Part shown: in pieces, positions 1 through 64,000 of the stretch
Numbering within the stretch: the stretch's first letter is position 1
Layout: every line of letters starts with the position of its first letter
Assembly (NCBI GenBank): GCA_021604005.1
Contig: BQIV01000001.1
Span: 186,001 to 250,000, forward strand
Source of the DNA: Nitrospirales bacterium
GTDB taxonomy: Bacteria; Nitrospirota; Nitrospiria; Nitrospirales; UBA8639
Direction of reading: 5' to 3'
Length of the DNA: 64,000 nucleotides
Position numbers and translations under genes: made by a program
Notes under the pieces: model-generated
What the model was told of the DNA's origin: nothing
Seen by the model: the letters and a program-made list of their open reading frames with translations, nothing else
Database searches by the model: none

Positions 1-10
1 TGTGCATCTG

Positions 11-126
11 TTCATAAACAAGGATTCTATCGTGAAGCAGGGAGGAAGCTGATGAAGAACCTCCATAAACCTTGGTCAGTGGAGTTCGTATTCCGAAAAT
101 ACTCAAGATTTTTCACCGGTGCATAA
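11..126 (+). pseudogene. Truncated copy of the 5' end of a guanylyltransferase gene
   Basis: Bases 11-75 match 1353-1417 (leader, ribosome-binding site and first codons of the intact sugar nucleotidyltransferase gene downstream) with only scattered mismatches and no gap. The copy has its own ATG at 52 behind GGGAGG and encodes MKNLHKPW, like MNTPNKPW in the intact gene. It then diverges and stops at 126 after 24 residues, before the nucleotide-binding glycine loop. It is read as a duplicated 5' fragment, not a working gene. A real short peptide cannot be excluded. Confidence 0.6.
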
Positions 127-133
127 AATTTCC

Positions 134-499
134 ATGAATCCTCCAACGGTACAGAATAAATTAGTTCTTACTTATTTTTTACTCTTCACCTTTTTGGTCT
201 GCGGGGTGGAGGGCTTATTTTGCCCAATGCCAGCCTCCGCAACCGACACACACCACTCTCAACCAGCATCTCACCATTCGTCATCCCAAACTGGTGAGTG
301 TCCGGATCAGCTCAAAAACTCTGAAAAAGAGTCTAAGCGATTACCCGTTGCCCTTCTTCAGGTTGAAAAGCTGGAAAACCTCGGAAGTTGGCTCGACCTG
401 TTCCTATCTTGTATCACTAAACGATATTTCAAAGAGAGCACGCTCACACCTTCCTCCTATCCTCTTCTGTTCCTTCGCTTCTCTGTGCTTCTAAATTGA
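134..499 (+). CDS. Small exported His/Cys-containing protein, unknown function
   Basis: This is a 121-residue open frame from ATG 134; a GTG at 119 is an alternative start. An N-terminal hydrophobic segment (about residues 9-26) looks like a signal peptide. It is followed by a His/Ser-rich stretch (THHSQPASHHSSS) and then CPDQL. Small His/Cys-rich exported proteins of this type often head metal-resistance operons, so a periplasmic metal-binding role is possible, but I do not recognise a named family. It lies 100 bases upstream of an ECF sigma-factor gene on the same strand. Confidence 0.4.
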   Translation: MNPPTVQNKLVLTYFLLFTFLVCGVEGLFCPMPASATDTHHSQPASHHSSSQTGECPDQLKNSEKESKRLPVALLQVEKLENLGSWLDLFLSCITKRYFKESTLTPSSYPLLFLRFSVLLN

Positions 500-598
500 G
501 TTCCTTCACCGTTTAGGTATCTCAGAATCCAGAAGCACGATTTCTTTCTGGGTTCATAGCAGCGGTGTATTTATTTATTCAATTTTAGGGGGCAGGAC

Positions 599-1321
599 AT
601 GAGAACAAACTCATACGAAGGTTTACCCAGAGAAGAATTGTGCCGAGTGCGGCATACCATGAACGGAACATCGATTATCGATAGCGGATTGAAAGAAAGA
701 AAGGCCCTTGTGGAAGCGGCACTGATTCAGAATCGCAAACAGTTTCTGTCTTTTCTCCACCGACGGGCAGGGAGCTTGGATTTTGTCGAAGACATCTTTC
801 AGCAATTCTGTCTTCGTGCCCTCACCAATAGCGCAACCCTAAGAAATCCAGAAAGGGTCGTCGCGTGGCTCTATCGGATTCTCCATAGCACGTTGGCCGA
901 TTTTTTTCGAAGTGAAAACCGACGGCAACGTGACGAGTCAGCATACACCCAATATCAGACCGAACAGGGTGGTACCAAGGAGAATGATCCAGAGAAAATT
1001 TGCGCCTGTTTTATAAAGGTTTTGCCTACGCTCCAGCCCCGGTATTTTCGCATGCTGGAGCGAATCGATCTGCGTGGAGAATCACGCGAAGAAGTCGCAA
1101 GGGATTTGGGCGTTACGAGCAACCTCGTACGAGTGCGTTTGCATCGGGCGCGGCGGGCTCTTAAGGATGCACTCCTGGACTCATGCCAGGCTTGCTGTCA
1201 TGAACAGAGATTCATGGACTGCGATTGTGTTGGAGGAGAAGAGGTGCACGGCATCAGTCGAAATCACAGCAACTGTAATGCGGTGAGATCTTTAACGTCT
1301 TATAAGAGGAGGACAGGATGA
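599..1321 (+). CDS. ECF-type RNA polymerase sigma factor with Cys-rich tail
   Basis: A 240-residue sigma-70 family protein. Region 2 is visible at about residues 40-105 (DIFQQFCLRAL, then VAWLYRILHSTLADFFRSE). Region 4, with its helix-turn-helix, is at about 135-190 (ARDLGVTSNLVRVRLHRARR). The tail carries a cysteine cluster (CQACCHE followed by CDC). ECF factors with C-terminal cysteine-rich domains, such as the CorE type, sense metals directly, so a metal-responsive role is a reasonable inference; no separate anti-sigma gene is adjacent. The start at 599 follows AGGGGGCAGGAC; ATG 659 is an alternative. A decayed paralogue lies at 23,685-24,333. Confidence 0.88.
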   Translation: MRTNSYEGLPREELCRVRHTMNGTSIIDSGLKERKALVEAALIQNRKQFLSFLHRRAGSLDFVEDIFQQFCLRALTNSATLRNPERVVAWLYRILHSTLADFFRSENRRQRDESAYTQYQTEQGGTKENDPEKICACFIKVLPTLQPRYFRMLERIDLRGESREEVARDLGVTSNLVRVRLHRARRALKDALLDSCQACCHEQRFMDCDCVGGEEVHGISRNHSNCNAVRSLTSYKRRTG

Positions 1322-1393
1322 TCTAGAGGTGGGAATAGGCCTTTTTCATCCATTCATGAACACGGATAGTATCGTGAAACAGGGAGGGATCTG

Positions 1394-2398
1394 ATGAATA
1401 CTCCAAATAAACCTTGGGCAATTGTTCTGGCGGGAGGTGAAGGAGAGCGAGTGAGGCCACTAGTGCAATCCTGGTTGGGACGGCACAGGCCCAAACAATA
1501 TTGTACGTTTGTGGGAACCCGTTCGATGTTTCAGCATACGCTCCACCGTGCAGCCAAACTGACGACTCCCGACCGGATGGTGACCGTCGTAGCTCATGGA
1601 CATGGAAACGAACCCTGGACACAGTTTGACGGAATTTCGGGGATACAAGTCCTGCGTCAACCGCTGAACTGTGACACGGCTGCGGGAATATTTCTTCCTC
1701 TCGCCTACATCCGTGCAAGAGATCCGAAGGCGACGGTGGTTCTTTACCCGTCCGACCACTTTGTGCATCCCGAAGACCGGTTTTTGAAAGTGGTTCAGTA
1801 TGCCGTGAAGACTGCAGAGCAAACACCCTGGCGCTTGGTTCTGCTTGGTGTACAACCGGATAGTCTCGAGTTGGAATATGGTTGGATTCAGCCAGGGTCA
1901 ATGCTCGATCAGTCAAGCTCCTACCAGGTGCGGGCCGTACGGGCATTTTTGGAAAAACCAAATGTCATGCAAGCCAGTCGAGCGATGGCTGAGGGGGCTG
2001 TGTGGAACACACTTATCCTGGCTGCGAAATTGTCGAAGCTGTGGGACCTCGGCTGTCACTGTTTTCCTGAGATGATGCCGCTTTTTCAGCGGCTCAGCGA
2101 GGCGATAGGAGGTCCGGAAGAAGGGAAGGTTTTGAATGCCATCTATGAGGTCATACCTGCCAGAAACTTTTCCTCGGGGTTGCTTCAACAGGTTCCAGAA
2201 CATGTTGCCGTGATGCAAATGAACGGAATCCTTTGGAGCGACTGGGGAAAGCCGGAACGAATTGTCCAGACCTTGCAGAAAATTGACAAACAACCCGCAT
2301 TCCCTTTGAGCCTTCTTTCAGGTCTGCCGCAAGTACATGCGAGTGAATTAAAAGTTGCTCCCTTATGTGTTGCAGGTGAAAAGAAAATCACAGTTTAA
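1394..2398 (+). CDS. Mannose-1-phosphate guanylyltransferase-like nucleotidyltransferase
   Basis: A 334-residue sugar nucleotidyltransferase. Motifs in order: the nucleotide-binding loop LAGGEGERVRPL (about residues 12-23) with RPKQY soon after, the metal-binding PSDHFV (about 120), FLEKP (about 185), WNTLI (about 204), and WSDWGKPERI near the end. This order fits GDP-mannose pyrophosphorylases, which make GDP-mannose from GTP and mannose-1-phosphate for glycans or compatible solutes. It lacks the C-terminal isomerase domain of the long bifunctional enzymes. The start follows CAGGGAGG. Its leader and first codons are duplicated at the window's left edge. Confidence 0.85.
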   Translation: MNTPNKPWAIVLAGGEGERVRPLVQSWLGRHRPKQYCTFVGTRSMFQHTLHRAAKLTTPDRMVTVVAHGHGNEPWTQFDGISGIQVLRQPLNCDTAAGIFLPLAYIRARDPKATVVLYPSDHFVHPEDRFLKVVQYAVKTAEQTPWRLVLLGVQPDSLELEYGWIQPGSMLDQSSSYQVRAVRAFLEKPNVMQASRAMAEGAVWNTLILAAKLSKLWDLGCHCFPEMMPLFQRLSEAIGGPEEGKVLNAIYEVIPARNFSSGLLQQVPEHVAVMQMNGILWSDWGKPERIVQTLQKIDKQPAFPLSLLSGLPQVHASELKVAPLCVAGEKKITV

Positions 2399-2429
2399 GG
2401 AAACAGAGAACCCAAGAAGGAGGTGCATC

Positions 2430-2642
2430 ATGGTAAAGCAGCAACTATTCAAGAAAAAAGGTCGTGACGTGGAAGTGTCAGAGACAACCCAAGGTAGTCA
2501 AGAAATACCGGAGGTTGACGATCTTCGAGCCTGCATCGCCTGTCGGGCCCATGAGCTTTTTGAGCAAGGGGGCTGTTGCCATGGACATGACCTTGATCAT
2601 TGGCTGCAAGCGGAGCAAGAGATTCTAGGCAGCAAATCTTAA
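2430..2642 (+). CDS. DUF2934 family small protein
   Basis: A 70-residue protein starting at ATG 2430 behind AAGAAGGAGG. The C-terminal half (ACRAHELFEQGGCCHGHDL, then HWLQAEQEIL) fits DUF2934, a short domain with a conserved G-x-D-x-x-x-W-L-x-A-E pattern that is common in Nitrospirota and soil bacteria. Its function is unknown. The N-terminal half is charged and low in complexity. It lies 31 bases after the guanylyltransferase gene and is probably co-transcribed with it. Confidence 0.75.
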   Translation: MVKQQLFKKKGRDVEVSETTQGSQEIPEVDDLRACIACRAHELFEQGGCCHGHDLDHWLQAEQEILGSKS

Positions 2643-2786
2643 AGAGTTCCCGTGTTAGTGCGGTAAAGAGAAATAGAAATTGGCATGACATGAATACGCG
2701 CCAGAAATGTGGAGCACAACCGAGAAGCGTTTGTGTTGAAAATTATGAATTAACTCACTGTGGGAAATTGCAGACGAAAAGTGACG

Positions 2787-2867
2787 CATGCTGACAGCTA
2801 GGATCAGGGGATGCCCAAGTGAAGGCGGGTAAGAATATCTTAATGGTTTGTGAATAGGCATGGGGAC
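2787..2867 (+). repeat. Dispersed repeat A, copy 1 (promoter-region duplicate)
   Basis: These 81 bases match 6399-6480 upstream of the Rieske gene, sharing a GCTAGGA block, GGGGATGCCCAAGT, TCTTAATG and a final TGTGAA..GCATGG block. The copy here is separated from its partner segment (3705-3926) by a methyltransferase gene, while at the Rieske locus the two segments are adjacent. Confidence 0.75.
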
Positions 2868-2878
2868 TAATTCAAATA

Positions 2879-3625
2879 ATGAACTTGTTCAAGCTTACAG
2901 CACAAAGGCTATTACCGGTACCAGTTCAAAATCTGCTCAGGGGTCGACTGCCAACCTGGAAACGCTGGCGGACTGCTTGCTGGCTACGGCTTGGGAAGAC
3001 TGAACCCCTCAGACGGGATTTCGGTGCAGAGGATGGGCAACCCATTGACCGGTATTATATCGAGCAGTTTCTGTCTCAATATGCGACAGATATCCATGGA
3101 CACGTGCTTGAAGTCGGTGACAATGACTATACCCGGCGATTTGGCAGTGATCGGGTTACCCATTCCGATGTGCTTCATGTTAGTCCGGATCACCTCAAGG
3201 CTACGATCATTGGCGACTTAACGTCTGCAGATCACATTCCTTCGGAGACTTTTGATTGTATCATTCTGACCCAGACTCTCCAGTACCCGTACCACATCTT
3301 AAAAGCCATTCGGACCTGTTACCGCATTCTTAAATCAGGAGGGGTCATTCTGGTGACCTTACCGGGCATTCAACAGATCGATCGTGAAGATATGGAAGCT
3401 TACGGTGAATATTGGCGGTTTACGACGTTATCGGCACATCGACTCTTCACGGAGTACTTTCCTGATGACTGTGTCACGGTCCAGTCATACGGCAATGTAT
3501 TGGCCGCAATGGCTTTTCTGTACGGGGTTGTCACGGAGGAATTGAAGCCACATCAGCTCGATCTACAAGATAGAGACTACGAAATGACCATCACCGTCAG
3601 GGCTGTAAAGCCGTTCGAGAAATAA
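2879..3625 (+). CDS. Class I SAM-dependent methyltransferase
   Basis: A 248-residue protein. The Rossmann-type SAM-binding core starts with VLEVGDNDYTRRFG (about residue 75), a variant of the usual E-x-G-x-G-x-G loop, followed by FDCIILTQTLQYPY (about 122) and a helix ending LKSGGVILVTLPG (about 155). It belongs with Methyltransf_11-type enzymes often found near glycosyltransferases. The substrate is unknown. No strong ribosome-binding site is visible before ATG 2879. It sits between two halves of a sequence that is continuous at the Rieske promoter, so it looks inserted or captured. Confidence 0.75.
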   Translation: MNLFKLTAQRLLPVPVQNLLRGRLPTWKRWRTACWLRLGKTEPLRRDFGAEDGQPIDRYYIEQFLSQYATDIHGHVLEVGDNDYTRRFGSDRVTHSDVLHVSPDHLKATIIGDLTSADHIPSETFDCIILTQTLQYPYHILKAIRTCYRILKSGGVILVTLPGIQQIDREDMEAYGEYWRFTTLSAHRLFTEYFPDDCVTVQSYGNVLAAMAFLYGVVTEELKPHQLDLQDRDYEMTITVRAVKPFEK

Positions 3626-3704
3626 TTGTGAAGTTGCGCGGAATAGGGTGTTGCAAACGAGGAGTCAGATAGGTAGCAGCCGTACTTGAATTGAGGGACA
3701 TCAT

Positions 3705-3926
3705 CTTCAGGTATGACAGAGTGCGGGGGACTCAGTTGATCTTTGAGGCTTGTGTAGGGAGGCCTGGGATGCCGTGGAAAAGAAATTTTCGCGGAACCTA
3801 TGAATGAGAGAAAAAGGAAAAGGACCTGGTTAGCTATGAGTCTGAAGAGGAATTCAATGAAGGAAATCTCATGGACGCTTCTGAAGAAAAAGGGCGACGG
3901 ACGTTTCTTGGGTGGGTGACTGGTGT
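3705..3926 (+). repeat. Dispersed repeat B, copy 1 (Rieske leader and 5' end)
   Basis: This segment is closely similar to 6487-6708. It includes an identical stretch around GGCTTGTGTAGGGAGGCCTG, the same GAAAAGAAAT and AATGAGAGAAAAA blocks, the ribosome-binding site, and the first 18 codons of the Rieske gene. Similarity ends abruptly inside codon 19. Confidence 0.85.
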
Positions 3927-4050
3927 CGCCCGGAGTAAATCGTTGAGACGCTTCGCGAAAGGGGGAAAGAACTTGCATTTTTACACGATGGTATCTCCGT
4001 TCACACCAATGCTCCCGAGTTCGCTGGTGATTCCGGAAATATGGAACTGA
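3871..4050 (+). pseudogene. Truncated Rieske-protein 5' copy
   Basis: The frame from ATG 3871 encodes MDASEEKGRRTFLGWVTGV, matching MNTSEEKGRRTFLGWVTGV of the intact Rieske protein at 6653. It then switches to unrelated sequence (ARSKSLRR...) and stops after 59 residues. The membrane anchor is cut off and the 2Fe-2S domain is absent, so it cannot be a functional Rieske protein. It may still be transcribed, because the duplicated leader is intact, and it lies just before the GH15-family gene, whose expression it could drive. Confidence 0.75.
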
Positions 4051-4108
4051 CAAACTGACAATAAATCGGGAGCCGGTAAAGAGAGATTGGTTGATTGCTG
4101 TTCATGAT

Positions 4109-6103
4109 ATGACTGTATTCGAGAGATCAAAGTTGGCTGCACACGATTCTGAATTCTATGCACCCCTCAGTGACTATGCGATGATTGGCGATTGCCATGG
4201 CGCAGCATTCGTTTCGCGCGATGGCAGTGTGGATTGGTGCTGTCTCGGCCGGTTTGATGTGGACCCCGTTTTTTGCCGTATTCTAGATGCTGCAAAGGGA
4301 GGCTATCTATCGATTCAACCTACGGTTCCCTATGAGGTTACGCGAACCTACCTAGCCGGAACCAATATTCTGCGTACTGTCTTCATAACGCCAAAAGGAA
4401 AAATCGCTGTCACGGACTTCATGCCAGTGGGGCGAAAATCCGGAGCAGGAACCCACGACTACGTGACGCTCACCGCCCCGTTTTGGTTGGTGCGTGTGGT
4501 TGAAAGTCTTGAAGGCACGACCAAGATCCGGGTCACTTACCGACCAACACCAGACTTTGTACGTTGCACTGGGAATCTTACGGCTTCCCCTGGGGGTGTA
4601 TCTATAGAGAATGGCCCCTACTTTTATGGTGACGGTGAATTTACCGTTGGGGATGAGGGGGCAGAGACCATCATTGAACTTTGTGCTGGAGAAAGGAAAT
4701 TCTTTATTGTCAGTGGAGAACCAATCAAAGACGATAGACATTATCTTCCTGCTCGCGCTCAACATCTTTTCAAGATTACTAAGAAGTTCTGGGAAGAATG
4801 GTCGTCCTACTGTCAGTATTCAGGTCCCTATCTCGAACGGATCCAACGCTGCGCCCTGCTACTTAAGCTTCTGACCTATGCGCCAACGGGCAGCATCGTG
4901 AGTGCTCCGACAACCTCTCTACCCGACATGACCAGTGGCAAGAGGAACTGGGACGCTCGCCGTTGTTGGCTGCAGGATGCGACATTGACCCACTACGTCC
5001 TCTCGACGCTCGGTTATGGCGGTGAAGCGAGTCGGTTCTCACAGTTTCTGGCACGCTGTTGTGTAGAAAATCACCCCCAAGTTCCAGTTTCGTGTGGAAT
5101 CGATGGCGATGCGACGGCGAAGGAAGAACATCTCGATCATCTTGAGGGATATCGTGGGGGGCTTCCGGACCGCACTGGGGACGGTGTTGTCGCTCAGCCT
5201 CAGCTTCACGTGTATGGAGAAGTACTAGACTGGGCTTGTCTCGCCCAATCTCTGGGAATGCAGATCGATGGCGGTGGACTGGCATTACTCGATTCATTGG
5301 CTGATGTCGTTGCCATGAATTGGATGGAACCTGACCGAAAGATTCGGTCTATGCCCGGACCACCTCGGCAACTTGTATCCAGCAAGATTATGAGTTGGGT
5401 GGCGATGGACCGGGCAATCCGCATGTTTGGCGATCATGGAGGACGAGGTGAGATCCGCGAGGCCATTCGGAAGGCGGTTCTCACTTGGGGGGTCGATCCC
5501 GAGCATGGTTATCTTCGACAAACGTTTGAAGGACCAGAAACCGATACTGAAGCCCTCCGTGCACCATTGATGGGTTTTCCCCTTCCTCGCTCTACCTTTG
5601 AACGCACCGTCAACATGATAACAGGGACTCTACAAAGCACAGACCTGCTCAAGGACTCTGGCAAAGAGGATTTGGTAAGAGAATCCGAAGGCCCCGTATT
5701 GACTTCCAGCTTGTGGCTCGTCGACGCGCTGCTATTTCTCGACCGAGAGGAGGAAGCCAAGGATCTTTACAAACGGCTGCTCTCCTATAGCAATGATGTT
5801 GGGTTATTTCCGCAGGTGATAGACCCAAAAACCCAAGAGTTTCTAGGCAATTTCCCTCGGGCAGTCACGCATCTGTCACTGATTCATACGGCAATGAACT
5901 TTACATTGTATAAAACGGGAGGTGTGGAGGCATTGTATGGAATTTACGCTGACCGAGCTCGTCAGACGGTTCCGGCTTCGACGGGTCTCCGAGCCCTCTG
6001 GACCACGTTTAAGAAATCTGTCTTCGTGAGACGGTTCTGGTCTTCAGATGCATCCATCCTCATTCTTGATCCTCCGGGAACTCCTTCAAATGATACCCCC
6101 TGA
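4109..6103 (+). CDS. GH15-family glucoamylase/trehalase-like protein, catalytic Glu residues apparently lost
   Basis: About 664 residues with the layout of bacterial GH15 proteins: an N-terminal beta domain (PLSDYAMIGDCHGAAFVSRDG) and an (alpha/alpha)6 barrel with KRNWDARRCWLQDATLTHY, HLEGYRGGLPDRTGD and FLGNFPRAVTHLSLIHTA. Active members hydrolyse alpha-glucosidic bonds in trehalose or glucans using two Glu residues. As I recall the family, the first sits in a GIWExRG motif and the second in an AEE(Y/I)DP motif. Here the equivalents read KIRSMPG (about residue 410) and FPQVIDP (about 566), so both Glu seem replaced. It may be a binding or regulatory protein, or have changed chemistry. A TTG at 4091 is an alternative start. 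Confidence 0.82.
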   Translation: MTVFERSKLAAHDSEFYAPLSDYAMIGDCHGAAFVSRDGSVDWCCLGRFDVDPVFCRILDAAKGGYLSIQPTVPYEVTRTYLAGTNILRTVFITPKGKIAVTDFMPVGRKSGAGTHDYVTLTAPFWLVRVVESLEGTTKIRVTYRPTPDFVRCTGNLTASPGGVSIENGPYFYGDGEFTVGDEGAETIIELCAGERKFFIVSGEPIKDDRHYLPARAQHLFKITKKFWEEWSSYCQYSGPYLERIQRCALLLKLLTYAPTGSIVSAPTTSLPDMTSGKRNWDARRCWLQDATLTHYVLSTLGYGGEASRFSQFLARCCVENHPQVPVSCGIDGDATAKEEHLDHLEGYRGGLPDRTGDGVVAQPQLHVYGEVLDWACLAQSLGMQIDGGGLALLDSLADVVAMNWMEPDRKIRSMPGPPRQLVSSKIMSWVAMDRAIRMFGDHGGRGEIREAIRKAVLTWGVDPEHGYLRQTFEGPETDTEALRAPLMGFPLPRSTFERTVNMITGTLQSTDLLKDSGKEDLVRESEGPVLTSSLWLVDALLFLDREEEAKDLYKRLLSYSNDVGLFPQVIDPKTQEFLGNFPRAVTHLSLIHTAMNFTLYKTGGVEALYGIYADRARQTVPASTGLRALWTTFKKSVFVRRFWSSDASILILDPPGTPSNDTP

Positions 6104-6652
6104 GGAAACGTGTACAACAGAACATGTACCCAATTTTCCGAACAGTGGGGTTGGGCGGCAAACTCTCGTCCAGAAGAGCAATTACGTCGGTGCCCTGTGC
6201 TCCTATTGACGTAGGAAAAGCCATCTCTTCGCTGGATGAACATATTGATGGAAACGGTTCCTAAATTTAATTACCTAGAATTAGATCGCGGTGGTTGATG
6301 ATTTCTAGAAATATAGCAACAGCCGTAAGCCCTAAATTTCGTTGCCGGCTTCATTTATGAATTAGCACGGTACGAGAAATTTCAGCCTTGGCTTTCCCCA
6401 TGCTGGCAGCTAGGAATAGGGGATGCCCAAGTTAAGGAGGATAAGAAAATCTTAATGACTTGTGAAAAAGCATGGAGGACCTACCGTCTCATGTATTACA
6501 GAGAGGGTGGAACCCCGTTGATCCTCGAGGCTTGTGTAGGGAGGCCTGGGATGCCGTGGAAAAGAAATGTTCGCGGAACGCATGAATGAGAGAAAAAATG
6601 AAAGAAACGGGTTACCTATGAGTCTGAAGAGGAATTCAATGAAGGAGATCTC
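6104..6652 (+). promoter_or_regulatory. Upstream region of the bc1-type operon (549 bp, no gene)
   Basis: No convincing gene is present. The last 255 bases hold repeat segments A (6399-6480) and B (6487-6652), also found at 2787-2867 and 3705-3926. Conservation of the non-coding part between the copies suggests it holds the promoter and leader of the respiratory operon. I could not assign a -35/-10 pair with confidence. Confidence 0.4.
6399..6480 (+). repeat. Dispersed repeat A, copy 2
   Basis: Partner of 2787-2867, starting CATGCTGGCAGCTAGGAATA and ending near CATGGAGGAC. It is directly followed by repeat B copy 2, which probably represents the original arrangement. Confidence 0.75.
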
Positions 6653-6708
6653 ATGAATACTTCTGAAGAAAAAGGGCGACGGACGTTTCTTGGGTGGGTG
6701 ACTGGAGT
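6487..6708 (+). repeat. Dispersed repeat B, copy 2 (native Rieske leader)
   Basis: Leader plus the first codons of the intact Rieske gene; the near-identical partner is 3705-3926. The shared AAGGAG-type ribosome-binding site and start context show that the copied unit included translation signals. Confidence 0.8.
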
Positions 6709-7165
6709 TATTGCGGCAGTCATTGGTGCCACAGTCGGAATCCCTCTCGTGGGGTACACGATTTTACCTGCCCTTAAACGACGTGAGCCAGAATGGACTG
6801 ATGTCGGGCCGGTAGACTCGCTCCCATTCGGGATTCCGAAGGAGATGGCGTGTATTCATACCATTGCGGATGGATGGCATAAAACCACTACCAAAAAGTC
6901 GCTGTGGGCCGTCAAGGATAAGACTGGAGCGGTAATGGTCTACTCACCAATCTGCACTCATCTTGGTTGTGGGTATCGGTGGGAGTCGGAGCAGCAAAAG
7001 TTCCATTGCCCTTGCCACCATAGTTTCTTTTCCGTGGATGGGAAGGTTTTGTCCGGGCCGGCCCCTCGGCCTCTTGACACCCTTCCCACGAAAATTAAAA
7101 ACGGTCGGCTTTTAGTGATCTACAAAGAATTTAAGGCGGGTTCCGCAGCAAAAATTGAATTGTAA
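6653..7165 (+). CDS. petA: Rieske 2Fe-2S protein of the bc1-type complex
   Basis: 170 residues. One N-terminal transmembrane anchor (about 12-36) is preceded by a twin-arginine-like GRRTFLGW. The cluster ligands sit in CTHLGC (about 107-112) and CPCHHS (about 123-128), and the family GPAPRPL follows. It transfers electrons from quinol to cytochrome c on the periplasmic side of complex III. ATG 6653 follows GAAGGAGATCTC. The cytochrome b-c gene begins 27 bases downstream. The gene's leader and first 18 codons are duplicated upstream of the GH15-family gene. Confidence 0.95.
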   Translation: MNTSEEKGRRTFLGWVTGVIAAVIGATVGIPLVGYTILPALKRREPEWTDVGPVDSLPFGIPKEMACIHTIADGWHKTTTKKSLWAVKDKTGAVMVYSPICTHLGCGYRWESEQQKFHCPCHHSFFSVDGKVLSGPAPRPLDTLPTKIKNGRLLVIYKEFKAGSAAKIEL

Positions 7166-7192
7166 CGATCATTTTGAGGCAAGGAGTGCGGT

Positions 7193-8509
7193 GTGGGACA
7201 GCGGATGTATCAATGGCTAGATAAGCGGTTACACCTGGGACCGGTAAAGATGGCGCTCTTGAACGAACCGATTCCCGGAGGGGCGAGCTGGATCTACGTC
7301 TTCGGGAGCATCACGCTGTTTTTCTTTCTACTTCAAATGGTGACCGGCATGTTTTTGGCCATCTATTACTCTCCTTCGACCGAGCATGCCTATATAAGTA
7401 TTCGTTACATCATGGACGAAGTCGCATTCGGCCCCTTCATTCGCAGCCTTCATCATTGGGGCGCGAGTGCCATGATGGTCGTCATTGGGCTGCACATGCT
7501 GCAGGTCTTCTTGTACGGAGCCTACAAGCGGCCACGCGAGTTGCTATGGATTGTCGGCATCGTGCTTTTTATCCTTACCTTGGCCTTCGGATTTAGTGGG
7601 TATCTCCTCCCATGGGATCAGCGAGCCTACTGGGCCACCCAGGTTGGCATCAATATCGTGGGAACAATCCCCTTAGTTGGCGATGTACTCGTTCGCATCA
7701 TCCGTGGTGGGCAGAATCTTGGCGCCATGACATTGAATCGGTTCTATGCGCTGCACACCCTGTTTCTCCCCTGGTTGGTAATGGCTTTGGTTGCCGTCCA
7801 TCTTTTTATTTTGCGGAGAGTTGGACCGGCGGGACCCTGGGATGAGGTTCGGGCAGCTCGATTCCAAGAGCCCTTCTGGCCGAAGCAAGTCGCCATGGAT
7901 GCCGTGGCGATTGGACTGGTGTTCTTTATCGTCGTGGCCTTTGCCATCGCCAGTCCTGCGCCGCTCGCCAATCCAGCCAATCCCTCGGATACTACCTTCA
8001 TGCCTCTGCCGGAATGGTATTTCCTCTTTTATTACCAGCTTCTCAAATATCTGGAAGGCCCTTGGGAAATTGTAGGGACCCTAATCCTTCCTCTCCTGTT
8101 TTTTGCGGCGCTCTTCCTGCTGCCTTGGTTGGATCGCCGCAAGGAGCGACGGCCGGTGTCCCGCCCAATGGTCATGAGTGCAGGAGTGGGCTTTCTCGCG
8201 GTCGTCGTCACACTTCTGACAATCTCAATCAGGGAGGTGTCTTCCATTCCAAAACTCGATCCCTCTGTGCTTCGAGGAAAGATTTTGTATCAAGAGCTGG
8301 ATTGTGCGGGTTGCCATCGCATTCACGGAGAAGGCGAAGCCACGGCCCCTGACTTGTCCTATGTCGGCGATATTCGGGACCGGGATTGGCTCATCCGTCA
8401 CTTCCGGGATCCACAGGCGGTTGTCCCTGAATCAGAAATGCCGGAGTACGGTCTGAATGAGCAAGAGCTGAACGATCTCACTAGCTATATGCTTGTATTG
8501 AAACGGTAG
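7193..8509 (+). CDS. Cytochrome b fused to a C-terminal c-type cytochrome domain
   Basis: 438 residues starting at GTG 7193 behind AAGGAG. Residues 1-345 are cytochrome b with its transmembrane helices, paired haem-ligand histidines (HHWGASAMMVVIGLHM and HTLFLPWLVMALVAVH) and the quinol-site motif PEWYFLF. Residues from about 355 to the end form a monohaem cytochrome c domain with CAGCH and a likely distal Met in SEMPEYGL. It is the quinol-oxidising core of complex III. The fused cytochrome replaces a separate c1 subunit, an arrangement also seen in the QcrC-type proteins of some bacteria. It lies between the Rieske gene and a second cytochrome c. Confidence 0.93.
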   Translation: MGQRMYQWLDKRLHLGPVKMALLNEPIPGGASWIYVFGSITLFFFLLQMVTGMFLAIYYSPSTEHAYISIRYIMDEVAFGPFIRSLHHWGASAMMVVIGLHMLQVFLYGAYKRPRELLWIVGIVLFILTLAFGFSGYLLPWDQRAYWATQVGINIVGTIPLVGDVLVRIIRGGQNLGAMTLNRFYALHTLFLPWLVMALVAVHLFILRRVGPAGPWDEVRAARFQEPFWPKQVAMDAVAIGLVFFIVVAFAIASPAPLANPANPSDTTFMPLPEWYFLFYYQLLKYLEGPWEIVGTLILPLLFFAALFLLPWLDRRKERRPVSRPMVMSAGVGFLAVVVTLLTISIREVSSIPKLDPSVLRGKILYQELDCAGCHRIHGEGEATAPDLSYVGDIRDRDWLIRHFRDPQAVVPESEMPEYGLNEQELNDLTSYMLVLKR

Positions 8510-8579
8510 CGATACAGCATGCCCCGATAATGAGATGTGAGCGATGAGTATAAGACCAGCTTTTTATTAAGGAGGAGTG

Positions 8580-9059
8580 ATGAAAAAGGTTGGCAAAGTT
8601 CTTAAAGTAAGTCTCACTGTATTAGGTCTTGTTAGTGCCCTGATTTTCTTCAATTTGGGTGAAGCACTCTCAATCTTTGGGTTCTCCGAGGAGGAGAAAA
8701 AGGATACGGAACACTCTGTTCAAATTCCCCCTGAATATAAGGGAAAAAAAATGCCCCGGGGATGGTTGACCGACCCGAAGGTGCTTGCTGCGGGACAGGC
8801 AATTTATGAAGGAAAGACAATCCCGAAGGTCAAATGTGTGGGATGCCATGGCGAGGATGGCAAGCCTACGCGGAAAGGCCGGGGGGGACCCGATCTTTCC
8901 GACCCCGCTGAAGCCCAAGAACCAGATAGGTTGTGGTTTTGGAGAATTTCCGAAGGCACACCTCGAACCAAAATGCGCGGACATAAGAAGCACCTGACGG
9001 AAGAGCAGCGTTGGCAGGTCATCGCCTATATGCGGACTTTTGCAAAATCGACCAACTAA
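8580..9059 (+). CDS. Monohaem cytochrome c, membrane-anchored
   Basis: 159 residues from ATG 8580 behind GGAGGAGTG; a GTG at 8577 is in frame. An N-terminal transmembrane segment (about 8-28) is followed by a cytochrome c domain with CVGCHG (about 88) and a candidate Met ligand in TKMRGH. It presumably accepts electrons from the neighbouring bc complex in the periplasm. It is the third gene of the cluster, 70 bases after cytochrome b-c. Confidence 0.9.
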   Translation: MKKVGKVLKVSLTVLGLVSALIFFNLGEALSIFGFSEEEKKDTEHSVQIPPEYKGKKMPRGWLTDPKVLAAGQAIYEGKTIPKVKCVGCHGEDGKPTRKGRGGPDLSDPAEAQEPDRLWFWRISEGTPRTKMRGHKKHLTEEQRWQVIAYMRTFAKSTN

Positions 9060-9152
9060 AAGGAGGAAATGTTCGTGGTGGAGGGCTTGTCCGCCATCAA
9101 ACAGCAATGTTTACCATGTTGTACAAACCGCTTTTAATGTAAGGAGGGCACC

Positions 9153-10415
9153 ATGAGAAAATTCCTGGTTACGGCGTTGGTGCTAGCGACGATCTCAGTC
9201 GGATTTACCATTCTGTCTACACCTAATCCGGCCTCAGCGGTTCCATCGTTTTCCCGGCTTCATGGGTTGCCATGTAACGAATGCCATTCTGCGTTCCCAC
9301 GACTCAATCCGTTTGGGATGGACTATAAGCAACGGGGATATCGCCTGCCGGGACAAGAGGGCCTCTTCATTTGGGACCAGAAGACGCTCCCCATCTCGGC
9401 ACTGGCCGTCGGGCGTCTTCGGATTAGCCATCGGGACAATCCGGTGACCGGAGCGCGAATCCGCACTCGGAGCCGATTCGAACTCGAGGAAGTGGAACTC
9501 ATGATTGCGGGAACTGCCGCACCCAAAGTGGGCTACTTTGTCGAATTCGAGCAGGAGTTGGCCGATGGAGAGGAATTTACTGCGGATCAAGTCTGGGTGC
9601 AGTTCAGCGATCTATTGCCCAATAGCCTTCTCAATCTACGGGCAGGAAAAATGCTCAATGAGTTTTATTACCTTTCCCAAAAGCGCAGGTTGACCTTCCA
9701 GCGGTATATATCACCAATTACCTTCAACGTCATAGGTGTGGAACTCAATGGTACTTGGAGACGCTTGCGGTTTGCGGGTGGAGTGGTTAATGATGAAAGA
9801 GACCCCCCCAGTGCTACGACAACGACTGCCCCTGCAGGTGGAGGGGCGGTCACAACGACCACGAATAATCCTGCTGCCGTCAATCTTCAAACGAGGCTGC
9901 AGGGCTATTATGCATGGTTGACCTACACCATTGCCGATCAGGTTCTCGGCATACGCTATATCAATACCAAATCCAATTCCGACAACCCTTCCCCGGTGAT
10001 CGATGGTCGAACCCGTCAGCAACTCGATGCCACCCTGAATCTGTGGTTTGACCCGGTGGAGGTGATTCTAGGGTATTTCCACAATTTTGACATTGGTGGG
10101 GTGAACCGGCAGCAACGGCGAAGTTACTTGGTGGAAGGGATCGTTGAAGTCGTTCCGGAAAAACTATTCCTCGACACACGCTTTGAATTGCAAGATACCG
10201 CGTTTGTAGCAGGAGGTCCTAATAATCCCACGACAGCAAATGGGACACAGCTTTCCGTGAATCTCACATACTATTTCCACCCAAACATACGGTTAATTGC
10301 GGAATTCGACAAAGTGAGCGGCGAGGGAACGGGGATCTTTGCGTTTCCCGGACCTAATTCGACCGCTGGTAACAGTGAAGAACGGTATATGCTTGGTTTT
10401 CAAATAGGACTGTGA
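9153..10415 (+). CDS. Exported beta-barrel/porin-like protein with one CXXCH haem site
   Basis: 420 residues with a clear signal peptide (about 1-29, ending PASA). Just after it lies LPCNECHSAFPRLNPFG, a single c-type haem motif. The rest alternates short beta-like strands with polar loops, includes a Thr/Ala/Gly-rich loop at about 215-235, and ends in the aromatic-rich pattern MLGFQIGL typical of outer-membrane barrels. It may be a haem-plugged porin or an outer-membrane electron conduit linked to the upstream bc complex; this is inferred from architecture and position only. The ribosome-binding site is AAGGAGGGCACC. Confidence 0.75.
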   Translation: MRKFLVTALVLATISVGFTILSTPNPASAVPSFSRLHGLPCNECHSAFPRLNPFGMDYKQRGYRLPGQEGLFIWDQKTLPISALAVGRLRISHRDNPVTGARIRTRSRFELEEVELMIAGTAAPKVGYFVEFEQELADGEEFTADQVWVQFSDLLPNSLLNLRAGKMLNEFYYLSQKRRLTFQRYISPITFNVIGVELNGTWRRLRFAGGVVNDERDPPSATTTTAPAGGGAVTTTTNNPAAVNLQTRLQGYYAWLTYTIADQVLGIRYINTKSNSDNPSPVIDGRTRQQLDATLNLWFDPVEVILGYFHNFDIGGVNRQQRRSYLVEGIVEVVPEKLFLDTRFELQDTAFVAGGPNNPTTANGTQLSVNLTYYFHPNIRLIAEFDKVSGEGTGIFAFPGPNSTAGNSEERYMLGFQIGL

Positions 10416-10467
10416 GGGATTTGGGGTGGACGCCAAGGGGTGGCTTTGCGGCCTAGAGTGAGTCTTT

Positions 10468-11328
10468 TCAAAATGAATTCAGGATCTCGGTCCGCTTTTT
10501 CTGATATTCCGGCTCACTGATTAGCCCCTCCTGGTACCAGGATTTGAGCTGCCGGAGTTTGTGTTCTGTTGAGGAAGAGAGGAGACTTTCAGACGGTTCG
10601 GATGGAGGTACATTCACTGATTTCTTGATTGCTGGAGCCGTATTGAGAAACTGTTTGTACCCGATCAATAGCGTGAGTGGAGATGGACTTTTGGATAAGG
10701 CCACCGATGATCTACGGCCTGTGAGAAGCGTTTGATGGGGGCCTGGAATGAAATGGAAATCTGGTTGTGCGAGAGGCTTGAGCGGCATCTCCTTCGCTTC
10801 CTCTCTTTTTCGTTCAAGTGCGGCCGGGCGGTTCAAGTTAGACAGTATGAATGAAAGCTGTGTGCCTTGTACGAACAGACCTCCTGAGGTGATGAGTGGG
10901 ATGCCGTCTTCTCTCGTTCGGTTCACAAAAAAGACGACTGTTTCCTCAGGGTGTGCTTTGGCGAAGGCTGCCTGTATTTGAGGAGCAAGAAGCTCTGCGA
11001 TCTCGGAAGAAAAGACGGACTCAGGTTTTGTGTCCTGAAGGAAAACATAATAATCGAGCAAACTGACCTCTTTCTGAATCGTAATGGACTGCAAAATCAT
11101 TGAAAGATCCTGTGACGTAAGTTCGATGGGATGGCTATTGGGCGCGGCTCGCGTCTCTCCGGGGAATAAAGGACTGTCTAACCTGACCATCAAAATCGGG
11201 TCCTGGAAAACGGGTCGAGAAAACGTCGGGGAGCTGGCACAACCCCCCAAGAGAAGACCCATGAATGAAGCGAAAACCAAAAAGGCCGTGAAACAGAGTT
11301 TCCTGGTTGTCGTTATGACGATTTGCAT
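10468..11328 (-). CDS. Lipoprotein with C-terminal SHOCT domain
   Basis: 286 residues from ATG 11328. It starts with a lipoprotein signal (FASFMGLLLGGC, lipobox LGGC) and ends with a SHOCT-type helix (LRQLKSWYQEGLISEPEYQ). The middle is a mixed alpha/beta region that I do not recognise. A longer upstream extension of the frame is open, but it would bury the signal peptide. A TTGCCC and TATAAT pair with 17-bp spacing lies just upstream of 11328 on this strand, which also argues against it. SHOCT modules are oligomerisation tails; the cellular role is unknown. It is convergent with the respiratory cluster. Confidence 0.7.
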   Translation of the reverse strand: MQIVITTTRKLCFTAFLVFASFMGLLLGGCASSPTFSRPVFQDPILMVRLDSPLFPGETRAAPNSHPIELTSQDLSMILQSITIQKEVSLLDYYVFLQDTKPESVFSSEIAELLAPQIQAAFAKAHPEETVVFFVNRTREDGIPLITSGGLFVQGTQLSFILSNLNRPAALERKREEAKEMPLKPLAQPDFHFIPGPHQTLLTGRRSSVALSKSPSPLTLLIGYKQFLNTAPAIKKSVNVPPSEPSESLLSSSTEHKLRQLKSWYQEGLISEPEYQKKRTEILNSF

Positions 11329-11524
11329 GGATGAGATTATAAGTGGGGTTATGAAGGAGGGCAACCAAGGGATGTTAGCGATGTCACGAATGCCTTTGGC
11401 AAGCGGGTCATTATCGCGGCAGGTGAAGGAGCCAAAGCCCCGATGGGTGCACATGAATACCTGGTAAATGTTAGCGACAAAAGAGTAAATATGTTGTGAG
11501 AACTTATAACCGAGGGAACGTAAA

Positions 11525-11662
11525 ATGATCGAATTTCTGGAGAATAATTTGTTTTTTATCGTCGTGGCCTTGCTCATGGTTGGCTGCCATCTGTTTCACC
11601 CTCATTCTGGCCATGGCCATCATGGTGAGAAGAAAAGGCACAAGAGAGGAGATCAAACATGA
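11525..11662 (+). CDS. DUF2933-like small membrane protein
   Basis: 45 residues from ATG 11525. One transmembrane helix (NLFFIVVALLMVGC) is followed by a short His-rich tail (HPHSGHGHHGEKKRHK). This matches the usual DUF2933 layout; such proteins occur with copper and mercury resistance genes. Its stop overlaps the start of the next gene by 4 bases (ATGA), indicating translational coupling. The His tail suggests metal binding at the membrane face, which is an inference. Confidence 0.65.
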   Translation: MIEFLENNLFFIVVALLMVGCHLFHPHSGHGHHGEKKRHKRGDQT

Positions 11663-11940
11663 GAAGGCTTAACCTCTTTGTTGTGACGTGGTCCTTGGGG
11701 ACACTCTGTGCGGTATCCTTCACCATTTGTGTCATCTATGGCCTTTTGACTCCCCATAGTCTGCACATGCATGACTTTTTAGAAATGGTCCTTCCTGCTT
11801 ATAAGTGGGGAAGCTTTCCCTTGTTCTTCGTGGGATTGGTGGAAAGCTTTTTGTACGGAGCCTTTACAGGAATGTTGTATGTTCCCATCTACAACTTTTT
11901 CCTGAAGAAATGGGAACCTCAAAGCGATCTTACTCGATAA
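11659..11940 (+). CDS. DUF5676-like small membrane protein
   Basis: 93 residues with two transmembrane helices (about 8-30 and 52-80). The second contains GSFPLFFVGLVESFLYGAF, resembling DUF5676 proteins, which accompany DUF2933 and YHS proteins in metal-resistance islands. It overlaps the preceding gene by 4 bases and is followed 30 bases later by a YHS protein, so the three form a small operon. Confidence 0.65.
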   Translation: MRRLNLFVVTWSLGTLCAVSFTICVIYGLLTPHSLHMHDFLEMVLPAYKWGSFPLFFVGLVESFLYGAFTGMLYVPIYNFFLKKWEPQSDLTR

Positions 11941-11970
11941 ACCAAATTTGGAAAGAGAAAGGAGTTGCCC

Positions 11971-12147
11971 ATGACTTCAAAAAAAGATATGGACCGAGTG
12001 TGTGGAATGTGGATCGAGACCAGCGAAGCTAAGTTTATTAGTTATTACAACGGGCAGACGTATTACTTCTGTGCGAGCGAGTGCAAGGATAAATTTGACC
12101 AAAACCCTGCCTTCTACATGAAAGGGTTTGAAGGGAGGAATCCTTAA
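11971..12147 (+). CDS. YHS-domain protein
   Basis: 58 residues from ATG 11971 behind AAAGGAG. The whole protein is a YHS domain: RVCGMWIE, then YNGQTYYFCASECKDKF and NPAFYMKGFEG. YHS domains (TRASH-like folds) bind metals through cysteines and are often joined to or located near copper ATPases. This one probably acts as a small cytosolic metal chaperone or sensor. It is clearly related to the degenerate copy at 15,654. Confidence 0.82.
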   Translation: MTSKKDMDRVCGMWIETSEAKFISYYNGQTYYFCASECKDKFDQNPAFYMKGFEGRNP

Positions 12148-12228
12148 TGTTGGGTAGGGGCGAGTCTCAAGACTCTAAGGAGGCTTTGAGTCGGGTGCTT
12201 AGACCGATGAATCTTAAGGGATAAGATC

Positions 12229-12909
12229 ATGGGTTTCAATCAGGAAGCATTCATTCAGTTATATAGAAGAAGAGCCAAAAACTACAATTTCACGGCCAAC
12301 CTGTATTATCTCATCGGCTTTAGAGAGTATGCCTACAGGCAAATGGCTGTGAATGAACTTCACTTAAAGCCTGGCCAAACAGTGGTTGAAGTTGGATGTG
12401 GAACGGGTTTGAATTTTTCTCTTTTACAGCGTGAGGTAGGCCCTACAGGGAAGATCATCGGGATCGATTTAACTGACGCCATGCTGGAGCAAGCACACCA
12501 ACGAGTTAGAAAAGAAAGGTGGGTGAATGTGGAACTCGTCCAGACTGATGCTGCAGCGTATCAGTTTCCCCAATTGATTAATGGAATACTTTCAACTTTT
12601 GCCATAACGCTGATTCCGGAATACGACCGTATCATCAAACATGGAGCCGAAGCTTTGGCTCAAAAAGGCCGATTTGTCATTTTAGATATTAAGAGGCCGG
12701 ATAACTTGCCATATTGGTTGTTTCGCTTGGGAGTTATTATCACCAAACCCTTTGGTGTCAGTGTGGAAATGGCCGAACGACATCCCTGGGAAGCCATGCA
12801 AAAGTATTTTCGTGCTACGTCTCACACCAAGCTTTTTGGCGGGTTTGCCTATCTTTCTGTTGGGGAGGCTCAAACTCAACCTAGAAATTTCCAGAAAGGC
12901 CACAATTAA
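12229..12909 (+). CDS. Class I SAM-dependent methyltransferase (UbiE-like)
   Basis: 226 residues with the complete SAM-binding motif VVEVGCGTGLNFSLL (about residue 48), the acidic turn IIGIDLTDAML (about 73), and a ubiquinone/menaquinone methyltransferase-like C-terminal half. The substrate is unknown. The gene follows the YHS operon at about 80 bases and precedes a small lipoprotein gene. The start at 12229 is preceded by a modest TAAGGG. Confidence 0.85.
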   Translation: MGFNQEAFIQLYRRRAKNYNFTANLYYLIGFREYAYRQMAVNELHLKPGQTVVEVGCGTGLNFSLLQREVGPTGKIIGIDLTDAMLEQAHQRVRKERWVNVELVQTDAAAYQFPQLINGILSTFAITLIPEYDRIIKHGAEALAQKGRFVILDIKRPDNLPYWLFRLGVIITKPFGVSVEMAERHPWEAMQKYFRATSHTKLFGGFAYLSVGEAQTQPRNFQKGHN

Positions 12910-13027
12910 TTTTTGATTATCTGTATCAGGAAACATCAGATCAGCACCAAGAATTCAGGCAACCTAATTAAGAGAGATAGAGTGTCAGCACAACAAACAA
13001 AACCACAATGAACCAAGGAGATAAGTC

Positions 13028-13345
13028 ATGGTCAGCAAGGCAAAGTATTGGGTTTTTATCTGTTCCCTACTCTTGGCTGTTTTAACCGGCTGTGCTTCTA
13101 GTCCACCACGCGATCTTATTGAACGCAACAATCATGCGGGATTGGCCAGTTGGTACCAGGAGGAAGCTGTACACCTTCGTGCCCGTGCAGAAGAAATGCG
13201 CGAAATGGAGAAGGACTATGAGACGCGGATGACAAAACCCCAACAACGTTCAGTCCTGATTCAGCATTGCCGCAATCTTGTTGAAAAATACACAAAAGCG
13301 GCAGCAGAAGCTGAAGCTCTGGCGAAATTGCATGCCGAACAGTAA
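13028..13345 (+). CDS. Small lipoprotein with helical body
   Basis: 105 residues. The lipoprotein signal (SLLLAVLTGCASS) gives a mature protein that is almost entirely helical and charged (WYQEEAVHLRARAEEMREME), probably a coiled coil. The start follows CAAGGAG. A decayed relative, with the lipobox Cys replaced by Ser and internal stops, lies at 23,428. The function is unknown; membrane or periplasmic attachment is inferred from the lipobox. Confidence 0.7.
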   Translation: MVSKAKYWVFICSLLLAVLTGCASSPPRDLIERNNHAGLASWYQEEAVHLRARAEEMREMEKDYETRMTKPQQRSVLIQHCRNLVEKYTKAAAEAEALAKLHAEQ

Positions 13346-13594
13346 ATGGACCGAGAAGCACATTTCCGTGAAACCGGTGATTAGTAAAAAATCTTCACCA
13401 AAGGGAGGGTTGGGCTAGGTAGTTGAAGACACTGCCGGCGGGGATTACCAGTGATCGCGTGAGGTTGAAGTAGGCCAAAGAAATGAGATTTATCAAAACT
13501 ACACCACAATGTCTTGTGGCTATGATGGAGTGAAGCTTAGAAATTCAAGTCATTGCACTTTGAAATAGAAGTGTGCTTGGAAAGCAAAAGGAAA

Positions 13595-14257
13595 ATGACG
13601 AGTATGCCTACTGATACACCAGCTGGAGGGACGTGGGGACTCACCGCAGTGATGGTCATAATTGCGTCGTGGATTTTATACCGGTACGTAGCCCCGCACC
13701 GCTGGCGTGAATGGACTCGTGCGGGATTGATTCAAGCCTTCATCATTGCGTTGTATGCGGAAATGTACGGCTTTCCACTTACCATTTATCTTCTGTCTGG
13801 TTTTCTTGGGTTGGATATCCCTTGGCTCCATCAGAGTGGCCATTTGTGGGCCACCTTGTTTGGGTGGGGGCATACCGGGGCTATGCTGGAAATGTTAGTG
13901 GGATATGCCATTGTCTTTTTTGGAATCTCCTTATTAATTGAGGGTTGGCGAGAAGTCTATTTTGCAACCCAAGCCAACCGACTTGCGATAAGTGGACTCT
14001 ATGGTTTGGTCAGACATCCTCAGTACACGGGGATTTTCCTCGCGATTTTTGGGCAGTTAATACATTGGCCAACCATCCCAACCTTAGTGTTGTTTCCGAT
14101 AGTGGTCTGGGCCTATTACCGCCTCGCCAAGAAGGAAGAACAAGAAATGGTGGAAAAATTTGGAATCGAGTACCTGAACTATAAAAATTCTGTTCCCATG
14201 TTTTTCCCGAACACGGTTAATTGGAAGCGCTTTCTCGGTTTCCGGCCTATTTTTTAA
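13595..14257 (+). CDS. Isoprenylcysteine carboxyl methyltransferase-like membrane protein
   Basis: About 220 residues with four or five transmembrane segments. The C-terminal half carries the ICMT/PEMT signature GLYGLVRHPQYTGIFLAIFG, then RLAKKEEQEMVEKFG and EYLNYK. Members methylate lipid-linked or isoprenoid substrates at the membrane; bacterial substrates are mostly unknown. The frame is open upstream to 13553, but ATG 13595 has the better start context. Confidence 0.8.
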   Translation: MTSMPTDTPAGGTWGLTAVMVIIASWILYRYVAPHRWREWTRAGLIQAFIIALYAEMYGFPLTIYLLSGFLGLDIPWLHQSGHLWATLFGWGHTGAMLEMLVGYAIVFFGISLLIEGWREVYFATQANRLAISGLYGLVRHPQYTGIFLAIFGQLIHWPTIPTLVLFPIVVWAYYRLAKKEEQEMVEKFGIEYLNYKNSVPMFFPNTVNWKRFLGFRPIF

Positions 14258-14296
14258 TGAGAGGGCAATTGGAAGACATAAAGGAAAAATAGACCC

Positions 14297-14661
14297 ATGA
14301 AAAACCCCAAATGCATTCTCGTCGTCGACGATGATAAGGACGTTCTTTTATTTTTGGAGGACCGTCTAAATGCCATGGGCTCCGATGTTCTCTTGGCTGG
14401 CAATGGAAAGGAAGGGCTTAAAGTTCTTCAAGGTCAATCAGTCGATGGCGTGTTATTGGATTTAAATATGCCGATCATGGGAGGTATGACCATGCTGGAA
14501 AAATTAAGAAATCCATCCTTAAGTCCGCCCGTGATCGTCATGTCGGTTAATGCCCATCGATCGGAATTGCTCGAAGCAATTTCAAAGGGGCACTGGACTT
14601 TCTCATCAAACCAATAGCCCAGGACGAGTTGGTCAGGAAATGTTGGCGACTATTTCAATAA
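14297..14661 (+). pseudogene. Single-domain response regulator, 1-base frameshift
   Basis: The frame from ATG 14297 encodes a CheY-like receiver: acidic pocket VVDDDKD, phospho-acceptor Asp in GVLLDLNMPIMGG (about residue 55) and the Ser/Thr switch region VIVMSVNA. Within the GGGG run at 14587-14590 the frame breaks and ends at 14617 with HWTFSSNQ. Adding one G restores GALDFLIKPIAQDELVRKCW, including the invariant Lys-Pro, and runs to a stop at 14661. This is a recent one-base loss or a sequencing error in a homopolymer; if real, the last helices and the conserved Lys are lost. Confidence 0.8.
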
Positions 14662-14753
14662 GTCTGTAAAGATAAGATGGAACTGCAGTTCCAAGAGAAA
14701 GATTCAATGAATTCTTATTTTCTAATGAGTATATAAAAATGGAGGAGACATAG

Positions 14754-15611
14754 GTGCCTAGGATCCCGAATGAAATGAACCAATTGTTTTTACGGAACAT
14801 ATTTCATCCCTCCGATTTTACTGAAGAAAGTGAGATCGCTTTCGCCCATGCCATGAAAATCGCGCTAGCGGCAAAAGCCACCTTGAACATCTTTCATGTA
14901 CACCAGCAACGGGATGATGAGGAATGGACAGACTTTCCGAGTGTTCGGAATCTCTTGGTTCGTTGGAAGCTTCTACCAAAGGTAATTTCACGTGATGCGG
15001 TGAAAAAACTTGGTTTGGGAGTCCGAAAAATTCAAAGTCTTAAGAAGGATCCTGTCAAGTCGATTTTGCAGTATTTGGAAAAACATCAAACTGATTTGAT
15101 CGTTTTAGCCACCCATCAGCGGGAAGGAATAGACAGGTGGTTGCATCAAGCCATAGCCGAACCCGTTGCCCGTAACTCGAGACAAATGACCCTCTTTATC
15201 CCCCAGGGGAAAAAGGGTTTTGTGTCACTTGATGACGGAGAGATGCGCTTACGACGAATTCTTATTCCTGTTGACCAACATCCACTTCCTCAGGCTGCTA
15301 TTGCTGCGGCCTCCGGCCTTGTTGAATTGATCAATGGTGAGGGAACGATATTTACGATCCTTCATGTCGGTTCCCATCATACACTTCCTTCTTATTGCTT
15401 ATCGAAAGGTCGAAGTTGGAAATGGGAAACTGTGGTTGATTCTGGAATGGTGATGGAACAACTTCTCCAAACTGCTGAAGACCGTTCCGCTGATCTTATC
15501 GTTATGGCGACCTTTGGGCATCAAGGATTTTTGGATGCTCTTCGCGGCAGCACAACCGAACAAGTTTTACGACAGGCTCCCTGTCCCGTCCTTGCAGTTC
15601 CAGTGGAGTGA
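14754..15611 (+). CDS. Tandem universal stress protein (two UspA domains)
   Basis: 285 residues. The first Usp domain (about 10-155) has LRNIFHPSDFTEESEIAF and LIVLATHQREGIDRW. The second (about 168-285) has RRILIPVDQHPLPQAA and ends with ADLIVMATFGHQGFLDALRGSTTEQVLRQAPCPVLAVP, split here only by the family's usual order; its G-x(2)-G-x(9)-G(S/T) type nucleotide-binding stretch is recognisable. Usp proteins bind ATP and appear under stress. The start is GTG 14754 behind GGAGGAGACATAG; ATG 14772 is an alternative. It follows the response regulator by about 90 bases. Confidence 0.85.
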   Translation: MPRIPNEMNQLFLRNIFHPSDFTEESEIAFAHAMKIALAAKATLNIFHVHQQRDDEEWTDFPSVRNLLVRWKLLPKVISRDAVKKLGLGVRKIQSLKKDPVKSILQYLEKHQTDLIVLATHQREGIDRWLHQAIAEPVARNSRQMTLFIPQGKKGFVSLDDGEMRLRRILIPVDQHPLPQAAIAAASGLVELINGEGTIFTILHVGSHHTLPSYCLSKGRSWKWETVVDSGMVMEQLLQTAEDRSADLIVMATFGHQGFLDALRGSTTEQVLRQAPCPVLAVPVE

Positions 15612-15653
15612 AATCGAGAGATTGAAGGTTAAGAAATAAATCAACGAGGTAAG

Positions 15654-15959
15654 GTGTTATTAAATCGTATTTTCCCTCATTACACCTGGGATCATTGGAA
15701 TCTGCCAAGGAGTCGAGTTGTCCCGTCAACTGAGGCGACCGAATATTTTGAGCCCCGTACGGCTAAGGAGCAAAAACGAGATAGAGTGTGTGGGAGTTGG
15801 ATCGACAAGAATGGCGCCTGTGTTACCAGTCCTTTCGAAAGAGAAGCCTATGACTTCTGTATTCGAACCTGGAAGGAAAAGTTTGATCAGGTGCGTGAAT
15901 ATTACATGAAAAGATTTGAAGGGCATCATAAAGAACGAAGGATTGAGGAAAGGAAGTGA
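15654..15959 (+). CDS. Degenerate YHS-like protein
   Basis: 101 residues from a GTG start behind GAGGTAAG. The C-terminal half (RDRVCGSWIDKNG, YDFCIRTWKEKFDQ, YYMKRFEGHH) aligns with the YHS protein at 11,971. The CGM motif is CGS here, and the last domain cysteine (SEC in the paralogue) is replaced by Trp (RTW), so metal binding is probably lost or altered. Residues 1-40 have no recognisable domain. The stop overlaps the GTG of the next gene by 4 bases. Confidence 0.55.
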   Translation: MLLNRIFPHYTWDHWNLPRSRVVPSTEATEYFEPRTAKEQKRDRVCGSWIDKNGACVTSPFEREAYDFCIRTWKEKFDQVREYYMKRFEGHHKERRIEERK

Positions 15960-17818
15960 ATCATATGAATATGGTCAAGGACCCGGTATGTGGCATGATG
16001 GTGGATGGAGAGAAAAGTCTTTCGACGGTCTATCAAGGAGAGGCATGGTATTTCTGTTCCGAACTTTGTCAACATGCTTTCTTAGAAAATCCTGACAGTA
16101 TTGTCGGTAGCTCCGGTTCTTACATCACAGATTCAGGAACAACCTCTCGACGTATCGCCTATTTCTCGATGGAGGTGGGAGTGGATTCCGACATGCCCAT
16201 TTATAGTGGGGGGTTGGGGATCTTGGCTGGTGATACCCTAAAGTCTTGTGCAGACCTTAAAGTTCCGACGGTAGGAGTCAGCTTGCTGTATGCCCATGGG
16301 TATTTCGATCAGAAACTGGATGAATGGGGCAATCAGCAAGAACTGCCCATGAGTTGGGATCCCTCTCGCTTTGCTCGTCCTCTTCCCGTGACGATTCAAG
16401 TGCCTATCGAAGGACAAATAGTTATCGTTCGTGCCTGGCAATATAGCATTGTCGGCTCAACCGGTTTTACGGTTCCCCTCATTCTTCTTGATACCAACGT
16501 GAATGGGAATTCAGTGTCTGATCGAGAGTTGACAGCATGGCTCTACGGTGGGGATGAACGGTATCGGATAGCCCAGGAAATCGTGTTGGGCGTTGGAGGC
16601 GTGCGTATGCTTCGAGCGTTAGGATACACAGAACTCGAGCGTTTTCACATGAATGAAGGACACGCAGCTTTTCTGGTCTTAAAGCTTTTGGAGGAACATG
16701 GAAATCGAGAATCGTTGGACTGGGATTTTTCTGGTATTCGCAATAAATGCATTTTTACCACCCACACTCCCGTTCCTGCTGGCCACGACCGGTTTTCCTA
16801 CGATCTCGTGAAGCAGGTATTGCGGGAACCCCTGCCTTTGGAACTCATTCAGATGCTAGGGGGCAAGGACGAGCTGAATATGACGTATCTTGCCTTGAAC
16901 ATGAGCGACTACGTTAACGGTGTCGCCAAGAAGCATGGGGAGGTGTCGCAGGAGATGTTCCCGGGTTACTCCATCGATTCCATTACCAATGGCGTGCATT
17001 CAGCCACATGGACATGTGAGAGCTTCAAGGCCTTGTATGATCGGTACATCCCAGGGTGGATGAAGGACCCGTTCTCTCTTCGGCATGCGATCAGCATCCC
17101 GAAACAAGAAGTTTGGAATGCTCATCTGGAAGCCAAAGCCCAGCTGATTGAAGAAGTCAATCGTCGAACTCAATTGTCTTTCAACGATGAAGTGCTGACT
17201 CTGGGCTTTGCAAGAAGAGCGACGCCGTATAAACGAGCCGATCTGATCTTTTTTGATCCTGATCAGTTGGCAGAGATAGCCAAAACTGTTGGGCCAGTAC
17301 AAATCGTCTTTGGAGGTAAGGCACATCCACGGGATGGCGGGGGAAAGGATATGATTCGACGGGTGGTCCAGTTTGCGCGGCAACTCAAGAACGACGTGTC
17401 AATCGCCTATCTTGAGAATTATGACATCGCGTTAGCCAAACTTATCACATCCGGTGTGGACCTCTGGCTGAATACCCCCCTTCGACCCTTGGAGGCATCA
17501 GGCACCTCGGGAATGAAAGCAGCCCATAATGGAATACCAAATTTTAGTGTGCTGGATGGATGGTGGATTGAAGGCCATATTGAAGGTGTGACAGGGTGGT
17601 CCATTGGGCCGACAGAGGTTGATTCATCTAAACCGGAAGAGATGATTCAAGAAGATGCAAAAGAACTGTATCAAAAGTTGCGCACCGTGATCGTGCCCAT
17701 GTTTTACCAAGATCGGAACCGATGGATTGACATTATGCGGCAATCAATCGCTTTTAATGCCTCATTCTTTAATACTCATCGAATGGTTCAACAATACACA
17801 GCGAATGCGTATATCTAA
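15956..17818 (+). CDS. glgP: YHS domain fused to alpha-glucan phosphorylase (GT35)
   Basis: About 620 residues from GTG 15956 (ATG 15965 is possible). Residues 5-45 are a YHS metal-binding domain ([10 protein letters not shown], then WYFCSELCQHAF). The rest is a compact GT35 phosphorylase of the short bacterial/archaeal type: AYFSMEVGVDSDMPIYSGGLG (binding-site loop, split by its substitutions), FHMNEGHAAF, FTTHTPVPAGHDRF, and the PLP-lysine motif EASGTSGMKAAHNG (about 510). It releases glucose-1-phosphate from glycogen or maltodextrin with inorganic phosphate. A metal-sensing domain on a glycogen-degrading enzyme is unusual. The coupled upstream gene is a degenerate YHS protein. Confidence 0.9.
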   Translation: MNHMNMVKDPVCGMMVDGEKSLSTVYQGEAWYFCSELCQHAFLENPDSIVGSSGSYITDSGTTSRRIAYFSMEVGVDSDMPIYSGGLGILAGDTLKSCADLKVPTVGVSLLYAHGYFDQKLDEWGNQQELPMSWDPSRFARPLPVTIQVPIEGQIVIVRAWQYSIVGSTGFTVPLILLDTNVNGNSVSDRELTAWLYGGDERYRIAQEIVLGVGGVRMLRALGYTELERFHMNEGHAAFLVLKLLEEHGNRESLDWDFSGIRNKCIFTTHTPVPAGHDRFSYDLVKQVLREPLPLELIQMLGGKDELNMTYLALNMSDYVNGVAKKHGEVSQEMFPGYSIDSITNGVHSATWTCESFKALYDRYIPGWMKDPFSLRHAISIPKQEVWNAHLEAKAQLIEEVNRRTQLSFNDEVLTLGFARRATPYKRADLIFFDPDQLAEIAKTVGPVQIVFGGKAHPRDGGGKDMIRRVVQFARQLKNDVSIAYLENYDIALAKLITSGVDLWLNTPLRPLEASGTSGMKAAHNGIPNFSVLDGWWIEGHIEGVTGWSIGPTEVDSSKPEEMIQEDAKELYQKLRTVIVPMFYQDRNRWIDIMRQSIAFNASFFNTHRMVQQYTANAYI

Positions 17819-17980
17819 ACAAACCTTGAAGCTGGACGTTCCTATTCCCGATGAGGTTTACTTGTTTTGCTGTTAATAAAAACGGTGGCATGTCGCAGCT
17901 AGGTTAAGAAGAGGACGGAAGGTTTAATTGTAGCTTTCCCCTCACATGACTCTAGAAATTCATTGGGACTAATCTAGAAA

Positions 17981-19150
17981 ATGAAAAGCTGGGCTTATCA
18001 GTTTCAATCTGAGCGGACGGCCGGTCTCCTTATGATCGGTGCCATGGCATTGGCCCTTACAGCGGCCAATTCGCCTCTTCAGCCAATGTATCAAGTCATC
18101 CACCATACACCCGTTCACGTTCGATTTGGTCCATTAATTATTGATGAGCCACTGGTTGTATGGATCAACGAATGCCTCATGGTCATTTTTTTTCTTTTGG
18201 TGGGCCTCGAAATCAAACGAGAACTGCTCGAAGGGCAACTCAGGACTCCGGCTCTCTTCGCCCTTCCGGGTCTCGCGGCTTTTGGTGGTATGGCACTCCC
18301 TGCAGCCATCTATGCAACCATCAATTGGACTGATCCAATGTTACTTCATGGGTGGGCGATTCCTACGGCAACCGACATCGTGCTTGCCCTGGGAATTTTG
18401 TCATTTTTCAATGCCCGAGTCCCTCATAGTCTCAAGATCTTTCTCATGGCCGTTGCTGTTTTTGATGATATTGGAGCCGTCTTCATCATTGGGCTGTTCT
18501 ATGGTCAAGAACTGGCTCTTTTTCCTTTATCCATGGCCGCACTTGGGGGAGCCGCATTGGTGGGTCTCAACATTTTTAATATTGTCAGACCGGCTGCTTA
18601 TGTTTTCGTTGGATTATTTCTCTGGGTCTCGACTTTGAAAGCAGGGATAGAACCGGCTTTGGTTGGCGTGGTTATCGGACTAGCTGTTCCATTACACGTT
18701 CCAGGTCGAGAGGGCTATTCTCCACTTGGTGAAACGGAGAGGCAATTGCGGCCTTGGGGGTTTTTGTGCGTCGTTCCCTTATTTGCCTTTTTCAACTCTG
18801 GTGTCTCTTTTTCCGGTGCTCAGCTTGAGACTCTCTTCAACAAGTCATCGGCTGGAATCATGACCGGATTGTTTCTTGGTAAGCAACTCGGAATATTTGT
18901 TGCCGCATGGCTTGCCGTAAAACTTAGATTTGCACAGCTACCTGATGAAATAAGTTGGTCGCAGCTCTATGGAGTAGCGTTGTTGGGGGGAATTGGCTTC
19001 ACTATGAGCCTGTTTGTTTCTTCGCTGGCATTCACTGAGCCTAGTCTCATCCAATCTTCCAGATTCGCCATCATAACAGCTTCAACTTTATCGGCTGTAA
19101 CAGGAATGATCGTTCTTTACCGTTCAACCATGAGAAGAAATTATGGATAG
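17981..19150 (+). CDS. nhaA: Na+/H+ antiporter NhaA
   Basis: 389 residues, the normal NhaA length, with about 12 hydrophobic segments. Family motifs: ECLMVIFFLLVGLEIKREL near the N terminus, PTATDIVLALGIL, and the transport Asp pair in AVAVFDDIGAVFIIGLFY (about residues 163-164). It exchanges Na+ for H+ across the inner membrane for pH and salt homeostasis. It is preceded by 160 bases without a gene and followed by a 53-bp dispersed repeat. Confidence 0.93.
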   Translation: MKSWAYQFQSERTAGLLMIGAMALALTAANSPLQPMYQVIHHTPVHVRFGPLIIDEPLVVWINECLMVIFFLLVGLEIKRELLEGQLRTPALFALPGLAAFGGMALPAAIYATINWTDPMLLHGWAIPTATDIVLALGILSFFNARVPHSLKIFLMAVAVFDDIGAVFIIGLFYGQELALFPLSMAALGGAALVGLNIFNIVRPAAYVFVGLFLWVSTLKAGIEPALVGVVIGLAVPLHVPGREGYSPLGETERQLRPWGFLCVVPLFAFFNSGVSFSGAQLETLFNKSSAGIMTGLFLGKQLGIFVAAWLAVKLRFAQLPDEISWSQLYGVALLGGIGFTMSLFVSSLAFTEPSLIQSSRFAIITASTLSAVTGMIVLYRSTMRRNYG

Positions 19151-19212
19151 ATCCAAGGGCGAGGTTCCTGATCGAGAATGGGATGAACTGCAGGCTATGG
19201 GATTTGAAAGTA

Positions 19213-19265
19213 GAACTTACAATTCCATCGAACCCCCTGGCAGGATTTTCTCGAAAACAGTTCAC
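19213..19265. repeat. 53-bp dispersed repeat, copy 1
   Basis: Matches 20101-20153 at about 46 of 53 positions, sharing GCAGGATTTT and TCGAAAACAGTTCAC at the right side. On the minus strand both copies lie in open frames that keep the peptide VNCFR(E/K)NPARGFD(G/K)IVSS, so they may be remnants of one small gene or a repeated regulatory element. Confidence 0.65.
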
Positions 19266-19384
19266 GACCATTCCGACAATACGGAACGGTCGAAACCAAA
19301 ACTGAAAATGAGCCTCGTGATGGGCATTATGGCCATCAGCATTAATGCGAGTTGACTTCACGAACAAGAGTTGAGGAGGGGAAC

Positions 19385-19873
19385 ATGAAGGAACGGAAAA
19401 AAGATGTGGCTACAACTCCTAAAACCTTCCAGGAAACAGTCGAAGAACTTCGAATGGTAGTCCAAGACCACCGCGTGTGCTGGGAAGTGTTACCAGAGCA
19501 GATTCCGGTAAAGGATGAGGCGCCCTTAAAGGTGGGGTTTGATCTCATGTTGTATGGGACACATGCTGTGGGAGAGCATCATACACCAGGTTGTGAGAAA
19601 TGCAAGCAGATCTATCGGGATCTGCGAAAAATTGCGAACTGGGTCATACCGGAGGAAGAGCGTCCCTCGCGATACGAGATTTCGATTTACGAGAGTGCCA
19701 TTGGGTATAACCGGATACGAGATAACCGGCCGGACGTGAAATTGACGATCAGAATTTTACATCGCTCCGAATATGACCGACCCGTTGATGATTGTGAGAT
19801 TGCCTGTTTAATCGACATGAAGACGAAACTTTCTTTATTGGGCGTACAGGAAAGGCATTGGAAGAGTTCTTAA
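19385..19873 (+). CDS. Hypothetical protein with CXXC
   Basis: 162 residues from ATG 19385 behind GAGGAGGGG. I do not recognise the family. A central HHTPGCEKCKQIY could bind a metal, and the C-terminal half (YEISIYESAIGYNR, VKLTIRILHRSEYDRP) looks like a beta-rich domain. There is no signal peptide, so it is probably cytoplasmic. It stands alone between two copies of the 53-bp repeat. Confidence 0.6.
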   Translation: MKERKKDVATTPKTFQETVEELRMVVQDHRVCWEVLPEQIPVKDEAPLKVGFDLMLYGTHAVGEHHTPGCEKCKQIYRDLRKIANWVIPEEERPSRYEISIYESAIGYNRIRDNRPDVKLTIRILHRSEYDRPVDDCEIACLIDMKTKLSLLGVQERHWKSS

Positions 19874-20100
19874 ATTTTGAATATCGTGTCCAAAAAACCA
19901 CGGTTTACCCTGATTAATGGGACACAGTCGTTAACCTTACTGGTACCGAATTCAAGAGCTCTCATGGGATCTAAGGATGATTGATTCCACCTTCACCAAA
20001 ATCGGTGTCCGCACCCTTGTACGCACGAGCGTTGACAGTCAGGAATGTCGGCACATTGGTGTTCAACACCGAAGTTTCGATGTTGTTGAGTTGCATGGGA

Positions 20101-20153
20101 GAACTGACAATTTTATCAAATCCCCTTGCAGGATTTTTTCGAAAACAGTTCAC
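20101..20153. repeat. 53-bp dispersed repeat, copy 2
   Basis: Second copy of the element at 19213-19265, ending 25 bases before the HAD-GH65 gene. The 300-base gap 19,874-20,178 holds nothing else I can support. Confidence 0.65.
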
Positions 20154-20178
20154 AATATGAGCTAGGGTTGATTCCATT

Positions 20179-23100
20179 ATGACCTGTATATGCCCCGTCA
20201 TTACACTCTCCCCGCGGGACTACGACGCGGTGTTATTCGATCTAGACGGCGTTTTGACGAAGACGGCCCGCATCCATGCCATGGCCTGGAAAAAGCTGTT
20301 CGATCGGTTTCTCAAGCAACGGTCGGCAGAGACAGGCGAACCGTTTGTTCCCTTTGACCTCGACGCTGACTACCGACGCTACGTCGATGGCAAGCCCCGT
20401 TACGATGGCGTGACAGCCTTCCTCATGTCGCGAGGAGTCGAGTTGCCACATGGCACAGCCGAAGATGGTCCTGAGGCTCAAACCATTCAAGGACTGGGAA
20501 ATCGTAAAGACCAGTATTTCCTCGAACATCTGAAGCAACAGGGTGTCGAGTCTTATGAGCCATCAATCGCGTTGGTGCGAACGCTTCGGGCTCAAGAGAT
20601 GAAGACTGCCGTCGTGTCCTCCAGCAACAACTGCGCAGAAGTCCTCGAAGTTGCGGGTATCGCCCAGCTATTCGATACCCGAATGGACGGGATAGACACC
20701 ACGCGACTTCAGCTTCAGGGCAAGCCGGCACCGGATACATTCCTTGAGGCCGCACGGCGCCTCCGGACCGAACCCTCGCGGGCCGTTGTTGTGGAAGACG
20801 CGATGGCCGGAGTTGAGGCTGGGCGCGCAGGCCAATTCGGCTGTGTCATCGGAGTCGATCGAAGTGGGCATTCACAGGCGCTGCGTGAGGCCGGGGCCGA
20901 TGTGGTAGTGACCAATTTGAGCCAGGTTCAGGTGTCAGTGGAGCCTCCTTCCGCGTGGTCTCTTATATTCGAAGGGTTTAATCCGGCAGAAGAGGGAACC
21001 CGCGAAGCCTTATGTTCATTAGGAAATGGCTATTTCACGACCCGTGCGGCCGAACCATGGGCAGTGGCGGATGATATTCATTATCCGGGAACCTACCTCG
21101 CTGGCGGTTACAATCGTCTACACACCGAGATCAACGGAGGAGTGGTTGAGAACGAGGATCTGGTGAATTTTCCCAACTGGCTCGCACTTGCGTTTCGTAT
21201 CGACGATCAAGACTGGTTTGATACGAGATCGGTGGAAATGCTGTCCTACCGCCAGGAACTTGATCTTAGACGCGGCGTGCTATTGCGGACTATACGCTTC
21301 ATGGACGACCAAGGGCGCCGGACTAGGGTGCAGGAGCGATGTCTGGTCTCGATGCGAGACATGCACCTGGGCGCACTGGAGTTGGCGCTGACTGCCGAGA
21401 ATTGGTCCGAACGCATCACCGTTCGTTCTGCGATTGAAGGGCGTGTCGTCAATACCGGCGCCAAGTTGTACCGCAACTTTAACCAGAACCATCTGGAGCC
21501 GCTGGCCGGTGAGGTCGTGAGCAAGGATACCGTCTCTCTGCTGGTGCGCACCTCCCAGTCACATCTCCATGTCGCACAGGCGGCGCGAACGCAAGCATTT
21601 CTCCAGGGACAACTTCTTGAAGTCCAACGTAACACCATTGAGGAACCAGGATATATTGGGCAAGAGCTGGAAACCGACCTGCATGTAGGTGATACGCTGG
21701 TCCTGGAAAAACTGGCTTCAGTGTATACCTCCCGCGATCACGCTATTTCGGAGTGCGGGCTGCAAGCCCGTAAGTCCCTTGCACGTGCCGGAAACTTTGC
21801 CGCGGTGATGGCGGATCATATTCTTGCCTGGAAGCACGTGTGGCGCCATTTCGACATTCATCTTCAACCCGCCGCTTCGGAGTTTAAATTGAACATCCCC
21901 ATGCTGCTTCGGTTGAACATGTTTCACCTGCTGCAGACGGTTTCACCCAATTCCATCGGACTCGATATAGGCGTACCTCCGCGGGGCTGGACTGGTGAGG
22001 CCTACCAAGGCCACATTTTCTGGGATGAATTGTTTATCTTCCCATTCTTCAACACGCGCATGCCCGAAATCACCCGCGCGCTTTTGATGTACCGGTATCG
22101 ACGTCTGGGTGAGGCTCGTGCGGCCGCCCAAAGGGCTGGCTACAAGGGGGCCATGTACCCGTGGCAAAGTGGAAGTGATGGACAAGAGGAGACGCAAGTT
22201 TTCAATTTGAACCCCCGCTCACGGCGCTGGATGCGCGATAACACGTATCTGCAGCGCCACGTAGGCAGCGCCATTGCCTACAACGTGTGGCAATACTTCC
22301 AAGTCACGCACGACATTGAGTTTCTACAGTTCTACGGCGCCGAACTGATCCTCGAGATCGCTCGCTTCTGGTCCAGCATCGCGAGCTTGAATGACGATCG
22401 TGGGCGCTACGAGATCCACGGCGTGATGGGTCCAGATGAGTTTCATGACAGCTATCCGGATTCCCCAACACCCGGCCTCAACAACAACGCATATACCAAC
22501 ATGATGGCCGTGTGGGTCCTGTGTCGGGCACTGGAGGTGCTCGACCTCCTTCCTGACCTGCGCCGGGCAGAACTCTCCGCGAAATTAGGGTTGTCCAGAG
22601 AAGAAATCGCGCGCTGGGACGACATCAGTCGTAGGATGTACCTACCGTTACAGAAAGATGGAATCATCAGTCAGTTCGAGGGTTATGAAACATTGCGCGA
22701 GTTCGATTGGGAGGCCTACCAAATCCGTTACGGCAACATCCAGCGGCTTGACCTCATTCTCGAGGCAGAGAATGACAGCCCCAATGGCTACAAGCTTTCG
22801 AAACAGGCCGACGTGCTCATGTTGTTTTACCTGTTTTCCGCCGAGGAACTTGGAGAGCTATTCAAGCGTCTGGACTATCCGTTCGAATATCGAACGATTC
22901 CGCGCAATGTCGCCTACTATGCTGACCGCGTGGCTCATGGCTCAACGTTGTGCCGTGTGGTTTGTGCTTGGGTCTTAGCGCGTTCCGACCGACCACGTGC
23001 TATGAATCTCTTTGCCGATGCGCTGCAGAGCGACGTACAGGATATCCAGCAAGGCTCCACTGCCGAAGGGATCCACTTGGGTGCCATGGCAGGAACGGTC

Positions 23101-23376
23101 GATTTGGTGCAGCGCGTCTCGACGGGGATCGAGGTCAAAAACAATGTGCTGCGGATCAATCCGGAACTGCCTCAAGACATAGGGCGCCTTGATATGCGAA
23201 TTCGCTATCGAGGGCATTCGCTTGATTTGCGGCTGACGCACGATTCACTCACGGTGCGTGGGCGTGAGCACGGGGCACCCCCAATAGCGTTGTGCATCAA
23301 CGACACGATCGAAACCTTCGTGAGTGGGACCACCCGTATAATTCCACTAGAAAAGAAGTCTGGGAAAATTCCATGA
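20179..23376 (+). CDS. Beta-phosphoglucomutase (HAD) fused to GH65 disaccharide phosphorylase/hydrolase
   Basis: 1065 residues. Residues 10-255 are a HAD domain of the beta-phosphoglucomutase type (VLFDLDGVLTKTA, TAVVSSSNNC, KPAPDTFLEAA, VVVEDAMAGVEAG). Residues 260-1050 are GH65 (trehalose/maltose phosphorylase-like), with NGYFTTRAAEPW, GHIFWDELFIFPFF and the catalytic-acid motif GVMGPDEFHDS (about 748). The fused pair would split a glucose disaccharide with phosphate and convert beta-glucose-1-phosphate to glucose-6-phosphate. Whether the GH65 half phosphorolyses or hydrolyses cannot be told from sequence. The gene looks more GC-rich than its flanks, suggesting transfer. Confidence 0.9.
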   Translation: MTCICPVITLSPRDYDAVLFDLDGVLTKTARIHAMAWKKLFDRFLKQRSAETGEPFVPFDLDADYRRYVDGKPRYDGVTAFLMSRGVELPHGTAEDGPEAQTIQGLGNRKDQYFLEHLKQQGVESYEPSIALVRTLRAQEMKTAVVSSSNNCAEVLEVAGIAQLFDTRMDGIDTTRLQLQGKPAPDTFLEAARRLRTEPSRAVVVEDAMAGVEAGRAGQFGCVIGVDRSGHSQALREAGADVVVTNLSQVQVSVEPPSAWSLIFEGFNPAEEGTREALCSLGNGYFTTRAAEPWAVADDIHYPGTYLAGGYNRLHTEINGGVVENEDLVNFPNWLALAFRIDDQDWFDTRSVEMLSYRQELDLRRGVLLRTIRFMDDQGRRTRVQERCLVSMRDMHLGALELALTAENWSERITVRSAIEGRVVNTGAKLYRNFNQNHLEPLAGEVVSKDTVSLLVRTSQSHLHVAQAARTQAFLQGQLLEVQRNTIEEPGYIGQELETDLHVGDTLVLEKLASVYTSRDHAISECGLQARKSLARAGNFAAVMADHILAWKHVWRHFDIHLQPAASEFKLNIPMLLRLNMFHLLQTVSPNSIGLDIGVPPRGWTGEAYQGHIFWDELFIFPFFNTRMPEITRALLMYRYRRLGEARAAAQRAGYKGAMYPWQSGSDGQEETQVFNLNPRSRRWMRDNTYLQRHVGSAIAYNVWQYFQVTHDIEFLQFYGAELILEIARFWSSIASLNDDRGRYEIHGVMGPDEFHDSYPDSPTPGLNNNAYTNMMAVWVLCRALEVLDLLPDLRRAELSAKLGLSREEIARWDDISRRMYLPLQKDGIISQFEGYETLREFDWEAYQIRYGNIQRLDLILEAENDSPNGYKLSKQADVLMLFYLFSAEELGELFKRLDYPFEYRTIPRNVAYYADRVAHGSTLCRVVCAWVLARSDRPRAMNLFADALQSDVQDIQQGSTAEGIHLGAMAGTVDLVQRVSTGIEVKNNVLRINPELPQDIGRLDMRIRYRGHSLDLRLTHDSLTVRGREHGAPPIALCINDTIETFVSGTTRIIPLEKKSGKIP

Positions 23377-23427
23377 ACTTGTCTCCGTGCGAGAAAAGGA
23401 AATTATATGGAAACGTCATATTTCATT

Positions 23428-23640
23428 ATGAAAAGGAGGCGAATACTAGCCGGTGCATCAATATGGAAAACAGTCTTGGGGGTCACAATGCTTGCATTGA
23501 CAGGGGGTTCCGCTTCAAGTCCTCCCAGAGAGTTGGCGCGGCAAAATGATCCTGTGCACTGGCTGGTATCAGAAATAAGCCTGTGAAATTCGCCAGAAAG
23601 TAGAAGACATGCGTGACGTGGTCATATTTTATGCAACAGC
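23428..23640 (+). pseudogene. Decayed copy of a small lipoprotein gene
   Basis: The frame from ATG 23428 encodes 52 residues: a signal-like stretch (VLGVTMLALTGGSASSPPREL) in which the lipobox Cys is now Ser, followed by an early stop. Compare LLLAVLTGCASSPPRDL in the intact lipoprotein at 13,028. In another frame the homology resumes: TGWYQK, a stop, then ACEIRQKVEDMRDV, like SWYQEEAVHLRARAEEMREM. At least one frameshift and one stop are needed, so it is a degraded paralogue. Confidence 0.6.
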
Positions 23641-23684
23641 ATCATGAAGTAGGTATGTGGATCACAAAAAGCAGGAACCCTACA

Positions 23685-24333
23685 ATGACAAGCAAGAAAC
23701 CGACATCAAAGACTGCACGCCTTTCGGGGCCCTCTCCATCGAACCAAATATTACGGAGAGCTCTTATTCAGAACCGTCAAGCATTCCTTCAATTTCTCAA
23801 CCGCCGTGTGAAAAATATGGAAATTGCCGAAGAAATTCTCCAGCAATTCTCCAGCAATTCTTCATGAAAGCCCTCTCTAAAGAAGGCCATCTTAAAAAAC
23901 CTGAGAGCGTGGTTGCGTGGTTGTATCGAGTGCTGAACAGCACTTTGGCAGACTTTCATCGTGGCCAAGCAAGGAAACGTCAAGGGGAAGCCGAATATGC
24001 CGGTCTGCAATCCCTTCATTCACAAGAATTCAATATAGATCGTGCGACAGTCTGTATGTGCTTTTATAAGCTCCTCCCGACGCTTAAATCTGAGTATTCC
24101 GATATCTTGCGGCAGATTGATCTGGATGGGAAATCACAAGCGACAGTCGCTAGTGAACTGCAAGTCAGCCCCAACCTGGTGAAAGTGCGTCTGCATCGGG
24201 CACGTCGGGCCCTCAAGCGAGTACTACTCATGTGCTGCTGTAAGTCCTGTCATGATTCCGGTTTATGAACTGCGAATGTGAGCACGGGAAAAATCAGGAG
24301 CAACCTGTATTCATCACATCAACTGTAACCTGA
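23685..24333 (+). pseudogene. ECF sigma factor broken by an 11-bp tandem duplication
   Basis: The frame from ATG 23685 encodes the start of an ECF factor (RRALIQNRQAFLQFLNRR, then AEEILQQF). An 11-bp unit, CTCCAGCAATT, is repeated at 23838-23848 and 23849-23859 and shifts the frame. Removing one unit gives EEILQQFFMKAL, aligned with DIFQQFCLRAL of the intact sigma factor at 599. The rest continues in the second frame (VVAWLYRVLNSTLADFHRGQ, ASELQVSPNLVKVRLHRARR) to CCCKSCHDS. A second one-base loss near 24260 separates it from MNCECEHG, which matches MDCDC in the intact paralogue. Both signals indicate inactivation. Confidence 0.85.
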
Positions 24334-24632
24334 CGAGGTAATTTCCGTCTTAATCTTATACTGCATATGTTTTACTCAAGGAAGGTTGAGCGTGCTGGAT
24401 GAGAGTAAGAAGACAACTTTGACAAAAATTATGGCCAAACAAGCACGTCCATGTGCATGCGTCAGTTGAAGGAAGTTAGTTGCAGGCGTGTAACGATCAA
24501 GCCGTGGTCAACGCCTGTTACTAAGAAGAAGTCTGTGAACATCGTAGGCGAGCAGAAGACATGTACCAAATGGCAAAACTTCATGTTTAACCCGAACGCT
24601 TGCGGATAGCCCCCAACAAAGGAGGTTTCACT

Positions 24633-24962
24633 ATGGCTCATCAACACCAATCTTGTGTAGACGCTTGCATCCACTGTGCCCAGGAGTGCGAATCTTGCGC
24701 GAACCAATGCGTGGGCGATATGCCCGCATGCGCCCGTCTGTGCATCGACTGCGCGGACCTCTGCTGGTCTTGTGCAGCCTTTATGAGCCGGGATTCTCAA
24801 TTTAGTGCTGAGATGTGTGTTATCTGTGCGGATATATGTGAGGCCTGTGCTAACGAGTGCGAGAAGCATCAACATGAACATTGCCGGCGGTGTGGGGAAG
24901 CCTGTCGCCAATGCGCGGAACAATGCCGCAAGATGGGGAAAACGACCGGCACACGTCAATAA
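24633..24962 (+). CDS. Four-helix-bundle copper storage protein (Csp/DUF326 type)
   Basis: 109 residues from ATG 24633 behind AAAGGAGG. Cysteines recur in helical C-x-x-C spacing (CVDACIHCAQECESCANQC, CARLCIDCADLCWSCA, CVICADICEACANEC, CRRCGEACRQCAEQC), the pattern of Csp proteins. These fold as a four-helix bundle lined with Cys that holds many Cu(I) ions. There is no signal peptide, so this is the cytosolic type (Csp3-like). It heads a copper gene set. The 360-base gap upstream (24,334-24,632) holds no gene. Confidence 0.9.
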   Translation: MAHQHQSCVDACIHCAQECESCANQCVGDMPACARLCIDCADLCWSCAAFMSRDSQFSAEMCVICADICEACANECEKHQHEHCRRCGEACRQCAEQCRKMGKTTGTRQ

Positions 24963-24996
24963 CCTGTTGGTGCTGGACGGTAAACCTTTCAGACAG

Positions 24997-25028
24997 ATCG
25001 GGCAAGGCTTTGTAAAGCCTTGCCCGAT
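24997..25028 (+). terminator. Strong perfect hairpin after the copper storage gene
   Basis: An inverted repeat with a roughly 15-bp perfect stem (ATCGGGCAAGGCTTT and its complement) around a 2-base GT centre, 34 bases after the csp stop. No T-run follows, so it may be a weak terminator, an mRNA stabiliser, or a processing site between csp and tolC. Confidence 0.55.
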
Positions 25029-25112
25029 GAGTTTACTGAAGAGGTAATTGATATTTTTGATTGTCCTCCGTTGAAATTGTCCAATGACAACACTCCGTAT
25101 ACTTCTTACAGT

Positions 25113-26591
25113 ATGGAAATCACGTCACCCTTACTCACTGGAAAAGGATCAGGAACATTGAATATTAGAGTGTGGCCCGTCATGTTCATATTGGGATGGG
25201 GGTTATCCGGGTGTGCTATTCCTTTCTATCAGAATGAAATGGATGAGTTACCCGATACCAAGCATTCCACCCTCGAATACGCTCCATCTCCCTTCTCGGG
25301 GCTCCAGAAGAAGAAATCGCAGACGCCTGTGCCAGCAGGGGTACCACAGCAGGCCGAGGGCGAACTTCATGACGCCGGGCCGCTCTCTCTGGAACGAATC
25401 AAACAACTCGCACGACAATATAATCCCACATTGATCCAAGCCTGGGTCATGGTCGAGGGCGAACGGGCCAAAGCGCTTCAGGCTGGTCTCTATCCGAATC
25501 CAGTCGGTGGGTACTCCGGCGATCAAATCAACGTGAAGGATACTATCGGAGAGTTTCAGGGAGGATTTCTTCAGCAAGAAATTGTCACAGCGGGAAAACT
25601 TGAGTTGAGTCGTCAAAAATATTTGGCACGGGCTTCCGCCGCTGAATATCAGGCTCTTGCGCAGGAATATCGTGTGATGAATGACCTCGGCATTCAATTT
25701 TATCGTCTTCTAGGATTTCAAGAGCGAGTGGACATTCAACGGGAGCTCCTCAAAAGTTGGCAGGATCAACTCTTGACGGTGAAGGAAATGTTTAACGTCG
25801 GCCAAGCCAATGAAGCTGATCTTCGGCAAGCCAAGGTGCAACTTCAACGGCAACACTTATCAATGCTCATGGCCGAAAATGAAGTCCAGTTGGAAAGAGA
25901 GCGTTTAATGACTTTGGTGGGAACATCTCTTCCCTCCGAATCGGTCTCGGGAAAATTAGCAGAAGATCTGCCTCCCATCCGGTTTGAGGCCGCACTCCAG
26001 CGATTGCTCCAAGAAAGTCCGGAACTGGGGTTGGCTCGCGCCAATGTGCAATCCGATCAAATCATGGTCCAACGGGAGCAGGTGGAACCAATACCAAATA
26101 TTACGGTCCGGGGCTCGGCCGGGCGGAATTATGTGGAAACCCAGACGGTCTATGGGGTTCAAGCCTTTATCGAAATACCGATCTTTGATTGGAATCAGGG
26201 CACCATCCAACAAGCCCGAGCCGATCTGCGGAGGCAGGAAGCTCAAGTCAAGCTGACGGAGCTTCGGCTTCGCCGAAGTATGGCAGAACAATTTCAGCGG
26301 TATCTCACGGCTTTTCAACATACCAACAGCTATCGAGAGGTCATTCTCCCCGAATCGGAGGAACGGTACCGCATTCAATTACAGAGTTATCAAGCCGACC
26401 GTGAAACCTGGCCTTCGGTCTTGGAAGCTCAACGGGATTTTTTCATGCTCCGTCTGGAATATATCAATCAATTGATTGCCTGGCGAACGGCCAGGGTAGC
26501 CATTGAGGGACTGCTGCTCATTGACGGACTTCAGGCCCCACAAGGTGTAACGCCAGCTGGTCACCTTGATGCGAATCCCAAACCCAGGTAA
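25113..26591 (+). CDS. TolC-family outer-membrane efflux lipoprotein
   Basis: About 492 residues from ATG 25113; earlier in-frame starts would run through the preceding hairpin. A lipoprotein signal (FILGWGLSGC) anchors it to the outer membrane. The body has the two long helical repeats of TolC proteins (LERIKQLARQYNPTLIQA to about 290, then RFEAALQRLLQESPELGLARANV to about 480, with the paired coiled-coil stretches between). The closest functional analogue is CusC-like export of metal ions. No RND pump or membrane-fusion gene is adjacent, so its partner must be elsewhere. Confidence 0.88.
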   Translation: MEITSPLLTGKGSGTLNIRVWPVMFILGWGLSGCAIPFYQNEMDELPDTKHSTLEYAPSPFSGLQKKKSQTPVPAGVPQQAEGELHDAGPLSLERIKQLARQYNPTLIQAWVMVEGERAKALQAGLYPNPVGGYSGDQINVKDTIGEFQGGFLQQEIVTAGKLELSRQKYLARASAAEYQALAQEYRVMNDLGIQFYRLLGFQERVDIQRELLKSWQDQLLTVKEMFNVGQANEADLRQAKVQLQRQHLSMLMAENEVQLERERLMTLVGTSLPSESVSGKLAEDLPPIRFEAALQRLLQESPELGLARANVQSDQIMVQREQVEPIPNITVRGSAGRNYVETQTVYGVQAFIEIPIFDWNQGTIQQARADLRRQEAQVKLTELRLRRSMAEQFQRYLTAFQHTNSYREVILPESEERYRIQLQSYQADRETWPSVLEAQRDFFMLRLEYINQLIAWRTARVAIEGLLLIDGLQAPQGVTPAGHLDANPKPR

Positions 26592-26639
26592 GAGGCAATC
26601 TTTTATCAAGAGACTCTTTCCCTTTATGGAGGAAACAGG

Positions 26640-28076
26640 ATGAAAGACGGTGTGACACGGCGGCAGGTTTTGCTTACCGGGGCGGCAGCGGCAGCGGGAA
26701 CCTTGTCGGCGAAATTTGGACATGGTAATACAGACGATCCCACCCAACTCCGGGATGACTCTGACTTGAAAGACACCAATTCCGACTCAAGCTTTTCTAG
26801 TTATTCCCGCTACCGACTCAGTTTCGGAGGACCTCCTAATTCCGATCAATATCTGGGAAAACTCGTGCCGGGATTGAGAAAATCAGGACTTAAACCCGTG
26901 CCTTTCGAAGCGCCGGATGTAGACAAACTTTCTTGGAAGATGGTCAGTGGAGTTAAGGAATTTGAGCTGCGGTGCACTGCGGTGAATCGTGAATTTCTTC
27001 CTGGGAAATATATGAACGTTTGGGGGTTCAACGACAGTATGCCAGGCCCGACCATAGAGGCCTTCCAAGGGGATCGAGTTCGCATCATTGTGCATAATGA
27101 ACTGCCAGAACCGACGTCCGTGCATTGGCATGGGTTGGAACTTCCGGTGGAATTTGATGGAGTCCCAGGCCTAACGCAACATCTCATACCACCCGGAGGA
27201 ACCTACGTGTATGAATATGAACTTCACCAGACTGGGACGTTTTTTTATCATAGCCATGTGGCGATGCAAGAAGCATTTGGGATGGTCGGGTTTTTTATTA
27301 TCCATCCTCAGATCGCGTATGATCCGCCCGTGGACCGTGATTTCGGACTCATTTTTCAGAACTTTTTCATCCCACCCAATTCCGCCACGGCGGATTCCAT
27401 GGGCATGGACTGGAACTGGCATACCATTAATGGGCGCAGCGGCCCCTATACGACTCCATTGGTTTGCAAGCATGGCGAGCGTATCCGTATTCGATTGATC
27501 GATTTCAGCCCGATGCAACATCACCCGATTCATATTCATGGCCATACCTTTTGGTTGACGGGCACGGAAGGGGGACGCATTCCGCCCAGTGCCTGGATCC
27601 CCAGGAACACGACATTGGTGGGAGTCGCCATGGCACAGGATTTTGAATTGGTGGCCTTCAATCCTGGCGATTGGATCTTTCATTGCCATATGGTTCACCA
27701 CATGATGAATCACATGGTCCCGCAAATAGGACCTCGAATCCGGGAAGAACATGGGGTCTCGCACTACCTGGACTCTTTACCGAATCGTCCTTCTGCCTCA
27801 CCATCTCTTGAAAATCCGGCTTTTGCCATACCCGGCTATCCTCAGAAAATGCAGAGTATGCAGATGAGCCAGGAGGCGTTACAAAAAATCACCGAAAGGC
27901 AGGAAACCCGGGGCATGCGGAAAAAGTGGCACGAAGGTGTGAAGGGACTGATGACCGTACTTCGCGTTCTACCGGAAGAATTCTACGATCTTGTCATGCA
28001 TAGGCAGGACGATATTCCGTCCGGAGCGATTTTCGAAGCCATCGCCAAGGGAGACTATCGTACCCATGTTCCTTAA
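26640..28076 (+). CDS. Tat-exported multicopper oxidase
   Basis: 478 residues. The N terminus has a twin-arginine signal (TRRQVLLTGAAAAAG). Copper ligands are in order: HWHG (about 161), HSHV (about 203), HHPIHIHGH (about 294) and HCHMVHHMMNH (about 347), giving type 1 and trinuclear sites. Such enzymes oxidise Cu(I) to Cu(II) in the periplasm for tolerance. The C-terminal 120 residues are Met-rich (MQSMQMSQEAL) and extend beyond the last site, perhaps a copper-binding tail. It lies 48 bases after tolC behind TGGAGGAAACAGG, so it is co-transcribed. Confidence 0.9.
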   Translation: MKDGVTRRQVLLTGAAAAAGTLSAKFGHGNTDDPTQLRDDSDLKDTNSDSSFSSYSRYRLSFGGPPNSDQYLGKLVPGLRKSGLKPVPFEAPDVDKLSWKMVSGVKEFELRCTAVNREFLPGKYMNVWGFNDSMPGPTIEAFQGDRVRIIVHNELPEPTSVHWHGLELPVEFDGVPGLTQHLIPPGGTYVYEYELHQTGTFFYHSHVAMQEAFGMVGFFIIHPQIAYDPPVDRDFGLIFQNFFIPPNSATADSMGMDWNWHTINGRSGPYTTPLVCKHGERIRIRLIDFSPMQHHPIHIHGHTFWLTGTEGGRIPPSAWIPRNTTLVGVAMAQDFELVAFNPGDWIFHCHMVHHMMNHMVPQIGPRIREEHGVSHYLDSLPNRPSASPSLENPAFAIPGYPQKMQSMQMSQEALQKITERQETRGMRKKWHEGVKGLMTVLRVLPEEFYDLVMHRQDDIPSGAIFEAIAKGDYRTHVP

Positions 28077-28225
28077 ACTTCTTCGATATTCATTTCTTTC
28101 ATCACTAGAAAACTAACACTACTGATGCATTCACGCAGATATGACGCCCTTCAACCTCGGATTGGCTTCCCCATGTCTCAGGTCTCTCTCTATACTTACG
28201 ATCAATGAGTCATTTTTTCTCCCCT

Positions 28226-28255
28226 TTGAACTGAAAGATCACCTCTTGTGATAAT
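28226..28255 (+). promoter_or_regulatory. Candidate copA promoter with dyad operator in the spacer
   Basis: TTGAAC (28226-28231) and GATAAT (28250-28255) are 18 bp apart. A perfect 5-5-5 inverted repeat, ATCAC-CTCTT-GTGAT (28238-28252), lies in the spacer and the edge of the -10. A dyad between the two promoter elements is the arrangement used by MerR-type metal regulators such as CueR. No regulator gene is adjacent, so this is a candidate only. Confidence 0.4.
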
Positions 28256-28318
28256 GAAAACGTAAGCCGGGTGACCATCCCGTTTCTTTACTTTTAAGCG
28301 ATCGCAAGGACTATCCTA

Positions 28319-30811
28319 ATGGAACAAGGACCTCAGACCCCAACAGAGAAGGCCCGGCGTCGGGAATTGAGCATGACCAAAGTTGAGCAGGTGAAGGACC
28401 CTGTCTGCGGCATGATGGTGGACCCGCTCACCGCTGCAGGAAAGTTTGAGCATGCGGGCGCCGTGTATTACTTCTGCAATCCACACTGCCTGGATCGATT
28501 TACCCATGACCCGGATGGCTATCTCACCGGAAAACATCAACAGTCCATGGAAGCGGAACCTCACAAGCCCGGCGGGAAATACATCTGCCCGATGTGTCCG
28601 GGAGTGGAATCGGAAAAACCAGCGGCTTGTCCGAAATGCGGGATGGCCCTCGAACCGGAAATCGCTGTTGCACCAGCCACAAAAACGAAATATGTCTGTC
28701 CCATGCATCCCGAAGTAGTGCAGGACCAGCCAGGCTCCTGTCCCAAATGCGGCATGGCCCTCGAACTTCGAACCGTTTCATTAGAAGAGGAAGAAAATCC
28801 TGAGCTGGTCGACATGACGCGCCGGTTCTGGATTGGGCTCGTGTTGGCATTACCGGTATTTTTCTTGGCCATGTCTGAAATGATTCCAGGACTCAAATTA
28901 GAGAATTTCATAGATGGAAAATTGCTTGGCTGGGTTCAACTAGCATTTTCTACTCCCGTTGTAGTGTGGGCTGGGTGGCCTTTCTTCCAACGAGGTTGGG
29001 CTTCCATCGTCAATCGAAGCCTTAACATGTTTACTCTTATCGCCATAGGAACGGGCACGGCCTATGTGTACAGCGTGGTGGCCACCCTTTTACCAGAGCT
29101 TTTTCCTGAATCTTTTCGTGGTCCAAGTGGCGAGGTCGCGGTGTATTTCGAAGCGGCCGCCATCATTATTGTATTGGTCTTGTTAGGCCAAGTCATGGAG
29201 CTGAAAGCCCGTAGCCAGACGAGTAGTGCTATCAAGGCCCTTCTAGGCCTCGCACCAAAAACGGCGCGTATCGTCCTCGAAGATGGGAGAGAAGAAGATA
29301 TTCCGATTGATCAAGTCCAACTTGGAGATAAATTGAGAATCCGACCAGGCGAAAAAGTTCCAGTCGATGGAGTGGTGTTGGAAGGGCAAAGCTCGGTTGA
29401 TGAATCAATGATTACGGGAGAACCCATCCCTGTAGAAAAAATACAAGGAAATACAGTGACTGGCGGAACCGTTAATGGAACCGGCTCATTAGTCATGAAG
29501 GCCGAACGTGTTGGCAGTGAAACCATGCTCGCCCAAATTGTCCGAATGGTCAGCGAAGCGCAAAGAAGCCGAGCCCCAATCCAGCGGTTGGCAGATGTGG
29601 TCTCCAGTTACTTTGTTCCTGCCGTCGTAGTCATCGCCATCCTGACCTTCGTTATATGGTCCATGTTTGGGCCAGAGCCTCGGCTGACCTATGCTCTGGT
29701 CAACGCGGTCGCCGTCTTAATCATCGCGTGCCCTTGTGCATTGGGCTTGGCCACGCCCATGGCCATTATGGTGGGCACTGGACGTGGTGCAACAGCAGGG
29801 GTCTTGATCAAGAACGCAGAAGCATTGGAAGTAATGGAAAAAGTGACCACCTTAGTTGTCGATAAAACGGGAACACTGACAGAAGGGAAACCGCGATTAA
29901 CATCTCTCATTCCTCTCAATGGATGGGATGAGAAACAATTTCTTCAACTAGGAGCCAGTTTAGAGCGATCGAGCGAACATCCCCTGGCCGCTGCCATCCT
30001 AGCCGGTGCACAAGAAAAGGACCTTGAATTATCCGAGGTCAAAAACTTCCGCTCCGTTACAGGAAAAGGTGTGATGGGAAGAGTGAGTAATACGGATATG
30101 GCTCTTGGGACCAGGTCATTCCTTGAAGGTGAAATTGAGATAAACCCAGACAAACTCCAAATAATTCAAGCCCAAGTCGATAGACTCCGTGAGGAAGGCC
30201 AAACGGTGATGTTTGTCGCTGCTAATGGTGAGCTTGCAGGTCTAATTGGCGTTTCAGACCCCATAAAATCTTCCACACCAGAGGCTGTTCATATGCTCCA
30301 CGACAACCAGGTTCGTGTGGTGATGCTGACCGGCGATAATAGGAGAACGGCAGAAGTTGTGGCACGCAAACTTGGGATCGATGAGGTCATTGCAGAGGTC
30401 CTTCCCGAAGACAAAGGGCAAGAAATCAAAAAATTTCAAAACCAAGGGCAGGTGGTAGCCATGGCCGGCGATGGAATAAATGATGCCCCGGCCTTGGCTC
30501 AGGCCAATGTCGGAATAGCCATGGGTACAGGAACCGATGTTGCCATGGAAAGTGCAGGGATCACCTTAATCAAAGGGGACATGAGAGGAATCGCCCGCGC
30601 CAGACGACTCAGCCAGGTCACCATGCGGAATATTCGCCAAAACATGTTCTTCGCCTTCATCTATAATGGCCTTGGAGTCCCAGTGGCAGCCGGAATCCTA
30701 TACCCGATCTTTGGAATCCTCCTTAGTCCTATAATCGCAGCGTCTGCGATGACGTTTAGCTCCGTCTCGGTGATTGCCAATTCTCTGCGGCTACGAAACC
30801 AGACATTATGA
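28319..30811 (+). CDS. copA: Cu(I)-exporting P1B-type ATPase with YHS and metal-binding N-terminal modules
   Basis: 830 residues. The N terminus has a YHS domain ([10 protein letters not shown], then [12 protein letters not shown]) and two heavy-metal-binding modules ([21 protein letters not shown] and [21 protein letters not shown], each with paired cysteines). Then come eight membrane segments. The ion-binding CPC motif is [13 protein letters not shown] (about 470), the phosphorylation site DKTGTLTEG (about 515) and the hinge [11 protein letters not shown] (about 717). It pumps Cu(I) (or Ag+) out of the cytoplasm with ATP. The start 28319 follows AAGGAC; ATG 28373 is an alternative. A dyad-containing promoter candidate lies upstream. 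Confidence 0.95.
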
Positions 30812-31175
30812 TTGGCTATTTTGTTCACCCAGTCGACTAAACACTGAAATTTGTGGACGTTGTATCAGGAAAATGGCCTGCCACGGAATATGGTGCAGAC
30901 AGCAGGACGAAGATAGAGGAATCCCGCCGACTGCCTTTTTTGTGCCAGCGAGGTCAGAGCCACCTCCAGGGATTTTCAGGGGCACCTCGGGTTCGCGTTT
31001 TGGGACGACGTTTTGATTTCTTCGTCCGAAAGTAAAGGGCGACCTTAATGCCCGAAAGAATGATTTAGGCAGTTCGAAAGACCTGAAAGGCCTGGGTGGC
31101 TCGCACGCGTTGTTTGATGAGTCGGTGAGTGAATAGAGGCTAATCTTAATAGACGTTTTTTTAAGATACCAAAAT

Positions 31176-31397
31176 TCAGTGACCACTAGGTGGGTTTTGT
31201 GCCGCGGCGTCTCGAATTTGGGAATATAGTGTCGAACTCAAAGAAGGATCGTTGTCTAGGCCAATGAAATGCCTTACTTGAGCAGCATTTCCACGAGATT
31301 CCGATCGTTCAATTGGTACATCTGAGGTAAAGTAGCCGTCGTTTTGTGGTAGAGCCCACAGATTCGTGAAGGGTCTCATTATCATTCCGTCTCTCAC
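31176..31397 (-). CDS. Small unknown protein coupled to flgK
   Basis: 73 residues. Its ATG overlaps the stop of flgK by 4 bases (ATGA), which favours a real, translationally coupled gene. It does not look like FlgL, FliW or CsrA, the usual neighbours of flgK. No domain, signal peptide or membrane helix is visible. Between this frame and copA (30,812-31,175) I see no gene that I can support. Confidence 0.35.
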   Translation of the reverse strand: MRDGMIMRPFTNLWALPQNDGYFTSDVPIERSESRGNAAQVRHFIGLDNDPSLSSTLYSQIRDAAAQNPPSGH

Positions 31398-33055
31398 CGA
31401 CGACCTAACGACAAAACAGTTTGTAATAATTCGTCGGCTAGGGTAAGCAAACGTGCTGAAGCTTCAAACCCACGCTGAAATGTCAGAAGATTCGTCAGCT
31501 CTTCATCCAATGAGACACCCGACACACTTTCCCGAAACGTCTCGACCTGCTCCGTTTCCGCTTCTTTGGCATCCAGAGAAAGACTGACTTCCCGTGTGGT
31601 ACTTCCCACATTACCAGCCGTAATTGTGTGATAATCATTGAGCGTGACATTCCCTAACGTACTTTGGCGGGTGGTATGAATATCCACTAGAGCAAGGGCG
31701 TTGACGTTATTGCCGGGAATGCCCGTTGATGTGGAAGACGTTGAAATATCATCCGTATCGGTAAGGGCGACCGAAAGATCGGCGGCAGCCCCTTTATGGG
31801 CACTCACGTTGAAGACATCCCCGGCGGCAGGAGGGCCGGTACTGTTGCTAATCACCGCCGTGAGACCATCAAACACAATGTTGTTTCCTGAGGTATAAGT
31901 CTGGGCACTCAAAACAGTGGTTCCATTCGTCGCATCCAGTACGTCAAATGTGGTGGAGTTGGTGAATGATATCTGATAGGTACTGAAGGTCAGAGAACTG
32001 GCGGTCGATACGGAAACAGATGTGCCTGCCGCCCCACCAGTATTGCTGTCGCTGGCTATCGGAGCATCGGGACTGAGTGCTGTAAAAAACACATTGCCCG
32101 TGTCTCCATCTAAGTCATAACCTGCTTGGTGTTGTTGATTGAACTCATTGACCAAGACGCCCACGGTTCGATCCAAACGATCTTGGAATCCGACAACATC
32201 CGTATCGCGAAGAGTCAGGAGGCCATTTACCCTTCCATCATTGATTCTGGATGTGATGACCAATTGCGTCCCGTCGCTTCGGACAAAGGCTATGTCGTTC
32301 AATGGTGGATTATCGGCATCCGGGGTTTGCAGGAGCGTATTGGCTTGATTCCCACTGACCAATAATTGTCCGCCAACCATAATGGCCAAACCATCCCTCA
32401 TGTCCACTTCCGAGACATCGATCAGTTCAGCCATTTCATTCACACGAAGTTGACGTTGATCACGAAGATCGTGTGCGGCTCCACCACTCGCTTCCGCACG
32501 AAAAATGGAGTCATTCAATGTGGCAATCTCGGCAGCCAAACTGTTGATCGTCGTGAGATGCCGACCAATTTCGCCATCGGCATCCCGACGGATTTGATCC
32601 AAGGATGCGGCAGCTCGATTCACATCATCAACCAATGAATTGGCTTTTCCAAGAAGAACCGTTCGCTGCACCGTCCCCTCAGGATTGGTTGCCAGATCAC
32701 GCACCGCATTAAAAAATTCCGTGAGTCCATAAGCAATGCCGCTGTTTTCGCCCTCGGTAAAGATCCCATCGGCTTGTACCAAGAAATTGTGCCGGGCATC
32801 AAGTCGTCCTACGTCCTCTTTGAGTTTCGTGATTTGTTTTTCCAAGAAGACATCGACATTCCGTCGAATTTCATTGACACGCACACCGGAGGCTTCCTGC
32901 CCATTCGCCGGTGATGCGGTTTCCAACACGACTTCTTGTCTGGAATACCCCTTGGTCTCAATGTTACTGATGTTGTGTGCGGTTGTGGCGAGGCCCTGCT
33001 GGTTGGCTCGGATGCCCGAACGCGCAATATTGAAGATATCACTAATCCCTGCCAT
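31394..33055 (-). CDS. flgK: Flagellar hook-associated protein 1
   Basis: 553 residues. The N-terminal flagellar rod/hook motif is clear (LATTAHNISNIETKGYSRQE, about 22-41). The middle is Ser/Thr-rich and variable, and the C terminus has the closing helix of the family (ELTNLLTFQRGFEASARLL). It forms the junction between hook and filament outside the cell. The start is behind GTAGGGGTCAA. It is complete, but no flagellar neighbour is seen in the window, which is unusual; a sigma-28-type promoter lies 134 bases upstream. Confidence 0.92.
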   Translation of the reverse strand: MAGISDIFNIARSGIRANQQGLATTAHNISNIETKGYSRQEVVLETASPANGQEASGVRVNEIRRNVDVFLEKQITKLKEDVGRLDARHNFLVQADGIFTEGENSGIAYGLTEFFNAVRDLATNPEGTVQRTVLLGKANSLVDDVNRAAASLDQIRRDADGEIGRHLTTINSLAAEIATLNDSIFRAEASGGAAHDLRDQRQLRVNEMAELIDVSEVDMRDGLAIMVGGQLLVSGNQANTLLQTPDADNPPLNDIAFVRSDGTQLVITSRINDGRVNGLLTLRDTDVVGFQDRLDRTVGVLVNEFNQQHQAGYDLDGDTGNVFFTALSPDAPIASDSNTGGAAGTSVSVSTASSLTFSTYQISFTNSTTFDVLDATNGTTVLSAQTYTSGNNIVFDGLTAVISNSTGPPAAGDVFNVSAHKGAAADLSVALTDTDDISTSSTSTGIPGNNVNALALVDIHTTRQSTLGNVTLNDYHTITAGNVGSTTREVSLSLDAKEAETEQVETFRESVSGVSLDEELTNLLTFQRGFEASARLLTLADELLQTVLSLGRR

Positions 33056-33188
33056 TTGACCCCTACGGGTAGAGCTGGACCGAGCTGAGACGAAAGTTAC
33101 CGATCCTTATTAGACCGAACCGGCCAAAGTTGCGGGTTGGGGATCGTCTCGCGGGTCATAGCATCATGTCTCTTTATCTGATGTGTAT

Positions 33189-33216
33189 TTATCGGAGGCA
33201 ACATCATAAAACTTTA
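33189..33216 (-). promoter_or_regulatory. Sigma-28 (FliA)-type promoter for flgK
   Basis: Reading on the minus strand: TAAAGTTT (33216-33209), 12 bases, then TCCGATAA (33196-33189). The FliA consensus is TAAAGTTT-N11-GCCGATAA, so this matches 15 of 16 positions with a spacer one base longer. It predicts a transcript with about 125 nt of leader before the flgK ATG, consistent with a late flagellar gene. Confidence 0.6.
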
Positions 33217-33631
33217 CTAAACCGCTTAAGATTTCACAGAAGGGGAAAGATTAATAGGTAAGATTCATGATTCTCTCGCTACGCTGCAAGTACATTGGGT
33301 CCTACACGTATTGGTGTAAAAATGTACGGTAAGCCACCAGTCTCTCAAACCTGAAATTTATCAAAGAGTTTTGCAACGGAATTTAGCAACTGAGAACCCG
33401 TTGTTTTCATTAATTTTTGACTATGGTTACCAAAACGAACCTTTTCGCATCATCCGCACGTTGATAATCGTTCTCATTTCCCCAAGGTGGTGTTATCTAT
33501 TATTCCTCAAATAGCACATCAATAATGGGGCACACCGGAACCTGATAATCATCTAGCAGGCTCCTCGCCTGGGCAGTACAGTTGGGAGACTGGTCAAGAG
33601 TCTTTCAACCTTCCCAACCCAAGGAGGAGCC

Positions 33632-34651
33632 ATGAACCCATTGTACGGCGGCATTGATTTACATGCCAACAACAGTGTGCTTGTCCTCATCGATGAACAG
33701 GATCAGAGCGTGTTCGACAAGCGACTTCCGAATGACCTCACCAAGATTCTGCGTCAACTCCGTCCCTATCAACGAAGACTCCAAGGCCTCGTGGTGGAGT
33801 CGACCTATAATTGGTATTAGCTGGTGGATGGGCTCATGGAAGCCGGCTACACCGTCCGGTTAGCCAACACGGCAGCCATCAAGCAATACGAAGGGCTGAA
33901 ACATACCAATGATCAGCGGGATGCGCGATGGTTAGCGCAGCTTTTGCGGCTCGGCATTCTGCCCACCGGCTATATCTATCCGAAAGAAGAGCGTGCGGTC
34001 CGCGATCTTTTGCGGAAACGTAGTCACCTGGTACGGCAGAAGACAGCCAATCTCCTGAGTGTGCATAATCTCGTGACGCGGAATACAGGGACCGCTCTGA
34101 GCGGCCATCGTCTGAAGACGCTGACGGCAGAGCAAGTGACTGACTTGCTCCCGAGCACCGAGCTGGCGTTGGCGGTCACGAGTACGCTGACCGTGATCCG
34201 TTGTGTGGTCGAGCAGATTGCCGCACTCGACCAGACTCTCAAGGCCCGGGTGTCGCTCCGGCCTCGCTTTTGCCACTTACTCACGGTCGCAGGCATTGGC
34301 CAGACGTTGGCCTTGACGATCATGTTGGAAGCGGGCGAAATGCACCGCTTTCCGACAGTGGGTCAGTGGGCGTCCTATTGTCGGTGTGTGAACAGCACCA
34401 AACTGAGCAATGGGAAACGCAAAGGCCAAGGGAATACAAAGAACGGGAACAAGTATTTAGCCTGGGTGTTTATTGAAGCGGCCAATCATGCCGTGCGGTA
34501 CTATCCGCCTATTCAGCGGTTCTATCAGCGCAAAGCCAGCCAGACGAAGCGAGTCGTGGCAATCAAAGCTGTGGCGCATAAGTTAGCCCGCGCGTGCTAT
34601 TACGTGCTGCGGGATCAGGTGCCCTTCGAGATCGACAGGGCATTTGCCTAA
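33632..34651 (+). pseudogene. IS1111/IS110 transposase interrupted by one TAG
   Basis: The start ATG 33632 follows AAGGAGGAGCC. The DEDD-type N-terminal domain is present (GIDLHAN, VVESTYNWY, HTNDQRDARWLAQ) and the Transposase_20 domain with its Ser (LTVAGIGQTLALTIM, SYCRCVNSTKLSNGKRKG). The frame breaks at one in-frame TAG (33818-33820), where NWY-x-LVDGL in relatives has Trp (TGG), then continues intact to 34651. A single G-to-A change explains the break. It is probably inactive unless suppressed. Confidence 0.88.
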
Positions 34652-35076
34652 GCGGGCTGGTGATACTGGGGTGGGCCGAATGAGCTTGACTAGGGGTTGG
34701 GGCCACAACCACGAGACCTGATTGGCCATCCGCCCCACCCGCTTCTGCTCCCTTGTGCCACGGGGAGACCTGAGCTGCCTCGGGTGTGAGCCATCAAGAG
34801 GTTGGAGCCACATGGCACCCATGGGATCTGAGATCCTTACGCTTGGACACTCTCGGGCACCAAGGGTTTTCTGGGGCCAATGATTGGCCAGGGGCTGGCG
34901 AGCCCTCGTCTGCTGGCCTTGATCCTGATGGGTGACTGGTGCGACTCAGGAAACAGAGTGGACGCCACAACCAACGAAAACTCGGATGCAGTGAGGTCTT
35001 GTCCCTCGGAGCAGTGATGGAGTACAGACGGGGAACAGCGAAGACAGAAGAAGAGGAGACGTGTGCCCGCTTGACC
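34652..35076 (+). ncRNA. Candidate bridge-RNA region in the IS1111 right end
   Basis: 425 non-coding bases between the transposase stop and the right inverted repeat. In IS110-family elements a structured bridge RNA that pairs with target and donor DNA is encoded in a non-coding end, and for the IS1111 group this is the right end. The region is rich in short inverted repeats (for example GGGGTTGGGGCC/GGCCATCC-type blocks and GGCCAATGATTGGCC at about 34875). Assignment is from family knowledge and position; no structure was computed. Confidence 0.35.
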
Positions 35077-35091
35077 GGAGCCTGCTAGATG

Positions 35092-35312
35092 GGTGCCCCC
35101 CTTTGCATCCGGTACGTATCCGTACTTCTGCCGTCTCCATCCGATTATGCGGGGAACCATCATCGTAAACAGGAGCAAAAGCGAACTACGCTCTAACCCA
35201 AAAGGTAGCCCCACCTCTTAGATACTGTAATTGCGTACACCAACTGACGAGGAACTACCGTTCTCCATGGTACAAATGGGTTCTCAGGAACCCTAACCTT
35301 GGAGGAATGTTC
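35092..35312 (+). other. Non-coding left flank of the second IS110 element
   Basis: 220 bases between the right repeat of the IS1111 element and the next transposase ATG. It contains a small hairpin, GTACG-TATC-CGTAC (about 35112). In classic IS110 elements the left end upstream of the transposase encodes the bridge RNA, so this segment is where to look. The element's ends were not found by eye. Confidence 0.3.
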
Positions 35313-36368
35313 ATGAAGTATTATGCCGGACTCGATGTCTCCCTGAAAACCACTGCGGTGTGTGTGGTTGACCATGATGGGACGGTGATCAAAGAAGGAA
35401 TGGTGAACTCCGATCCGCAAACCATTACGACGTTTCTTGTCGATCTGGGCCTCGTGTTCGAGCGAGTTGGCTTGGAAGCCGGCTCCCTAGCCCCCTGGTT
35501 GTATCATGGCCTCTCCGCCTCTGGCTTGCCTGTGCTCTGCCTCGAAACTCGCCATGCGAAGGCGGCGCTCCAGGCACAGACGGTCAAGACGGATCGGAAC
35601 GATGCCCGTGGGCTTGCGCATATCATGCGGACTGGGTAGTTCAAGGCGGTGCATATCAAGAGTGAGGTCAGTCAAAAGCTGCGCGTGTTACTCAATAACC
35701 GCACCTGTCTTGTCGACAAACGGGTGGATATCAGCAACCAAATTCGTGGCACGCTGAAGGTGTTCGGGTTGAAAGTCGGGAACGTCTCAAAGGCCACGTA
35801 TGAGATTCGCATCCGCGAATTGATTAAAGGAGATACGGAGTTGGAAGCCTTCATTCTGCCGCTCCTGGCAGTCCGCCGTGTCTTGGTGGAGCAGGAACGC
35901 CATCTGGATAAAACTATCCGCGCCCGTGTCAAAGCTGATGAGGTTTGTAGGCGTCTGATGAGTGTCCCCGGAGTGGGAACTTTGACCGCCTTGGCCTTCA
36001 AGAGTGCGATCGATCAACCACGGCGGTTCCAAAAATCACGAGACGTGGGACCGCATATCGGGTTAACCCCTCGCAAATATGCGTCTGGAGAGATAGATTA
36101 CAATGGTCACATTACGAAGTGTGGCGATGCCATGTTGCGCACTTATCTGTATGAAGCGGCTCAGGTGTTACTGACTCGGGTGGGGAAATGGTCCAGGCTC
36201 AAAGCCTGGGGGCTGAAACTCGCCAAACGGAGCTCGATGAAAAATGCGTGCGTCGCTGTAGCACGCAAGCTCGCGGTGATCATGCATCGTATCTGGCTCG
36301 ATGGCACCACTTTCCAATGGGGGGCAGAGCCACGAACGTTGAGCCCTGTTATGGAATCGTTGGCATAG
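35313..36368 (+). pseudogene. IS110-family transposase interrupted by one TAG
   Basis: The start ATG 35313 follows TTGGAGGAATGTTC. It has the DEDD N-terminal domain (YYAGLDVSLKTTAVCVVD, VGLEAGSLAPWL, KTDRNDARGLAHIMRTG) and the Transposase_20 domain (LMSVPGVGTLTALAF, DVGPHIGLTPRKYASGE, KNACVAVARKLAVIMHR). One in-frame TAG at 35637-35639 replaces the Trp of the MRTGW-FKAVHIKS stretch; the frame is otherwise intact to 36368. It differs from the upstream IS1111 transposase, so this is a second, independent element broken in the same way. Confidence 0.85.
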
Positions 36369-37326
36369 CTCTCAAGACGGTGTTCGTTAGTCTGAGTAAG
36401 GAGGGTGGATGAAACTAAAAGTCCAGGCAGGACCGGGGCAGTAGGCAAGAGCGCAATGTACGCCGTGGCCGGGAACCGGACCACGTCGCTTAGATAGCTC
36501 TGCCTCGCCCGCTACGGCCAGCATCTTGTGGCACTTCCACAAATTGGGAGTACGACCACGGAGAGAAGCATGTTCCTGCTAGGATTCTAAAAAGGGAGAA
36601 CGGAACTCGTCTCCTCTTGACTTCAACGCAATTAGAGAAGCGTACAATTTCGCAGGAATACGCGTAGTACCCTTACATGGGAAACGCAACAAATAACTAT
36701 GGATAAACCCATTGTTTGCTTTCTCGTCTTATGTCTCTGACACTGATAACAACAAACAAAGCTATGACCGTTCCTACAATTCAGAAGTAGATATTTATGT
36801 TTTGAAGATTTAACACTGACTAGGCGGAAGAATCACAACATCATGATGATGAAGAGTTCCGATTAAAACTGGATTCCCGCCGCTGCGTGCCTTTGTTGCT
36901 CATGCCCCATCTTGGTCCTAGCCCATGTCAGGGTGACTGCGCCAGAATTCCCTGAAAAAATCTTATTCCCCTTGACCTTCAGTTTATAAAGGAGTTGGTA
37001 AAGGATAATTACAGATGGATGATAGTAGGCATCGTTTGCCCCTTTCCTTTAAGAAGGAAAAATAATACTGATTCCTGCTATTTTGAGGGGCATAAAGTGT
37101 ACCAACCTGACCCTCCGATAAAAGTCATTGGTTTTGCTGAAGAATAGAGTTTCTTGGGGAGTTATCTCTAGATGACGAACTTAATGAGAGGAGAACAGCA
37201 GCTCTAAGAACAGATATAACGGTTGTATTTCTTCTAGAATTTCTACACAGCGGTGATTTAATCATTCTTTCAGCATGTGACCAGAGAACCTCAATGATTC
37301 TGTTAAGGATCCTTAAGATTAGTGCA
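36369..37326. other. 958-bp region without a recognisable gene
   Basis: The first 200 bases are probably the right end of the second IS110 element. The remainder is AT-richer, with short frames only. A TTGACC sequence at about 36,971 followed by TATAAA lies here, but spacing does not give a convincing promoter. It separates the IS pair from the partition operon on the other strand. Confidence 0.4.
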
Positions 37327-37656
37327 TCAGCCTTTCTCTTTCAGAGGAATTTTGTTCAGAGCGTGCTGCAAGTTAACAAGAGGATTTGAGGTGGGAGGGT
37401 TCTCTTGAACGTCTATTTGAGTCGTGGAACGGTGTTTGGAATCTAGGTCGAGCAGGCCTATTGTATCAGGAGCTATTTGTACCGGCGGTGAAGGCTTTCC
37501 GGATTTAGGGTGTTTAGATCGTGAAGACAAGGCATTCAAGAGAATGTGTTTGATCTCACGATTTCGTTGTCTCTCAGGAATCTTCCTGATGAGTCTATAC
37601 AGATACTGGTCCTGGGCTTTGTGCTTCGAGAAATACAGGTAAAATCGAGTGCGCAT
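37327..37656 (-). CDS. ParR-like ribbon-helix-helix partition protein
   Basis: About 109 residues from ATG 37656 behind GAGG. The N-terminal part (RFYLYFSKHKAQDQYLYRLI, then RKIPERQRNREIKHILLNAL) has the strand-helix-helix pattern of RHH DNA-binding proteins such as ParR/StbB. The C-terminal half is Pro/Ser-rich and divergent, as is common for the ParM-binding tail. It lies 51 bases after parM in the same direction, the normal order of a type II partition operon. Identification is from pattern and position. Confidence 0.6.
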   Translation of the reverse strand: MRTRFYLYFSKHKAQDQYLYRLIRKIPERQRNREIKHILLNALSSRSKHPKSGKPSPPVQIAPDTIGLLDLDSKHRSTTQIDVQENPPTSNPLVNLQHALNKIPLKEKG

Positions 37657-37707
37657 CGCTGGCCTCAATCGTCAGTCACGTGACCTCATCGCGCTCGTCG
37701 ACTGTGT

Positions 37708-38754
37708 CTATGATTCCTGAGTGTGCTCATCATCTCTTTCGGCATGTTGCCATTGCGCATATTGCAGATAGCCTTTGACGTTGGCGAAGGTCGCATCTGC
37801 TAACAACCGGGCATTTGGATAAAGGACCTTAAATTCTTCTTGGAGCATCGTACTCCCACCTCCGCAGAAGACAATCTCATCAAAGTCTGACACGCGATCA
37901 TCCCATAGGCGCGTCATCTCCTGCCGAACGCTCGCGATAAAGTCTTTGCGGTCGGATCTAATGATCTCCATGACCTCATTATGGGCCAACGTTGTGCCTC
38001 GGACATGAAGTGGCTTGGTTTGTCGAAGTGCCCAGTCGATCTCGTAGGCATCGACGGTGCGACCAAGTTTCTGGCTGACAGTATAGGCTGCCTTCTGAAG
38101 CAACGTCCCAATACCCATCACAAGACCCGTGGAAGACCGAGGAAGAAACTGCGTGCCTGACATGCCAATCAGTTCGGTGGTCCGCATCCCGATGTCTACG
38201 AGAGCAATCCGGCAGCCCTGCAACTCTGGATATTGATGGAGCACATGACAATAGGCCCCGATCCCTTGGGATAACACCTCGACATGTTTGGCACGGAGGA
38301 TGTGCTTCACCAACGCTTGAACCTGTGATTGGGCTTTCGTGGCGGTGTAAATGTGGAGGGGTAATCCTGTGACGAGGAATGAGCCTGAAGGGATGTGTCG
38401 TTGGGCAAACGCGACTAAGGCCTGGTAGGCTGGAGACCCCCACCAAGAATCATACTGCTCGCGAAAACGAAACGCGGCCGTCACTGCATCTTCTCCCACC
38501 TGATATTGTTGGCCTTCAAGGTCCACGACGTTGTGTTGATCTCCGAGCACCAACGAAATTGATGTCGGCTCGATCGGAGAGACGACCGAGGGATAGGACA
38601 CGACCCGATCCTCGCAGGAAATTTTGACATAGCCATATCCAACATCGAGGCCCACGAGTGTGGGAGGCGCAGAAGGTGAAGATTTTCTGGTCTTTGTGGT
38701 CTGGGGTTTGCGGCTTAATGGCGAAGGTGGTGTCGCTAGGGTTTTGTCGTTCAT
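37708..38754 (-). CDS. parM: ParM/StbA-type actin-like plasmid segregation ATPase
   Basis: 348 residues. After a 32-residue Pro/Thr/Ser/Lys-rich leader, the actin-fold motifs appear in order: phosphate-1 VGLDVGYGYVKI (about 34), the VTGLPLHIY segment (about 128), phosphate-2 ALVDIGMRTTEL (about 184), and the adenosine motif EIVFCGGGSTML (about 296). ParM filaments push sister plasmids apart. ATG 38754 follows GAAGGAGTC. The RHH-like gene is downstream and repeated TGTGCG motifs are upstream, forming a complete parMRC-like unit. Confidence 0.85.
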   Translation of the reverse strand: MNDKTLATPPSPLSRKPQTTKTRKSSPSAPPTLVGLDVGYGYVKISCEDRVVSYPSVVSPIEPTSISLVLGDQHNVVDLEGQQYQVGEDAVTAAFRFREQYDSWWGSPAYQALVAFAQRHIPSGSFLVTGLPLHIYTATKAQSQVQALVKHILRAKHVEVLSQGIGAYCHVLHQYPELQGCRIALVDIGMRTTELIGMSGTQFLPRSSTGLVMGIGTLLQKAAYTVSQKLGRTVDAYEIDWALRQTKPLHVRGTTLAHNEVMEIIRSDRKDFIASVRQEMTRLWDDRVSDFDEIVFCGGGSTMLQEEFKVLYPNARLLADATFANVKGYLQYAQWQHAERDDEHTQES

Positions 38755-38904
38755 GATGAGACTCCTTCTCGAGCGTAAAAGGAAGACAACAGTGGATGCG
38801 TTTGCTTACCAACGTATTACGAGAAAGGGGTCAAACTTGGGGGGTAGATTTGGGGGGCAAGAATGGATCAAAAATGGTAGAAAATTACGTAAAAACACGG
38901 AGCA

Positions 38905-38940
38905 GTGTGTGCGCAGTTTTGTGCGAATCTGTGCGGACAT
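38905..38940 (-). repeat. Candidate parC centromere repeats
   Basis: TGTGCG occurs three times at 38908, 38920 and 38930, so 12 and 10 bp apart, close to one DNA helical turn. A related TCTGCACAGA block lies at about 38973. ParR proteins bind direct repeats of about 10-12 bp upstream of parM, and this array lies about 150 bases upstream of the parM start, so it is a good centromere candidate. A replication iteron is the alternative. Confidence 0.45.
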
Positions 38941-39060
38941 AACAATATATAGAATATATGTCCCTCACTCTGCACAGACTTTGAGAGCGTAATATTGCGG
39001 TAAGAGAAAAATGCGTGAGCCACTGGCGTTTGACTATACCGCCAAAAAGGATGATCAAGC

Positions 39061-39420
39061 ATGAGCAGGGGGGTTCAAAACATGTCCGGAATCGCTGAGG
39101 CCTTCTGGGATGAATTCGGGGTGCTCATCAATAAGATCAAAGCTGAGGCACCGGATCTTCTCCCTCGATGTAATGAACACCTCAGTCTGTACATTGAGGA
39201 ACAGTATCGTTGGGAATCGTTGGAGATGCGCATCGAAGAAGTCTTTGTGCGGCACCCTGAATGGACCCCCAGGAAGATGGCTGAGCACATCCGGTATTAC
39301 CAACGCATGCCGAATTCCATGCGACCGCTCATCGTGAAGCGAGCGCAAAAGGTGAAGAATCGTCTCCGGATGCGGAAACAGCGTCAGGATGGTGAGAGCG
39401 AGCGAGACGGTGACGTATGA
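39061..39420 (+). CDS. Small helical protein coupled to exonuclease VII-like gene
   Basis: 119 residues from ATG 39061 (ATG 39082, behind GGGGGG, is an alternative). It is highly charged and predicted helical, with a basic C terminus (KRAQKVKNRLRMRKQRQ) that may bind nucleic acid. Its stop overlaps the next start by 4 bases (ATGA), implying coupled translation. It could serve as a small partner of the XseA-like protein, as XseB does for XseA, but it has no clear XseB similarity. Confidence 0.55.
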   Translation: MSRGVQNMSGIAEAFWDEFGVLINKIKAEAPDLLPRCNEHLSLYIEEQYRWESLEMRIEEVFVRHPEWTPRKMAEHIRYYQRMPNSMRPLIVKRAQKVKNRLRMRKQRQDGESERDGDV

Positions 39421-40454
39421 CTGAAGCTTGCCATTCAAAAACCGATCATCATGTTCTAGGACTCAAGGGTGTCCTAGCGCTGTATCAACGTGGCATGGAG
39501 GCATTTCTTCAGCGCGAGAATCAGATGCTCCCTGTGACGATGCGAGGCATCGTGGTGCAGAAAAAATTTCGAGAGAAACCGCGTGGCGTGTGGCAATATT
39601 TTACCATCGAGGATCGTGGCGTCAGTCTGGAGGCCAGGGCACAATCAACCATGGATTTGCCATGGAATCAAGAAGTGCAGTTACTCGTGCTGCTAGGGAT
39701 CGCAGGGTGGATGCAGAATCGACTCGTCCCACAGCTGGAGGTCCTGAGTGTGCGGCGACGCGAAGGCCGGCGGCGTATCAGTCACGATGAACGACGTATC
39801 AAATGGGAGGCTGCCATTCGCCAGCCTAAACGAGACGTCGAAAGTGTGTTTGTCGCTCACAAGCCACTGGTGCTGATCGTGACTTCAGATGTTGGTGAGG
39901 CTTGGACCGATGTGAGTACACCTTTGGCAGAATATCGAGAGGCCATCGATCTACAACGGATGTCAGTTCGAGTATCCGATCCACAAGCGGTGGGTCAAGT
40001 GCTCCAGCATGCCTGGCAGAAACAGCCGACACCCGAACTGCTCATTCTTACTCGCGGAGGGGGCGACGCTGTGGTGAATCTGGATGATGACGAACTCATT
40101 CAACTCGTTACTCAGCGGCCCATTCCCATCGTGACAGCAATTGGTCATACACGGGATCATCTTATCCTGGATCAAGTCGCCGACAAATCATTCGCGACCC
40201 CACGGGACTGCGGTCTCTGGCTACGGGACGGACTCGCCCGCGCGCGACGCCGACACCAGGAAGCCCTGGATGCCAAGGAGCGGAAAGCCCATCAACAACT
40301 TCTGGTAGTCATAGGAGAGCGGAACCAATTGAAGGAGGGCCAAGTGCAACTGCGGCGGGACCTCCAGCGAGCTCGCCGACACACGGTTGCACTAGCTATT
40401 GTGTTTGGTATGGCCTTGCTGACGTTCGCCTATCTCTTTCTAGGATCAATCTAA
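39417..40454 (+). CDS. Membrane-anchored exonuclease VII large subunit-like protein
   Basis: 345 residues. Residues about 38-105 resemble an OB-fold (TMRGIVVQKKFREKPRGVWQ), as at the XseA N terminus. Residues about 145-265 carry the XseA core signature (LLILTRGGGDAVVNLDDDEL, then IPIVTAIGHTRDHLILDQVA and ATP). In XseA this region reads RGGGS..DL and GHE.D..I.D.VAD...PTP. The long coiled-coil of XseA is shortened and ends in one transmembrane helix (about 326-343). A membrane-tethered ExoVII-like nuclease on a plasmid-like element is not something I recognise as described. The HE-to-HT change could alter catalysis. Confidence 0.7.
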   Translation: MTEACHSKTDHHVLGLKGVLALYQRGMEAFLQRENQMLPVTMRGIVVQKKFREKPRGVWQYFTIEDRGVSLEARAQSTMDLPWNQEVQLLVLLGIAGWMQNRLVPQLEVLSVRRREGRRRISHDERRIKWEAAIRQPKRDVESVFVAHKPLVLIVTSDVGEAWTDVSTPLAEYREAIDLQRMSVRVSDPQAVGQVLQHAWQKQPTPELLILTRGGGDAVVNLDDDELIQLVTQRPIPIVTAIGHTRDHLILDQVADKSFATPRDCGLWLRDGLARARRRHQEALDAKERKAHQQLLVVIGERNQLKEGQVQLRRDLQRARRHTVALAIVFGMALLTFAYLFLGSI

Positions 40455-40473
40455 TCACCTGTCATAACGCTCT

Positions 40474-40488
40474 GCCCGCGCAGCGGGC
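40474..40488 (+). repeat. GNA-loop hairpin, copy 1
   Basis: GCCCGC-GCA-GCGGGC: 6-bp stem, 3-base loop. Unlike the other copies, it lies between the convergent 3' ends of the ExoVII-like and SLOG genes, in the same orientation as the rest of the family. Confidence 0.7.
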
Positions 40489-40497
40489 CTATCTGCC

Positions 40498-40956
40498 TCA
40501 CTCTGGAATAATCACGGTATGCGGAAGTTGACGTTCACTGACCATCGAAAGCATGTGTTCCGTGCCGCGTGACTCGCCATCCCAAAAGAGCAAGATGTGA
40601 AAGAAGTCAGCTATTTTGACCAGTTCATTCAGCATATCGGTGTTTCGCTTCATCCCTGCGGATCGGCCATACCTCTCCCACTGTGCGGAACGACGAAAGA
40701 CGGTGGCTCCACACTTTTGAGCTTCCTCCGCACACCAGGAATCGACTCCTCGCGCCCCACCATGGAGGAGCGTGTCCGTCGGTTGCACGATTGCTCGCAT
40801 GGTTTCTCGGACAAGGGTCTCATTGGGAAAATCTCGACTACCTGAGACCAGAAACCACATAGCTGATCGCGGTTGAGATAAGTACTTGATGATTACCAAA
40901 CGATCTTGAGCGATGTAGTCCTTGAACGACCTGCCATGGTGTATATTCTGATTCAT
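40498..40956 (-). CDS. SLOG-family (DUF2493/YspA-like) protein
   Basis: 152 residues. The core from about residue 32 (MWFLVSGSRDFPNETLV, LLHGGARGVDSWCAEEA, WERYGRSAGMKRNTDML) matches DUF2493, a Rossmann-like SLOG fold that binds nucleotide-derived ligands. Such proteins are frequent on phages and plasmids and may sense signalling nucleotides. The start follows GGGAGGGC. A GNA-loop hairpin lies 50 bases upstream of the start. Confidence 0.82.
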   Translation of the reverse strand: MNQNIHHGRSFKDYIAQDRLVIIKYLSQPRSAMWFLVSGSRDFPNETLVRETMRAIVQPTDTLLHGGARGVDSWCAEEAQKCGATVFRRSAQWERYGRSAGMKRNTDMLNELVKIADFFHILLFWDGESRGTEHMLSMVSERQLPHTVIIPE

Positions 40957-41005
40957 AGTAAGCCCTCCCTTTATTTGGATTAATGATATAAGGGAAGCCT
41001 ACTCT

Positions 41006-41020
41006 GCCCACGGAGTGGGC
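41006..41020 (+). repeat. GNA-loop hairpin, copy 2
   Basis: GCCCAC-GGA-GTGGGC. The G-C pair next to the loop-side pair of copy 1 is an A-T pair here, a compensatory change. It lies 50 bases upstream of the SLOG gene on the minus strand, shortly after a TACTCT that could be a -10. Confidence 0.7.
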
Positions 41021-41042
41021 CCTTTCTTGAAGAGTAATGGGT

Positions 41043-41062
41043 GCTGAGGGTCAAGGCCCTCA
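41043..41062. repeat. 7-bp-stem hairpin upstream of the SLOG gene
   Basis: CTGAGGG-TCAAGG-CCCTCAG. It differs from the GNA-loop family in loop and stem. No T-run follows on either strand. The 240 bases from 41,063 to 41,305 hold no gene that I can support. Confidence 0.4.
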
Positions 41063-41305
41063 GATAGCTTGCCTGTTGTCCCGGTAAATAGGGAAGCATG
41101 GTATCATGCAACATCAGTGAGTGCGCTTGTGCAGATGTCACTCATGCTGATGCTGTCCCGTCCCGTCGTCGCGATTCTCACTCGGTTCGATGACTCCGCA
41201 GCACCGAATTGCTGAGGACAAGCACACGACCACTACACGTGTTGTGATCATGCCCCACCCATGAAGAGTTCTCTTTCTCAAAACATGGCTATGCCATGGC
41301 AAGGG

Positions 41306-41620
41306 TTAGAGGTTGGATTCGTTATCGTGTTCGTTCATGCCGCAACCTTTACAGGCGTCGATGTTATAAAAGATATCATTGGCAAAGTTAGGAGAAGGAT
41401 TGGCGAGACACAACGTCTCCGGGCGGGAACCGTGGAGAAACGGACATCGGCGAATACGATGCCCGATCTGTGGAGGAGGCAATGCCTGGAGGACTGAGTA
41501 ACAATATGGCCCGTGAGGAATGTGGCGTTGTAAAGCCTCGTGATCAAGCGAGAGCGCTTCGCGTCGCCTAGCCCAATCGTCATCCGATAGAGGCTGAACG
41601 AACGAGCTGTTATCGTCCAT
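41306..41620 (-). CDS. Small Cys-rich protein, unknown
   Basis: 104 residues from ATG 41620, overlapping the end of the upstream gene by 11 bases (TGATGGACGATAA context). Cysteines at PYCYS, RRCPF, TLCLA and DACKGCG suggest a zinc-binding fold. No family was recognised. The coupling implies joint function with the DUF488-like neighbour. Confidence 0.5.
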   Translation of the reverse strand: MDDNSSFVQPLSDDDWARRREALSLDHEALQRHIPHGPYCYSVLQALPPPQIGHRIRRCPFLHGSRPETLCLANPSPNFANDIFYNIDACKGCGMNEHDNESNL

Positions 41621-41933
41621 CACAAAACCGCTCGGGCCAATGCCTGACGGCATACTCAATAATCAAGTGCGTATGACAAAACCAGCCATCGCGGCAGTAA
41701 CACAACAGCGTCGCATGCTCATGCTGCGCCAAGGTATCCCAAACCTTAGCTTTGACATTCGTCAGAATGTCAGAGTACTGCTCGGTGTACTGCGTCTCTG
41801 AAATTTTCCCATCTTTCACACCCATCACCATGGCCCACGTGGGCGCGAAAGCTTTCCACAAGCCCTTCGCCGATTTGACTGTCGTATCGATGCCTTCGGC
41901 CTTGCCAATTTGTGCACGACGTAAGATGGTCAT
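41610..41933 (-). CDS. DUF488-like small protein
   Basis: About 107 residues. The start is taken as ATG 41933 behind AAGGAGGAGATG; the frame is open to 41993, but that extension would translate the GNA-loop hairpin. The C-terminal stretch ATLLCYCRDGWFCHTHLIIE matches the conserved end of DUF488-like proteins (LLC.C.....CHR..). The function is unknown. It is common on plasmids and phages next to other small Cys proteins. Confidence 0.65.
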   Translation of the reverse strand: MTILRRAQIGKAEGIDTTVKSAKGLWKAFAPTWAMVMGVKDGKISETQYTEQYSDILTNVKAKVWDTLAQHEHATLLCYCRDGWFCHTHLIIEYAVRHWPERFCDGR

Positions 41934-41975
41934 CATCTCCTCCTTGTGTGTCTGTAACACAAAGAGTGGAAGCTT

Positions 41976-41990
41976 GCCCACGAAGTGGGC
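41976..41990 (+). repeat. GNA-loop hairpin, copy 3
   Basis: GCCCAC-GAA-GTGGGC, preceded by CTT on the plus strand like most copies. It lies 43 bases upstream of the DUF488-like start on the minus strand. Confidence 0.7.
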
Positions 41991-42190
41991 CATCGATGAG
42001 ACTAACGAGGTATTCGGATATTCGGACGTGGGCCTCGCCGTGTCATACGTCTCAAGATATCCAGAATCCGAATGAACCAGGTGCGGAAGGGAGAGTCTTG
42101 AAGGCGTCGTTGAAACCAGATACGCATCGTCACCTCCATCTCAGAGTTAGAACAATTATGCTGAGCAGATACAATGGGGCTTGGACCACA

Positions 42191-42211
42191 GCGAGGGCGT
42201 GTAGCCCTCGC
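42191..42211. repeat. 8-bp-stem hairpin 3' of ssb
   Basis: GCGAGGGC-GTGTA-GCCCTCGC, 37 bases beyond the ssb stop on the minus strand. No U-run follows, so it may be a Rho-dependent or mRNA-stabilising 3' structure. The rest of 41,991-42,247 holds no gene. Confidence 0.45.
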
Positions 42212-42247
42212 CAGTACTGTTGGAAGTCATAATCCATGAACGCTGCG

Positions 42248-42616
42248 TTATGTGTGCTGCACCTTCTTTTTCTTCACACTCATCTCAAACGCTTGTACCT
42301 CCAGTTTACTCCGTTTCTCGCCTTCGTCCGTTTCCCACGATCGGAAATTGAGTTTACCTTTCACTTCGACCCAGTCCCCCTTGTCTGCTTGTTGGGAAAA
42401 TGGCTCACCTTTCTCGCCATACATGACGACAGAGACCCAGTGGGTTCGATCCTGAATATCGCCATCTTTCTCCCACTGCTCCTTGATCGCTATGTTGGTA
42501 TTGATCACCATGGTCCCAGACTGGGTATATCGAACTTCTGGTGTATGGGCTAACCGACCGGTAAAGTGGACGGCATTTTTGTCGCTGAATGTTCTGGTAG
42601 AAGTTTCTGTAGACAT
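42248..42616 (-). CDS. ssb: Single-stranded DNA-binding protein 1
   Basis: 122 residues, an OB-fold without the usual acidic C-terminal tail. Motifs: NAVHFTGRLAHTPEVRYTQSG, WVSVVMYGEKGE and DWVEVKGKLNFRSWETDEGE. It binds ssDNA during replication or transfer. The missing DDxPF-type tip suggests it does not recruit host partners in the usual way. Start behind GAGGAGGC. A GNA-loop hairpin lies 54 bases upstream. A second, different ssb lies at 49,630. Confidence 0.88.
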   Translation of the reverse strand: MSTETSTRTFSDKNAVHFTGRLAHTPEVRYTQSGTMVINTNIAIKEQWEKDGDIQDRTHWVSVVMYGEKGEPFSQQADKGDWVEVKGKLNFRSWETDEGEKRSKLEVQAFEMSVKKKKVQHT

Positions 42617-42669
42617 GATGGAGCCTCCTCAAAAAAGTGAATAACACAAGTCACGAAGCAGAAAGCCTT

Positions 42670-42684
42670 GTCCGCGGAGCGGCC
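42670..42684 (+). repeat. GNA-loop hairpin, copy 4 (imperfect)
   Basis: GTCCGC-GGA-GCGGCC: same plan with one mismatched stem pair. It lies 54 bases upstream of the ssb start on the minus strand. Confidence 0.6.
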
Positions 42685-42737
42685 CTCTTCACTCTAGTTC
42701 GCGGATTTCAGTGTTCTAAATTATAGGTAAAAAACCA

Positions 42738-43118
42738 TCAGGGGATCGGCGGCGAACTAAGAGGCGTATAGGGAACAATATCCGAAGGAAGACCATCGCC
42801 CTGCCGATCGACGTACATGCTGAATTCGCCATCATGATCCGTGTCGACCCAATAGAAGAGTGGAAATTCCAGTGTTGTCACCACACTATTCCAATACTCG
42901 TTGTATTCCGAGATGATGAGTTGACGTGCGGTTTTGTAATCGACTCGTCCATCTTGCAACAACGAGTATTCTCTGGTGTAGAGCCCCGTGATGATGTTCA
43001 CATCTTCATGCACCAGGTAGTTGTCTTCCGGTTCCGTCGGAAGCTGTTGCGCTCCAGTGGGTTGAGAGACCAGGAACACAAGGACAAGAAACAGAGGGGA
43101 TAAGTGGAGACATGACAT
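42738..43118 (-). CDS. Secreted hypothetical protein
   Basis: 126 residues from ATG 43118 behind CAAGGAGGAACGCC. It has a classic signal peptide (LFLVLVFLVSQPTGAQ). The mature part is acidic, with a DTDHDGEFSMYVDRQGDG loop that could bind Ca2+ and a Pro/Ser-rich end. No family recognised; probably periplasmic. A GNA-loop hairpin lies 54 bases upstream. Confidence 0.6.
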   Translation of the reverse strand: MSCLHLSPLFLVLVFLVSQPTGAQQLPTEPEDNYLVHEDVNIITGLYTREYSLLQDGRVDYKTARQLIISEYNEYWNSVVTTLEFPLFYWVDTDHDGEFSMYVDRQGDGLPSDIVPYTPLSSPPIP

Positions 43119-43171
43119 GGCGTTCCTCCTTGGTCTGTGTGAAACAAAACGAGTGACCAAGAAAGAACATT

Positions 43172-43186
43172 GCCCGCGTAGCGGGC
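43172..43186 (+). repeat. GNA-loop hairpin, copy 5
   Basis: GCCCGC-GTA-GCGGGC, preceded by ATT on the plus strand. It lies 54 bases upstream of the secreted-protein start. A TACACT on the minus strand about 13 bases before it could be a -10, which would put the hairpin at the 5' tip of the mRNA. Confidence 0.7.
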
Positions 43187-43246
43187 CTTGAAGGGTTAGT
43201 GTAGTGAATGTGCTGCGAAATGAAGATACAGGGTCGGAGAAAAGAT

Positions 43247-43510
43247 CTACTGATAGGTCCCTTCATTGACTAAAGCCTGCAGGCCGTGTCGGGGTTCTTG
43301 TGGGATCCCATTTTTATCGACAATAGTGAGAAATCGTGGACAAGCCGATGCGTGTAATCGTTGTTTCGCAAGCTCTTCGAGTTGTGAGAGATGAAACCAG
43401 AGGTCGAAGATTGCCTCCCGGCTTCCAAGGACTTCATAGCGATGCTCACAATCAAAGATATCTCGCTTTTCTTCGTTGCCGACGGCCCAAGTCAGGCGAA
43501 AATAATCCAT
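43247..43510 (-). CDS. Hypothetical protein
   Basis: 87 residues with an AAAGG ribosome-binding site. No domain was recognised. It is a mixed charged protein without signal or membrane segment and could be a small cytosolic plasmid protein. Confidence 0.45.
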   Translation of the reverse strand: MDYFRLTWAVGNEEKRDIFDCEHRYEVLGSREAIFDLWFHLSQLEELAKQRLHASACPRFLTIVDKNGIPQEPRHGLQALVNEGTYQ

Positions 43511-43555
43511 CTTGTATGCCTTTCTTCTCTCTTCAAGACTGACGGAATAACGACG

Positions 43556-43954
43556 CTACTTTAGACCTGACAACTGTCTCACCAACTCAGTCTTGTTCTC
43601 AGGGACCTTCCTTTCAATACCTTTTACCGTAATCCCTACCACGACCGTACACGCCAGATTGCCGGCCGAAAATGAAAGCGATCGGATTGGAAAGACAAAC
43701 GCGCCAGGAGGCCTAAATCCCGGGAGTTCCTCCTCAAGAACCAGGCGAAGATGTTGCTTGGCTTTCTTCTCAGCTTTCCGGCAACTCCGCCAGGGATCAG
43801 AATCGCCGAATGCGGTTCCCCGTCCATAAAGCCAGTGAGTGTCTGTGTCTGAAGCGATCCCTGGTGTCAGTGCCAATCGGGATTCCCCTAGAACGACTGA
43901 AGAGTCGGGAACGACTATGGCAACGACTATCAACAGTAGAATCTGAATCCGCAT
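43556..43954 (-). CDS. Secreted hypothetical protein
   Basis: 132 residues from ATG 43954 behind GAGGAGGTG. It has a signal peptide (LLLIVVAIVVPDSSVVLG). The mature part carries CRKAEKKAKQ and FSAGNLACTVVVGITVKG, with two Cys that may form a disulphide. Unknown family; periplasmic location inferred. Confidence 0.55.
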   Translation of the reverse strand: MRIQILLLIVVAIVVPDSSVVLGESRLALTPGIASDTDTHWLYGRGTAFGDSDPWRSCRKAEKKAKQHLRLVLEEELPGFRPPGAFVFPIRSLSFSAGNLACTVVVGITVKGIERKVPENKTELVRQLSGLK

Positions 43955-44048
43955 AAACACCTCCTCACAGTCGTTTCAGAACCACATGAAACATTTTGGC
44001 TAGTAATACTTGTATAAGGGGACTCCCTAGAGAAAGGAGGTGACGCCC

Positions 44049-44297
44049 ATGGAAGATGATGTGTTTGGATTTGCCGCACCGGTGGGACAGCATGATCCGG
44101 TCACTGATCAACCCACCTCCGTAGATCCGTTCTCTGAAAGTCTGCACGCAGACTTCGTCGGCGCTGAGCCGATCAACGATCTGTTTGGGATGGGTACTGA
44201 TCCGTTTTCGGAAGCCGTCCTCGCGGCTGATCTGCCTGAGGGACCAGACTTGGGGTTTCAAGTCGATCTCACAGGTGAGGGCTCTGGTTTTCCATAG
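44049..44297 (+). CDS. Small acidic protein, unknown
   Basis: 82 residues from ATG 44049 behind the near-perfect Shine-Dalgarno AAAGGAGGTGA. It is acidic and Phe/Asp/Pro-rich, with an internally repeated (S/T)DPFSE motif (VDPFSESLHADF and TDPFSEAVLAAD). No family recognised; possibly an unstructured interaction protein. It is divergent from the secreted protein at 43,556. Confidence 0.55.
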   Translation: MEDDVFGFAAPVGQHDPVTDQPTSVDPFSESLHADFVGAEPINDLFGMGTDPFSEAVLAADLPEGPDLGFQVDLTGEGSGFP

Positions 44298-44311
44298 CCA
44301 ATAGCTCAGCA

Positions 44312-44341
44312 GGAAGGGTGGGGGTGAGCTCTCACCCTTCC
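44312..44341 (+). terminator. Hairpin after the acidic-protein gene
   Basis: GGAAGGGTG and its complement CACCCTTCC pair across a 12-base loop, 15 bases after the stop at 44,297. No T-run follows. It lies between convergent transcription units and may act for both directions. Confidence 0.45.
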
Positions 44342-44370
44342 GGGCTCACCGTGGCCGTAAATGAATCCGG

Positions 44371-44679
44371 TTAGGAGGTCTTCCAGGGAGGAGGATCTTG
44401 CTTTATCAAATCCCGGCTTCCGTGAACAACCGTCACGATGCAGAGGCGCTCATCTTTAGTCTGATAGATCACCCGATAATGTTGGATAAGGAGTTCACGC
44501 ACATCGTCACGTTGAGCTTCAGGAACCAATCGTCCCAAGTGAGGAGGTTGGGATAACTTACCTACGGCAGTAATGATGCGCTCGATAAATCGGCGGGCAT
44601 AGAAGGGAGAGTCTTTTGCTATATAGGCTTTCAGTTCTCTAAGGTCAGTCCTCGCGTGAAGGGACCACTCAACCCTCAT
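44371..44679 (-). CDS. RelE/ParE-family toxin
   Basis: 102 residues with the RelE/ParE fold pattern: MRVEWSLHARTDLRELKAYI, then KLSQPPHLGRLVPEAQRDDV, REL..HYRVIYQ and VVHGSRDL near the end. ParE types poison gyrase and RelE types cleave mRNA; which applies cannot be told here. It overlaps the upstream antitoxin gene by 11 bases, the normal coupled arrangement. Confidence 0.85.
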   Translation of the reverse strand: MRVEWSLHARTDLRELKAYIAKDSPFYARRFIERIITAVGKLSQPPHLGRLVPEAQRDDVRELLIQHYRVIYQTKDERLCIVTVVHGSRDLIKQDPPPWKTS

Positions 44680-44854
44680 TTGTGAGGAGCTCAGCTTTTA
44701 CTTGCTCGTGGGAAACGGTGCGACCAGCCTCAATATCTGCGAGTCCTGCTTCGATTTTCTGCTTGACGTACAATTCATACATGATGTCATCCCACGTCGC
44801 TTGGTCAGGCAGTTGATCAATAATCTTCTTCGCCGCTTGCTTGGCAGCACTCAT
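44669..44854 (-). CDS. Antitoxin partner of the ParE-type toxin
   Basis: 61 residues: a helical N-terminal half (KIIDQLPDQATWDDIMYELY) followed by KQKIEAGLADIEAGRTVSHE, a pattern common in short antitoxins of RelE/ParE systems. Gene order, overlap with the toxin and length support the call. The 86 bases upstream probably hold the autoregulated promoter. Confidence 0.8.
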   Translation of the reverse strand: MSAAKQAAKKIIDQLPDQATWDDIMYELYVKQKIEAGLADIEAGRTVSHEQVKAELLTNEG

Positions 44855-44940
44855 GAAAGACCTCTTAATAAGGATCGTTTCTGTCGTTTAACTCAAATAG
44901 AATTGTAACATCTTGTGTGTACAAAAACGACGGTATATCC

Positions 44941-45663
44941 TTACAAGGATGACTGGTGGTTCATCGCCTCTCTTGCCAGTTGATCCACCCGCTCATTACC
45001 AACTTCCCCATTGTGCCCCCGGACATGCGTCCATGAAATGCTCAGGTGTTCTGCCAGTTTATGAATATCTTTGGCATACTGTTGCGTAAAAGGAAGCTTG
45101 GCTTTCCATGATCTGGTAGGCCAGGCCGCGACTCCTTGATAGTCATACCGAACTTCAACGGTGCGGTGTGCATGATCGTGACACCACTGTAACCCCTGTC
45201 GTGCCGCCTCGCATTCACCTGCCACGTTGCGTAAGGAAAGTACGGAGGGATCGTTCAACACGCCTGAGTCACAATGAACGGACTTTCCATCGTGCCAGGC
45301 CTCGAACGCCCAACCAATGCACGGGGTGCCCTTGGTATCTTGATACGACCCATCGACATACATGACCACCCGGCCATCATGAGATGACGAGACGCCCTCA
45401 GTGGTAACGGTTCGTGTCGACTGAAAGCGTTGCCATAACGTCTGCACGTAGGTTTGGAGTTCTTCTGGCCACCCGTTCCCTTCGAAGACGATTCGTGGCC
45501 CTTTCTTCCCGTCGTAGATAATCAGTGTCCGCGTCACACTCGGGGTTTTGGAATTGGCCACGACCAGCTTTTGCCCATAGGGAACCTGAGTACCCATGGT
45601 CGATGAGATGCCATAGCTTTCCAAGTGATGACGAAAGGCGATAGCGAGAGTTTGTGCACACAT
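44941..45663 (-). CDS. Ribonuclease H-family protein
   Basis: 240 residues. Residues 1-85 form a separate N-terminal domain, perhaps TBP-like. Residues about 98-235 are RNase H type I with all four acidic positions: VMYVDGSYQD, GECEAARQGL, VRYDYQGV and HVRGHNGEVGNERVDQLA. It degrades RNA in RNA-DNA hybrids, useful in plasmid priming. The start follows GAAGGAGGAC. A GNA-loop hairpin lies 42 bases upstream. Confidence 0.88.
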   Translation of the reverse strand: MCAQTLAIAFRHHLESYGISSTMGTQVPYGQKLVVANSKTPSVTRTLIIYDGKKGPRIVFEGNGWPEELQTYVQTLWQRFQSTRTVTTEGVSSSHDGRVVMYVDGSYQDTKGTPCIGWAFEAWHDGKSVHCDSGVLNDPSVLSLRNVAGECEAARQGLQWCHDHAHRTVEVRYDYQGVAAWPTRSWKAKLPFTQQYAKDIHKLAEHLSISWTHVRGHNGEVGNERVDQLAREAMNHQSSL

Positions 45664-45704
45664 GATGTCCTCCTTCTCTCAAGATTTTTTGAAAGGAAGA
45701 CCTT

Positions 45705-45719
45705 GCCCGCGCAGCGGGC
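45705..45719 (+). repeat. GNA-loop hairpin, copy 6
   Basis: GCCCGC-GCA-GCGGGC with the typical CCTT before it and GGGCC at the end. Its stem and loop are identical to copy 1. It lies 42 bases upstream of the RNase H start. Confidence 0.7.
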
Positions 45720-45829
45720 CGAGGATTTGCACCTTGACGTGGGAATGAAAAGAGAAAAAGGGGATTGACAAGCCGCACGAAAAGCGCGACACTAGAATAC
45801 TCTATTTGGTTCTGTAGGCATTCGCCGAA

Positions 45830-46060
45830 ACTTTTTTTTCAGTCTCCCGTCACATTTCCGGTCTTTCTGTCGCGTCATCTTTTTATTGGGATGATGCACT
45901 GTCTTTAGTAAGTTTCTCGTTGTAATTTTTCGTCTTCTCGTCCTTCCATCCGGTCCGTTCATCTCACTCGTTTCTGTCTGTCCTGTCACACTAATCGTCA
46001 GTCATCAACTCGTCGCTGCTGATTGTCGTTCGTCATGATCAATTCTTACGAATGACTCAA
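45830..46060 (+). other. Pyrimidine-rich non-coding tract with repeated CGTC/CGTT
   Basis: About 230 bases in which T and C dominate the plus strand and CGTC/CGTT recurs many times (for example TTCGTCTTCTCGTCC and GTCGTTCGTCATGATC). No gene is credible here. It lies between divergent genes. Strand-biased tracts of this kind can act as origin or transfer sites or as strongly curved promoter DNA, but nothing specific is shown. Confidence 0.4.
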
Positions 46061-46120
46061 CGGCTTTGTCTGTCTTTCACCAGGATCTATTTCAGATCGT
46101 TTCTCGTCAGGAGGTATCCT

Positions 46121-46327
46121 ATGTCGTATCCACTGTCTCAAAAAGAACAAGATGCGTGGCGGACGTTTCTCGGGGATCGTCGTCATGTGCATCTCACCCG
46201 TCGTCACTTGTTTGACCGCGTGTTGGAACAGCCGGACATGGTCAAACAGTATCTCAGCACGTTACCGGAGGAGCAGATTCAGGAGGAAGGTCTGTTGCGG
46301 AAATTACAGAAGATGGTCACTCAGTGA
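46121..46327 (+). CDS. Small helical protein, unknown
   Basis: 68 residues from ATG 46121 behind TCAGGAGGTATCCT. Charged and helical (TFLGDRRHVHLTRRHLFDRV, then EEQIQEEGLLRKLQKM). No family was recognised. Its end overlaps the convergent gene by 7 bases. Confidence 0.5.
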   Translation: MSYPLSQKEQDAWRTFLGDRRHVHLTRRHLFDRVLEQPDMVKQYLSTLPEEQIQEEGLLRKLQKMVTQ

Positions 46328-46704
46328 AGCATCTCGTAGCCCTGCCGCACTTTTCTCCCGCACGGCAAGCAGAAGTACCACATAGAAGGGATTGACTGCT
46401 TCGCGTCGTACTCAAACTCCCACGTGTCTGGGTCATCACAGTCTTCACCCGTCGAACGTTTTCCATCCAATCGTCGTCGGCATTCGGAACAGATCACGGG
46501 CTTCCCAAGAAAACCGATTGAAGCCAGGAGTCGATCATAAAATCGGCGCAATCGGCATTTGAAGGACGCATCAAGAACTGTTCCCGTGTCGTGGGCATGT
46601 TGGAGCGTTCTCGCCAATTCTTCCCATTCTGATCGTAACGGTTCATCTAGATCCGTCTGCAGATCAAGCAGGGTAACGTTTATCTTTTCGTCGTTTGTAC
46701 CCAT
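46321..46704 (-). CDS. Zinc-ribbon-like hypothetical protein
   Basis: 127 residues. A C-x-x-C pair in VICSECRRRLDG (about residue 71) and another in YFCLPCGRKVRQG (about 112) would form one zinc ribbon. The N-terminal half is helical. It may bind nucleic acid. It is divergent from the large zinc-knuckle protein that starts at 46,770. Confidence 0.55.
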   Translation of the reverse strand: MGTNDEKINVTLLDLQTDLDEPLRSEWEELARTLQHAHDTGTVLDASFKCRLRRFYDRLLASIGFLGKPVICSECRRRLDGKRSTGEDCDDPDTWEFEYDAKQSIPSMWYFCLPCGRKVRQGYEMLH

Positions 46705-46769
46705 TCAATCAATCGTCACTCTTTAATCTTTTCTGGTGCCCATTGGCATCCATTGAAAGGAGATCAGTC

Positions 46770-48035
46770 ATGATGTCTTCTACCACAGTCAATACGTCGC
46801 ATGCAGTATCTCTAGTCAGGCAACCCATTGATCAGGAAGCGGTGTTGGCACCCTATTTTTTCGCGCTCGAAGCGTATGAAGAACAGGACATTGAGCGACG
46901 CAATCAGCGTATGCTCAACGCGCGCACACCCTGGGAGAACCGGTTTGAGGATGAGGATCCCGACTTCGTCCCGCCGACTCCACCATCAACGTGGTTGACA
47001 CCTCGCCATTACGTTACGCTCGCCGATGGTCGACGCGCGATCCGTCTGGATGAACGTCGAGCCTTACCGCTGTGTGGGATTCAGAGCCCTGTGCTCCTCA
47101 CCGAAGCGGAACAATCGGCGAAGCCAGTCTATCAGGGCATCAAGTGTGGTGCGTGTGGAGGATTTCATCTCCCGCGTCCAATAAGAAAGCCAAAGGGTCA
47201 CACGCATGAACAAACAGTGCATACCGATGAAGACCTCGAGGTTCGGTGCCCCAAATGTCACGCATCCGTCTTAGAAGTCCAACACGAAGGTCCCTTTTTT
47301 ACTATTCACTGTTTCTGTGGATTCTGGAAAGAAGGGCAGATCACCGGTCAAGGTTTGTCACAAGCCGAACTCGATCACAACGAACGAGCTTTAGCTTCTG
47401 CGCCCGTTCGGGATTGTTCGGATGATGACGATAACGTATCTGAGGAATATGAAGGCGGCACCTTCACGGACGATCTGTTCGATGAAGCGTGTGAGAAAGG
47501 TCGAGTCGAGGTCATCGACGAGGATCTCATCCCGTTCTCGGAAGAGAGCGAGGTGCATGACGATGCTCACTCATCGACGGAAGCCACCTCAGATACCCTG
47601 TCAGAAAGTGACGAGCATCTTGTCGCGCTTGAAAACCGGTTCTGGCTGGATCATCGCGTCCGGCCATTACGCGTGGCGTTACTTGAAGCCACCGTGCTTC
47701 ACCGGATACTGGACGAAGCTGTCAATCTTGTCTGGGCGGTGGCCGCGAATCTGGCTGAATCCTGTGAGCATCTGTCGGCTGCTGCGCAACGCGAGGTCGC
47801 CGATTGGTTATGCCAGGCGTATCCCGAGGATCTCGAAGGACTCCTTCCTGAACAAGAAGACCAAGAGAACTCAGGTGTGTCTCGGCAGCTTCCAGACATG
47901 CAACAGAAGATTCGCAAGTGGCAGCGTGCCTGTCGCGACCGAGTTAATCGGTTTCGGTATCGGCAAGCAGGCATTCGCATACTGGCTCCAAAATTTGGTG
48001 TCAGTCAGCAAGCGTTTGCTGCAGCGTGCCAGTAA
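46770..48035 (+). CDS. Zinc-knuckle protein with acidic linker (paralogue 1), unknown family
   Basis: About 421 residues from ATG 46770 behind GAAAGGAGATC. Layout: N-terminal helical part; a conserved block YVTLADGRRAIRLDERRALPLCGI (about 75-100, split by its substitutions); Cys pairs in IKCGACGGFHL, VRCPKCHAS and IHCFCGFW; a long acidic linker (about 195-280); then a helical domain ending QAGIRILAPKFGVSQQAF, which looks like a helix-turn-helix. The minus-strand protein at 50,087 has the same layout and motifs. It could be a plasmid transcription or replication factor; function unknown. A strong terminator follows. Confidence 0.65.
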   Translation: MMSSTTVNTSHAVSLVRQPIDQEAVLAPYFFALEAYEEQDIERRNQRMLNARTPWENRFEDEDPDFVPPTPPSTWLTPRHYVTLADGRRAIRLDERRALPLCGIQSPVLLTEAEQSAKPVYQGIKCGACGGFHLPRPIRKPKGHTHEQTVHTDEDLEVRCPKCHASVLEVQHEGPFFTIHCFCGFWKEGQITGQGLSQAELDHNERALASAPVRDCSDDDDNVSEEYEGGTFTDDLFDEACEKGRVEVIDEDLIPFSEESEVHDDAHSSTEATSDTLSESDEHLVALENRFWLDHRVRPLRVALLEATVLHRILDEAVNLVWAVAANLAESCEHLSAAAQREVADWLCQAYPEDLEGLLPEQEDQENSGVSRQLPDMQQKIRKWQRACRDRVNRFRYRQAGIRILAPKFGVSQQAFAAACQ

Positions 48036-48158
48036 TGGAATAGGAAAAGAGTGGAGGTTGGCGGAACAAAGGGATGAAACGAATCACACCTAGAACACGC
48101 TGATCACCGACTCTTGGAATTTAACCAGTGGGGGATGCGGAACAATCACTCTCGATTC

Positions 48159-48183
48159 GGGGGTGTCCGCTCCCCCTTTTTTT
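48159..48183 (+). terminator. Rho-independent terminator
   Basis: GGGGG-(8 bases)-CCCCC followed directly by seven T. It lies 124 bases after the stop of the zinc-knuckle gene on the plus strand. Confidence 0.85.
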
Positions 48184-48229
48184 GTGGTGGTTTAGACAAT
48201 AGGAATGCGAATGTAGCGAGAACGTGTTC

Positions 48230-48475
48230 TTACCGTTCCCCATCTCGAAGCAGTCGCAATGCCTCTTCCCATTTCTCGCGCGGCACCAACTTGACGACAT
48301 TCAATAAGCCTTCGTTGAGAAACAAGGCGAGTAATAGTTTCTTGCGAAGTCCTTCGACGTCTACGTCGGATATGAGGTACCCGTTGAGTAGTTCGAGCTT
48401 TTCGGGCGTGAGGGCGTAGTATTCATCCTTCGTGAGTGGTCGTCCTTCAAGGTTTGGTACCGGCAAGTCATTCAT
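48230..48475 (-). CDS. Hypothetical protein
   Basis: 81 residues (PLTKDEYYALTPEKLELLNG, then LISDVDVEGLRKKLLLALFL). The first half weakly resembles the start of Uma2-type domains, but the catalytic part is missing. It lies 10 bases before the end of the Phd-like antitoxin gene and may be its operon partner in place of a standard toxin. Confidence 0.5.
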   Translation of the reverse strand: MNDLPVPNLEGRPLTKDEYYALTPEKLELLNGYLISDVDVEGLRKKLLLALFLNEGLLNVVKLVPREKWEEALRLLRDGER

Positions 48476-48484
48476 AGTTTTTGA

Positions 48485-48739
48485 TCACTCCGAAAGATTC
48501 GTTCCCCAAGTTCGACGGACTCTCAATCGCCTAAGCGATCGGACTGGCGCAGATTGCTTACGGGTGTTTCGCCTAAACACCTTCCGGGAACGAAGACTTA
48601 CATAATCTTTGGTACTCATCAAGACAGCAGCTTCCTTGTCAGCAATCGTAATGAGGTACTGTCTATCAGCTCTAGCCACCGCTTTAACAAGCTGGGAGAG
48701 TTTTAACTTCGCTTGAGATAGGGAAATGACGCACAGCAT
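48485..48739 (-). CDS. Phd/YefM-like antitoxin
   Basis: 84 residues. The N-terminal half (ISLSQAKLKLSQLVKAVARA, then YLITIADKEAAVLMSTKDY) is a typical Phd fold that binds operator DNA. The C-terminal half is unusually basic (SLRSRKVFRRNTRKQ) rather than the expected toxin-binding tail. No classic toxin is next to it, so it may be an orphan or pair with the unknown downstream gene. Confidence 0.65.
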   Translation of the reverse strand: MLCVISLSQAKLKLSQLVKAVARADRQYLITIADKEAAVLMSTKDYVSLRSRKVFRRNTRKQSAPVRSLRRLRVRRTWGTNLSE

Positions 48740-48794
48740 AGCAGAACCAATTCTCAGCCGAGATGGGAAGGCAATTCAATCAGCAAGTGTTTCT

Positions 48795-49004
48795 CTACTG
48801 TCCCGTGTGTTCTGAGGGAGCCATTTCTACGGCGGGTCTTGCCAAACGTAACCGTAATCGTTTCGCTAATTTTTCGGCACGCTCAGTCGACACAGGTTTG
48901 ATGGGTTCATCGCCTTCGTCAGCTTGAATCTCCTGACGGACTTGATGAATCCACGTGAGCGAAGGGGTTTCCCAGGGAGGTTCTTTCACCTTATTGTTCT
49001 TCAT
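48795..49004 (-). CDS. Putative antitoxin partner of PIN toxin
   Basis: 69 residues, charged, with a basic C-terminal helix (RAEKLAKRLRLRLARPA). It overlaps the end of the PIN-domain gene by 14 bases. Gene order (toxin first) and length suggest it is the cognate antitoxin, but no family motif was recognised. Confidence 0.55.
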   Translation of the reverse strand: MKNNKVKEPPWETPSLTWIHQVRQEIQADEGDEPIKPVSTERAEKLAKRLRLRLARPAVEMAPSEHTGQ

Positions 49005-49464
49005 AGTTCATCTCCATAGGAGAAACGAGATCGATGAGAGGATATCCTTGTTTCATATTAACAGAATTCAGCTCCCGTTTTCGATGAAGATTCACCATAT
49101 GGCGGAAATTCCAAGATACGATAACTGTAATATGATTCGTGGTCGCCATCGCGACATGGCGTGCATCATTCCTATAATTATGGGGGATGGCCCCAGCATC
49201 AAGGTACGCTTGAGCCAACGCAATGCTGATATCTGATTCTTCCAACAGAAGGAGAGGAACGTCGGCTAAGTGAGATTGAATACGTGTCTGTATGGCTTCA
49301 GACGCACGAGCAATTTCTTCTAAAACTAAGCCTGAAATATAGCCATTCCATTTTCCGTGTCGAAGCCCGTCCCGAAACCGAGTCGTGGCTTGTAAACGTT
49401 CATCGGGCCCAGGATCACAGGTCGCTCCTAACACAGAAGTATCAAGATAAATGTTTTCATTCAT
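48991..49464 (-). CDS. PIN-domain toxin (VapC-like RNase)
   Basis: 157 residues with the PIN acidic positions: NIYLDTSVLGATC (about 5), VLEEIARASE (about 47), the Asp in NDARHVAMATTNHI (about 99) and VSWNFRHM (about 114). VapC-type toxins cleave tRNA or rRNA. It is coupled to the 69-residue gene that follows. Confidence 0.82.
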   Translation of the reverse strand: MNENIYLDTSVLGATCDPGPDERLQATTRFRDGLRHGKWNGYISGLVLEEIARASEAIQTRIQSHLADVPLLLLEESDISIALAQAYLDAGAIPHNYRNDARHVAMATTNHITVIVSWNFRHMVNLHRKRELNSVNMKQGYPLIDLVSPMEMNYEEQ

Positions 49465-49629
49465 GATGATATTGACCGGCAGTGCGTAAAGTTTGTACGG
49501 ATTCTAGGCGATTACCATAGAGCGAGACAAATTTCAGCCAACATTATCAATAATGCGTTGAAAATGTCTGATCTTCAGTATGCCAAGGAAGGCCCCGTTT
49601 CCCAGAGCCTTCATTATTATAGAGGTAGC

Positions 49630-49971
49630 TTACGCCGCCTTCTTCATCGGCTTAGCCCCAAAAATCACCCTTTGAGCATGGACCTGCAGCTCATGCCGAT
49701 TGGAACCATCCTCTTCAGCACGAATCACGTGTCGTAGGTGGCCTTCGATCGTGACGACCTGACCCTTCATGCAATGACTCGCGATGTTCTCGGCCTGTTT
49801 GCCCCAGACTGTGACGGGAATAAAGTCAACTCGGGCTTCTCCGGTTTGTTTGTTGGGCAGACTATCAATGGCGAGCCGGATATTCGTCACCGGCGTCCCG
49901 CTGTTGGTATACCGAAGCTCTGGATCTTTCACTAGCCGACCTTGTTGAATGACCTTGTTGAAATTACTCAT
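49630..49971 (-). CDS. ssb: Single-stranded DNA-binding protein 2
   Basis: 113 residues, OB-fold: NFNKVIQQGRLVKDPELRYT, DFIPVTVWGKQAENIASHCM, GQVVTIEGHLRHVIRAEEDG. It is short and lacks the acidic tail. It is only distantly similar to the ssb at 42,248, so the element carries two different SSBs. Start behind TTAGGAGGTGTCTC. A related hairpin lies 88 bases upstream. Confidence 0.88.
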   Translation of the reverse strand: MSNFNKVIQQGRLVKDPELRYTNSGTPVTNIRLAIDSLPNKQTGEARVDFIPVTVWGKQAENIASHCMKGQVVTIEGHLRHVIRAEEDGSNRHELQVHAQRVIFGAKPMKKAA

Positions 49972-50058
49972 GAGACACCTCCTAAGAGTAAGTAAGCGTT
50001 AAACACAATCGTGACGTCCGCTCGACGTCCCGCCTTGATTCATGATGCATGACACCTT

Positions 50059-50074
50059 GCTCGCGTGTGCGAGC
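50059..50074 (+). repeat. GNA-family hairpin, copy 7 (variant loop)
   Basis: GCTCGC-GTGT-GCGAGC with CCTT in front. The second stem pair is changed compensatorily (C-G to T-A), and the loop is four bases instead of GNA. It lies between the stop of the 50,087 gene and ssb2, 88 bases before the ssb2 start. Confidence 0.55.
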
Positions 50075-50086
50075 CTCTCTCTTGCG

Positions 50087-51385
50087 CTATGCGGCTTGAG
50101 AAGAGCAGGCAACGGCGGGAGCATCGGCTGTCTGGGTGACCAAGTGCCGAATCGCGACCGGTGATAGCCGAAAATCTCGCGAGAGATAGCGGATCGCTGC
50201 GTCTGGATTCCTGAAGCGCTTGAAGGCCTGAAGAATGCGACGTTGAAGGGGATGGAGTAACTGGTCGGTCGACTCGAACATATCGGGTTGAGGATGCGTC
50301 AGCCAGGGATGGACAGCGTCACAATCGCCTGCGAGTAACGAGAGATCCTCTGAGCTCAATTGTTCCAACCACGCCGCGAGGGCATAGCCTTCTTCGCGAT
50401 CGAATCGCGTATGAGCTTCCGACAAGAGTCGCCCCGCCGCGGTCCATCGCATCATGCGTGATTGAGCATCATCAGATTCCACCAGCGCGGAGTTGATAAG
50501 TCCCTGCCGCAATGTCGACCGCGTGGTGAACAAATGAAAAGCTGGCTCGTGTAAGTAGTCACCCAATTCATGGATGTCTTGAGCATCCATCGCCTCGATG
50601 TCCACCTCAGTCATCCAAGAGGATGGAATGCCAGTTAAATCATCGTCGTTAACCAGGAGCTCAAGAGAGGACACATCATGCGCTTCATCATCAGTTTCAT
50701 TGTCCTCCCAGCTTTGCTCATCCTCGTCGTCGTGCAGAGGGTCAGTAGCGTCAACCACGGCTGCGCATTCGATGCCCCATGTATTCTGCGCCTCTTCATC
50801 ATCACTCAGGATCGGCAATGGCCGCTCCACGCGATGTCCGCAGAGTCGACACACGACCTCGAATTCGTCGAGAAAATATGACGCCTCCGCGTCGGTCAAG
50901 CACTTGGGACAAAGGATGTGTGGCTTGTGAGGACGTGACGATGATTCAGAGCGAGAGGTCTCTCCTTTTATGATATGCCAACCGTAGCAGCGGCGACATT
51001 GTTGCTTGCGTCCACGTTGACCGCGCATGGCGATCGCATCCTCGAGCAACATGACTTCTCGTATGCCGCATAGCGTGCGGACGCGCTGTGCATCGAGGCG
51101 TATGACGCGGCGTCCATCGGGTAACGTGATAAACCGAGGATTCGTGTTCCTTTTGATGGTGCGCATGAAGACGGGGAACACGGGAATACCATTCTCTTCG
51201 TCAGCATACCGGGTCTCCCGTTTAAACCATCGCTCTCGATCTTCCTGGATCCATTGACTGAAGTGCGCCTCATAGAGCGCTTCTAATGACGTGACCTTCT
51301 CTTCCAGGTTGTCTTCCTGACCAAGCACCACGACTTCAGGAAGCGGCACGAGTAATTCGCTGTCTGAAGAATACACGGTTTCCAT
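50087..51385 (-). CDS. Zinc-knuckle protein with acidic linker (paralogue 2), unknown family
   Basis: 432 residues with the same plan as the protein at 46,770: the block FITLPDGRRVIRLDAQRVRT then LCGI (about 92-118); Cys pairs in QQCRRCYGWH, ILCPKCLTD and VVCRLCGHRV; an acidic linker (about 195-260); and a C-terminal helical domain ending RYLSRDFRLSPVAIRHLV, a likely helix-turn-helix. Two diverged copies on opposite strands of one element point to a duplicated regulatory or replication-linked role. Start behind CGAGGAGGGTGC. Confidence 0.65.
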   Translation of the reverse strand: METVYSSDSELLVPLPEVVVLGQEDNLEEKVTSLEALYEAHFSQWIQEDRERWFKRETRYADEENGIPVFPVFMRTIKRNTNPRFITLPDGRRVIRLDAQRVRTLCGIREVMLLEDAIAMRGQRGRKQQCRRCYGWHIIKGETSRSESSSRPHKPHILCPKCLTDAEASYFLDEFEVVCRLCGHRVERPLPILSDDEEAQNTWGIECAAVVDATDPLHDDEDEQSWEDNETDDEAHDVSSLELLVNDDDLTGIPSSWMTEVDIEAMDAQDIHELGDYLHEPAFHLFTTRSTLRQGLINSALVESDDAQSRMMRWTAAGRLLSEAHTRFDREEGYALAAWLEQLSSEDLSLLAGDCDAVHPWLTHPQPDMFESTDQLLHPLQRRILQAFKRFRNPDAAIRYLSRDFRLSPVAIRHLVTQTADAPAVACSSQAA

Positions 51386-51471
51386 AGCACCCTCCTCGTA
51401 TGATGTGTGACAACTGACGATGTAGACACGCTGACTCAGACTGTTGACTCCAACACTGACGTCCGGGTAGG

Positions 51472-51499
51472 CACGGCGCCGTTCGGGTCCGACGCCGTG
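51472..51499. repeat. Hairpin upstream of paralogue 2
   Basis: CACGGCG and CGCCGTG pair across a 14-base loop, 87 bases upstream of the paralogue 2 start and about 95 bases after the macro-domain stop. It may terminate the upstream minus-strand operon, though there is no T-run. Confidence 0.4.
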
Positions 51500-51593
51500 A
51501 GATCAGGATGGATGAGAGGCAAGGTAACGCGGAAGTAGGCCCTTCCGCGGCAGGAATCATGGAAATTGACACATTGCGAGCAGCGCGAGCCGG

Positions 51594-52136
51594 TTACGGG
51601 CTTTGCAGGTGAAACTCAGTCGCTGACTCATGATAGGGATGCGAGAGGAGGGAGACGTGAGGATGATCGTGAGAGTTGCGCAACAATCGAACAATCGTGA
51701 CATCGAGGTTGTCCAGCTCTTCGATGATGATCCGCTCGATAAGGGACCAATCGCCGCCAGCGAGTCCGCTCCCGATCATGGGCAACCCGATTCGGTACCG
51801 TGAGAATGTATGTCCTATCCATCTGAGACACCGGCGAATGGCGTCGTAGTCTGCTTTCCGACCAACACCGCGCCAGTCGTATTGGATGTAGGCGTTGACG
51901 ACGTACAGGGTTTGTCCCTGTCGCGTCATGCACTGCGCCACCGAGCAGGTTCCGAGTTTGCGACGATCGCCTCTGATCGTGCGGCAATCGGCGTTATACG
52001 CCGCAGGGAAGCCCCGTCTGATCTCTCGCGCCAGGCCGGCGCCCATGGTATGAAAGCAGTTGCACCCATGAACGATCACGTCAAAGATGCCGGTATCGGC
52101 AAGGGCGATCAGATTACCGTGTATGACTTGAATCAT
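51594..52136 (-). CDS. Macro-domain protein
   Basis: 180 residues from ATG 52136 behind GGAAGGAGACAAA. It is a complete macro domain: MIQVIHGNLIALADTG, IVHGCNCFHTMGAGLAREIR, KLGTCSVAQC, YVVNAYIQYDW and LPMIGSGLAGGDW. Macro domains bind or remove ADP-ribose; this short type is frequent on phages and plasmids and may reverse ADP-ribosylation or process ADP-ribose-phosphate. It overlaps the upstream gene by 23 bases. Confidence 0.88.
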   Translation of the reverse strand: MIQVIHGNLIALADTGIFDVIVHGCNCFHTMGAGLAREIRRGFPAAYNADCRTIRGDRRKLGTCSVAQCMTRQGQTLYVVNAYIQYDWRGVGRKADYDAIRRCLRWIGHTFSRYRIGLPMIGSGLAGGDWSLIERIIIEELDNLDVTIVRLLRNSHDHPHVSLLSHPYHESATEFHLQSP

Positions 52137-52512
52137 TTTGTCTCCTTCCCTTAAGCGGAATGACCCGTAACAGTTCAAACCGCCGCTGTGGAACCAGGCA
52201 CTTGATCGTGGAGAGGACATCGGCGACGGACAGCCGAATGGGAAAGATCATGTATCGGTGTTCTTGAGGTTCCTGAAACATAACGGACCAGAGCGCGTGC
52301 GACGAATCGACTTCAGGAAACGACGAGGTTGGTTGCATGGGGTGCTGAGGCAATGAATCTTCGATGACAGGGCCGTTCCCCTTGGTAGACTGAATACCGA
52401 CATAGACTCTTTGGGCGGCCTCGCCCCATGCGGGGTCAAACGGTCGGTTCAGAAATGCGGCTTCGGCAGCACGCTTTTCATTCCATGAGAGCGAGTGAGA
52501 AGAAGTGGACAT
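52114..52512 (-). CDS. Hypothetical protein
   Basis: 132 residues from ATG 52512 behind GAGG. It has WNEKRAAEAAFLNRPFDPAW and a beta-rich end; no family recognised. Its end overlaps the macro-domain start, suggesting coupled translation. Confidence 0.5.
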   Translation of the reverse strand: MSTSSHSLSWNEKRAAEAAFLNRPFDPAWGEAAQRVYVGIQSTKGNGPVIEDSLPQHPMQPTSSFPEVDSSHALWSVMFQEPQEHRYMIFPIRLSVADVLSTIKCLVPQRRFELLRVIPLKGRRQNDSSHTR

Positions 52513-52577
52513 GACGCACCTCAAGGCGTAGTAACGGTGGTGGGTCTATTAAGCGTCGGAGAGTGGCTGCTCGACGG

Positions 52578-52829
52578 TCAAGTTGTCGCTCGACTGATTG
52601 AGTGTATGGACAAAGACAATCCGTGGCGTGAAACGGTCTCGAATCCACGTTTTTCACCAGCTTGATGAAAGAGGTGTTCAACTTGATCAATTCCGACTTG
52701 TGTTTGTTCTTCAACTTCGACGATACGAAACCATGTTCCAAACATCTCACTCTCATAAGAAGGATGAGTGATGGCTGAAGTGGGAACGACGGGTGGGTCT
52801 GGAAGTGGGTGAGGTTGTTGACTGTTCAT
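52578..52829 (-). CDS. Small hypothetical protein coupled to RadC
   Basis: 83 residues. Its ATG overlaps the radC stop by 4 bases (ATGA), which supports its reality. Pro-rich start, then FGTWFRIVEVEEQTQVGIDQ. Unknown function. Confidence 0.5.
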   Translation of the reverse strand: MNSQQPHPLPDPPVVPTSAITHPSYESEMFGTWFRIVEVEEQTQVGIDQVEHLFHQAGEKRGFETVSRHGLSLSIHSISRATT

Positions 52830-53362
52830 GATAAGACCCCTTGGTCTGCAAAACTGTAGTACCGATCATTCCCCAAGATGAGGTGATCCAGGACTCGGAC
52901 TCCCAACAGCTCCCCACAATCTGTTAAGCGTTTCGTCAATGCGTGGTCTTCTGGACTGGGCGTAGGGTCCCCACCTGGGTGATTGTGCAGCAGGATTAGG
53001 GCCGCAGCATTCATCGTGATGGCAGTCTTAAAAATTTCGCGTGGGTGAACGATGGCGGTTGTTAACGACCCAATGGCCACCACGCTTCCGCCGATGATTT
53101 GATGCTTGGCGTTGAGGCCCACGATCACGAAATGTTCGCGGTCGAGTTCTTGAAAGGCGTCACGCACAAGTCTATAGAACACTTGAGAATCTGAGATTGG
53201 CGGTCCTGCGCACTGAGTGAGCAGATTCCCTACCAGGCCGGGCGAATCTTCCTGACAGGTACCAAACCCTTCATCACGGACCAGCTTCATTTTGTAGAAG
53301 CATAATGAATGTCGTGCTTTGCGCTCCGTCGTTGCTTTGCTCTCTGAACGTTTAGGCATCAA
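52826..53362 (-). CDS. radC: RadC-like JAB/MPN-domain protein
   Basis: 178 residues. The JAMM metal-binding motif is complete: E in DREHFVIVGLN, then LLHNHPGGDPTPSPED (about 123-138). It lacks the N-terminal helix-hairpin-helix region of chromosomal RadC, typical for plasmid and integrative-element versions. The biochemical role is uncertain. It is coupled to a small downstream gene. Confidence 0.88.
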   Translation of the reverse strand: MMPKRSESKATTERKARHSLCFYKMKLVRDEGFGTCQEDSPGLVGNLLTQCAGPPISDSQVFYRLVRDAFQELDREHFVIVGLNAKHQIIGGSVVAIGSLTTAIVHPREIFKTAITMNAAALILLHNHPGGDPTPSPEDHALTKRLTDCGELLGVRVLDHLILGNDRYYSFADQGVLS

Positions 53363-53398
53363 CTAGTCCTGATAGCTTATGGTTGTTAAGAGCGCCGT

Positions 53399-53905
53399 TT
53401 ATTTCTGAATTTTGCTAAACAGTGGGAGCAATTCCGCGCTAATGGCGGGAAACGTGTCGGGATGGAGTCCAAGCATGTCCTGGAAGGTAATGGCTCCAAG
53501 CTCGTGCAGGACTGCGAGCAGGTTTTTCCAGCTGATTGGGAACTGGTCAAGGTGAAACCCTTCCCAAATCGCGTGGATCGAATGTTCATCTAACCAGGCT
53601 TTCCGAACAAACGGGGCTTCGTCTGATTCGCGTGCGAGCGCTTCTTCGAGAGAGAGACCCGGAAAAAGACCAAAGCATTGCTGAATACAGATAATGTCGG
53701 GAAAGTCGGTGAGAAAAGACAATCGGATATATCGTGCGTTGGGTAAGCTCTCTTTCTTGATCAGCGTTTGCCCATGTTCACGAGCAACTACCTGGTCTGG
53801 TGATTGCTCTACCATCTCCGCGTACCGCCAAATTGGTTCGCGAATATCGGTCGCCGTCAGCTCGATTTCCAATCGGCAGCCAGTCGTGAGTGATCCAGTA
53901 ATCAT
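53399..53905 (-). CDS. Hypothetical protein
   Basis: 168 residues from ATG 53905 behind ACGGAGGCAAT; the frame is open upstream but without good starts. It has a beta-rich N-terminal half (CRLEIELTATDIREPIWRYA) and a helical C-terminal half. No family recognised. It lies 41 bases after the helicase stop and may be co-transcribed with it. Confidence 0.5.
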   Translation of the reverse strand: MITGSLTTGCRLEIELTATDIREPIWRYAEMVEQSPDQVVAREHGQTLIKKESLPNARYIRLSFLTDFPDIICIQQCFGLFPGLSLEEALARESDEAPFVRKAWLDEHSIHAIWEGFHLDQFPISWKNLLAVLHELGAITFQDMLGLHPDTFPAISAELLPLFSKIQK

Positions 53906-53946
53906 ATTGCCTCCGTATGACTTAATATGGCGACGACAGAATAGCA

Positions 53947-56220
53947 CTACACGGTCGTGAGGAAGGGACGCTGCGCGGCATTCAACGGCTGAAGACATGC
54001 CTGAATGAGGTGGTCGTCGTTCCACCAGTGATCAGGCATGGGCTGAGAGAGACGCGGGACAAACTGGGTACTGTTGATCGTCACGCCACGCAGGCTCGTG
54101 TAGTCAAAACAGGTTCTCAGAAAGGTTTCAGGCGGCAAGGAGCCGAGTGCCTTGGCATGCCCAATCAAAATCAATTTGCTTTTAGCTCGGGTCATCGCGA
54201 CATTGAGGAGCGTGGTGCCACCCGCGCTCGCATCTGGCTGGCACAAAAAACTTTGCCGGAGGTTGTTAACAATTGTCGTGTCGAAGATTACGACATCGAA
54301 CTGTTGACCTTGGCATTGATGAACGGTTCCCACGTGGACCTGTTTATCGAGACCTTGATGACGAAGAACTTTCTGAATTCCGGTGCTCTGTGCGCGATAC
54401 GGAGTTATCACCGCGACCGTGAAGGGGGTTGAGGCCATGTGTATATTCAAGAGGGTCTGCGTGACCAATCGAATGACGACGAGCGCATGGTAGAAATTAA
54501 GTGGCGAGCCGCGTTCATCGCGGTGGATCTGAGGGCGCGCTTGTGTCGTATCGATCACCGCCAGGGCTGAATGGGGAAACGGCGGAAGCGAGACGACCGG
54601 ATGTCGGTCATCAGACAGAGATGGAGCGGAGCGAAAGGGCAAGCCTCGTTGCCGATAGAGGGTACCGGCTAGCTCACCGATGTCGGGATGCATTCGGTAC
54701 TGCGTTGTGAGGGCTGCCACGCGCGAATCATGCTGGTCTCGAATCTGGGCGACCTCATAAATGGATTGTGTGAGCCATCGTAAAGAATCCGATGAGGCGT
54801 GTTGTGCAATGGGCGGAAGCTGTAAGAAATCCCCCACTAAGATGACGTGATGTTTGGCCAGACACAGTGTCGCAAACAGGGCAGGCACGCTGGCTACACT
54901 CGCTTCATCCACGATCACCAGGTCAAATCGTTCAGACTCCAAGAGTCGGAAGCAGGAGGCTCGTGTGAGTGTCGTCGCGATGACCTGAGCGCGTTCGACA
55001 AAGCCACGCTCAAGGCCGTGGAGTCTCGCACGAATCTCTTCGAGTCTTGCATGTTTGTGAGCGAGCTGGGCATTGGCCAATTCTAAGGCTGCGCGGATCT
55101 CCTGTCGCGAACGTCTTTCTCCATCTAATTCAGTCGCGAGTTCGTGCTCTCGCGTCTGAGCCTTCGTGAGTTGATCCTCTATGGTGCTTAAGGTTTGAAG
55201 TAGGTCTGCTGCCCTTGCTTGTAGCGATTCGATGGTTTGGCTGTTCGCGTCAATTTCCTCTTGAAGCTTCTTCCGTCGACGAGGAAACACCCGCTCGCGC
55301 CAGGACGGTATAGCCTTGAGTTGATTCTGGAGCTGCTGTTGACGAGTCGTGATAACTCGGATTTGATCCTCTACGCTGGTCAATGATCGATCGACGCGAT
55401 ATCGGTCCCTCATGAGCGCGAGACGATGTCTCTGTTGCTTTTCTTTCTCATGCCCATGATTCGCTAAATCTCGAAGGGCCGTCGCTTCGGCCTCTAACAA
55501 AGGGAAGGTTTCTTGGATCCGCGTGAACTCATCACGAAGTGGAGCTGCGTGCTCATCTAGGCGCTGAGCGAGTGTGACGGTATGAATGCGTAGTGAAGCG
55601 TCAGGACTCGGCGTTCCCACACGGAGAATGTCGTCCGCACTATCATCTTTAACATTTTCCAAAACCTCTTCCAGCGCGTGATCAACGGCGGCATTGGTCG
55701 TGGAACACAGGAGCACGCGGAGTCCACTCGATAACGTAGTGAGCAGAATCTCGCCGATCACTCGAGTTTTTCCTGTTCCAGGTGGTCCCCAGAGAAACAG
55801 CAGATCATCCGTTAACGCTCGATGATAGGCTTCACTTTGGGACTCGTCTAGCGAACTTTCACGAGGAGTGTTCTTTGGTGTTGTTACCGTTTCTGGCTGA
55901 GCACTGGGTGATAGAGCTTTGAGTGCCAACTGCGTCGACCACGGTGTTGGATTCCGTCTGATAAGCTGCAATCTTTCTTGCAGTCGGCGCAACAGATGGA
56001 CGGAAGACACAAGCGGAAGTGCTTCATCGATCGGCTCAGGGGTTTCTTCTTCGGGAAGGAGAGCCAGGTTGTGTGATGTCGGACAATCATCGTGGACATC
56101 GTCTTGAGGATAATTGGGAAAAGGCGAGGAAGTGCTAGACGTGGCTTGTAATGCCATGATTTCTTCAGCGAGCGCAGCATCAAACGACCGAAGGAGATGA
56201 TCGATCGAAGGCACTGACAT
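53947..56220 (-). CDS. Upf1-like SF1 DNA/RNA helicase with coiled-coil insertion
   Basis: About 757 residues from ATG 56220 behind GGAGGGACT. Walker A is LLFLWGPPGTGKTRVIGEIL (about 142), Walker B DLVIVDEASVASVPALFA (about 440), motif III VGDFLQLPPI, motif IV TTQYRMHPDIGEL, and motifs V/VI TVHQCQGQQFDVVIFD and NVAMTRAKSKLILIG. A 190-residue coiled coil lies between motifs Ia and II. This layout resembles helicases of mobile elements and defence islands. A GNA-loop hairpin lies 49 bases upstream. Confidence 0.9.
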   Translation of the reverse strand: MSVPSIDHLLRSFDAALAEEIMALQATSSTSSPFPNYPQDDVHDDCPTSHNLALLPEEETPEPIDEALPLVSSVHLLRRLQERLQLIRRNPTPWSTQLALKALSPSAQPETVTTPKNTPRESSLDESQSEAYHRALTDDLLFLWGPPGTGKTRVIGEILLTTLSSGLRVLLCSTTNAAVDHALEEVLENVKDDSADDILRVGTPSPDASLRIHTVTLAQRLDEHAAPLRDEFTRIQETFPLLEAEATALRDLANHGHEKEKQQRHRLALMRDRYRVDRSLTSVEDQIRVITTRQQQLQNQLKAIPSWRERVFPRRRKKLQEEIDANSQTIESLQARAADLLQTLSTIEDQLTKAQTREHELATELDGERRSRQEIRAALELANAQLAHKHARLEEIRARLHGLERGFVERAQVIATTLTRASCFRLLESERFDLVIVDEASVASVPALFATLCLAKHHVILVGDFLQLPPIAQHASSDSLRWLTQSIYEVAQIRDQHDSRVAALTTQYRMHPDIGELAGTLYRQRGLPFRSAPSLSDDRHPVVSLPPFPHSALAVIDTTQARPQIHRDERGSPLNFYHALVVIRLVTQTLLNIHMASTPFTVAVITPYRAQSTGIQKVLRHQGLDKQVHVGTVHQCQGQQFDVVIFDTTIVNNLRQSFLCQPDASAGGTTLLNVAMTRAKSKLILIGHAKALGSLPPETFLRTCFDYTSLRGVTINSTQFVPRLSQPMPDHWWNDDHLIQACLQPLNAAQRPFLTTV

Positions 56221-56268
56221 AGTCCCTCCTGGGTTTGATTGAATAAGTGACGCAGGTTGTGAAGGATT

Positions 56269-56285
56269 GCGCTCGGGACGAGCGC
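56269..56285 (+). repeat. GNA-loop hairpin, copy 8 (longer stem)
   Basis: GCGCTCG-GGA-CGAGCGC: 7-bp stem with a different sequence but the same GNA loop and orientation. It lies 49 bases upstream of the helicase start. Confidence 0.6.
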
Positions 56286-56421
56286 CTAAGAGGAAAGGGG
56301 AGACGAGCAAAGTTCAGCTTTCAGGAATCATATAATTTTAGTTGAATCCAAAATGAGTTTTCCTCACGTAAAGGTTAATACAGAACCGACAGAACAACTT
56401 TTGCCGAAAGGAGAACTCGAC

Positions 56422-57384
56422 ATGCCAAATGCGACAGCCGCTCAAATTAAGGAAATTGAAGGGTTTATTGAAAAGGAAAAGAAGGCTTCAGATGACAAAC
56501 TTCAAGGTCCCGATAGCAAGGAGGCCAAGAAGAACTATCAGACAGCGATCGAGCTAGCGGATAAGTATTTCAAGATTAAGCTGCATCCGAATTGTTTTGG
56601 AGAGCCTGAGTACAAGCATTCGAAGCGGGTTTCAGGAAGCACGGTACCACGGCTAAAAGATGGGAAGCCAAAAGGGCAGTTCACGATTGGGGAAAAGGCA
56701 TTTTTTTACGCGAACAAACCATCGGCGATCTGGCTAGCGGCCACCAAGGTGCACGAAATTCTTGGCCACTGCGCAAATGGGTTCAAGGTGGAAATGCAAA
56801 AGGGCCTAGGGACCGACGAAGAATTTCCGATGGCCACGCAGAACCTCCCGGAAGAAGAGGATGAGTTCCTGGCGTACAAAGTCATGTTGGAATGGGAGAA
56901 AAAACTCGGCTTGACGGAAGCCATGAAAAAGGGGATTAAAGACTGGATGAAGTATTATTACAAAGGTATGTCAAAGGAGAAACAAGCAAAATATAAGAAA
57001 GAGTTTCCTTGGCTCGCGCTACGTCAGACGCAACAAGAATTTAATGGGGTTCTGGCGAATGTCATGATTCCTGGTGGGGCACTCGTTCAAAGTCGGTATG
57101 GCATAGCGTTTAAGACGGAGACGACAACGTCAGTCGCAGAACTTGTCGTCGCTCTGTCTGAAGGAGATGTCACCGAATTTTATGCTCTGAATCCAGAGCT
57201 GCCAGGCAATCTTCAAGACTCCCGGCCGGTCAATGTTGGAACACTTGATTCGATCTCAGTCGAACTCGATCGTTCGTCGGACACTGTCAATGTGTCTCCG
57301 CAAAATTGGGGTTCAGTTCGAGAGGCAGTCAAAGAGCAAAAGGTCGCACCTGAGTCCAAGGCGAGCGTGCTCTTGCGTCGTTAG
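56422..57384 (+). CDS. Putative zinc metallopeptidase (HExxGH) with LysM-like tail
   Basis: About 320 residues from ATG 56422 behind AAAGGAG. The centre has AATKVHEILGHCANG, an HExxGH motif as in the M49 peptidase family (HELLGH there), followed 35 residues later by PEEEDEFLAYKVMLEW, a possible third-ligand Glu. The C-terminal part (ALSEGDVTEFYALNPELPGN) resembles a LysM-type repeat. No signal peptide is seen. It is one of the few plus-strand genes in this part and its role is unknown; a toxin or lytic effector is possible. Confidence 0.5.
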   Translation: MPNATAAQIKEIEGFIEKEKKASDDKLQGPDSKEAKKNYQTAIELADKYFKIKLHPNCFGEPEYKHSKRVSGSTVPRLKDGKPKGQFTIGEKAFFYANKPSAIWLAATKVHEILGHCANGFKVEMQKGLGTDEEFPMATQNLPEEEDEFLAYKVMLEWEKKLGLTEAMKKGIKDWMKYYYKGMSKEKQAKYKKEFPWLALRQTQQEFNGVLANVMIPGGALVQSRYGIAFKTETTTSVAELVVALSEGDVTEFYALNPELPGNLQDSRPVNVGTLDSISVELDRSSDTVNVSPQNWGSVREAVKEQKVAPESKASVLLRR

Positions 57385-57458
57385 TCATGCACTGAAGTCG
57401 TGTATCTGTTTGAGTCACAGTGGAAGTGGATAAAATTCCATGGGGGACTCCTATGACT

Positions 57459-57887
57459 TTACGAGGTGGAGTGGTCTCCCCTTGATGTCACGGTTTTGTG
57501 AACGTTGCTGATCTGGTCAATGGCGACTAACTCCTCCAAGATCTCGTGACCCTCATCTATATACGCCTCTTCACGACTGGGATCAAGAGTTATGTGACCC
57601 TGACAGTGCTTCCGAATGAGACAATGTAACAATCGGATGAGCGCCTGTTCAGCTAGTTCATACGACCAATACTCTTCTTCAATGTCTGGTTCCAAATAGC
57701 CGTGGTGGGTGAGGACATAGCGCACTTGCCCGCCATAGCTAAACCGCGTTTCAATGGTGAAGTGACAGTCTCGGTCCTTATGATGACCCAGGACAATCGT
57801 TCGGTACCAGAGAGCCATGAGTTTGCTGATAACCTGTGTCGGAGTGAACGAAGCATAGGTGGAAACAGGAGCGTGTTGTTGGTTCAT
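57459..57887 (-). CDS. Hypothetical protein
   Basis: 142 residues from ATG 57887. His-rich in places (HHKDRDCHFTIETRF, CLIRKHCQGH). No family recognised. It is last in a row of four small minus-strand genes. Confidence 0.5.
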   Translation of the reverse strand: MNQQHAPVSTYASFTPTQVISKLMALWYRTIVLGHHKDRDCHFTIETRFSYGGQVRYVLTHHGYLEPDIEEEYWSYELAEQALIRLLHCLIRKHCQGHITLDPSREEAYIDEGHEILEELVAIDQISNVHKTVTSRGDHSTS

Positions 57888-57928
57888 AACTTCTCTCAAA
57901 TTTTCATTCTTTCATCGTGGACAATGTC

Positions 57929-58159
57929 TTAACGGGGTTGTCCCCAATGGCGCTTACTGCATAGCGGGCAGATCCAGGCACTCACGATGACGGCAGAACC
58001 ATTATCCGGAAGGCACCGCTCGCGCCGGAAGAATAATGTGTCATTCCCGCATTTTGAACACTGGTAAGGGGTCTCGGCATACCATTGCTGATCCGGAGCG
58101 GAATCGGGGGTGGTACGCCGGAACCCTCGAGATGGGGTGAGGGCCAAAGGGCGAAACAT
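57929..58159 (-). CDS. Zinc-ribbon hypothetical protein
   Basis: 76 residues from ATG 58159 behind AAGGAACAACAC. Two Cys pairs, YQCSKCGND and WICPLCSKRHW, form a likely zinc ribbon. Possibly a nucleic-acid-binding plasmid protein. Confidence 0.55.
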   Translation of the reverse strand: MFRPLALTPSRGFRRTTPDSAPDQQWYAETPYQCSKCGNDTLFFRRERCLPDNGSAVIVSAWICPLCSKRHWGQPR

Positions 58160-58175
58160 GTGTTGTTCCTTGATG

Positions 58176-58412
58176 CTATTTCTCGGGTGAGTGACTGACG
58201 GTGGTCATCGATGAACTTCTGAGAGCGCCCCAGGCTTCTTGGACCCAACCCTGCAGTTCTTTAAAAGCGCTTGGCGTGCTTTGCCGAAACACTATGGCAA
58301 AGGTCGCGACGAGCAGAATGGATGTAGCGATGGGTCCGCTGTAGGCAACGAGAGCCGGAACCATGACAAACCACCCGGCGACGAGAAACAGTAAGAGTTT
58401 GTGACGCAGCAT
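58176..58412 (-). CDS. Small membrane protein
   Basis: 78 residues from ATG 58412 behind CAGGAGGTGC. Two hydrophobic segments (LLLFLVAGWFVMVPALVAYS and ATSILLVATFAIVF), then an amphipathic helix. It follows another small membrane protein in the same direction; together they could be an envelope-associated pair of the element. Confidence 0.55.
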   Translation of the reverse strand: MLRHKLLLFLVAGWFVMVPALVAYSGPIATSILLVATFAIVFRQSTPSAFKELQGWVQEAWGALRSSSMTTVSHSPEK

Positions 58413-58442
58413 TGTAAGCACCTCCTGTTGATGAAAATGCCC

Positions 58443-58607
58443 TTAGTTTGTCGGCTCTCCTGGACTGATCAGGTTGATGAACGTGGTGATGAAGTCTACA
58501 TACGGTTCGACGAAAGGGTTCAATATCTTCACGACGTACATCCCGATGATGATGCCAAGTAGGAGAACACCCCCAAGAAAGAGTTTGAAAGCCAGTTCAT
58601 AGGACAT
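58443..58607 (-). CDS. 54-residue single-span membrane protein
   Basis: Starts at ATG 58607 behind GGAGGGAGTCG. One transmembrane helix (FLGGVLLLGIIIGMYVVK), then a Pro-containing amphipathic tail. Unknown function. It is 31 bases before the next small membrane gene, so the two are probably an operon. Confidence 0.55.
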   Translation of the reverse strand: MSYELAFKLFLGGVLLLGIIIGMYVVKILNPFVEPYVDFITTFINLISPGEPTN

Positions 58608-58692
58608 CGACTCCCTCCATGGTCCGCGCGTGTGCCGGCGAGGAAGAGTATCCGCTTCTTACATGAAGTATTACGCGACAGAAATGGATTGT

Positions 58693-59067
58693 TTACGAGA
58701 AAAGCGCGGTCAGAGTGCGCGCAATTTTGGGGAAATCGAACGGCTTACGGAGGATGGTCTTCACAGCCGGAAACGTCGAGAGCGTTTCCGTTTTGGGAAG
58801 GTCTTCTCCCGTGACGATCAAGACGGGAACGTGTTTGAGACGTGGGTCCTTTTCGAGGGCTTCAAGCAGTTGCCATCCATTCATCACCGGCATATTGAGG
58901 TCGGTAATAATGAGATCGAAATTTCCTAATTGCAACGACTTTAACCCCTGAGCGCCATTTGCCGCCTCTTCACAGATATATCCCTCATGTTCAAGGAAGT
59001 CCCTGAGACACAGCCGGTTTGATTCATCGTCTTCGACTAAGAGGATTTTCTTGTTGTGACTGTTCAT
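58693..59067 (-). CDS. Single-domain response regulator (CheY-like)
   Basis: 124 residues from ATG 59067; the frame is open to 59,220 but with no domain. A complete receiver: acidic pocket ILLVEDDESNR, phospho-Asp in LIITDLNMPVMNGWQ (about 53), Thr in VLIVTGEDL, and Lys-Pro in TILRKPFDF. No histidine kinase or output domain is adjacent. It resembles the broken regulator at 14,297 in size and architecture only. Confidence 0.82.
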   Translation of the reverse strand: MNSHNKKILLVEDDESNRLCLRDFLEHEGYICEEAANGAQGLKSLQLGNFDLIITDLNMPVMNGWQLLEALEKDPRLKHVPVLIVTGEDLPKTETLSTFPAVKTILRKPFDFPKIARTLTALFS

Positions 59068-59472
59068 CTTGCTTTTTTGATCCTTGTGCAAATGGGACTG
59101 ATCATGGTTCCTATAGAAGTGAGGCAGTGGGTTATCCGCCGTGAAGGGATTGCTCCTGTCCTTCAAGGCTGCAGATCGTTCAGATGGAGATGATGGGGTC
59201 TTCATCATGGCTCTGAACAAGCTAGGCAGGTCGGGTGAGAAAGCGCAACCCTCACTTATGAACTAAGGAGAAACAGAGCAAAACGAAAGCCATACCCTTG
59301 ATCGCGTACCGTGATTGAGAAGTCTATGACCTAGATCGAGGTTATGGCCGGTCGTTTGGTGTGGGAGGGGTATCGGAATCTCGACTGATTAAAACCAGAA
59401 CTTAGAGAACGAGAATGTCTCGTCTTATTGACAGTTTGGCTATCTCAGCAATCCAAGGCCCCGCTTTTTCGG

Positions 59473-60102
59473 TTAGCGCCCGGCAACCACCCGGTACCAT
59501 GACTGAACCCTCTGCTGTACGATTTCACGTTCCTGTGGTACCAACGTTCGTTCAAGCGCAGCTCGCAATTCTTGGGCTTCTGGTATTTGACTGTGGTAGG
59601 CGAGGGTGGTCCAAAACAGTGCTTCTTGATGATCCGGCTTAAGACCCAGACGGCCCTCGTAATAAATGGCGCCGAGTTCGAACTGGGCGGGGCCGAAGTT
59701 CTGCTGTGCAGCTTGAATAAACCACGCAAGAGCTTGTTGCGGATCGACATCTGTCCACATGCCGGTTTCGTAAGAGGTTCCCATCAACAATTGCGCATCT
59801 GGTAGCCCATGTGTCGCCGACAGCTGAAGCCAGTAAAACGCTGCGTGGGCGTTTCGGGGATCAGGCATGAAGCTTAAACAAAATTCGGCCAGGGCATCCT
59901 GCTGCTGGGATCGGACCTCCAGTTCACTCCGTAGACGATACAGGTTACCGGCTGCGGCGGTGAGTTCCCGGCAACTCTGAATAGCTGGCAAAGTGTTTGA
60001 ATTGGTGGCCGCAAACGCTGTGGGCAGTGGCTTCCAAGTCACGATGAGGAGAATGAGAACAGCAAGGCGAGTGCACCGTCTGAAAGTAGTGTGGCAAGGC
60101 AT
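59473..60102 (-). CDS. Exported Sel1-like repeat protein
   Basis: 209 residues from ATG 60102. A signal peptide (LAVLILLIVTWKPLPTAFA) is followed by about three Sel1 repeats (HAAFYWLQLSATHGLPDAQL, QALAWFIQAAQQNFGPAQFE, EALFWTTLAYHSQIPEAQEL). Sel1 repeats form helical solenoids for protein interactions in the periplasm. Confidence 0.75.
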   Translation of the reverse strand: MPCHTTFRRCTRLAVLILLIVTWKPLPTAFAATNSNTLPAIQSCRELTAAAGNLYRLRSELEVRSQQQDALAEFCLSFMPDPRNAHAAFYWLQLSATHGLPDAQLLMGTSYETGMWTDVDPQQALAWFIQAAQQNFGPAQFELGAIYYEGRLGLKPDHQEALFWTTLAYHSQIPEAQELRAALERTLVPQEREIVQQRVQSWYRVVAGR

Positions 60103-60256
60103 CTCTCTATAAGTACTACGCGACAAGTTCGCTAGTTTATTCTGCAATTATCAGTATTTCCTTGAGTAATACATCAGAGGTTTAGAAGAGGGCAGAGCGA
60201 GGATGCCTTGGCGAAACGATACACTTCAAAGATGGGACAGGACGGTTCTGTCCATA

Positions 60257-60529
60257 TTACTGAAAAGCGAAATAGGGGTGGGGCTGTACCATTTCTGAAA
60301 AATGCTCATGAATATAGTTGGCCTCATAGGCCAGCGCATCCTGACGCGAGGGAAATGTGTTAGGGAGTTGATCACCATTCTTGAGCGTGATCGTCCAGCC
60401 TTGTTCTTGGTCATGCCACTCAATGTGTGATGCGCGTTCGACGTGAAGTGTGCCAAAAGTGGTTAGCGGAATCTGCTCCGTGTAGGGGCACGTGATTGTG
60501 CCGAATGGGTCAATGTGTAGAACGCACAT
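60257..60529 (-). CDS. Hypothetical protein downstream of DUF2997
   Basis: 90 residues. It overlaps the DUF2997 gene by 20 bases. HVERASHIEWHDQEQGWTIT looks beta-rich. It probably belongs to the DUF1257-DUF2997 operon; no family recognised. Confidence 0.5.
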   Translation of the reverse strand: MCVLHIDPFGTITCPYTEQIPLTTFGTLHVERASHIEWHDQEQGWTITLKNGDQLPNTFPSRQDALAYEANYIHEHFSEMVQPHPYFAFQ

Positions 60530-60707
60530 GTGTCTGCTCCTTTACCTCAAGATCGTATTCCGGCGTTCTTCGTCGTTTCTCAGTAACTCCAAGGGCTGAT
60601 TCGAGTGCGCGAGTCGCGTCTTCGCACGCTGAGCCTCGATAGCCCTGCGCTTTCACCGTGACCTCGCCCGTTGGCGAAATGGAGATGGTGATAGTCTGTT
60701 CATCCAT
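60510..60707 (-). CDS. DUF2997 family protein
   Basis: 65 residues from ATG 60707 behind GGAGG. TITISISPTGEVTVKAQGYR and GSACEDATRALESALG match DUF2997, which occurs with DUF1257 on plasmids and in cyanobacteria. Function unknown. Confidence 0.78.
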   Translation of the reverse strand: MDEQTITISISPTGEVTVKAQGYRGSACEDATRALESALGVTEKRRRTPEYDLEVKEQTHVRSTH

Positions 60708-60709
60708 GA

Positions 60710-61117
60710 TCAAGACCTCCCCGTGAGGCGAATTTGTAATGTCCCATCTGAAAGGGAGGTTCTGTGGTAGGTGAGTCCCGCTTTCCTGGCTTGCTTGAGT
60801 GCGACCGCGGCTTGGTATTCCTGAAGAAAGCGCCCACCTCGTTTTCCTAAAATCCTCAAGGCGTCGCCATTGCGAATATTTTCTGTGTCCGATAACACCT
60901 CTTCATCGCACACGAAATGAAATGTGCCGTCCGGCATAAGCTTCAAGCCTAAGTCGTACCTGCCTGGCAATTGCAGAACATAATCACACGGTTCAGAGTA
61001 ACCAGAGTAAAAGCGGGCTTTAGCCCTTTGGACGACAGAGACCCCGAGCACCTGTGCCGCATGGAGGATGGCGTCAGGAAACTTAATCTGAGATTTAATT
61101 GTCGTCAGATGGGACAT
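60710..61117 (-). CDS. DUF1257 (Ycf35-like) protein
   Basis: 135 residues. MSHLTTIKSQIKFPDAILHA, then YDLGLKLMPDGTFHFVCDEE, matches DUF1257, the family of chloroplast Ycf35. It commonly precedes DUF2997, as here, and both are tied to MoxR-type or ferredoxin-containing loci in other genomes. No AAA partner is adjacent here. Confidence 0.78.
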   Translation of the reverse strand: MSHLTTIKSQIKFPDAILHAAQVLGVSVVQRAKARFYSGYSEPCDYVLQLPGRYDLGLKLMPDGTFHFVCDEEVLSDTENIRNGDALRILGKRGGRFLQEYQAAVALKQARKAGLTYHRTSLSDGTLQIRLTGRS

Positions 61118-61180
61118 GGGAACCTCATAAAGGAGTGAGTGAAATCCGTCCTGGACTGAAAGATGGGTGCGGGAACTATC

Positions 61181-62068
61181 TTAGAACTGAAATGTCAGTT
61201 GGGTTTCGGAGGTGATGCGTTGGTCGTTGCTTGCAACCTTCGGTAATGGTTCTGACAGTGCGCCATTCAATGTTCCTTTGCTCTCTGTAACTAGATCTCT
61301 TGTGAAAATCCAAGACGGAAATGGAAATGCGAGCCAGGGACAATAGAGGGCACCGTTGATTTTCGTGATCGTCAGGACTAGTGGATCGATATCCATCCCG
61401 TGGAGGTTCAGACTGTTATTGGACGCGTGCAGCAGCATGCGGCCCGTTCCACAGCAGGGATCCATGATTGACCGTGTTCGCGGGTCGTGACCATTCGTGA
61501 TTTCTGCTCCGTTTACCGTCATCTGGGTTATCATCTCGCACACCGTATGTGGAGTGGGGAAGAAGCCGGTGGTATTCCACCCGCGACTGCGCTGTTCAGC
61601 GAGCAGTTCTCCGAAATAATCGTAGGGGTGAAGGAGCCACGATTCGATATTCACGGTGCGGTAAAGCTTTTCTTGAAGAGAATCGTCAAGTGCAGGTTGG
61701 TTGTCGGATACTCCGAGAGCCCACGCCATCCAATCGACTATTGTTTGAAGCGACGATCCTGCTAAACCGGTTTCTTCGATCAGGCTGATCCAGCGCTCGA
61801 TTGCTCGAATAGTTCCGCGATCGGGAGAAGAGCAAAATGAAAGATGTGGAATGGGATCCGGAGTGAGTCCGCACCGCAGGGTTTGAAAGTAGTATCTCCA
61901 GCGATCTGGAATCTCCGAATGGATTGAGTGAAGTTGAATTGCATACGGAAGTAGGAAGCCACGATAGATCCAAGGCGGATGCGGATCTCCTAGCCGGGGA
62001 AGGCGTCTTCGGGTTTTCACGAAGGCTGCGAGTTCGTGAAGAGAAGGCAGAGTCTTGCAAGTGGACAT
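61181..62068 (-). CDS. N6-adenine methylase-like protein without an NPPY motif
   Basis: 295 residues. The C-terminal 120 residues carry the start of a DNA N6-methylase: TGFFPTPHTVCEMITQMT, SAM-binding MDPCCGTGRMLL (about 208) and HGMDIDPLVLTI (about 225). The catalytic motif IV (NPP[FY]) is not present before the stop 63 residues later. The N-terminal half is helical and unassigned. It may be a SAM-binding regulator or anti-restriction protein rather than an active methylase. Confidence 0.65.
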   Translation of the reverse strand: MSTCKTLPSLHELAAFVKTRRRLPRLGDPHPPWIYRGFLLPYAIQLHSIHSEIPDRWRYYFQTLRCGLTPDPIPHLSFCSSPDRGTIRAIERWISLIEETGLAGSSLQTIVDWMAWALGVSDNQPALDDSLQEKLYRTVNIESWLLHPYDYFGELLAEQRSRGWNTTGFFPTPHTVCEMITQMTVNGAEITNGHDPRTRSIMDPCCGTGRMLLHASNNSLNLHGMDIDPLVLTITKINGALYCPWLAFPFPSWIFTRDLVTESKGTLNGALSEPLPKVASNDQRITSETQLTFQF

Positions 62069-62391
62069 AGGTGTTTACCTGAGGAAAAATGAGCAGGTTG
62101 CACATGCGGGGGAAGTTCCGCGGCGGAGCTGATTGTGAGAGAAGAACGGGTCTGATCCAAGAAAGCAATCAGCGATCCCATATATCTTGCTTCCAACTTA
62201 TGGATTCTTAGGCTATTATCCTATTGTCAGTACTCCGTTTCTTGCTCAAATACATCCCGTAGTTGTCTTTGAAAGTAAATGTCCTGGTAAAGGAGAGACT
62301 ATGGGGTCATTCAGGAACACAAGACGAATTATGTTATAGAACAAAAGCACTTAAACTTTCTGGAGATAATTGTTCGCGATCAAACCAACTT

Positions 62392-62832
62392 ATGCCACGT
62401 ATTTTTGACAATATAGAGCAAGCTCTTCTGCCGGCTTTAAGAGAAACTATACAACTCGCCGATCGTGCTGACTTCTGCGTAGGTTATTTCAACTTACGGG
62501 GATGGAAACAACTCGATGGCTATATCGACAAATGGTCAGGGAAGGATGGACATTGCTGTCGGTTATTAGTTGGTATGCAGCGACTCCCACAAGATGAACT
62601 GCGCGAAGCTTTAAGCCTCGTAAAGAAAGATAGTGTGCTTGACAATCAGACCGCCATTCGTTTGAAAAAGAAACTTGCTGAAGAGTTTCGTGAACAATTA
62701 ACTGTCGGAATTCCCACAAATGAAGATGAAATCGGCCTGCACAGACTAGCCGCTCAAATCAAAGCTAAGAAAGTGGTGGTTAAGTTGTTTCTCCGCCACC
62801 CTCTGCACGCGAAGCTCTATCAGCAAAGCAGA
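62392..62832 (+). pseudogene. 5' fragment of a PLD/SNF2-type helicase gene cut by an IS200-like element
   Basis: From ATG 62392 the frame gives about 145 residues (FDNIEQALLPALRETIQLA, DFCVGYFNLRGWKQL) ending in RHPLHAKLY, the HxK part of a phospholipase D-like N-terminal domain that precedes SNF2 helicases in defence loci such as DISARM (DrmD). The frame then enters the left end of the IS200-like element. The rest of the helicase is absent to the right, where a methylase fragment follows instead. Confidence 0.65.
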
Positions 62833-63346
62833 GGACCACGGGCTCTGCCCGTGGGTGAATGCCGGCGACGATATTTTGGTATGCTCGGAGAATGGAAGTT
62901 CGATTCTCCGGACACAGTGCGTATCGCACGCAGTACCACATTGTATGGATTCCCAAATATCGTCGGCGCATCCTGAATCCTGGGGTGGCCAGTTACTTGG
63001 TGAAAGTGTTGACCAAGCAGTTGCGGTCTCTCCCTGGCGTTGAACTGGTCGAGCAAAGTATCCAGGCGGATCATATTCATCTGGTGCTCATCATTCCTCC
63101 GCGGTATGCCGTAGCGGCGATTGTGGGGACGCTGAAACAACAGACGGCAAAAGCTCTCCGTGCCAAGTTCACGTGGCTGGAAGACGTGTACTGGCGCGAA
63201 CCGGTTGTGTGGTCGCCTGGGTATTTTGTCTCGACCGTAGGCATTGATGAAGCAAAGATTCTGTGGTACGTCCGTCATCAGGAAGCCCAGGATTCAGGTC
63301 AAGCGAAGCTTGATCTCAGGTAGTGCCACGGGCTCTGCCCGTGGGA
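62833..63346 (+). mobile_element. IS200-like (IS200/IS605 family) element
   Basis: An identical hairpin, CCACGGGC-TCT-GCCCGTGG, lies at each end (about 62836-62854 and 63326-63344), flanking a single tnpA. Identical terminal hairpins are the ends recognised by Y1 transposases in this family, which move as single strands without target duplications. No tnpB is present. Confidence 0.75.
62892..63323 (+). CDS. tnpA: IS200-type Y1 transposase
   Basis: 143 residues from ATG 62892; an upstream in-frame ATG at 62859 is possible. It has the HUH motif in QADHIHLVLIIPP and the catalytic Tyr near the end in ILWYVRHQEAQ, with YHIVWIPKYRRRIL at the N terminus. It cuts and joins ssDNA through a 5'-phosphotyrosine. 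Length and motifs are intact, so it is probably functional. Confidence 0.9.
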   Translation: MEVRFSGHSAYRTQYHIVWIPKYRRRILNPGVASYLVKVLTKQLRSLPGVELVEQSIQADHIHLVLIIPPRYAVAAIVGTLKQQTAKALRAKFTWLEDVYWREPVVWSPGYFVSTVGIDEAKILWYVRHQEAQDSGQAKLDLR

Positions 63347-64000
63347 ATCTACTTCATCCAAAAGAAAAATTTCTTGGATGGGAATCCTGATTATTTGCGG
63401 CAAAAGCTAGAAGAGCTTCAAGGAAAGGGCAAAGACCAGTTTTATAGTGAGTTTCTATGCCCCTTATTTTTTGAGGGATTTGGAAAACGCGAACATGAGC
63501 GCTCTAAAGGGGTTTCTAAGCTTCTTGGGAAAGTCCCTTATCTTAATGGGGGCTTGTTTTTACGGCACCAGATAGAAGAGAGGTACGGAAATAAAATCCA
63601 TATTGCTGATGCTGCTTTTGAAAAGCTCTTTGATTTTTTTGAGCAATATCATTGGCATTTAGATGAGCGGCCTTTGCGGCGCGATGATGAAATCAATCCC
63701 GATGTGCTCGGCTACATCTTTGAAAAGTATATCAACCAAAAACAAATGGGGGCCTATTATACCAAAGAGGATATTACCGGCTACATTTCTCAAAACACGA
63801 TTATTCCCTTCCTTTTAGAAACGGCGCGGGGTAAATGCAAAATTGCATTTGAAGGGGATCAATCTGTATGGGGTCTTTTCCAAGAAGATCCCGATCGATA
63901 TATCTACGAACCTGTGAAAAAGGGCGCTGAGGTTGCTTTCCCTTCAGAGATTGAAGAAGGCTTGAATAATATCAATAAGCGATCAAGGTGGAATAGGCCG
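63341..64000 (+). CDS. Internal part of an Eco57I-type DNA N6-methylase (runs off the window)
   Basis: The frame is open for 217 codons from TAC 63350 to the window end, with no native start. It carries KDQFYSEFLCPLFFEGFG, VPYLNGGLF, NPDVLGYIFEKYINQKQMGA and YYTKEDITGYISQNTIIPFL, the region before the SAM-binding motif of large Eco57I-like methylases such as DrmMI. The 5' end is missing and the frame joins directly to the right end of the IS200-like element. Whether the rest is intact lies outside the window. Confidence 0.7.
   Translation, partial: MGIYFIQKKNFLDGNPDYLRQKLEELQGKGKDQFYSEFLCPLFFEGFGKREHERSKGVSKLLGKVPYLNGGLFLRHQIEERYGNKIHIADAAFEKLFDFFEQYHWHLDERPLRRDDEINPDVLGYIFEKYINQKQMGAYYTKEDITGYISQNTIIPFLLETARGKCKIAFEGDQSVWGLFQEDPDRYIYEPVKKGAEVAFPSEIEEGLNNINKRSRWNRP

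Follow-up and report, generated by a model that had tools for sequence, protein, structure and literature searches.

A gene encoding an XseA-like, tail-anchored protein of 345 aa was recognised at positions 39417..40454 (+ strand) of the window, i.e. the whole 64,000-nt stretch of Nitrospirales DNA analysed here (contig C1:186001-250000), on the basis of PF02601, hhalign, Foldseek, hydropathy and dN/dS. The predicted protein is an ExoVII-like nuclease core in which the catalytic positions are intact and the XseB-binding region has been lost. Judged by its score under the equivalog cut-off and the lack of the long XseB-binding helix and C-terminal barrel, it is not a canonical XseA. Nuclease activity, topology, substrate and biological role are what we infer from these features, and it is tentatively proposed, with a confidence somewhat short of probable, that the protein acts as a membrane-tethered, XseB-independent ssDNA nuclease serving the DNA maintenance or transfer of the mobile element that carries it.

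The sequence-only reading of this locus had described two + strand orfs overlapping by 4 bases, and these were confirmed at 39061-39420 and 39417-40454. The XseA profile search that it recommended gave 73.5 bits to Pfam Exonuc_VII_L (PF02601; E 2.7e-20, curated cut-off 35.9 bits) over residues 152-315 of the second product. The score with the xseA equivalog TIGR00237 was 74.4 bits, under the cut-off of 180. Among the PHROGs, the phage exonuclease family phrog_9454, a 395-position profile of phage proteins, matched only the nuclease core (residues 152-265, E 2.5e-12), and PADLOC gave no match for the nuclease itself. When hhalign was used against 25 canonical Nitrospirales XseA sequences, residues 38-266 were aligned with canonical residues 29-262 at a probability of 98.8%. 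The local alignment stops at residue 266, leaving 79 residues in the nuclease versus about 187 in the XseA of the same genome, whose full length is about 450 aa. The protein was divided into an OB-like domain (residues about 38-118), a nuclease core (about 148-266), a short coiled coil (about 267-322) and a C-terminal transmembrane (TM) helix. Both the OB-like N terminus and the shortened length had been noticed from the sequence, and the latter recurs in 9/9 orthologous copies.

The catalytic residues of E. coli ExoVII, which we take from the mutagenesis literature to be D155, R205, H238 and D241 (H238A is named in the PDB title of 8txr), all have equivalents in the alignments. D165 (codon 39909..39911, + strand) corresponds to D155 and is the same in 10/10 aligned rows. 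R213, corresponding to R205, opens the RGGG motif (R213-G216; 40053..40064, + strand), while H244 and D247, corresponding to H238 and D241, lie in the motif GHTRD..LDQVADK (G243-K257; 40143..40187, + strand), which reads GHTRDHLILDQVAD from G243. The XseA signatures reported earlier are therefore present. Estimates of dN/dS of 0.12-0.15 against three orthologues of about 80% identity show that the gene is under purifying selection.

The single strong hydrophobic segment of the protein is C-terminal (residues 324-342; 40386..40442, + strand), with a mean Kyte-Doolittle (KD) value of 2.47, an Arg-rich flank ahead of it and a 3-residue tail behind. The TM helix claimed for this end was found, by hydropathy, in 9/9 short copies from Nitrospirota (KD 1.58-2.91), with 3-6 Lys/Arg in the 15 residues ahead of the helix and 2-8 residues behind it. 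According to the positive-inside rule these basic residues would place the catalytic part in the cytoplasm.

An AlphaFold model of the nuclease, built from six sequences, was of medium confidence (pLDDT 63, and below 50 in the active-site loop 243-257) and comprised five strands at residues 40-118, supporting the OB-like domain, an alpha/beta core and one long helix. The ExoVII fold was recovered even at a pLDDT of only 63, since Foldseek ranked ExoVII chains of 8txr first, the three listed having E values of 2.6e-11 to 4.2e-10. The outcome that would have refuted the sequence-only reading, a predicted structure lacking this fold, did not arise. VIA-align of the model with ExoVII gave Z 10.2 over 238 residues at an rmsd of 23.6 A, the domains being differently placed.

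The gene lies on what is probably mobile DNA. An integrase-like orf (45829-47028; tyrosine type, recognised by eye, without a profile) comes after a tRNA-Lys gene at C1:45823-45898, and the last 49 bases of the tRNA gene (C1:45850-45898) recur exactly at C1:259502-259550 as direct repeats. TraU is encoded within the repeat-bounded region (263 bits, C1:84674-85618), and the adjacent TraC- and TraG-like orfs are similar to those confirmed by Pfam in genome G004, where an orthologue of the nuclease gene is present on a 48-kb contig with TraC, TraG, TraU, TraH and TrbI. Because of the repeats, the integrase-like orf and the tra genes between them, the window is placed inside a putative integrative conjugative element (ICE) of 213.7 kb with an F-type T4SS (C1:45850-259550). 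A search of the genome for relaxases, limited to the MOBH-type TraI_2, found none. The putative ICE also carries metal-resistance cargo and a gene for a FlgK-like flagellar hook-associated protein (window 31394-33055). The parM module adjoins a tandem pair of transposase-like genes (33824-36368) that were assigned by eye to the IS110 type, the second being split over two orfs.

The module itself comprises a gene for a ParM/PRTRC-D-like actin homologue (37708..38754, - strand; PF17989 and PF21522, with 95.9 bits to TIGR03739, under its cut-off) and, directly downstream, a possible ParR-like partner (37327..37668, - strand) suggested by its position and the look of its sequence, without a family match. 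Divergent from parM is the small gene (39061..39420, + strand) that overlaps the nuclease gene by 4 bases and encodes an all-helical protein of 119 aa. The region between parM and the small gene contains an interrupted palindrome, GGACATA...TATGTCC (38935..38963), mostly conserved in orthologous loci, which is possibly an operator or a centromere (parC). The small gene and the nuclease gene are probably cotranscribed; promoter and terminator scans at the locus remained near chance level and Rfam gave no match near it. In close orthologous loci a SLOG-like (YAcAr) gene, here at 40498..40956 (- strand), follows the nuclease gene convergently. An SSB gene (Pfam match) is present at window 42248-42616 and a second SSB-like orf was recognised by eye at 49630-49971. 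A DUF488 protein, encoded at 41610-41993 and conserved in parM elements, gives a weak match to the PADLOC candidate defence model PDC-M45C.

The small gene family was detected in 20 of the 396 sampled Nitrospirota genomes, and in at least 15 of the 20 a ParM-like gene was located no more than about 7 kb away, usually in divergent orientation; in 3 of the other 5 the small gene was on a short contig or at a contig end. A nuclease gene was near the small gene in only 4/20 of these genomes. The presence in other parM-carrying elements that the sequence-only reading had suggested checking thus held for some of them and failed for most. At the other loci, what comes after the small gene is a YdjM-like gene, an HD-domain gene (these also with four-base overlaps) or nothing close. 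Conversely, the nuclease gene follows the small gene in 9/9 copies, overlapping it directly in 6/9, with a YdjM-like remnant between the two in three loci. Since the small gene occurs mostly without the nuclease gene and the nuclease gene always after the small gene, the former was assigned to the ParM module and the latter regarded as a downstream accessory. Because only some of the parM/small elements possess it, the nuclease gene is not required for their transfer or maintenance, and its distribution would suit an accessory role in defence just as well. The YdjM-like membrane-protein gene looks intact in three nuclease-free elements (L070 7439-7944, L081 8382-8849, L129 9846-10133) and is broken or shortened in three elements with the nuclease gene behind it (L069, L082, L084). 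One MAG of UBA8639 has two copies of the parM-small-nuclease module, 92% identical and on separate contigs (L041, L042).

In the tentatively favoured explanation the protein would belong to a branch of proteins, carried by mobile elements, that resemble the exonuclease VII large subunit. It would have retained the OB fold, the nuclease core and the catalytic residues of that core, while a short coiled coil followed by a membrane anchor at the C terminus would have taken the place of the long XseB-binding helix and the dimerising C-terminal barrel. The anchor would hold the nuclease on the cytoplasmic side of the inner membrane, where it would work without XseB and may trim or degrade ssDNA during the maintenance or transfer of the element's own DNA. 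The small upstream gene would then encode a separate protein of the ParM module and not a nuclease subunit. A role in own-DNA maintenance or transfer is favoured because ParM, SSB, RNase H and a helicase are encoded among the neighbours and a T4SS in another part of the element, and because a Thermus plasmid of 12.9 kb, for which only 6 genes are annotated, carries a relative two genes behind ParA.

Transfer, entry exclusion and defence had all been suggested for the protein from the sequence, and its location in a T4SS-bearing integrative element is consistent with each of them. The patchy presence of the nuclease gene makes exclusion of, or defence against, incoming DNA, the chief rival reading, nearly as likely as a role in the element's own DNA metabolism; taken by itself it is a possibility that we consider real and still rather doubtful. 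The tethered nuclease would in this case degrade foreign ssDNA (conjugative T-strands, transforming or phage DNA) on entry and so protect the resident element. Such a function would fit the accessory distribution among otherwise similar elements, the predicted membrane location, the ExoVII-type core and the match of the neighbouring DUF488 gene to PDC-M45C, but the nuclease itself has no PADLOC match, the other neighbours are DNA-maintenance genes and no self-protection partner was identified.

The distribution of the nuclease was followed further in 236 genomes of the order, in which the scores were bimodal: short copies with frames of 339-392 aa scored 400-484 bits and canonical XseA proteins, with frames mostly above 430 aa, at most 97 bits. 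Nine short copies, whose proteins are all about 340-370 aa long, were found in 8 of the 236 genomes, and each of the 8 carriers had a second, canonical-type XseA match. TM-tailed short forms with the same layout were also found on plasmids of Thermus, Paenibacillus, Sulfuricystis and Azospira; a Rhodococcus relative is longer and has two hydrophobic stretches, and one from a Bacteroides plasmid has no TM tail. Two further candidates for short forms were rejected: the Neisseria match is an ordinary full-length XseA and the Acinetobacter plasmid match, an XseA of greater length, is accompanied by an annotated small subunit of its own. Viral contigs scanned with the nuclease protein and the close alignment contained no relative, and phage records gave partial matches only, of at most 45% identity among the matches listed.

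In the phylogenetic tree the Nitrospirota copies formed one clade (95/89). The Bacteroides protein and the Thermales plasmid proteins, the latter with the same tail, joined this clade (91/92), and canonical XseA stood apart. The placement of the Rhodococcus, Paenibacillus, Bacteroides and Allomeiothermus sequences is unsure owing to their long branches, and because several rows have such branches the tail may have had more than one origin. Relatives of the same layout on mobile DNA of distant bacteria suggest that the nuclease acts at the cell membrane in the service of mobile elements. The more ambitious proposal, that an undescribed lineage of tail-anchored, ExoVII-like nucleases independent of XseB has spread across phyla on ICEs and plasmids and polices ssDNA at the inner membrane as a conjugation or DNA-entry exclusion system, seems to us improbable as a whole, though worth stating.

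In the Thermus (L086), Paenibacillus, Sulfuricystis and Azospira plasmid relatives (L086, L087, L090, L093) the Asp three positions after the catalytic His is replaced by Asn, and for this reason activity may not be general. This substitution, together with the ParM or ParA genes in the neighbourhood, could point to a non-catalytic membrane tether in which the OB fold and a degenerate nuclease domain bind ssDNA and recruit the element's DNA to the membrane, e.g. for partition or transfer. However, the Arg of RGGG, the catalytic His and the Asp three after it are kept in 9/9 Nitrospirota copies, and none of the aligned copies deviates at D165. A tether is thus possible for the Asn-bearing plasmid relatives and less so for the Nitrospirota protein of the window, and overall we regard it as unlikely.

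The gene order also raised the question whether the small protein could bind the short coiled coil as XseB binds XseA, giving a two-subunit enzyme, as had been proposed from the overlapping genes. The close linkage described above, with all nine nuclease genes behind a small gene, is the argument in its favour. It is opposed by the lack of any match of the small protein to XseB (PF02609) at E up to 1, by the usual occurrence of the small family without the nuclease, with YdjM-like or HD genes or nothing following instead, and by the YdjM-like remnant that separates the two genes in three loci. The only PF02609 match of the genome is on contig C5. A profile search with the small protein returned only a sub-threshold HTH_32 match, and no plasmid relatives of it were found. 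Its predicted structure (four helices, pLDDT 83) gave no significant fold match. The helical character ascribed to the protein was thereby borne out, but its basic charge is not a conserved trait, the pI of the orthologues ranging from 5.9 to 9.7. The XseB-XseA-like pairing was consequently abandoned as very improbable. Finally, the idea that the gene is a chromosomal xseA copy in decay and truncated at its C terminus, to which the short length might point, scarcely deserves consideration in view of the identity of only about 26% to the XseA of the same genome and the separate clade, and is refuted by the dN/dS of about 0.12 and the conserved TM tail absent from XseA.

If the favoured reading of a membrane-tethered, XseB-independent nuclease is true, scattered relatives that dispense with XseB and the scaffold and tether the core to the membrane would show what a minimal ExoVII core is able to do, and would draw attention to an unstudied means by which ssDNA is handled or excluded by mobile elements at the cell envelope. 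The family lends itself to direct tests, and the Thermus plasmids offer a tractable laboratory relative.

The kinship to XseA is known in kind, and the tail-anchored, XseB-free, mobile-element-borne layout appears to be undescribed in the open literature: the search, which covered open papers and not subscription ones, returned no account of membrane-anchored or mobile-element XseA-like proteins. The four plasmid proteins with the same tail (Thermus pHB5002c, Paenibacillus pSb31l, Sulfuricystis pSTJ1 and Azospira pAZI09), annotated as 'exodeoxyribonuclease VII large subunit', share the domain order, the length of about 340-350 aa and the C-terminal hydrophobic helix with the nuclease, but are only 20-24% identical to it in the aligned rows and have other neighbour genes. 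In ExoVII itself, numerous XseB subunits assemble with XseA on a long scaffold of helix and barrel. A canonical xseA (342 bits, 452-aa frame) and an xseB lie near each other on another contig of the genome, so the XseA-like nuclease is an additional gene. With E. coli XseA (8txr, TIGR00237) it has in common the OB-like N-terminus, the nuclease core, the RGGG and GH..D motifs and the equivalents of D155, R205, H238 and D241. Unlike XseA, it lacks the long XseB-binding helix, the C-terminal barrel and an XseB partner, scores far under the xseA equivalog cut-off, is encoded by a putative mobile element and ends in a predicted C-terminal TM anchor.
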